Origin: a virus
Reading direction: 5' to 3' (one strand)
DNA: 22,531 nt
IMG/VR virus record: IMGVR_UViG_3300007512_001961
Coordinates: 1 to 22,531 of that record
Part shown: positions 1 through 22,531 of the stretch, in pieces
Position numbering within the stretch: the first letter of the stretch is position 1
How the letters are laid out: the number at the start of each line of letters is the position of its first letter
The notes under the pieces: model-generated
The model's input: the letters and a program-made list of their open reading frames with translations, nothing else
Database searches by the model: none
What the model was told of the DNA's origin: nothing
Position numbers and translations under genes: made by a program

Positions 1-70
1 TAAGAAGATTAGTCTCTTCGCTTGCGCCAATAAACTCGTCTTTAATCTTAACTAAATCACCGACTTTCAT
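1..70 (-). CDS. N-terminal fragment of a small phage protein (runs off left edge)
   Basis: An ATG at 70-68 opens a frame that stays open to the window edge. The 23 visible residues begin MKVGDLVKIKDEF and end near NLL. The opening MKVGDLVKIKDE resembles the start of small SH3/KOW-like phage proteins, but this is recalled similarity only and too short for a family call. The start lies 34 nt after the clpX stop. A purine-rich stretch (AGGAAAAGAGTGAAGA) precedes it and could act as a loose ribosome site. It is probably co-transcribed with clpX. Function unknown. Confidence 0.5.
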   Translation of the reverse strand, partial: MKVGDLVKIKDEFIGASEETNLL

Positions 71-87
71 TCTTCACTCTTTTCCTC

Positions 88-126
88 ATATGAACCGCAT
101 GCTCTATCCAGCTGAGCTACGGGGGC
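88..126 (-). pseudogene. Truncated tRNA gene: 5' half with CAU in the anticodon position
   Basis: Read on the minus strand from 126, the sequence follows the tRNA consensus: acceptor strand GCCCCCG, U8-A9, D-stem GCUC/GAGC closing a 9-nt loop with G18-G19 and A21, then a UGCGG anticodon-stem strand and a loop UUCAUAU that would place CAU at positions 34-36. The matching 3' strands (CCGCA for the anticodon stem, CGGGGGC for the acceptor) do not occur between here and the left edge, so only half a tRNA is present in the window. The fragment overlaps the clpX 3' end and supplies its stop codon. It could be a recombination scar, or the 5' part of a split or interrupted tRNA whose rest lies outside. 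Confidence 0.6.
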
Positions 127-1366
127 ATTCATCGCTCATATATATCGGGGAACTACCACTAGTTATAGTTTGTTCCCCGATAAGAACTTCGTTGACAGAT
201 TTGATGGATGGCAATTCATACATCGTATCTGTAAGTGCATTTTCTAAAATGGTCCGCAAGCCTCTTGCGCCTGTTTTTTGTTCAATGGCCTCATCGGCAA
301 TTGCCAACAGTGCACTTTCAGTAAACATAAGCTCTACTTCATCCATCTCAAACAGACATTTGTACTGTTTGATAAGAGCGTTTTTGGGCTCTTGTAAAAT
401 TTGTAGTAGCATATCTCTATCTAATTCATGTAAAGTTGTACGAATAGGGATGCGGCCAATAAATTCTGGAATGATCCCGAATCTTACAATGTCGCCGGTC
501 TGCAGAGATTGTAAAAGTTCATGTCTTTTTTCTTTCACCTTTGTTGCTTTGGACGCTCCAAATCCCAATGACTTGGTTTGCTTTCGCTCTGCGACTAATT
601 GCTCTAAGCCAACAAATGCACCACCGCAAATAAATAAGATATTAGTGGTGTCAAGTTGTATCAACTCTTGTTGCGGATGTTTTCGGCCGCCTTTTGGTGG
701 AACGTTCGCCACCGTCCCTTCAATGATCTTTAATAGTGCTTGTTGTACGCCCTCTCCGCTTACATCTCGCGTAATGCTCATTCCATCTGTTTTTTTGGCG
801 ATTTTGTCGATCTCGTCAATATAAACAATGCCCAACTCGGCGCGTGATATGTCATATGATGCTGATTCTAATAGGCGCACAAGGATATTTTCTACATCTT
901 CACCCACGTAGCCTGCCTCTGTTAAACTAGTTGCATCAGCCAAAGCAAAGGGTACATTTAATATCTCTGCCAAAGTTTGTGCCAATAAAGTTTTTCCGCT
1001 ACCAGTTGGTCCAACTAAAAGAACGTTGCTTTTTTCTAATTTTACACCTTTTTTCTTGGCAACTAGATTATTTTTCTTAACTCTTTTAAAGTGATTATAG
1101 ACCGCTACTGATAATATCTTTTTTGCTTCATCTTGACCAATAATATATTCATCCAACATTTCTTTGATCTTTTTAGGAGTGTGCAGAATAATGTTAGAAC
1201 CTAAATCCTGTTCACCCTCATCTTCGGACTCTAATATTTGAGCGCAAAGCTCAATGCACTCGTCGCATATTGCAACCTCAAATGCTGCAATTAGCTTGCG
1301 GACATCCTTGTCGTCTTTTCCGCAAAAAGAACACTGGAAATATTTAGATTTATTTTTGCTGGACAA
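104..1366 (-). CDS. clpX: ClpX, ATP-dependent unfoldase subunit (phage-encoded, full length)
   Basis: Encodes a 420-aa AAA+ unfoldase with all landmarks of bacterial ClpX. These are an N-terminal zinc-binding domain (Cys12, Cys15, Cys34, Cys37), Walker A GPTGSGKT at 119-126, pore-1 loop GYVG at 152-155, Walker B with Asp184-Glu185, an RKH loop at 228-230, an Arg finger in EFIGRIP (Arg305) and sensor-2 GAR at 366-368. The ClpP-docking IGF loop is present as LGFGA at 267-271, so ClpP binding is plausible. By family knowledge ClpX unfolds tagged proteins for ClpP or remodels complexes such as MuA. The start is TTG at 1366, chosen because AGGAG (1375-1379) sits 8 nt upstream. The C-terminus, CPRSSAG then TAG, is written in a tRNA-like sequence. 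No clpP is visible in the window. Confidence 0.95.
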
Positions 1367-1399
1367 ATGAAGCTCTCCTTTCTTCTTAATAATAACTAG

Positions 1400-1420
1400 A
1401 AAGATATATCATATATCTTT
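1400..1420. repeat. Perfect AT-rich inverted repeat, 10-bp arms, 1-nt centre
   Basis: AAAGATATAT at 1400-1409 and ATATATCTTT at 1411-1420 are exact reverse complements around a single base. The element overlaps the stop codon of the 5' nuclease gene (1419-1421) and lies about 34 nt before the clpX start. A one-base loop makes it a poor RNA hairpin, so a DNA-binding operator or an mRNA processing site are alternatives to a weak terminator. Function not established. Confidence 0.5.
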
Positions 1421-2387
1421 ATTCTTTTTCTCTTGCAATAATTCTTTTAAAGGCAACATATAAGTCTAGCCAACTAGTTTCTCCAATTCCATCTTCTAAC
1501 ATCATACCATCTGTGGAAGTTTTGTCAAACGTTAATTCAGTATTCTCGATAATGTGCTTGGTTTTTTGTTTATTCTGTATTGACATACTGGGACTGTACA
1601 GTTGCATCAATTTATAGTTTTCCCTTATGACGCTTTCTTCCTCTATAATATTTTGATATGCCTTTAAAGTGGATCCGGCGTTGGCACAATACTCCGTTAC
1701 TTCATCGATAGTATATGTCTTTTCTTCAGCTAAAAATGGCAATCTTTTTGCGATTGTAGGTAAGCCAATGCCCTTAACCCCTTCTAAGTTATCGCTTTTA
1801 TCTCCAACGATTGCTCTCGCCAAAGCAAAATTTGTTGGGTGAATCCCGAACTTTTCTACAATTATATTTTTATTCAACACTTCATGTTGAGTTGGGCGAT
1901 ATGCAATCGTCTCGTCATCAAGCAATTGAAAAAAGTCTTTATCACTCGAAACAATTACCTTTTGCCAGCCAGAAAAAGCTGGTGTCTGAGCCACAAAAGA
2001 AATGACATCATCAGCTTCCACTTCATCAAACATCAACTGCGTTACTGGAAAGTTGTTTAAATATTCAACTAACCGCAATTGCTGCCAAATTTTGTTCTGA
2101 AGCTCTTCTTCTTGAGTAAGATTTTTAATGTCGCGATTAAGCCGCAAGGGCTTGCGCCCCTCTTTGTAATTTTTATTAACTAATTTTCTTTTCCTGCTGC
2201 CGCCTTTGCCGTCCCAGCATATAACAACCTGATCGGGCTTAATCTCCCTACAAAGCTTTTGTAATATCTTAAGAAAACCAACGGTGCCACCAATAGGATC
2301 TCCGTTAATTGATAAAGTTGGATTAACTATATAAGCCCTTAAAAACTGATTAAGGGCGTCAATTATCATTACTCTTTTATTTTTCAT
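1419..2387 (-). CDS. 5'-3' exonuclease / flap nuclease (PolA 5' nuclease and T4 RNase H family)
   Basis: A 322-aa nuclease of the family that removes RNA primers and flaps during lagging-strand synthesis. The ordered metal-binding acidic residues are visible: Asp10 in MIIDALN, Asp59 in CWDG, the DEVEADD cluster at 121-127, SSDKD at 147-151, and GDKSDN at 195-200, followed by the helix-hairpin-helix GVKGIG used for DNA binding. Because the phage DNA polymerase at 9103-10293 lacks a 5' nuclease domain, this protein is the natural partner for Okazaki fragment maturation. The ATG at 2387 overlaps the thyX stop by 11 nt, indicating translational coupling. Confidence 0.9.
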   Translation of the reverse strand: MKNKRVMIIDALNQFLRAYIVNPTLSINGDPIGGTVGFLKILQKLCREIKPDQVVICWDGKGGSRKRKLVNKNYKEGRKPLRLNRDIKNLTQEEELQNKIWQQLRLVEYLNNFPVTQLMFDEVEADDVISFVAQTPAFSGWQKVIVSSDKDFFQLLDDETIAYRPTQHEVLNKNIIVEKFGIHPTNFALARAIVGDKSDNLEGVKGIGLPTIAKRLPFLAEEKTYTIDEVTEYCANAGSTLKAYQNIIEEESVIRENYKLMQLYSPSMSIQNKQKTKHIIENTELTFDKTSTDGMMLEDGIGETSWLDLYVAFKRIIAREKE

Positions 2388-3087
2388 TTTTCACTTCCAT
2401 GTATGACTCTATTGTAACAGGAAATAAATTTTTTGCAAGCACTAAACACGCTTTTGCAACTTCTTGAATTTCCCATTGAGCACCATCGTGTATCCTTAAG
2501 TCAATAAACTTGAGAAGATTATTTAAATTAACTGTCCCATAATACTCTGTATATAAATTTTGAGGCAACACTCCTCTTGCTTGTTCGCGACACACGCCGC
2601 TCTCAATCAGAGCCTCATAAAGCTCTAATGCCTCCCTGTGAAAATTCTTTATCTTTTTCGAAGCAAAATGGTGAATGTTTGTAACCCCTTTTGCTGCCGG
2701 AATAATCGGATCAATGGACTCAGACACCGATGCTTGCCTGTTGGATTCGCTCTGCCTTCGAAATGCTTTAGGCTCATAAAACTCTAAATTAAAATTAGTA
2801 TAGCGCCTAGATATTTCGTTATAACTCCAAGTCCTGTGCCTGTGGTGCTGAGAGCGGATAAACAACGGCACCTTGAACCTAAAAGTCATCGTGCAGTGTT
2901 CTAGCGTAGAGGTGTGTTTGTTCTTAATAAGATATTTAATTAACTTAATATCGTGTTCATTAAGATTTGATACGCACTTCCCGAAACTGACGCGAGCGCT
3001 ATTAACAACTGTAACATCAGAACCCATATGGGAAATATACTCAACAAAACCAATGCTATCTGAATATAGGTCAATTTTAGTTTTCAT
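2377..3087 (-). CDS. thyX: Flavin-dependent thymidylate synthase ThyX
   Basis: A 236-aa, complete ThyX, which methylates dUMP to dTMP using FAD, NADPH and methylenetetrahydrofolate. The signature RHRTWSYNEISRRY spans residues 83-96 and contains the RHRxxS motif with Ser88. It is preceded by KHTSTLEH (57-64), and the C-terminal region carries the expected LP-LYTEYYGTVNL and FIDLR--AQWEI segments. It would supply dTTP for phage DNA synthesis independently of host ThyA. It overlaps its neighbours on both sides by 11 nt (HNH gene upstream, 5' nuclease downstream), so it is embedded in a tight, probably coupled operon. Confidence 0.95.
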   Translation of the reverse strand: MKTKIDLYSDSIGFVEYISHMGSDVTVVNSARVSFGKCVSNLNEHDIKLIKYLIKNKHTSTLEHCTMTFRFKVPLFIRSQHHRHRTWSYNEISRRYTNFNLEFYEPKAFRRQSESNRQASVSESIDPIIPAAKGVTNIHHFASKKIKNFHREALELYEALIESGVCREQARGVLPQNLYTEYYGTVNLNNLLKFIDLRIHDGAQWEIQEVAKACLVLAKNLFPVTIESYMEVKNEK

Positions 3088-3652
3088 CCTTTGCCTTTTC
3101 TGGAAAGTTTAGATATGCAAACTCCCCATATAACTCTTTTGCCTTTTCATCGTAAGCCATGGCTGCTAACTCTGCAGTTTCGAAATAACCTAAGCTTATT
3201 TTGACTTTTCCGTTGCCACCGGGTGGGCCAATATAGGCCCAAAAAGGCTTACTGCATTTTTCTTTCGATTTCCAAACCCCTTTAAGTCCTGTGGCGCTAT
3301 CGCGGCGGGGTGGCTTGTTTGCACAATTTTGAGAGTGGGTACAAACTCTTAAATTTTGTTTTCTATTGTCTAGACGATCTCCATTAATATGATCCACGGA
3401 CATTCCGCGAGGCGCCTCCATAATTAATCTATGCATTAAAAGGTTTTTGCTATCTCCAAGCAAGCCGGGGTATTCTGTGTTAATGCTCTCAATTTGTTTT
3501 TCTGTCAGGCGCTTTTCTGCGTAAAAGCCACTAGCAGTCCAAGTAGCATACCATTTAGTTGGCCTATCTTTTTCATGCCAGTATAAAACTTTTTCATAAT
3601 CTTCATCATCTACCAGCGTCACTTGGTCTCTTGTTAAGTTAATTTTCTTCAT
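3077..3652 (-). CDS. HNH endonuclease with C-terminal AP2 DNA-binding domain
   Basis: A 191-aa protein of the free-standing homing endonuclease type. An HNH_3-like nuclease core lies at about 72-110 (His74, Asp87-His88, Asn90, Asn96 and Asn100 region; SVDHINGDRLDN visible), with Cys104 and Cys110. An AP2-type DNA-binding domain follows at about 122-184 (GLKGVW, the WAYI strand, then GYFETAELAAMAYDEKA and YLNFPE). The ATG at 3652 is preferred over GTG at 3655 because GAGGAG then sits at normal spacing. It overlaps the upstream membrane-protein gene by 14 nt and thyX by 11 nt, an unusually tight fit for a mobile gene. It probably cleaves related phage genomes near this locus; the target is unknown. 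Confidence 0.88.
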   Translation of the reverse strand: MKKINLTRDQVTLVDDEDYEKVLYWHEKDRPTKWYATWTASGFYAEKRLTEKQIESINTEYPGLLGDSKNLLMHRLIMEAPRGMSVDHINGDRLDNRKQNLRVCTHSQNCANKPPRRDSATGLKGVWKSKEKCSKPFWAYIGPPGGNGKVKISLGYFETAELAAMAYDEKAKELYGEFAYLNFPEKAKDEN

Positions 3653-4028
3653 CACTCTCCTCTTCTTTGTTGTTTGGGGTTATTTCGAATTTAGACCACC
3701 TTGGGCAGTCTTTTGGCTTTAGATTGTTGTAAACAAGGGAATAATCCGCCAGACACATAGTTGTGCATATGCAAGTTGCATATCGTGGCACAAATGATTC
3801 GCCACAGTCTATATCAATAGGAATTCCCTGCTGCCCATTATGACCACAAACCACCTCTGTGGTTTTACTTTGAATCTTAAGGCGCTCTCTTAAAGCTGTC
3901 TCTTTGTTTTTAAGCATTTGATTTTTGCGATGCAATAAATCAACTTGATTACCTAAGCTATACATTAGGTAAATTACGAAACAAGCAGAAAATACCACAA
4001 ACACATTCATTGCCATGCGAAACTTCAT
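3639..4028 (-). CDS. Small membrane-anchored Cys-rich protein, unknown function
   Basis: Not recognised. With the ATG at 4028 it is 129 aa. Residues 6-26 form one hydrophobic segment (NVFVVFSACFVIYLMYS), followed by a charged, probably coiled region to about 50, then a domain with six cysteines (61, 75, 86, 88, 92, 108) and an acidic tail. This suggests an N-terminal membrane anchor with an exported, possibly disulfide-bonded domain; a lipoprotein-type processing site is not evident. The frame extends to a TTG at 4052, but that lies upstream of the -10 element at 4036-4041, so 4028 (or ATG 4016) is more likely. It is the first gene after a good promoter and leads the HNH-thyX-nuclease-clpX cluster. 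Confidence 0.65.
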   Translation of the reverse strand: MKFRMAMNVFVVFSACFVIYLMYSLGNQVDLLHRKNQMLKNKETALRERLKIQSKTTEVVCGHNGQQGIPIDIDCGESFVPRYATCICTTMCLADYSLVYNNLKPKDCPRWSKFEITPNNKEEESDEEN

Positions 4029-4035
4029 TAAAACA

Positions 4036-4064
4036 ATAATATCAAATTGCAAATAACTTGTAAA
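4036..4064 (-). promoter_or_regulatory. Sigma70-like promoter, TTTACA-17-TATTAT
   Basis: On the minus strand TTTACA (4064-4059) and TATTAT (4041-4036) are separated by exactly 17 nt, each matching the bacterial consensus at five of six positions. The -10 is preceded by TTTGA, giving TTTGATATTAT, the same core as the promoter before the SSB gene. A start of transcription 7 or so nt downstream would fall at the ATG at 4028, so the transcript may be leaderless or start translation at 4016. It would drive the cluster down to clpX. Confidence 0.65.
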
Positions 4065-4084
4065 GGACTTTTTTAATATTTATT

Positions 4085-5788
4085 TTAAATGCCGAAGCCG
4101 CTGTCTAGAATTTTAAGCTCACCTCGCGCGTTAACCCCTAAATTACCCGGCCTATAGTCCCACACCTCATAAACAGGCTTAAATTGACTTGTGCCTCTGG
4201 CAAAATCTCGGAGATTAGAAACAACCGGATCGGAGATTAAACTATTTATATGATCAACCACTCTCTCGTCATAAACAAGTCGGCGGCCGCTTCGAATATT
4301 AGGATGATAAAGTTCAGCAATTTTAAGATATGTTTTTATTTCAGGGCTCATTTCCAAATTGGAGTATACTCTTTGTTGGTGTGCGCTTAGATATATGTTG
4401 CGACTTAAGTCTTCAATCTCGTTCATTTTTGCAATCTTTTTCGATATGTTGCTTTTTGACAAAGGCTCGTTGAATTCCATAATTTTAGAAAAAACATCTA
4501 TAGTTTTAAATCTCCAGTTCCACGCCCTTTCGGGATCCCCTTGTGAATAAGACAACGAACCCTCTTTAAAATTAGGAAAATGTTTAAACATTTCAGACCA
4601 GTCCCGAAAAGGGGTGATCTTTTCTTGCACAATCCAATGGCCATCCGGGTGCATATCATAAACTCTTGCTGCCAATCCGCTTGGGTGGGTTTGGTATGCA
4701 GTCAGTGCTTCCATCTTGTTTTGTAACTCTGCATGGCCTGCATCCTCGGCAAAACCGGTTTTCTCTCCCGGGATTGCAACTTTTAAAACTTTATCTTCTA
4801 CGCCGGGAATATTATAAGCTCTCCTGAACGTTCCGCCGCCGATGGGCTGCCACCCATATACTGCGGGATCCGGCACAAAGCCCATATTATCATCTGTATC
4901 TCTGAGGCTTGTTCTGCCGCGCGGAAGTCTTTCCGGGATTCTTCTGTACATAACATCGGGATCTGGTCCGAAGTACTTTTGTTTATATGCTTTTAGTGTC
5001 GGATCCTCTACAGGTGTTTGCGTTGGTGCAGGTAAAGTCATTTGATCTAGTTCTGACTCAAAGTGTGAAAGGTCTTTAATTTTTTTAGTTTTTCTGCTCG
5101 ACGGAACCAAGTCAACATCATCAGCGGCTAGCCATGGCTGTTTCTCAGACATGTCCCTGGCCAGCTTATCAAGATCGGCCTCATCCGCAGCACTCAAGTT
5201 TGTTCCTGCGCGCACTTCACTGGCACTAGGTACTCCCGGAAGTGCTGGCATTGAAGGCCGTCTAACAAATGGCATTCGTGGGGCTGTTAATCTACGTATA
5301 ATAGTTGGAAAATTTGGGCCGCGGGGCACCGGGGGGCCTTCGTTCAAAAGTTTTTCATATTCTTCAGCGACAATCTCCTCCAGCGTAATTATTGGAGGTG
5401 TCCAATTGGCATCTTGTTCTTCTTGTTCTTCTTTTCGGCGGGCCCTTAGTTTTATTTTGAGTCGCGACTTTTTGCGTAACATCTTCTCTACATCTGAAGC
5501 CTTCTCAAGGCGATCTAGGGTCTTATGGCCGCCCGGTCCGGACACGGACTTGCGAGCAAAAGGGCCTGCAGGATAGGAGGGTCTTGTTGTTGGCGGCAAC
5601 TTATAAATAGGTTCGGTCGCTTCGTCAATTATTGCGCCTAGCTCTTCTTTTGTTAGTTCATAGTCAAGAGACTCATTGGCATTTGCATGGAGCGCTGCTA
5701 AATATTTTTTAACAGAGCCGTCTGTGCAGCCAACTTTTTTACCAGTGTCTTTTTTATAGACGCACTTTCCCTTGGTTTTATAAGGCAT
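4085..5788 (-). CDS. Protein with C-terminal kinase-like domain and short N-terminal Cys motif
   Basis: 567 aa, not assigned to a named family. Residues 5-36 form a compact basic module (KGKCVYKKDTGKKVGC, then KYLAALHANA) of a type I associate with marine phage proteins. Residues 37-310 are low-complexity, Pro- and charge-rich linker. From about 311 a protein-kinase-like fold is suggested: Gly-rich loop PIGGGTFRRAY (315-325), VLKVA with Lys336, Glu residues near 354-360 for an alpha-C role, a hinge-like IVQEKITPF (386-394), catalytic-loop-like WDYRPGNLG with Asp544 and Asn549, and LDSGFG (561-566) in place of DFG. The protein ends right after that motif. It could be a phosphotransferase or a binding-only pseudokinase. 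It starts 1 nt into the stop of the 75-aa gene, so translation is coupled. Confidence 0.6.
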   Translation of the reverse strand: MPYKTKGKCVYKKDTGKKVGCTDGSVKKYLAALHANANESLDYELTKEELGAIIDEATEPIYKLPPTTRPSYPAGPFARKSVSGPGGHKTLDRLEKASDVEKMLRKKSRLKIKLRARRKEEQEEQDANWTPPIITLEEIVAEEYEKLLNEGPPVPRGPNFPTIIRRLTAPRMPFVRRPSMPALPGVPSASEVRAGTNLSAADEADLDKLARDMSEKQPWLAADDVDLVPSSRKTKKIKDLSHFESELDQMTLPAPTQTPVEDPTLKAYKQKYFGPDPDVMYRRIPERLPRGRTSLRDTDDNMGFVPDPAVYGWQPIGGGTFRRAYNIPGVEDKVLKVAIPGEKTGFAEDAGHAELQNKMEALTAYQTHPSGLAARVYDMHPDGHWIVQEKITPFRDWSEMFKHFPNFKEGSLSYSQGDPERAWNWRFKTIDVFSKIMEFNEPLSKSNISKKIAKMNEIEDLSRNIYLSAHQQRVYSNLEMSPEIKTYLKIAELYHPNIRSGRRLVYDERVVDHINSLISDPVVSNLRDFARGTSQFKPVYEVWDYRPGNLGVNARGELKILDSGFGI

Positions 5789-6015
5789 TATTTCTTTTTC
5801 TTTCTTTTTCTTTTTCGCGTTGAATGAGAGTGTTCCTGTATTACAATCGGCTCGACTTGTTCCGGCAGAACACCTCTGATAACCGTGGTGCCAACTTGCA
5901 TATCATACTCGCCAATGTTTCCATTCTTATCTAGCGAGTGCCACAAAATTCTACCTACCGATTCTTTTAAATGATATCGCTCGACCAAAGCTGAACTCAG
6001 CTTTCCCTCTTTCAT
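5788..6015 (-). CDS. Small hypothetical protein, 75 aa, with polybasic C-terminus
   Basis: Not recognised. It has an N-terminal mixed alpha/beta-looking stretch (about 1-60) and ends in a strongly basic tail, RKRKRKKKK (67-75), which may bind nucleic acid or another acidic partner. Its ATG at 6015 directly abuts the TGA of the 56-aa gene (TGAATG), and its TAA shares one base with the ATG of the kinase-like gene (TAATG). The three genes therefore form a coupled set that is likely to be made together. The lysine tail is encoded by an A/G-only run of about 25 nt that may also act as a purine-rich ribosome-binding region for the next gene. Confidence 0.65.
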   Translation of the reverse strand: MKEGKLSSALVERYHLKESVGRILWHSLDKNGNIGEYDMQVGTTVIRGVLPEQVEPIVIQEHSHSTRKRKRKKKK

Positions 6016-6186
6016 TCATTGGTGTTCGAGATCTTCAATCTCTTCTTTGTCTTCTTCTGATTTTTGTTCTTTGTTTTTGAGCGTGTTAAGTTTGGTTTTT
6101 TGTCTTGCGTTAAGCTTCTCTTTCAAAAAGACTCTTTCGACCTGTTCAAAGATAATCTCACGAAGTTTGGGTAGGGTTAAGTTCAT
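6016..6186 (-). CDS. Small charged helical protein, 56 aa, unknown function
   Basis: Short frame starting with ATG at 6186 and ending TGA at 6018-6016. The sequence begins MNLTLPKLREIIFEQV and becomes very rich in Lys and Glu (KNKEQKSEEDKEEIEDLEHQ at the end), so it is probably a single long helix or partly disordered. Support comes from a strong AAAAGGAG ribosome site 6 nt upstream, exact abutment with the next gene, and the otherwise unexplained 170-base gap it fills. It resembles the short helical accessory proteins common in marine phages, but I cannot name a family. Confidence 0.65.
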   Translation of the reverse strand: MNLTLPKLREIIFEQVERVFLKEKLNARQKTKLNTLKNKEQKSEEDKEEIEDLEHQ

Positions 6187-6198
6187 TTAAAACTCCTT

Positions 6199-6222
6199 TT
6201 AAATAAGTAGTCTTAAATAAGT
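6199..6222. repeat. Two direct copies of TTAAATAAGT, 14-bp period
   Basis: Exact 10-bp copies at 6199-6208 and 6213-6222 are separated by AGTC. They sit between the uvsX stop (6230) and the ribosome site of the 56-aa gene. Placement in a leader suggests a regulator site, but simple AT-rich duplication is equally possible. Confidence 0.4.
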
Positions 6223-6229
6223 GAATAAT

Positions 6230-7336
6230 CTATTCGTCTTGCTCATAAAATTCCGAAGCTTCGCCTGTTCTGCTATCGAACTTCATTATGATCTCTTCGT
6301 CCATAATCTTAAGCACTTGGCTACGAAACTTTTCATCCTGTAGTTTCTCTATCCACTTTGAAGCTTGAAACTTCTCACACGTGCCGTCTTCATAACAAAG
6401 CTCATACCATGCGCCACCTTGTTTTAGTTTGGAAGACCCTTTAATTGCATCCAACCAACTTTCTTCGTCTTGCACTCCAATTTCATCTCCCCAAAGGATC
6501 TTGAAATTGCATTGACGGCCTTGTGTTCCAAATCTAGATTTCTCAAGTTTTACCTTGACTTCAGAGCCGATTCTAAACCCTTTGTCATCCAAGACAAAAG
6601 AAGCCTTTGCTTTGCGCCCTGTGAGCCACACACGGAGAGAATAAGCATAAATCATAGCTTTGCCCCCCGGAGTCATATAAGGCGTTGTAAGAGCCTCTGA
6701 AGGGCTCCTAGTGATGTTCGTTTTAAGCTGGTTTAATACCAGAAATGTCGATTGGCTATTTGCAATCGGAACTGTAAGTTTTGACATTCCTTTTGCAAGG
6801 ATTCTTGCTTTAACTGCCATCGAAGAAAGAGGGTTAAAATCTCCTTCAACATCAGAAACGGCAGGCGTTAGTGCCAGTGAATCCCAGATAAAGAGCATTC
6901 TATTTTCATTAGCTCCCAAAAGTTCTTCAATGGTCTCCAAAACAAACTCTACAGACTGAGCCTGTACATATAATACATTGTCAACATTGCAACCTGCTTT
7001 GTTCAAAAAGCCCGGGTCAATTGCAGACTCTGAGTCAAAATAAACCACATCAATGCCCATCTTTTGAGCATTGGCAGCAATTTGTGCGGCCATATATGAT
7101 TTGCCCGTTGCCTCTAATCCGGCAATTTCTACAATTTTGCCCATGGGAATTCCAGCCAACTGTCCTCTACAAATAATACTGTCTAACCAACGAGAACCAG
7201 TAGATATCCACTCTTTTACAACTGTCGGACTGTCTTCGTTTAAGTTGTGCGCTACGTTTATTCCCGCCTTCTTGTTAATGAGGCTGCGCATATCGGCAAT
7301 AGAAAGCTTGCCAACTTTTTTCTTACTCTTTGCCAT
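6230..7336 (-). CDS. uvsX: UvsX/RecA-like recombinase
   Basis: 368-aa strand-exchange recombinase of the T4 UvsX / RecA type. Visible are the start of the ATPase core (STGSRWLDSIICRG, 45-58), Walker A GLEATGKS at 73-80, the catalytic Glu in YFDSES (Glu104), Walker B RMLFIWD at 146-152, a DNA-loop region with NQLKTNI and a Gly-rich TPYMTPGGKA segment typical of RecA loop 2, then a C-terminal domain with an acidic end (EFYEQDE). It coats ssDNA, pairs homologues and in T4-like phages primes recombination-dependent replication, working with the gp32-like SSB encoded immediately upstream. ATG at 7336 has AAGGA 8 nt upstream. A hairpin terminator lies between the two genes and may keep UvsX below SSB levels. 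Confidence 0.92.
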   Translation of the reverse strand: MAKSKKKVGKLSIADMRSLINKKAGINVAHNLNEDSPTVVKEWISTGSRWLDSIICRGQLAGIPMGKIVEIAGLEATGKSYMAAQIAANAQKMGIDVVYFDSESAIDPGFLNKAGCNVDNVLYVQAQSVEFVLETIEELLGANENRMLFIWDSLALTPAVSDVEGDFNPLSSMAVKARILAKGMSKLTVPIANSQSTFLVLNQLKTNITRSPSEALTTPYMTPGGKAMIYAYSLRVWLTGRKAKASFVLDDKGFRIGSEVKVKLEKSRFGTQGRQCNFKILWGDEIGVQDEESWLDAIKGSSKLKQGGAWYELCYEDGTCEKFQASKWIEKLQDEKFRSQVLKIMDEEIIMKFDSRTGEASEFYEQDE

Positions 7337-7366
7337 TTATATTCCTTTTTAGTAGTAATTAAACGC

Positions 7367-7394
7367 TGGAGGAGGGGCCAATTCCCCTCCTCCA
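7367..7394 (-). terminator. GC-rich hairpin after the SSB gene
   Basis: TGGAGGAGGGG (7367-7377) pairs perfectly with CCCCTCCTCCA (7384-7394) around a 6-nt loop: an 11-bp stem starting 15 nt after the SSB stop. On the minus strand it is followed by GCGTTTAATT, only a short T-run, so it may be a partial terminator or an mRNA 3'-end stabiliser rather than a full stop. Its place between the SSB and uvsX genes suggests it sets their ratio. Confidence 0.7.
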
Positions 7395-7408
7395 ACAAAA
7401 CAGTACCA

Positions 7409-8158
7409 TCAACCAACAAGGTCAGCAAAAGCTTTATCTACACTAGTTGCAGCTTTTTCATCGTTGTTATACTTGACAGTCTCTGACGATCCCTCTTCCG
7501 GGTCATTTCCCAGAAGGAACTCATCAAGCATCGCTTGCACTTCTTGAAAGCTTTTTCGACTATTCTCAAAGAGAGCGTCGAAATCGGGGATGTTTTCAAG
7601 GTGCTCGCGGCACTTTTCCGGATCATCAGGACAAAGCGGGGAACTTCGTCGGCGGGGGGTGATGTTCGTTACTGGAAACGAGGCACCCGCGGGTTTTCCG
7701 TAAGTGATGGTCAAATCAGTTCCGGACTCAGGATCGGTGATATCACCGTATTCTGGGTTTAGCACAAGGTTGAGCAATGTTTCATACACTTGCTTGCCAA
7801 AGCCCCAAACACGCACACCTTGGTCTTCCTCTCCTCGTACCAAAACGGGAGCAAAGAAACGTTGGCGCGCAGAAAGCTTCTTGGCCATGCGCTTACTATC
7901 TTCTGTGCCTTCTTTCCAAAGTTGACTCACAAAAGAATCTAGAGGACAGTCTTCGCCAAAGTTTCGCTTTGGACTAAGAAATCCGGGATTGTCCCCAACA
8001 TTGTAATGGAACCAATAATCCTTAAAAGGATCTCCATCTGCAGTTGGCACAATACGAATTGTTTGTTCTCCGTCTTGTGGTCGCCAAAAACGATTGTTGC
8101 CGTTTTTGCTTTCTAGAGCCACCTTTCGGGCTCGCATTTTTTTAAGATCTAAAGTCAT
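7409..8158 (-). CDS. Single-stranded DNA-binding protein, T4 gp32-like
   Basis: 249 aa. The core matches the gp32-like OB-fold proteins of T4-related phages: RPQDGEQTIRIVPTADGDPF (26-45), the FHYNVGDNPGFLSPKRNFG stretch (50-68), ARQRFFAPVLVRGEEDQGVRVWGFG (97-121), LLNLVLNPEYGDITDPESGT and TYGKPAGASFP. It coats ssDNA and coordinates polymerase, helicase and UvsX. The C-terminus has an acidic, flexible region (DPEEGSSETV) and ends AFADLVG, the place where gp32 relatives contact partners. In the zinc region only Cys71 of the usual CPxC pair remains (CPLDSF), so a zinc site is doubtful. ATG at 8158 has AAGGAG 6 nt upstream, and a promoter precedes it. Confidence 0.88.
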   Translation of the reverse strand: MTLDLKKMRARKVALESKNGNNRFWRPQDGEQTIRIVPTADGDPFKDYWFHYNVGDNPGFLSPKRNFGEDCPLDSFVSQLWKEGTEDSKRMAKKLSARQRFFAPVLVRGEEDQGVRVWGFGKQVYETLLNLVLNPEYGDITDPESGTDLTITYGKPAGASFPVTNITPRRRSSPLCPDDPEKCREHLENIPDFDALFENSRKSFQEVQAMLDEFLLGNDPEEGSSETVKYNNDEKAATSVDKAFADLVG

Positions 8159-8211
8159 TTTTTCTCCTTGTTAAAGTTACAATGATAACTCTCTCATTGC
8201 ACTGTTTTTCT

Positions 8212-8240
8212 ATAGTATCAAACAATGAAATCAATGTCAA
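8212..8240 (-). promoter_or_regulatory. Sigma70-like promoter for SSB, TTGACA-17-TACTAT
   Basis: A perfect -35 TTGACA (8240-8235) and -10 TACTAT (8217-8212) are spaced by 17 nt on the minus strand. The -10 is preceded by TTTGA, as in the promoter at 4036-4064. The -35 overlaps the stop codon of the FtsZ-like gene. Transcription would begin near 8205, leaving about 45 nt of leader ending in an AAGGAG ribosome site. This gives the SSB gene its own promoter for host-type RNA polymerase, suggesting early or middle expression. Confidence 0.75.
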
Positions 8241-9088
8241 GCATTTTTTTCATTTTTTTCAATTAATGTGCTATTGGATATACAATAACCATAAGATTGC
8301 TCATATTTGGTTGAAAATATCCCATAACTCACCTTCATTTTATCATGTTCTCTGTTGCTTTTAACATAATTTTTGATCTTTTTCATAAGTGTCCCATCTG
8401 ATTCAAGAAAATGCTCTGGAATAGCATAATAATGCCTCTTTTCTCTCGGCATTGTAAAATCAAAAAATAGTTTTTCTTCTCCAGATTCAATATCAATCAG
8501 CCCAAGAGTAGACACTCTTGCTGTCTCTATATAATTTGCAAAAGTATTCATTATTGACTTGGAATGGTTAAAGACATTTATCATGTGAAAGGTAGAAACA
8601 ATCAATTCATTTAAATGTCTGAAATAGTCTTTAATTGGTATATCGCCAATAATTTCAGCTAGTTTTACATTATCAACAACATAAACACGCTCAAATAATG
8701 CTGATCTGGCGTATTCTTGAAGTACCCCAAACATCAGGTTTTCTTGTAAAAGTTTTTGTTCGTTTAGTAAGGTGCGATCTGGTTTTATATATAAAACACT
8801 TATGGTACAATCTTTATTCCTGAGTTGTTCAAGAATTCTCAAACTGGCGCCAGAAATATTGCCGCAACTTGTTATCAGCAAAACATGTTCGTTAACCTCT
8901 TTCAAAAACTCACCTATTTCATCTGCAGGTGTTAGCTCTTCGTATTTTTCGAAGCTGATCTGCTCAGGCACACTAAAACAGTTGTCTCCACTGATAGCTG
9001 TGTCGATCTTATATATATTATATTGAGGGTATTGCTTAAAAAGATTAGCAACGTTACACCCTGATTCCCCTAGTCCAATTATATTCAT
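8237..9088 (-). CDS. Divergent FtsZ/tubulin-superfamily protein
   Basis: 283 aa from ATG 9088, a choice that puts the first beta strand at the N-terminus as in FtsZ. A TTG at 9097 is the alternative. The FtsZ order is followed: MNIIGLGESGCNVANLF (1-17) matches the G-box strand-loop-helix; HVLLITSCGNISGAS (68-82) sits where FtsZ has GGGTGTG; then SVLYIKPD (97-104) for AVVTKPF; VYVVDNVKL (135-143) for the IPND-L base-binding loop; FRHLNELI (156-163) for helix H7; and MINVFNHSKSIM (169-180) where FtsZ has INxDFADxxxxM. The tubulin signature is thus degenerate and the catalytic Asp residues of the T7 loop are replaced. A filament or nucleotide-binding role in the infected cell is possible; GTPase activity is doubtful. 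It lies between polymerase and SSB genes. Confidence 0.7.
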   Translation of the reverse strand: MNIIGLGESGCNVANLFKQYPQYNIYKIDTAISGDNCFSVPEQISFEKYEELTPADEIGEFLKEVNEHVLLITSCGNISGASLRILEQLRNKDCTISVLYIKPDRTLLNEQKLLQENLMFGVLQEYARSALFERVYVVDNVKLAEIIGDIPIKDYFRHLNELIVSTFHMINVFNHSKSIMNTFANYIETARVSTLGLIDIESGEEKLFFDFTMPREKRHYYAIPEHFLESDGTLMKKIKNYVKSNREHDKMKVSYGIFSTKYEQSYGYCISNSTLIEKNEKNA

Positions 9089-9096
9089 CTTATCCA

Positions 9097-9102
9097 ATTA
9101 TA
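9097..9102 (-). promoter_or_regulatory. Extended -10 promoter candidate before the FtsZ-like gene
   Basis: A perfect TATAAT (9102-9097) is preceded by TTGA, giving the extended -10 form TGnTATAAT. No convincing -35 is seen. The element overlaps the polymerase stop codon and ends 8 nt before the ATG at 9088, the same geometry as the 4036 promoter, so transcripts would be leaderless or nearly so. Confidence 0.45.
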
Positions 9103-10293
9103 TCAATAAATGTGTAGTTTTTTCATATCCCCATAGTTTTTTCCAGCAAAAACATTAACTCGAAACTTTCCTAATTCTGTTTTTGCAAACTCTTCTTTTA
9201 AATCATTGAGTAGAAACTGATCTTCTTCTGCAAAGTCCATGATCAATGAGTCGTGCATGCAAAATGAAATATAGGATTTTTTCCCTTCTAGTGTTTTGGC
9301 TATCTTTATCATTTGTCGCAAAAATAGATCTGCGGCAGTCGATTGAACTATATAATTTAACGCATGGTGGTTCCCTGCTTCGATTTTTTTGTTGAAGTAT
9401 GTTTTCACGTGTGTGCCGTCCCAGTATTTTTCTAACAAGTCGTCGCGGTTATAAGCTCGATTTGAAAGAAGATCTTTTGAATCCGGATTATAAAGCCATG
9501 CAAATATTCGCTTTTTTGCCCCCTCTCTAGACAGGGCACCCCTATAGACATTTTCTGCGTTCCATGCGTGAAGGTCCTCTACCGGCTGCTTTTTGCCCAA
9601 AAGGGACATCATTACGCGTAATTCCATTGCGTTAAAGTCAAACTCCAAAAACCAATCATTGTGTGGTTTAAGAATCTTTCTATAGGACTTGTCCATAGTG
9701 AGAATCGGAAAAGAACCAGAAAGTGTAGACAACCTTCCGGTTTTAGTTTTGTACATATCATACTTAATCTGATTTAAGTGCTTGTTTTTCTTAACAAATT
9801 GTCTTGCTTTGAATTTGTGAAGAGAATCTGATAGAGAAGCAAAATCAGTATTTAGCTTTCTATATTTTATGTCTGTCAAGATCTTTGATAGAGAAAGAAA
9901 AAAATCATAATTCTCTGGCTTGCTGTGTTTTATAAAAACATATTTAGAGATTGCATTTTTCACTTTTGCGTAATCCCGTAAAAAAGCACGGGGGACCAAC
10001 TTAAAAAAACAATGTTGACTTAAATCAAGGTTTGCTTCAGCGCAAGACCGATAAAAAGCCTTAAGTTTACTATTGACCTTTTCCCAATCTTTTCGAAGAT
10101 AGTCCGGACACATTTCATCCAAAGACTTGCCCATACAATAAATTTGTGCATATTCTATGTCTTTATAGTCTTTTAAGGATGCTGAATAAGACCATGTTTC
10201 TGTTAGGTTTTTTGGTGATTTCTTGAAGTAAATCGCATCATTCACATATATCGCCACGCAGTCTTCTTTTTCATCAAACGTTTGAAAAAGCAT
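9103..10293 (-). CDS. Family A DNA polymerase, polymerase domain only
   Basis: 396 aa. The palm and fingers motifs are clear: TGRLST (185-190), motif A EFDFNAMELRVM (217-228) with Asp219, motif B following the RxxxKxxxF pattern (Arg256, Lys260, Phe264, Tyr268), HHALNYIVQSTAADL (309-323) and motif C CMHDSL (345-350) with His347-Asp348. There is no 3'-5' exonuclease and no 5' nuclease domain; the 180 residues before the thumb/palm are unlike either, and the whole protein is far shorter than Pol I or T7 gp5. The 5' nuclease is a separate gene at 1419-2387, and proofreading, if any, must come from another protein. ATG at 10293 follows an AGGGGG purine run. It is the first replication gene after the tail module. 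Confidence 0.9.
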   Translation of the reverse strand: MLFQTFDEKEDCVAIYVNDAIYFKKSPKNLTETWSYSASLKDYKDIEYAQIYCMGKSLDEMCPDYLRKDWEKVNSKLKAFYRSCAEANLDLSQHCFFKLVPRAFLRDYAKVKNAISKYVFIKHSKPENYDFFLSLSKILTDIKYRKLNTDFASLSDSLHKFKARQFVKKNKHLNQIKYDMYKTKTGRLSTLSGSFPILTMDKSYRKILKPHNDWFLEFDFNAMELRVMMSLLGKKQPVEDLHAWNAENVYRGALSREGAKKRIFAWLYNPDSKDLLSNRAYNRDDLLEKYWDGTHVKTYFNKKIEAGNHHALNYIVQSTAADLFLRQMIKIAKTLEGKKSYISFCMHDSLIMDFAEEDQFLLNDLKEEFAKTELGKFRVNVFAGKNYGDMKKLHIY

Positions 10294-10301
10294 ATCGCCC
10301 C

Positions 10302-12050
10302 CTAGTATCCACCCCCAGATGAGCTAGGGTTGGTAGCTTCGGCTGGTAGGCCAGATGAACCAAGTAGTTTATGTTTGGTTTTTTTCTTTTTTTGCTCAAT
10401 TTCGTCTTTGTATATATTCTCATAACCAATGAGTCTTTTTTTAATTTCTTTATTAATATACCTGAAAGCGGTGTCCGTGTCAAGTATTTTAAAGTACCCA
10501 TATGCTTTTTTTAATACTCTAGAATATTTACCGGCAGACCACTTAATTTTATTTTCTAAGAGCCTGACATCTAAATAGAACTTTAACCAAAACATGTCTC
10601 CGTATTTTTCTTTGAAGGCTGTTTCTGCAATATCCTTTCTCTCGATCTCTTTCACCACTTTGGTACCAAAGCCTTTTTCTGAGCACCCTACGGTCTTTAT
10701 TATCTTTACAGTAGGGTTTGTCACTATATATGTTTTATAATAAAGGAGCATCGTTTCTTCCAAGCGCAGCATCTCTTCGTCGGAAATCTTTTCAAAAAAC
10801 TCTTCAAATATTGCATCCATTACAAAAACCCTTGAGTCGCACATTGTAGGTAAATTTTTTCCCTGTTCGGTGCAATTCTTGATTTTTCTAGTGTAAATTG
10901 GAATGGAATACTGGTTGAAAATTAGTTCAGTTATTGGATCGACCGACCCAGCCATTTTAATTGTTTCCCACTTATTACTGTGTTCTGCCTCAATAGCCTC
11001 TCTTTTTGCTTCGAAGCCCGTTTGTATGTCGTTAAGGACTTTGATCCCACCCTCCATCTGCGCAGATGGCATCTGCCATATATTATCAGTATAGCTGTTT
11101 AGTTTTTCGTTTGTGACTTCATCCAACACTTGGCCAACATTTTCCTTGCTACCAAATATTTTTTGCCACGTCGAATCTAAACGCTCCTTGTATACTTCTT
11201 CTGTTGCCTCTTCCAACAAGGGCCTTTCAAAGGCAATTCTAGCGTACTCACGCATCTTATGAGAAGTAAGATCTGCCACCAAGCGCCATGGGACGTTTCT
11301 ATCTAAAAAGAATCCGTGTTTTCTTGCGGCCAATTGAAAGAAACTAAAGTTTGGGTGATTAATAAACTTTTGCTTTTCTTTATCATCGTCATATTTTCCA
11401 TTATGAATTTCAATGCAAAGACCGGTGAACAACGGAGATAAATTATTAGAAACCACCAATCCGCTCATTGAAAGCGGGAAGAAAGGAATCGAATCCTTCA
11501 TAAAAATATTAAAGTATTCTATAAAATCAGATTCGTCAAATATTTTGTTTTGTAAAGGGTAAGCCCTAGCTAGCTGATCTCCCGACGCGATTTTTAAATA
11601 TTGCAGCGTGTATAAACCATAGTGTATTTGCCTATATTTTTTCCATGCTTTTTCTATATTATAATAACTCTTGTGGGGGTTACATTTTGCGATAATTCCG
11701 GAAGGCTTAATATACCCATTGTTTACATGTGCAGTGATATACAACTTTAAATCATCGTAAGCGTCTGCAACAAAATTTAATACTGAAAGTTCTTCAAGAT
11801 TGTTGTTTGGGCCAGTTGATAGTGTTCTAAGCATTTCTTCTTTTGGAAAAACGAACTCTTTATTCATATCAACGCGGCCATATAAAGGATTTTCATTAAT
11901 TAAATCAATGGGCTGGACAGGCCATGGCGATTTTCCATTCGGAAACACCTCGCCATAGTAAAACACCTTTTGATCAAAAAGACCAGCAGTGCTTGCCAGC
12001 GAGTTCTTTGCTTTTGCTATTTTCCCTTTTAAATCGTTTAAAGTTGTCAT
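10302..12050 (-). CDS. Large hypothetical protein, probably virion-associated (582 aa)
   Basis: Not recognised. The start is ATG at 12050, 2 nt after the stop of the 1066-aa gene (TAACAATG); an upstream frame extension to 12095 would overlap that gene and lacks a ribosome site. The N-terminal third is rich in aromatic residues (YYGEVFPNGKSPWPVQPIDL), the middle is mixed helical, residues about 290-400 are charged and probably coiled, and the C-terminus ends in a Lys-rich stretch followed by a Ser/Gly tail (SSGGGY). No catalytic motif or membrane segment is evident. Its tight coupling to the hub-like gene and distance from any enzyme motif argue for a structural or tail-assembly protein, but this is context only. 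Confidence 0.6.
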   Translation of the reverse strand: MTTLNDLKGKIAKAKNSLASTAGLFDQKVFYYGEVFPNGKSPWPVQPIDLINENPLYGRVDMNKEFVFPKEEMLRTLSTGPNNNLEELSVLNFVADAYDDLKLYITAHVNNGYIKPSGIIAKCNPHKSYYNIEKAWKKYRQIHYGLYTLQYLKIASGDQLARAYPLQNKIFDESDFIEYFNIFMKDSIPFFPLSMSGLVVSNNLSPLFTGLCIEIHNGKYDDDKEKQKFINHPNFSFFQLAARKHGFFLDRNVPWRLVADLTSHKMREYARIAFERPLLEEATEEVYKERLDSTWQKIFGSKENVGQVLDEVTNEKLNSYTDNIWQMPSAQMEGGIKVLNDIQTGFEAKREAIEAEHSNKWETIKMAGSVDPITELIFNQYSIPIYTRKIKNCTEQGKNLPTMCDSRVFVMDAIFEEFFEKISDEEMLRLEETMLLYYKTYIVTNPTVKIIKTVGCSEKGFGTKVVKEIERKDIAETAFKEKYGDMFWLKFYLDVRLLENKIKWSAGKYSRVLKKAYGYFKILDTDTAFRYINKEIKKRLIGYENIYKDEIEQKKKKTKHKLLGSSGLPAEATNPSSSGGGY

Positions 12051-12052
12051 TG

Positions 12053-15000
12053 TTAACCCATCATGTTGTCGTCGACAACGATGCCTTCTGTCCAACCGGC
12101 CTTTTTAATTAAGGTCTTTACTGCGTCGGTTGCGCCCATTATGTTCACTGCTGTTTTCACATTTTGTTTTTTGCCGCACTCGCCAAATGTAACCCATTTC
12201 GCAGTAATTGTCGTTTCGTGAAAAGTGTCTCCATGTAAAACGCTATGATCTACAGCGGTTATCAAATAAAAACCACCTATGCCCAACTCTTTCCACTGTT
12301 GATAGGAACCACCGCCAGTTCTTCTCGGATCAACAAATATCAGCATGCCTGGTTTAAATATGTTATTGCCAAACATCGTGACTTCAAAATCATAAACATC
12401 TCGCAATTGGGTTTCACCCTTTTTTCTCCGCATAGCATGAATTCGGGATTCTCTGAGCCATGGAATACTCAATCTTTTAAATCCGTAATCTTTAAATACG
12501 CCCGGCACTTTTCCTAATTCAAGATATTGAACTCCTTTTAGTACGTTATTCTTCTTAGCAGTAGGATCTAAGCGCGCAGGAACATAGTTGTGCACATATA
12601 TATACATATAATTATATTGTTGTTCTAAGGGGGTGTCTGCGGCAATGTCAACCATCCTGCTAAAGTCCAATTGTGATCCATATGGATGTTTTTTTACCCC
12701 TCCAACTCCAAAGCGCGTGTCCACTATTCTGTAATCCCACTTTTTTCCACTATCCCACAAATATGCGCTCGAACCTCCATCCGGAGGATACTTTGGCCCA
12801 AGCGGATAAAACGGAGGAATGTGCTTACCATTAACTTTTTTCATCTTTGAAGTAAATTGCAAAATTTTTACTGTTTCAGATCTAGAACCGGCTCCTTCCA
12901 AACATCGTTCTCCTAGGGCTTTTGTTATCAGTTTCTGAACCACATCTCTTATAAACTCACCCAAGAGATATTCCTCTCTGTCGGTTTGTATTACATTTTC
13001 AGCCCAAAACCCCATCAGCAGTTTTAAAGATATAGGTACTTGAGCCAAATTTATTTGCGTTATGTTATTGTTTGTGCCAGAATTCCAATCAATCAAAGGC
13101 CCGAACAACACACCCATTCGGCGCTCATAAAGACCTTCGCCTCTTTTATATGTTGGGCTGCTGCCGTTAAGAAGTGGATCCTGCATGGTTGCAAGATCTA
13201 TTGCCACATCAATCAAATCACCAAGAGTGGTGAAATATATATTTTTGTATTTTTGGCGACCACCAGCAAACTCTCCGGTGCTTACACCAGCAAGAGCATC
13301 CAAAGGGCCGTCCGAAGTAAGCTTTTGTTTCATTGCTTCCGACGCTTTGGTGATGGAATCTTCATCCATGTCGGTGGTCTCTTTTAACACCTTGGTATAA
13401 TTATTAATTATTTTTTTTAATGCACGTGAGCCGGGCGAGCCTGGATTGACCACTGTGACACTGTTATATGAAGCCTCATAAGGATTATTTGCCGGATCGG
13501 CGGCTGCAGCTTCAGCATCGTCTTTTGCGTGTTCTGCTGCAGCAGGCTCACTCCCTATCGCACCTCCGGAAGTCATTCCAACATCTTCTAAATGGGCTTT
13601 AAGGTGATATATCCTTGCTTTAGAATACAGTATCTGAAAAAGAAGCTTATATCGAGTCGACTTTAGGGCGCGTCTCTTAGACTTGACATACATGCGATAT
13701 CTTGTAACTAACTCGCGAAACACTACTATGGCATTCTCAGGAGTATTGCTGGGGTTTCCATCCGAGTCATATTTTAGACCACCCCATATAAACTTAGGTT
13801 GGCGACCTGCGGCCGCAGCGCGGCCTTGCTCTCTTTGTACTGCAGCAGAGTTAATAATAATATTATCGTAGCTCAAAGGCGTATCTTGATTGGGGCCGCG
13901 AAAAGGTAAATTAATCAGCCACGGACTCTTGTTGTGTTTTTGCAAAAGACTCCGGAGTTTGCTATAGCTTAAGGCTGCCTGATTGTCTGCATCTTTTCCG
14001 GCCAAAGACTCTTCTAATTTTAATCCCTGTGCCTCAACTTGTTTTAAGAGCCTTTCGGCCATGGCTAAATTTGCCAAATAAGAGCCCATGGCTTTAGATT
14101 CTCTATCCGGTACTTCAATGATGTTCAAATCTGGTGAGTTTATCACATCCTCAAGGTATGCTGAATATTTAAAATTGATTTGAAGGCCCGGGTCAGAAAC
14201 AGTGGCATCCGGGTATACCACGACATGCTCTTTAAATTGCAGCCTAAAAACCAAAGTTGAGGAGTGTAAAAAGTTTTTAAGCTCTTCTCTTTCTGTCTTT
14301 GAAAAACGCTGTCCATCACCCAACATGTCCACCAAGTCAAAATTAACTTGATTATCATACTTTAAAACAGCTTGAATTTCAAAAAACTCCTCATTCATCT
14401 TCATGCCCTCGTGTGCGATGGCTAGCCCTGAATAATCAGTGGGCTGTTCAGGGCAAGGCTCTGCCCCAACGTAGTCATATGAACTAATTTTTTTAGAGGT
14501 GGAAACTTTTTTGATTGGCCCAGTTTGATTGACATGCCTTTCGCTCCAAGAAATCAAATCTTTATAACTCCAATTATACTTTGTGGAATCTCCGGGCTTT
14601 TGATACTCAAAAACGTGGTTAAACAGCTGAAAAGAAGAAAAGTGTAAAGAAAAATTAAAATCATCAACAATGTTTACCTGAGCCGGATCTTCCCCTCTAA
14701 AAGTGATGTTAAGACTGCTTGGCATAACATTGCCTAATTCAGAGCGCGATCTAAATATCTCATCCATGGGGGAGAAGTGTTCCTTTTTTGAGCCGTTCTG
14801 ATCCCCTTGTAGTTTATCGCTTCCCAGAAGCGGTATCGACTCTCCTATTAACATTGGTATCTTAAGTGGAACACCAGGGAATTTTTTGCTAGTTTTCTTC
14901 CGCGGATAAAGTTTGTATAGTTGCAATTGGGGCTTGAGTTGCGAGAGTATTTCAGGGGTTAGTCTAAAAAACATTCCCGCGCCATCAACAGATTGGAATT

Positions 15001-15253
15001 GAGAGGGTAGCAGTGCGGAATTTCGCATGGGGTGAATTGCTACCACATGATCATAAGTAAAAACATGCTCTTTCTCGCCCGGGCCAGAAAGGGCATGCAA
15101 ATCTTTTCTTTCCATTGGTGCCAATTTTTCAACTATACCATTTTTAGCGGCCATCAAAAAACATTGTTCTTGAAATTGAGATATTTTAGCTAGGCGCGCG
15201 CGTACAGTGGTTTCTGATTCTCTGCCTTCTGCTATATTTACTGGTCCTGACAT
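12053..15253 (-). CDS. Large baseplate hub-like structural protein (1066 aa)
   Basis: 1066 aa, no enzymatic motif. The C-terminal 120 residues contain FKPGMLIFVDPR and GGFYLITAVDHSVLHGDTFHETTITAKW (about 985-1025), the pattern seen in phage baseplate hub/spike-base proteins, where a strand pair ends the gp27/gp44-like fold. The N-terminal half has beta-rich segments, and an Ala/Asp/Glu-rich flexible linker lies near 560-590. Position after the tape measure, tube initiator and LysM genes is where myoviruses place hub genes. I infer a central hub component carrying extra domains, possibly a fusion of hub parts; it is much longer than T4 gp27 (about 390 aa). ATG at 15253 has AAGGAG about 13 nt upstream. 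Confidence 0.6.
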   Translation of the reverse strand: MSGPVNIAEGRESETTVRARLAKISQFQEQCFLMAAKNGIVEKLAPMERKDLHALSGPGEKEHVFTYDHVVAIHPMRNSALLPSQFQSVDGAGMFFRLTPEILSQLKPQLQLYKLYPRKKTSKKFPGVPLKIPMLIGESIPLLGSDKLQGDQNGSKKEHFSPMDEIFRSRSELGNVMPSSLNITFRGEDPAQVNIVDDFNFSLHFSSFQLFNHVFEYQKPGDSTKYNWSYKDLISWSERHVNQTGPIKKVSTSKKISSYDYVGAEPCPEQPTDYSGLAIAHEGMKMNEEFFEIQAVLKYDNQVNFDLVDMLGDGQRFSKTEREELKNFLHSSTLVFRLQFKEHVVVYPDATVSDPGLQINFKYSAYLEDVINSPDLNIIEVPDRESKAMGSYLANLAMAERLLKQVEAQGLKLEESLAGKDADNQAALSYSKLRSLLQKHNKSPWLINLPFRGPNQDTPLSYDNIIINSAAVQREQGRAAAAGRQPKFIWGGLKYDSDGNPSNTPENAIVVFRELVTRYRMYVKSKRRALKSTRYKLLFQILYSKARIYHLKAHLEDVGMTSGGAIGSEPAAAEHAKDDAEAAAADPANNPYEASYNSVTVVNPGSPGSRALKKIINNYTKVLKETTDMDEDSITKASEAMKQKLTSDGPLDALAGVSTGEFAGGRQKYKNIYFTTLGDLIDVAIDLATMQDPLLNGSSPTYKRGEGLYERRMGVLFGPLIDWNSGTNNNITQINLAQVPISLKLLMGFWAENVIQTDREEYLLGEFIRDVVQKLITKALGERCLEGAGSRSETVKILQFTSKMKKVNGKHIPPFYPLGPKYPPDGGSSAYLWDSGKKWDYRIVDTRFGVGGVKKHPYGSQLDFSRMVDIAADTPLEQQYNYMYIYVHNYVPARLDPTAKKNNVLKGVQYLELGKVPGVFKDYGFKRLSIPWLRESRIHAMRRKKGETQLRDVYDFEVTMFGNNIFKPGMLIFVDPRRTGGGSYQQWKELGIGGFYLITAVDHSVLHGDTFHETTITAKWVTFGECGKKQNVKTAVNIMGATDAVKTLIKKAGWTEGIVVDDNMMG

Positions 15254-15275
15254 TTACTTTTCTTTTCTCCTTAGT

Positions 15276-15614
15276 CTAATAATACATACCAAACGTCTGC
15301 AACACATCAGATAGTGGTGTAGGAATTAATATTAGATCTCCTCTGGAGAGATGGGCCTCTGTTGGCTTTTTATTATACCATGCAATGACCCACCAAAACT
15401 TAGATTCTCCATAGTGTTTGTGAGCCAGTTTGTAGTATTTGTCGCCATGAACCCAAACATGTTGAACGTTGTTTAGGTTGGCAATTTCTTCTACGCCCGG
15501 ATGTATCAACGTTGGTGTAGTATATTGTTCTATAAAAAATACTTTTCTTTTTGCAAACAACTCCTCGTAAAGAAGCTCATTGTTTATTGCCGTAGAGCGA
15601 TTGTCATATCTCAT
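15276..15614 (-). CDS. LysM-domain baseplate wedge protein, gp53-like
   Basis: 112 aa. The segment VWVHGDKYYKLAHKHYGESKFWWVIAWYNKK (about 54-84) followed by RGDLILIPTP (91-100) is the LysM-type fold used in phage baseplate proteins such as T4 gp53, which joins wedge subunits to the hub. The N-terminus (about 1-50) carries the family-specific extension. In this setting LysM serves assembly rather than peptidoglycan binding, though low-level cell wall contact cannot be excluded. ATG at 15614 overlaps the stop of the upstream gene (ATGA), so the two baseplate genes are translationally coupled. Confidence 0.8.
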   Translation of the reverse strand: MRYDNRSTAINNELLYEELFAKRKVFFIEQYTTPTLIHPGVEEIANLNNVQHVWVHGDKYYKLAHKHYGESKFWWVIAWYNKKPTEAHLSRGDLILIPTPLSDVLQTFGMYY

Positions 15615-16411
15615 TTTCCTGTAATTCCTTTTAGATAAGCATCCAGGGTTGAACCAATTGCTGCTGTTCCGCCCTCTATAGACGAAGCGCCTTCAGCAGT
15701 AGCAACAATTCCATTTTCACCAGCAAAGGCAACGCCATAAGGGTAAAATGGATCGCCCCACTTTTTATCGGTGACATTATATCCTGCCGCGGACTTTTTA
15801 TTTGGTAAAAACGGAGTGAACCTTAAACTTATATCAATAATTTTTGGTAAATAATGTCCAAACTTTTTATTGCTTTTCCTCATCGAACTTTCTTCGTTTG
15901 AAACAAACGTTCCCTCTTCAAAGTTTGGACTAAATGAAAAACCATCAATAAATCCGGGGAGGGGGGCGCCCGTAGGTGACTGAATTAAATTTGCGAATTT
16001 AATGGCAACAAATGAAGAGTGTGGATAGTGCATATGCGCATCATTTTTAACATGTTGTCTCAAGGGCATTGTCATATTTGCCAAAGCTGAACATTTTTGC
16101 AAATTAATTAAAGCCTCATGTTCGCTAGCCGAAGGAACAAACCACTCTAATATAATTGAGCGCCTAGGCGTAGATTGGTTTGCAATTGGCTGCCTTTGGT
16201 TTGGGTATTGTACCGTTTTAAACCCTGCATTGAAATCGTCAGTGAACCTTCTAATAAACGCTTTAAAATCTATAGAGACCTTTTGTTCGGTGGGTGCCTT
16301 TTGCGATCCCAAATGAACAATTCGAATAACCCCCCATGTTGTGCCATATGCAACCTCTGAAGGATCGCCTAGCCATTGTTTCTTTTTATTCTTGCTCCAA
16401 AAATTCCCCAT
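15611..16411 (-). CDS. Baseplate tail-tube protein, gp48/gp54-like
   Basis: 266 aa. Segments FIDGFSFSPNFEEGTF (about 153-168) and LPKIIDISLRFTPF (about 189-202) match the tube-like beta fold shared by T4 gp19, gp48 and gp54, where a pre-strand describes the assigned residue pattern PKxIxxSxxF. Gene order, directly after the tape measure and before the gp53-like LysM gene, fits the tube initiator/cap role at the base of the tail tube. Whether it corresponds to gp48 or gp54 cannot be decided here, and only one such gene is visible. The C-terminal 40 residues are Gly/Ala/Ser-rich and probably flexible. Confidence 0.6.
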   Translation of the reverse strand: MGNFWSKNKKKQWLGDPSEVAYGTTWGVIRIVHLGSQKAPTEQKVSIDFKAFIRRFTDDFNAGFKTVQYPNQRQPIANQSTPRRSIILEWFVPSASEHEALINLQKCSALANMTMPLRQHVKNDAHMHYPHSSFVAIKFANLIQSPTGAPLPGFIDGFSFSPNFEEGTFVSNEESSMRKSNKKFGHYLPKIIDISLRFTPFLPNKKSAAGYNVTDKKWGDPFYPYGVAFAGENGIVATAEGASSIEGGTAAIGSTLDAYLKGITGK

Positions 16412-16421
16412 TTTTTATCCC

Positions 16422-19073
16422 CTATGCCCTTCTTGACGCTGTTCTGCGATAATGATCGCCCTGTTCATTAACCACATCGAGTATTTTCTTTTTAATTACG
16501 CGGTTTCCGCCTAAATTAATATGCAAGCTATCTGTCACCAATACACCAGGATCTCTTGCAACATCTTTTCTGCCTCCGCGTGGTGCTTCTGCCTGTTTTG
16601 CAGCTTGAACCGTGGAAGATGCTTGTGCTCTCACTGCAGAAGACCTTGCGCCAGCGACCGCAGAAGAAACGCCTGCATTTTGTGCCCTTGTCAACGCAGC
16701 AACCTCAACCACTGTTTGTTTCGGCATTGTTTTAATTGCATATGACAGCTGGGATATTGATCTTGCGTATGTTTTGACTTTTTTCTCATCTAAGTTCTGT
16801 ACGGCTTTACTAATTTGACCTAAACCGCGTACAACGCCTGCTGTTTCTACGTTCGTTTTGCCAAGTTGTTGCAAAGAACCAAACACACGAGACAAAGACA
16901 TTATATTTCCTCTTTTACCCCTATTAAGATTGTTCATTAAAGTACCGACAGCAGATGAATATTTACTAACTGCACTGTGGCCTGAACTTAAAGCGTTAGA
17001 AATTGTTTTAGACTGAGATGAGAAATTTTCTAATTCCGGGCCCGCCATTTTAGCTGCAGTGGCCATTCTTTGCATTCCCATTGCATATTGATTTGGAAGA
17101 GTATACGCCTGTGGGGAATTTTCTTCTGTCATTGCATCGTTTAATCTATATATTGCATACATGGCCATTCCAATTAAAGGAATTGCCGTTACCAGCGAAG
17201 TGCCAAAACCAGCAAATCCCGCTGCGAGGCCTTTAGTGGCTATTTGCGCAGCAGAAGCTCTCGCTCCAATTGCAGCAATAGCACTAGCCACTTTAAAACC
17301 AGCGACCGATAGCGCCATCATTGTGGGGGTCATATTATTTAGTAGTTTTGCCAGTGCTCGTACCCATGGAAGTATTGACTGTGCAAAGCCGCCGAACTCT
17401 TCAAAAGCGCGTCCGAGCCGTTGAGCAATAGTGACCAGACTGGCTCCTGCATTGATTAACTTTTGTTGGCTTTCTGCATTTTTTTCCTGCTCTTGTGTGA
17501 GTTTTTTAAACTTATCCATATCCCCTTTAAAGAAAGCGGAGGCAGCTGCAAGACTTTTGAACCCGGAAGCAGTAGCTATTAAACGCTTTTGGAACCTTCC
17601 GAGAGAATCCCAGTTCATGTTGGTGTTTCTCCACATTTCCTTGAGCATCATTAGCCTTTCGCCCTCATCTGCCTTCAACATTCTTATGGAGTTGAGATAT
17701 GGACCCCCTAAAGCTGCGTTGAGTCTAGCTACAGAGCTTGCGGCGCCCTCAAAGGTATCAAACTGCTGAGTTACCCCAATCAGCGCTCTAGAGTCGATTG
17801 CAGTTGCTTTGGCGACTGCGCCTAATTGTTGTAAAACCTTTACCGCTCTAGGTCCGGAATATTGAGCTAAAGTGTCAAGAGAATTTATATACATCTTGAC
17901 ATATCGCGAGGGCAGTTCGCCAATGCTTACAGCGGAGCTATACAGTCTTTTAATCGCTGCTGTTGATTTGTCGCCAAATATTCTTGTTGATTTATCAACC
18001 ACTGTGGCAAAATCTTCATATGAAATACCGGCGCGTTGAGCGGACATGGCCAATCTATCTATTTGCAGCCTCTCTTGTGCGGACTGGCTTGAATATTGCC
18101 TTGAAAGGGAATACACTGTTTGTTGCATTCTACTAAGCTCTTCGTAAGAGGCTGCCATGCGCTTAATCGCTCTATCTTGATATGCGGACTGCAACCCCTG
18201 TGCGAACTGTTTAGATGCGCCAGTGGCAGATCTCAGAGCAACATCGGAACGATCAATTTGAGTTATCATTGTAATCGTTCTTTCTTGCACCTTCATCATT
18301 GTCGAACCAGCAATGTTGGCAGCAGAAGATGCGTTGTCTAATGTTCGGGTTAAAGTATTGGCAGTTTGAACTATTCCACGCAACACGCCATGGGCTTTTG
18401 AACTCGCTTCGAACATTCTCATCGACGAGCCTGCTAATGTTTGGCGCCATTTGTTATCTAAGCCAAACATCATCTGCATACTTTGCTGTGCGTTTTGTGA
18501 CGTTTCTAGCTGGGCTTGTTTAAATCTAATTTGTGCGGCGATCTTATTAGCTATACCTTTCCTTTCTTGATCGTTTAGCTGTAGGGCCTCTCTTTGTATT
18601 CGATTGGTTTCGTTTTTTGCATTTGTCAAGGCGCGCTGCGCGTTTTGTAACTTAACGGATCCTTCCGCTTCAGTTTTTTCCAGCGATTCGACCTCTTCTT
18701 TAAGGTTTCGCTGTTTTGTTATCGCTGCATCTAGAGCGCGTTGACGCGCTTCCGGGCCTCTAACGAGTGCATTTAGCTCTTGCTGGAGGAGCGACAGTTC
18801 TTCTTTTATATTATTGTTTCTGCGCTCTTCGTAATCAACTAATGTGCCATATATATTTTGAGTCTCTAGTAGGATGGCGCGTTCTTGTTGCCACGCGTTA
18901 AGGCGTTGTTCTATTGCTTGAAGTGCATCGCTGTTATTTGCATTGGTCTGTTCATTGATGTTATAGATCTCCATCAAGACAGCTTTAGTTTCTTGTAAAC
19001 TAGCCTTTAGTCGTTCATTCTCTTTCCTTGCTTGGGCTATTGTTTTGGGATCCATCCCGTCGCCGTTTGCCAT
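16422..19073 (-). CDS. Tail tape measure protein (883 aa)
   Basis: 883 aa, the longest coiled-coil protein of the tail module. The N-terminal 220 residues are heptad-like and highly charged, residues about 220-570 are helical and Ala/Ser-rich, a hydrophobic segment spans about 580-645 (Gly/Ala-rich, ending MAMYAIYRL) and is compatible with membrane insertion at DNA delivery, and the C-terminus is Ala/Arg-rich. The place between the tail chaperones and baseplate genes is diagnostic. By the usual rule of about 1.5 angstrom per residue the tail would be about 130 nm long. No lysozyme or peptidase domain was seen. ATG at 19073 has AGGAG 12 nt upstream. Confidence 0.88.
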   Translation of the reverse strand: MANGDGMDPKTIAQARKENERLKASLQETKAVLMEIYNINEQTNANNSDALQAIEQRLNAWQQERAILLETQNIYGTLVDYEERRNNNIKEELSLLQQELNALVRGPEARQRALDAAITKQRNLKEEVESLEKTEAEGSVKLQNAQRALTNAKNETNRIQREALQLNDQERKGIANKIAAQIRFKQAQLETSQNAQQSMQMMFGLDNKWRQTLAGSSMRMFEASSKAHGVLRGIVQTANTLTRTLDNASSAANIAGSTMMKVQERTITMITQIDRSDVALRSATGASKQFAQGLQSAYQDRAIKRMAASYEELSRMQQTVYSLSRQYSSQSAQERLQIDRLAMSAQRAGISYEDFATVVDKSTRIFGDKSTAAIKRLYSSAVSIGELPSRYVKMYINSLDTLAQYSGPRAVKVLQQLGAVAKATAIDSRALIGVTQQFDTFEGAASSVARLNAALGGPYLNSIRMLKADEGERLMMLKEMWRNTNMNWDSLGRFQKRLIATASGFKSLAAASAFFKGDMDKFKKLTQEQEKNAESQQKLINAGASLVTIAQRLGRAFEEFGGFAQSILPWVRALAKLLNNMTPTMMALSVAGFKVASAIAAIGARASAAQIATKGLAAGFAGFGTSLVTAIPLIGMAMYAIYRLNDAMTEENSPQAYTLPNQYAMGMQRMATAAKMAGPELENFSSQSKTISNALSSGHSAVSKYSSAVGTLMNNLNRGKRGNIMSLSRVFGSLQQLGKTNVETAGVVRGLGQISKAVQNLDEKKVKTYARSISQLSYAIKTMPKQTVVEVAALTRAQNAGVSSAVAGARSSAVRAQASSTVQAAKQAEAPRGGRKDVARDPGVLVTDSLHINLGGNRVIKKKILDVVNEQGDHYRRTASRRA

Positions 19074-19087
19074 TTATTATAAGACTC

Positions 19088-19468
19088 CTATTTAAAAGGC
19101 CAAACCAAACCAGTGGTTTCTTCAAAATCCTGAACTTTTTCGTCTAAATTATATTTTGCTTCCCGTGTTCTGTCATCTTCTACTCCAAAATCCAAATGCG
19201 CTTGCATATAGCTCTTTTCAGCTACCAGTGCGCCTAAAAACGCTTTAACATCTGGTTTAGAGCCTTTGACTTTTACATTGTATTTGCCTGGTGATGTATC
19301 TACTTCCGCCTCTTCTGTTAATGCAGTTTCAAGTTCGTCTATGGAAGGCACTCTTCCAAACATTCTCCTTAAAACCTCTTTTACAGTTGAACCAAACATA
19401 GTTAAAAAACTCTCGTTTAGGTCGTTGTTTTTATTTAGATCGACAACCACAGGTAATAAAGCAGCCAT
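19088..19468 (-). CDS. Small protein between tail chaperone and tape measure, unknown
   Basis: 126 aa, not recognised. The N-terminal half looks helical (LNESFLTMFGSTVKEVLRRM), the middle (NVKVKGSKPDVKAFLGALVAEKSYMQAHLDFG) alternates charge and hydrophobic residues, and the C-terminus ends in WPFK. It is separated from the upstream gene by a terminator and begins with a strong GGAGG ribosome site (about 11 nt before ATG 19468), so it is probably expressed together with the tape measure. A tail assembly or tape-measure-associated role is inferred from position only. Confidence 0.65.
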   Translation of the reverse strand: MAALLPVVVDLNKNNDLNESFLTMFGSTVKEVLRRMFGRVPSIDELETALTEEAEVDTSPGKYNVKVKGSKPDVKAFLGALVAEKSYMQAHLDFGVEDDRTREAKYNLDEKVQDFEETTGLVWPFK

Positions 19469-19518
19469 ATAATTTTTCCTCCGTTATTGTATAATTAGTC
19501 ACTAGCTGAAAATAAAAA

Positions 19519-19536
19519 AGCCGGTTTTACCCGGCT
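19519..19536 (-). terminator. Rho-independent terminator after the tail chaperone genes
   Basis: AGCCGG (19519-19524) pairs with CCGGCT (19531-19536) around a 6-nt loop. On the minus strand the stem is followed by a strong T-tract (TTTTTTATTTT). The other side also has a T-rich run, so it could stop transcription from both directions. It would end most transcripts of the sheath-tube-chaperone group and lower tape measure transcription, which suits the few copies of tape measure needed per tail. Confidence 0.8.
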
Positions 19537-19538
19537 AG

Positions 19539-19787
19539 TTATTTTTTATTGCTTATTTTATCATATTCTTCTTTTTCTTTTTCAAATTGTTTTGCCAGCC
19601 TCTTAAGGAACCAATTACGCAACCCCACAGGAAGACTATACATTTCTATAAGACTCCAGCCTCCATGGTATTTGAGCATGAAAAACTGCTCATACACAGA
19701 TTCCATATAATTATTATCTAGGCCAAAAAAAGTCCGCGGTAAACGGAACCTCCATTTTTGTCTCTGAGTAACAACCTGTGCAAACAA
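19539..19787 (-). CDS. Overlapping second frame of the tail chaperone, probably made by frameshift
   Basis: The 82-codon open frame overlaps the 3' end of the gp26-like gene by 74 nt in the +1 (equivalently -2) frame. It has no ATG until residue 28, no ribosome site at its TTG (19787) or at that ATG (19706), and is open upstream only to 19798. Its unique part, YMESVYEQFFMLKYHGGW then IEMYSLPVGLRNWFLKRL, resembles the short C-terminal extension of tail assembly chaperones and also T4 gp51-like proteins. A slip on the T7 tract (19731-19725) would append about 61 residues to the first protein. Direct initiation at 19706 is the alternative. It ends in a Lys/Glu-rich helix before the terminator. 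Confidence 0.6.
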   Translation of the reverse strand: MFAQVVTQRQKWRFRLPRTFFGLDNNYMESVYEQFFMLKYHGGWSLIEMYSLPVGLRNWFLKRLAKQFEKEKEEYDKISNKK

Positions 19788-20574
19788 AATATTGAGTTAA
19801 ATCAATATTTGGCACAAGCTTGGAATAACACTTTCTAATATGCCTAGAATCTTTAGCTGGCATATTGTTAACGAAGTTTTCGATAGCGGAAGGATCGGTT
19901 ATTCCATTAACCGAGACAAGAAAGCTTTTAAGCTGATCCGTCCACCCGGGCTCAGGCATGTTATATTTTTTATTCTTTTCTGCAACTGCAGCCATTCTTT
20001 TTTCATCTTCCCCTGTTAAAAGCCTTACTTCTACATCAACTTCGCTGCTGGGTAATTTAATAATAAAGTTATTCTCTTTTCCAGCAGATACGTTTTCTAA
20101 GCTCTCAGTGTGGCCGCCGGACGTTACAGATACATTTAAATCAAACTCATATTCAGAAAATTGATTGCACACAGGGCACTGTACTTTTGTTTCATAGTTT
20201 GAACCATATGCAGAAATGCGCGCCTTTACTAGAATAGCATTTCGATCTCCAATCAACAAATCATTAATATTGATATTTTCTATGATTAGATTTTGCAATA
20301 ATCTTTCAATTGCGATGCCCTGCTTTAATAGAGCCGTTGATGTTAAAATGTCCTCATCTTTAGCTGTCATTTGTCGAATTTCCAAACATTCCTTCCCATG
20401 TAAAGGATGACCTACTGGATAAAAATTGCCTTTCGAAGGCAAATCAACAAAATCTGTTGGCGCAACAAAGTTTAATAAACTTTTTTCGCTTGAATCGGTT
20501 TTTGTTGCAGAAGGGGGAGGGGGTTCAGAAAGAGCAGCGTTATTTGCTCCAAAACGTTCTTCATTATTTCTCAT
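19714..20574 (-). CDS. Tail assembly chaperone / baseplate hub protein, T4 gp26-like
   Basis: 286 aa. The conserved block FVDLPSKGNFYPVGHPLHGK followed by IRQMTAKDEDIL (42-77) is the hallmark of the T4 gp26-like baseplate family in T4-related and marine myoviruses. A zinc-ribbon-like pair CPVC (133-136) and CTGC (265-268) frames a beta-rich middle. The N-terminal 35 residues are Pro/Ser-rich and probably disordered. It sits where P2 gpE and lambda gpG sit, between the tube gene and the tape measure, and is overlapped at its end by a second frame, so I infer a tail assembly chaperone that coats the tape measure. ATG at 20574 follows AGAGG. Confidence 0.75.
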   Translation of the reverse strand: MRNNEERFGANNAALSEPPPPSATKTDSSEKSLLNFVAPTDFVDLPSKGNFYPVGHPLHGKECLEIRQMTAKDEDILTSTALLKQGIAIERLLQNLIIENININDLLIGDRNAILVKARISAYGSNYETKVQCPVCNQFSEYEFDLNVSVTSGGHTESLENVSAGKENNFIIKLPSSEVDVEVRLLTGEDEKRMAAVAEKNKKYNMPEPGWTDQLKSFLVSVNGITDPSAIENFVNNMPAKDSRHIRKCYSKLVPNIDLTQYFVCTGCYSETKMEVPFTADFFWPR

Positions 20575-20600
20575 TAATACCTCTTATCTTTTATGACTGT

Positions 20601-21176
20601 TTATTTTTTGCTATGGCCAACTGGGAAGTTTTTCTTGGCACTAACGCCAGGTGCAGCGCCAGCATATGCGTTATTTTTTGACCAAAGATTAGCCCAATCA
20701 TATCTAATTGTCAACGTGATATCCATAATATCATCTGAATCATATGACAAGTTGCCAAAACGCACATCTTTAATCCATGGAGATTTCAATGTCCACTGCT
20801 CAACGGCCGTACCATCGGCGCCTAATTGTTCAATTGTCATCTGTTTGACAGAACTGACTGCTCTGTCTTTTGATATGGTCTTCCAAACCTCCTTCTGTTT
20901 TACCGGTATTTCATACCCGGCTGACTCGATCATGTGCATAATCGTCATTGTTGCGTCTGGATCTAAAGGATCAACTAAAGTAAGGTCAATTGAGTTCCAC
21001 TCTACACGACCTGGGTACCAGAAAGTGTGATTGATAAATCTATGTGACGTTTCAGAAATTGAAAAACTGGGTTTCGAAACGGACTTGCACAACCATCTGT
21101 CAAATTTGTTAAAATAGCACACCCATCTATAAGCTCGTTTGGTTTCTGTACCTAGATCGTCTGACCAAAATCCCAT
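20601..21176 (-). CDS. Tail tube protein, T4 gp19-like
   Basis: 191 aa, the usual length for gp19-type tube subunits. The pattern begins MGFWSDDL with YRWVCYFN, then a beta-rich body with the central strand HTFWYPGRVEWNSIDLTLVDPLDP and the C-terminal strand pair GNLSYDSDDIMDITLTIRYDWA, which is how tube proteins end. It stacks as hexamers inside the sheath and is the channel for DNA. It follows the sheath gene as in T4 (gp18-gp19). AGGAG lies 10 nt before ATG 21176. An upstream hairpin at 21200-21233 may stabilise its mRNA. Confidence 0.85.
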   Translation of the reverse strand: MGFWSDDLGTETKRAYRWVCYFNKFDRWLCKSVSKPSFSISETSHRFINHTFWYPGRVEWNSIDLTLVDPLDPDATMTIMHMIESAGYEIPVKQKEVWKTISKDRAVSSVKQMTIEQLGADGTAVEQWTLKSPWIKDVRFGNLSYDSDDIMDITLTIRYDWANLWSKNNAYAGAAPGVSAKKNFPVGHSKK

Positions 21177-21199
21177 TATTTTATATCTCCTATAACAAT

Positions 21200-21233
21200 A
21201 TATTCGTTGCTATCAGTAAATAGTAGCGAATAT
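21200..21233. repeat. Inverted repeat (hairpin) between sheath and tube genes
   Basis: ATATTCGTTGCTA (21200-21212) and TAGTAGCGAATAT (21221-21233) pair over 13 bp with two mismatches that on the plus-strand RNA would be G-U wobbles; the loop is 8 nt. A run of T follows on the plus strand (21234-21240), giving a terminator shape for plus-strand reading, whereas the minus-strand transcript has no T-tract after the stem. Roles as a processing site or mRNA stabiliser between two highly expressed genes are plausible. Confidence 0.55.
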
Positions 21234-21246
21234 TTTTTTTACCACA

Positions 21247-22531
21247 TTAATCCTCGAAGGAAGCACCTGAACTTGTGATAATAAAGTCAAGCGCAATGAA
21301 CTCAATGGCCCTAGCGGGCTTCAAGTATATCTTAGCATAAAGAATGTTTCTATCAATCAACTCTGGAGTGGTGGTGGTCTCATCCAGCTTAAGTCTATAA
21401 TCTGTAAGACCAAATCTCGTTCTGACAGAACTCAAGAGCAAGTCGACTTCGCCACTAAACGCATTCCACGTCTCTTTAACATTTTGTTCAAACAAGGTTC
21501 TATTTGCGATCCTAGAAACTTCCTTCTTGAGGAAAATCAAAAGACGTCGAACATTAATTCGATCCAGTGCAGAGCGCGTTAGTTGCAGCGTCTTCTGCCC
21601 AAAGATTACAATCCCTTCTGCAGGGAAAGAAGCAATCGGATTGACGTTAGCGTCATAAAGCTTGTCACGCTGTTTAGAAGTTAACTGTTGGCGCGCTGAC
21701 ATCACTGTCTGTCCACCAGCCTTTTCTTCAGTCAGGCCGCCTCTAGAGAAGCCTGCAGGCGCAAACCATACATCTTTTCTATTTTCAGTGTATGCCATGG
21801 CACCCAAAGCGACCACTGAAGGCGGAACCCATAGGGCTGTGCCAACATTGTCGTCTTTAATTTGAACCCATGGATAGTATGCTGCACCGTAACTAGAGTC
21901 GATTTCTCGATCTTTCATTTTTCGCACTGCATCGTCAACGTTTCCAATACGTTCTTTTTCTTCCGTTTTGTCCTCGGTGTCGGGCACATAATCATTCTCA
22001 ATATCAATAATTGCCAATGCGTCTGCGCGCTCTTCGCATGCACTAACCAATCGTTTGGTGACCTCCGGCACTGTAATGCCCGGAATTGCCATTAGATTGC
22101 ACTCTACAACTTCAGCGTCATCAATCATATCAATTGATCTCATCAGAGTGTGGAAAGCATAATCGCCGGTACCTTCCAAGTTTGTGGGGTCCATTGCACT
22201 GTTTCTAAACGGCTCTCTCTCCTGAATATCTAAACCATCAAAACCGCCATATAAGACTGTTGTGAACTTGTTTATGCCAGCATTTGAGCCGGTTAAGAGA
22301 TGAAATGAGCCACTTCTTGCAGTAAAGGATGATCTCTCATCTTCATGGTCGGTTTCGCTCATACTGGCGGCGCCTCTTTGACGGCTACCGCTGTCATATG
22401 CCCACGTTTGGTCTTCTTCGTCGAAGCGAATATCATCCAAAGTGAAAAACCATGAAACTTCAGCATTCTCATCAGCAGATAAATCAAATTTATCTTTGGT
22501 TTGTCCGGGGTTGCTTCGAAGAATATCTTTA
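21247..22531 (-). CDS. Tail sheath protein, T4 gp18-like (5' end outside window)
   Basis: The frame is open from the right edge; the ATG at 22440 is internal, since the in-frame codons before it (beginning KDILRSNPGQTKD and ending AEVSWFFT) read on without a stop. The visible 427 residues include the sheath C-terminal domain: SYGAAYYPWVQI followed by VPPSVVALGAMAYTENRKDVWFAPAG, then NVNPIASFPAEGIVIFGQKTL, the INVRRLLIFLKKEVSRIANRTLFEQN helix and the final AKIYLKPARAIEFIALDFIIT. These are typical of contractile sheath subunits, which shorten around the tube to drive injection. About the N-terminal part of the protein is missing from this window. It precedes the tube gene as in most myoviruses. 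Confidence 0.93.
   Translation of the reverse strand, partial: KDILRSNPGQTKDKFDLSADENAEVSWFFTLDDIRFDEEDQTWAYDSGSRQRGAASMSETDHEDERSSFTARSGSFHLLTGSNAGINKFTTVLYGGFDGLDIQEREPFRNSAMDPTNLEGTGDYAFHTLMRSIDMIDDAEVVECNLMAIPGITVPEVTKRLVSACEERADALAIIDIENDYVPDTEDKTEEKERIGNVDDAVRKMKDREIDSSYGAAYYPWVQIKDDNVGTALWVPPSVVALGAMAYTENRKDVWFAPAGFSRGGLTEEKAGGQTVMSARQQLTSKQRDKLYDANVNPIASFPAEGIVIFGQKTLQLTRSALDRINVRRLLIFLKKEVSRIANRTLFEQNVKETWNAFSGEVDLLLSSVRTRFGLTDYRLKLDETTTTPELIDRNILYAKIYLKPARAIEFIALDFIITSSGASFED

Follow-up and report, generated by a model that had tools for sequence, protein, structure and literature searches.

Uncultured T4-like phages of a large group encode, between their genes for DNA polymerase and single-stranded DNA-binding protein, a protein with a predicted tubulin/FtsZ fold, here called TUB. 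The best explanation of our data, to which we assign a probability of about one-half, is that TUB forms a new family within the tubulin/FtsZ superfamily, belongs to the core of the phage replication module and, with a nucleotide bound, assists or scaffolds the replication complex. The DNA analyzed (the window) comprises the 22,531 nucleotides of IMG/VR record IMGVR_UViG_3300007512_001961, and the features discussed below are collected in Table 1. An alternative start of TUB, at a TTG at position 9097, is possible.

Table 1. TUB, its neighbors and its sequence elements in the window. Residue counts, here and in the text, refer to the 150 full-length TUB members left after sequences more than 80% identical had been dropped.
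Feature	Coordinates	Strand	Evidence, conservation or remark
Tubulin/FtsZ-fold protein (TUB)	8237..9088	-	283 aa, stop included in coordinates; ATG at 9088; AlphaFold and Foldseek
Family-A DNA polymerase (PolA), 396 aa	9103..10293	-	PF00476, E 2.4e-16; adjoins TUB in relatives too
gp32-like single-stranded DNA-binding protein (SSB)	7409..8158	-	PF08804, E 6.9e-14; phrog_1192, E 2.5e-27
UvsX/RecA recombinase	6230..7336	-	PF00154, E 1.7e-35; phrog_97, E 6.6e-52
5'-3' exonuclease (FEN)	1419..2387	-	PF02739, E 1.6e-27; last of the conserved order
T1 phosphate loop, residues 5-12, GLGESGCN	9053..9076	-	G5 148/150, G7 150/150, G10 147/150, C11 138/150
D29, end of strand S2 (KID)	9002..9004	-	Asp 139/150; aligns with IDT of PhuZ (profile alignment)
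ExYE motif, residues 47-50, predicted helix after S2	8939..8950	-	position 50 acidic 150/150, E47 139/150, Y49 140/150
T4 loop, residues 74-80, SCGNISG, in place of GGGTGTG	8849..8869	-	G76 130/150, S79 125/150, G80 110/150
Family-specific invariant patch QEYARS (residues 124-129) at the end of helix H4	8702..8719	-	Q124 149/150, R128 150/150, S129 149/150
N140, guanine pocket	8669..8671	-	Asn 142/150; E. coli FtsZ N165 (IPN) by FtsZ alignment
F156...N160, start of H7, aromatic and Asn of guanine pocket	8609..8623	-	N160 143/150; residue 156 Y/F/W/H 140/150
H168-N171, C-terminal half of H7	8576..8587	-	H168 147/150, N171 140/150
Residues 174-191, site of catalytic T7 loop and helix H8 in FtsZ/PhuZ	8516..8569	-	variable, no helix

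The open reading frame pointed out by the first-pass annotation is a real gene. Querying IMG/VR first with TUB itself and afterwards with alignments raised the number of its relatives from 23 to 240 and then to at least 563 contigs. Their reading frames are intact, and TUB is under purifying selection, with dN/dS values of 0.13 to 0.18 against three near homologues. TUB diverges at the pace of PolA and faster than SSB or UvsX: median identity to the window is 44% for TUB and 46% for PolA, versus 63% for SSB and 75% for UvsX. No relative was found among named phages (tblastn in INPHARED, three diverged members as queries) or in GTDB genome contigs, and a search of the whole genome of Microcystis phage Mel-JY01, run without a positive control of its own, gave no TUB homologue; this phage is among the matches for both tail sheath and polymerase.

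Twelve contigs of 95 to 190 kb each hold exactly one TUB. A T4-type portal is encoded in 12/12 of them and a DnaB-type helicase in 11/12, whereas a family-B polymerase was found in none; the contigs may be fragments, so such absences are weak evidence. The absence of a family-B polymerase is unusual among T4-like phages. It makes PolA the probable replicative polymerase, and taken with the portal and the helicase it marks the carriers as T4-related phages that seemingly replicate with a small PolA. PolA retains motif A (DFNA/DYNA) and the O-helix (RExAKxxxFAWLYNP). At 396 residues, the enzyme of the window is very small and has no obvious exonuclease domain, and it carries Phe at the site equivalent to E. 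coli 762.

We assigned the fold by structure prediction. An AlphaFold model of the window TUB, built with 15 family members, reached a pLDDT of 90.4 and a pTM of 0.89; for a relative that shares 33% identity with it, modeled with 70 homologues, the values were 96.1 and 0.92. Foldseek searches of the PDB returned FtsZ and TubZ as all 50 best matches of the first model (E 6.6e-13 to 1.3e-11) and FtsZ, TubZ and CetZ only as the 50 best of the second; over both sets, E-values ranged from 2e-13 to 3e-10 and TM scores (query) from 0.61 to 0.74. In the two models the N-terminal GTPase domain, helix H7 and the C-terminal domain are present in the order and fold of the superfamily. Among viral models (BFVD), Foldseek ranked highest an uncultured-phage protein of FtsZ type, together with PhuZ-type proteins. 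The first-pass annotation had called the gene FtsZ/tubulin-like, and the models agree; it had named a different fold or a better-matching nucleotide-binding family as grounds for refutation, and for both models the top 50 PDB matches contain neither.

Sequence comparison gave weaker signals. The window TUB matched nothing significant in Pfam, NCBIfam or PHROG, and the Pfam Tubulin profile (PF00091) matched 10 of 70 TUB members at a best E-value of 0.0056, short of its curated cut-off. Searches of PDB sequences with phmmer and hmmsearch reached FtsZ only at E ~0.4, which is no evidence taken alone, and profiles gave weak unrelated matches. In profile-profile comparison, TUB aligned with PhuZ at an E-value of 9.7e-5 and a probability of 58%, over 96 columns of the T1-T4 half. 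By the same yardstick, PhuZ and FtsZ, which are true homologues, scored 1.3e-5, and two unrelated controls 0.045 and 0.3. PhuZ thus appears nearest to TUB by profile comparison. The FtsZ profile scored weakly (E 0.012, probability 3.6%), which probably reflects the small depth of the FtsZ set; the PhuZ set did better. Because direct HMM membership was not significant, the assignment rests on the predicted structures and one profile comparison; the fold is well supported, and TUB almost certainly belongs to the tubulin/FtsZ superfamily.

The GxGxxG glycine pattern of T1 is maintained across the 150 members, and both the GLGESGCN loop and the VVDN base loop occur as they had been quoted. The T4 loop had been described as reduced to CGNISGA; it is indeed diverged, but the loop proper is SCGNISG and follows a pattern in the family, mostly G-S/A/C-G-x-I/V-S-G (GxGx[IV]SG). 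The superfamily signature GGGTG[ST]G does not occur in TUB, the nearest approach among the 150 members being a single GGGTISG. The guanine pocket of the superfamily, with an Asn after S5 and an aromatic residue plus Asn/Asp in H7, is present. N140 and N160 are jointly Asn in 142/150 members, and N160 and F156 align with N186 and F182 of E. coli FtsZ. We take N140, N160 and F156 to be the counterparts of tubulin N206, N228 and Y224, which contact guanine. Some members carry a changed T1 loop, as in loci L016 (7989-8846, IISLGGVATR), L234 (6173-7006, IGLGSVGHK) and L232 (6557-7375); judged from these sequences, there are lineages in which nucleotide binding is perhaps altered or lost.

The site of the catalytic T7 loop differs from that of the known members. 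No conserved T7 acid pair is found across the 150 TUB members, the most acidic column of residues 174-191 being position 188 (acidic in 102/150), whereas the D-x-x-D pair is present in 10/10 aligned PhuZ sequences and in E. coli FtsZ. Helix H8 is absent from both models, in which H7 runs through a loop directly into the next strand. The first-pass annotation had taken INV--SIM/INVFNHS for a T7-like loop in which NVFNHS replaces the acids of NxDFAD. The acids are lost, but INVFNHS forms the last part of helix H7 and includes the conserved N171; the residues that stand in place of the acids lie at ~180-190 and are not conserved. The acidic position 188 and the always-acidic position 50 could have a catalytic role by some other route. 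The family has also acquired invariant residues of its own (Table 1), among them Y23 (150/150). As inferred from strand-helix topology, Y23 and Q124-S129 should lie on the side opposite the nucleotide, close to where H7 ends at its lower tip, the usual site of T7.

We then consider the genomic position of TUB, which had been taken to suggest a replication-linked role. Related loci, annotated with the genes of the window, show the order PolA, TUB, SSB, UvsX and then usually FEN, with short insertions between neighboring genes in some. TUB lies between PolA and SSB in 258/258 loci that hold both, some of which share a contig. To avoid bias, PolA and SSB searches served as independent starting points: TUB was present in 78/78 loci selected by PolA and in 65/70 selected by SSB, the remaining five being contigs that begin at SSB. 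These counts cover the best-scoring matches of each search, and remoter PolA or SSB relatives without TUB may exist. The linkage of TUB to PolA and SSB is thus well supported, and the polymerase-TUB-SSB order noted for the window holds in every testable relative. A place in the same operon is evidence of common regulation and selection; it does not show that the proteins touch each other.

From these features we infer that TUB very probably binds GTP or GDP, given that its phosphate loop and base pocket are kept. Since it has neither the T7 acids nor helix H8, it is unlikely to hydrolyze GTP in trans in the manner of FtsZ, TubZ and PhuZ. With the base pocket kept and the hydrolysis loop lost, TUB may be a case in which DNA replication has recruited a protein of tubulin type; most likely it would carry a bound nucleotide and serve as accessory or scaffold to the replication complex of PolA, SSB and UvsX. 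Docking would probably use the invariant surface formed by Y23, Q124, R128, S129 and H168, and TUB would rather not be a dynamic, force-making filament. A more specific version, which we advance tentatively, is that TUB gave up cytomotive polymerization and became an obligatory guanine-nucleotide-bound partner of polymerase and SSB, an invariant non-canonical face having replaced T7/H8.

The main rival is that TUB builds a static filament by which the replication site is scaffolded or placed. TUB would then resemble PhuZ or TubZ in forming filaments for the positioning or partition of phage DNA during replication, with an altered longitudinal interface and no or slow turnover. The nearest profile match of TUB is PhuZ, its models contain the whole body of N-terminal domain, H7 and C-terminal domain, and characterized superfamily members form filaments (PMC2875224). 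PhuZ with a mutated T7 loop and no GTPase activity still polymerizes into static, non-dynamic filaments (PMC7950403), so loss of T7 alone does not exclude polymerization. However, TUB is without both T7 and H8, which make longitudinal contacts in PhuZ/FtsZ (PMC3678025), and without a long C-terminal tail. PhuZ is described as non-essential, and the Erwinia phage Asesino, although nucleus-forming, is reported to have none (PMC11724907). TUB, unlike PhuZ, is missing from no testable locus, and we regard the filament as rather unlikely.

It is possible, if improbable, that TUB mimics and caps host FtsZ and so blocks cell division, its place in an early replication operon serving timing only. Phages are known to target FtsZ, and TUB combines an FtsZ-like upper face, base pocket included, with an altered lower face, as a capping subunit would need. 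Host-takeover genes, however, are usually variable and often lost, whereas TUB was always found flanked by polymerase and SSB and matches the polymerase in conservation; capping fits this pattern less well. We give little credence to TUB as a GTP-binding nucleotide sensor that tunes dNTP or replication metabolism outside the replisome: the operon of the window does carry ThyX and FEN (Pfam search), but ThyX is not conserved beside TUB in related loci, and the position beside PolA and SSB is invariable. Least probable is that TUB belongs with the classical NAD-binding Rossmann proteins, or is some other nucleotide enzyme, and resembles tubulin superficially, for despite the GxGxxG N terminus and weak TrkA_N matches in 18/70 members (best E 8.6e-5), FtsZ, TubZ and CetZ alone make up the 50 best PDB matches of both models over the full length, C-terminal domain included, and both Asn residues of the tubulin base pocket are retained at the expected sites; an NAD-Rossmann identity was dismissed on the fold.

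TUB stands apart from its nearest known families, PhuZ, TubZ, FtsZ and FtsZl1/2, none of which combines its features. Like TUB, PhuZ of phiKZ-type jumbo phages is a phage tubulin of ~300 residues, and in the profile alignment the two share the GGxG, IDT and T4 block; PhuZ, however, has the T7 acid pair, H8 and a C-terminal tail, hydrolyzes GTP and occurs in jumbo phages (230-310 kb in nine extra records) rather than between PolA and SSB of T4-like phages. FtsZ provides the best PDB fold matches (E ~1e-12 to 1e-13), with the pocket Asn and aromatic residue at equivalent sites, but identity over the fold alignment is 10-16%, and TUB is without GGGTGTG, NxDFAD, H8 and a division context and ends ~10 residues past the last strand. 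TubZ, the plasmid and phage partition tubulin, is the second-best PDB fold match at 15-18% identity; it is longer and acts with TubR and a centromere (PMC7950403), whereas the immediate neighbors of TUB are PolA and SSB. FtsZl1 and FtsZl2 are diverged cellular families of the superfamily with extra C-terminal regions, FtsZl1 being without identifiable T6-H7 elements and found in a vWA/OmpA membrane context (Makarova and Koonin 2010, PMC2875224). TUB, by contrast, is viral and compact, has H7 and the C-terminal domain and sits in a replication context.

We found no description of the TUB family in searches of the open-access literature; one uncultured-phage protein in BFVD is already named FtsZ, so related annotations exist. 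TUB is apparently an undescribed and abundant viral family of the tubulin superfamily. The known phage tubulins, PhuZ and TubZ, are GTP-hydrolyzing filaments that move or partition DNA, and TUB keeps their fold and pocket without the hydrolysis loop. If TUB acts in the replisome, it would widen the known uses of the tubulin fold and provide a natural case in which nucleotide binding is separated from hydrolysis-driven dynamics.

Several other genes of the window, all on the minus strand, deserve mention. A core gene for a 597-aa protein without a family match (10302-12095) immediately precedes PolA in the majority of related loci. A 567-aa open reading frame (4085-5788) between the UvsX region and ThyX has no Pfam match and is retained in nearer relatives only. 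Between ThyX and a small open reading frame lies an HNH endonuclease gene (3077-3655) with a weak AP2-type match, homing-endonuclease-like and shared, among the annotated related loci, with L002 only. The same gene run as FEN and ThyX includes a phage-encoded, full-length ClpX with a zinc finger (104-1366; NCBIfam ClpX equivalog, 626.7 bits; Pfam zf-C4_ClpX), which recurs in just one of the annotated related loci, L002, the locus that has the same TUB sequence as the window.
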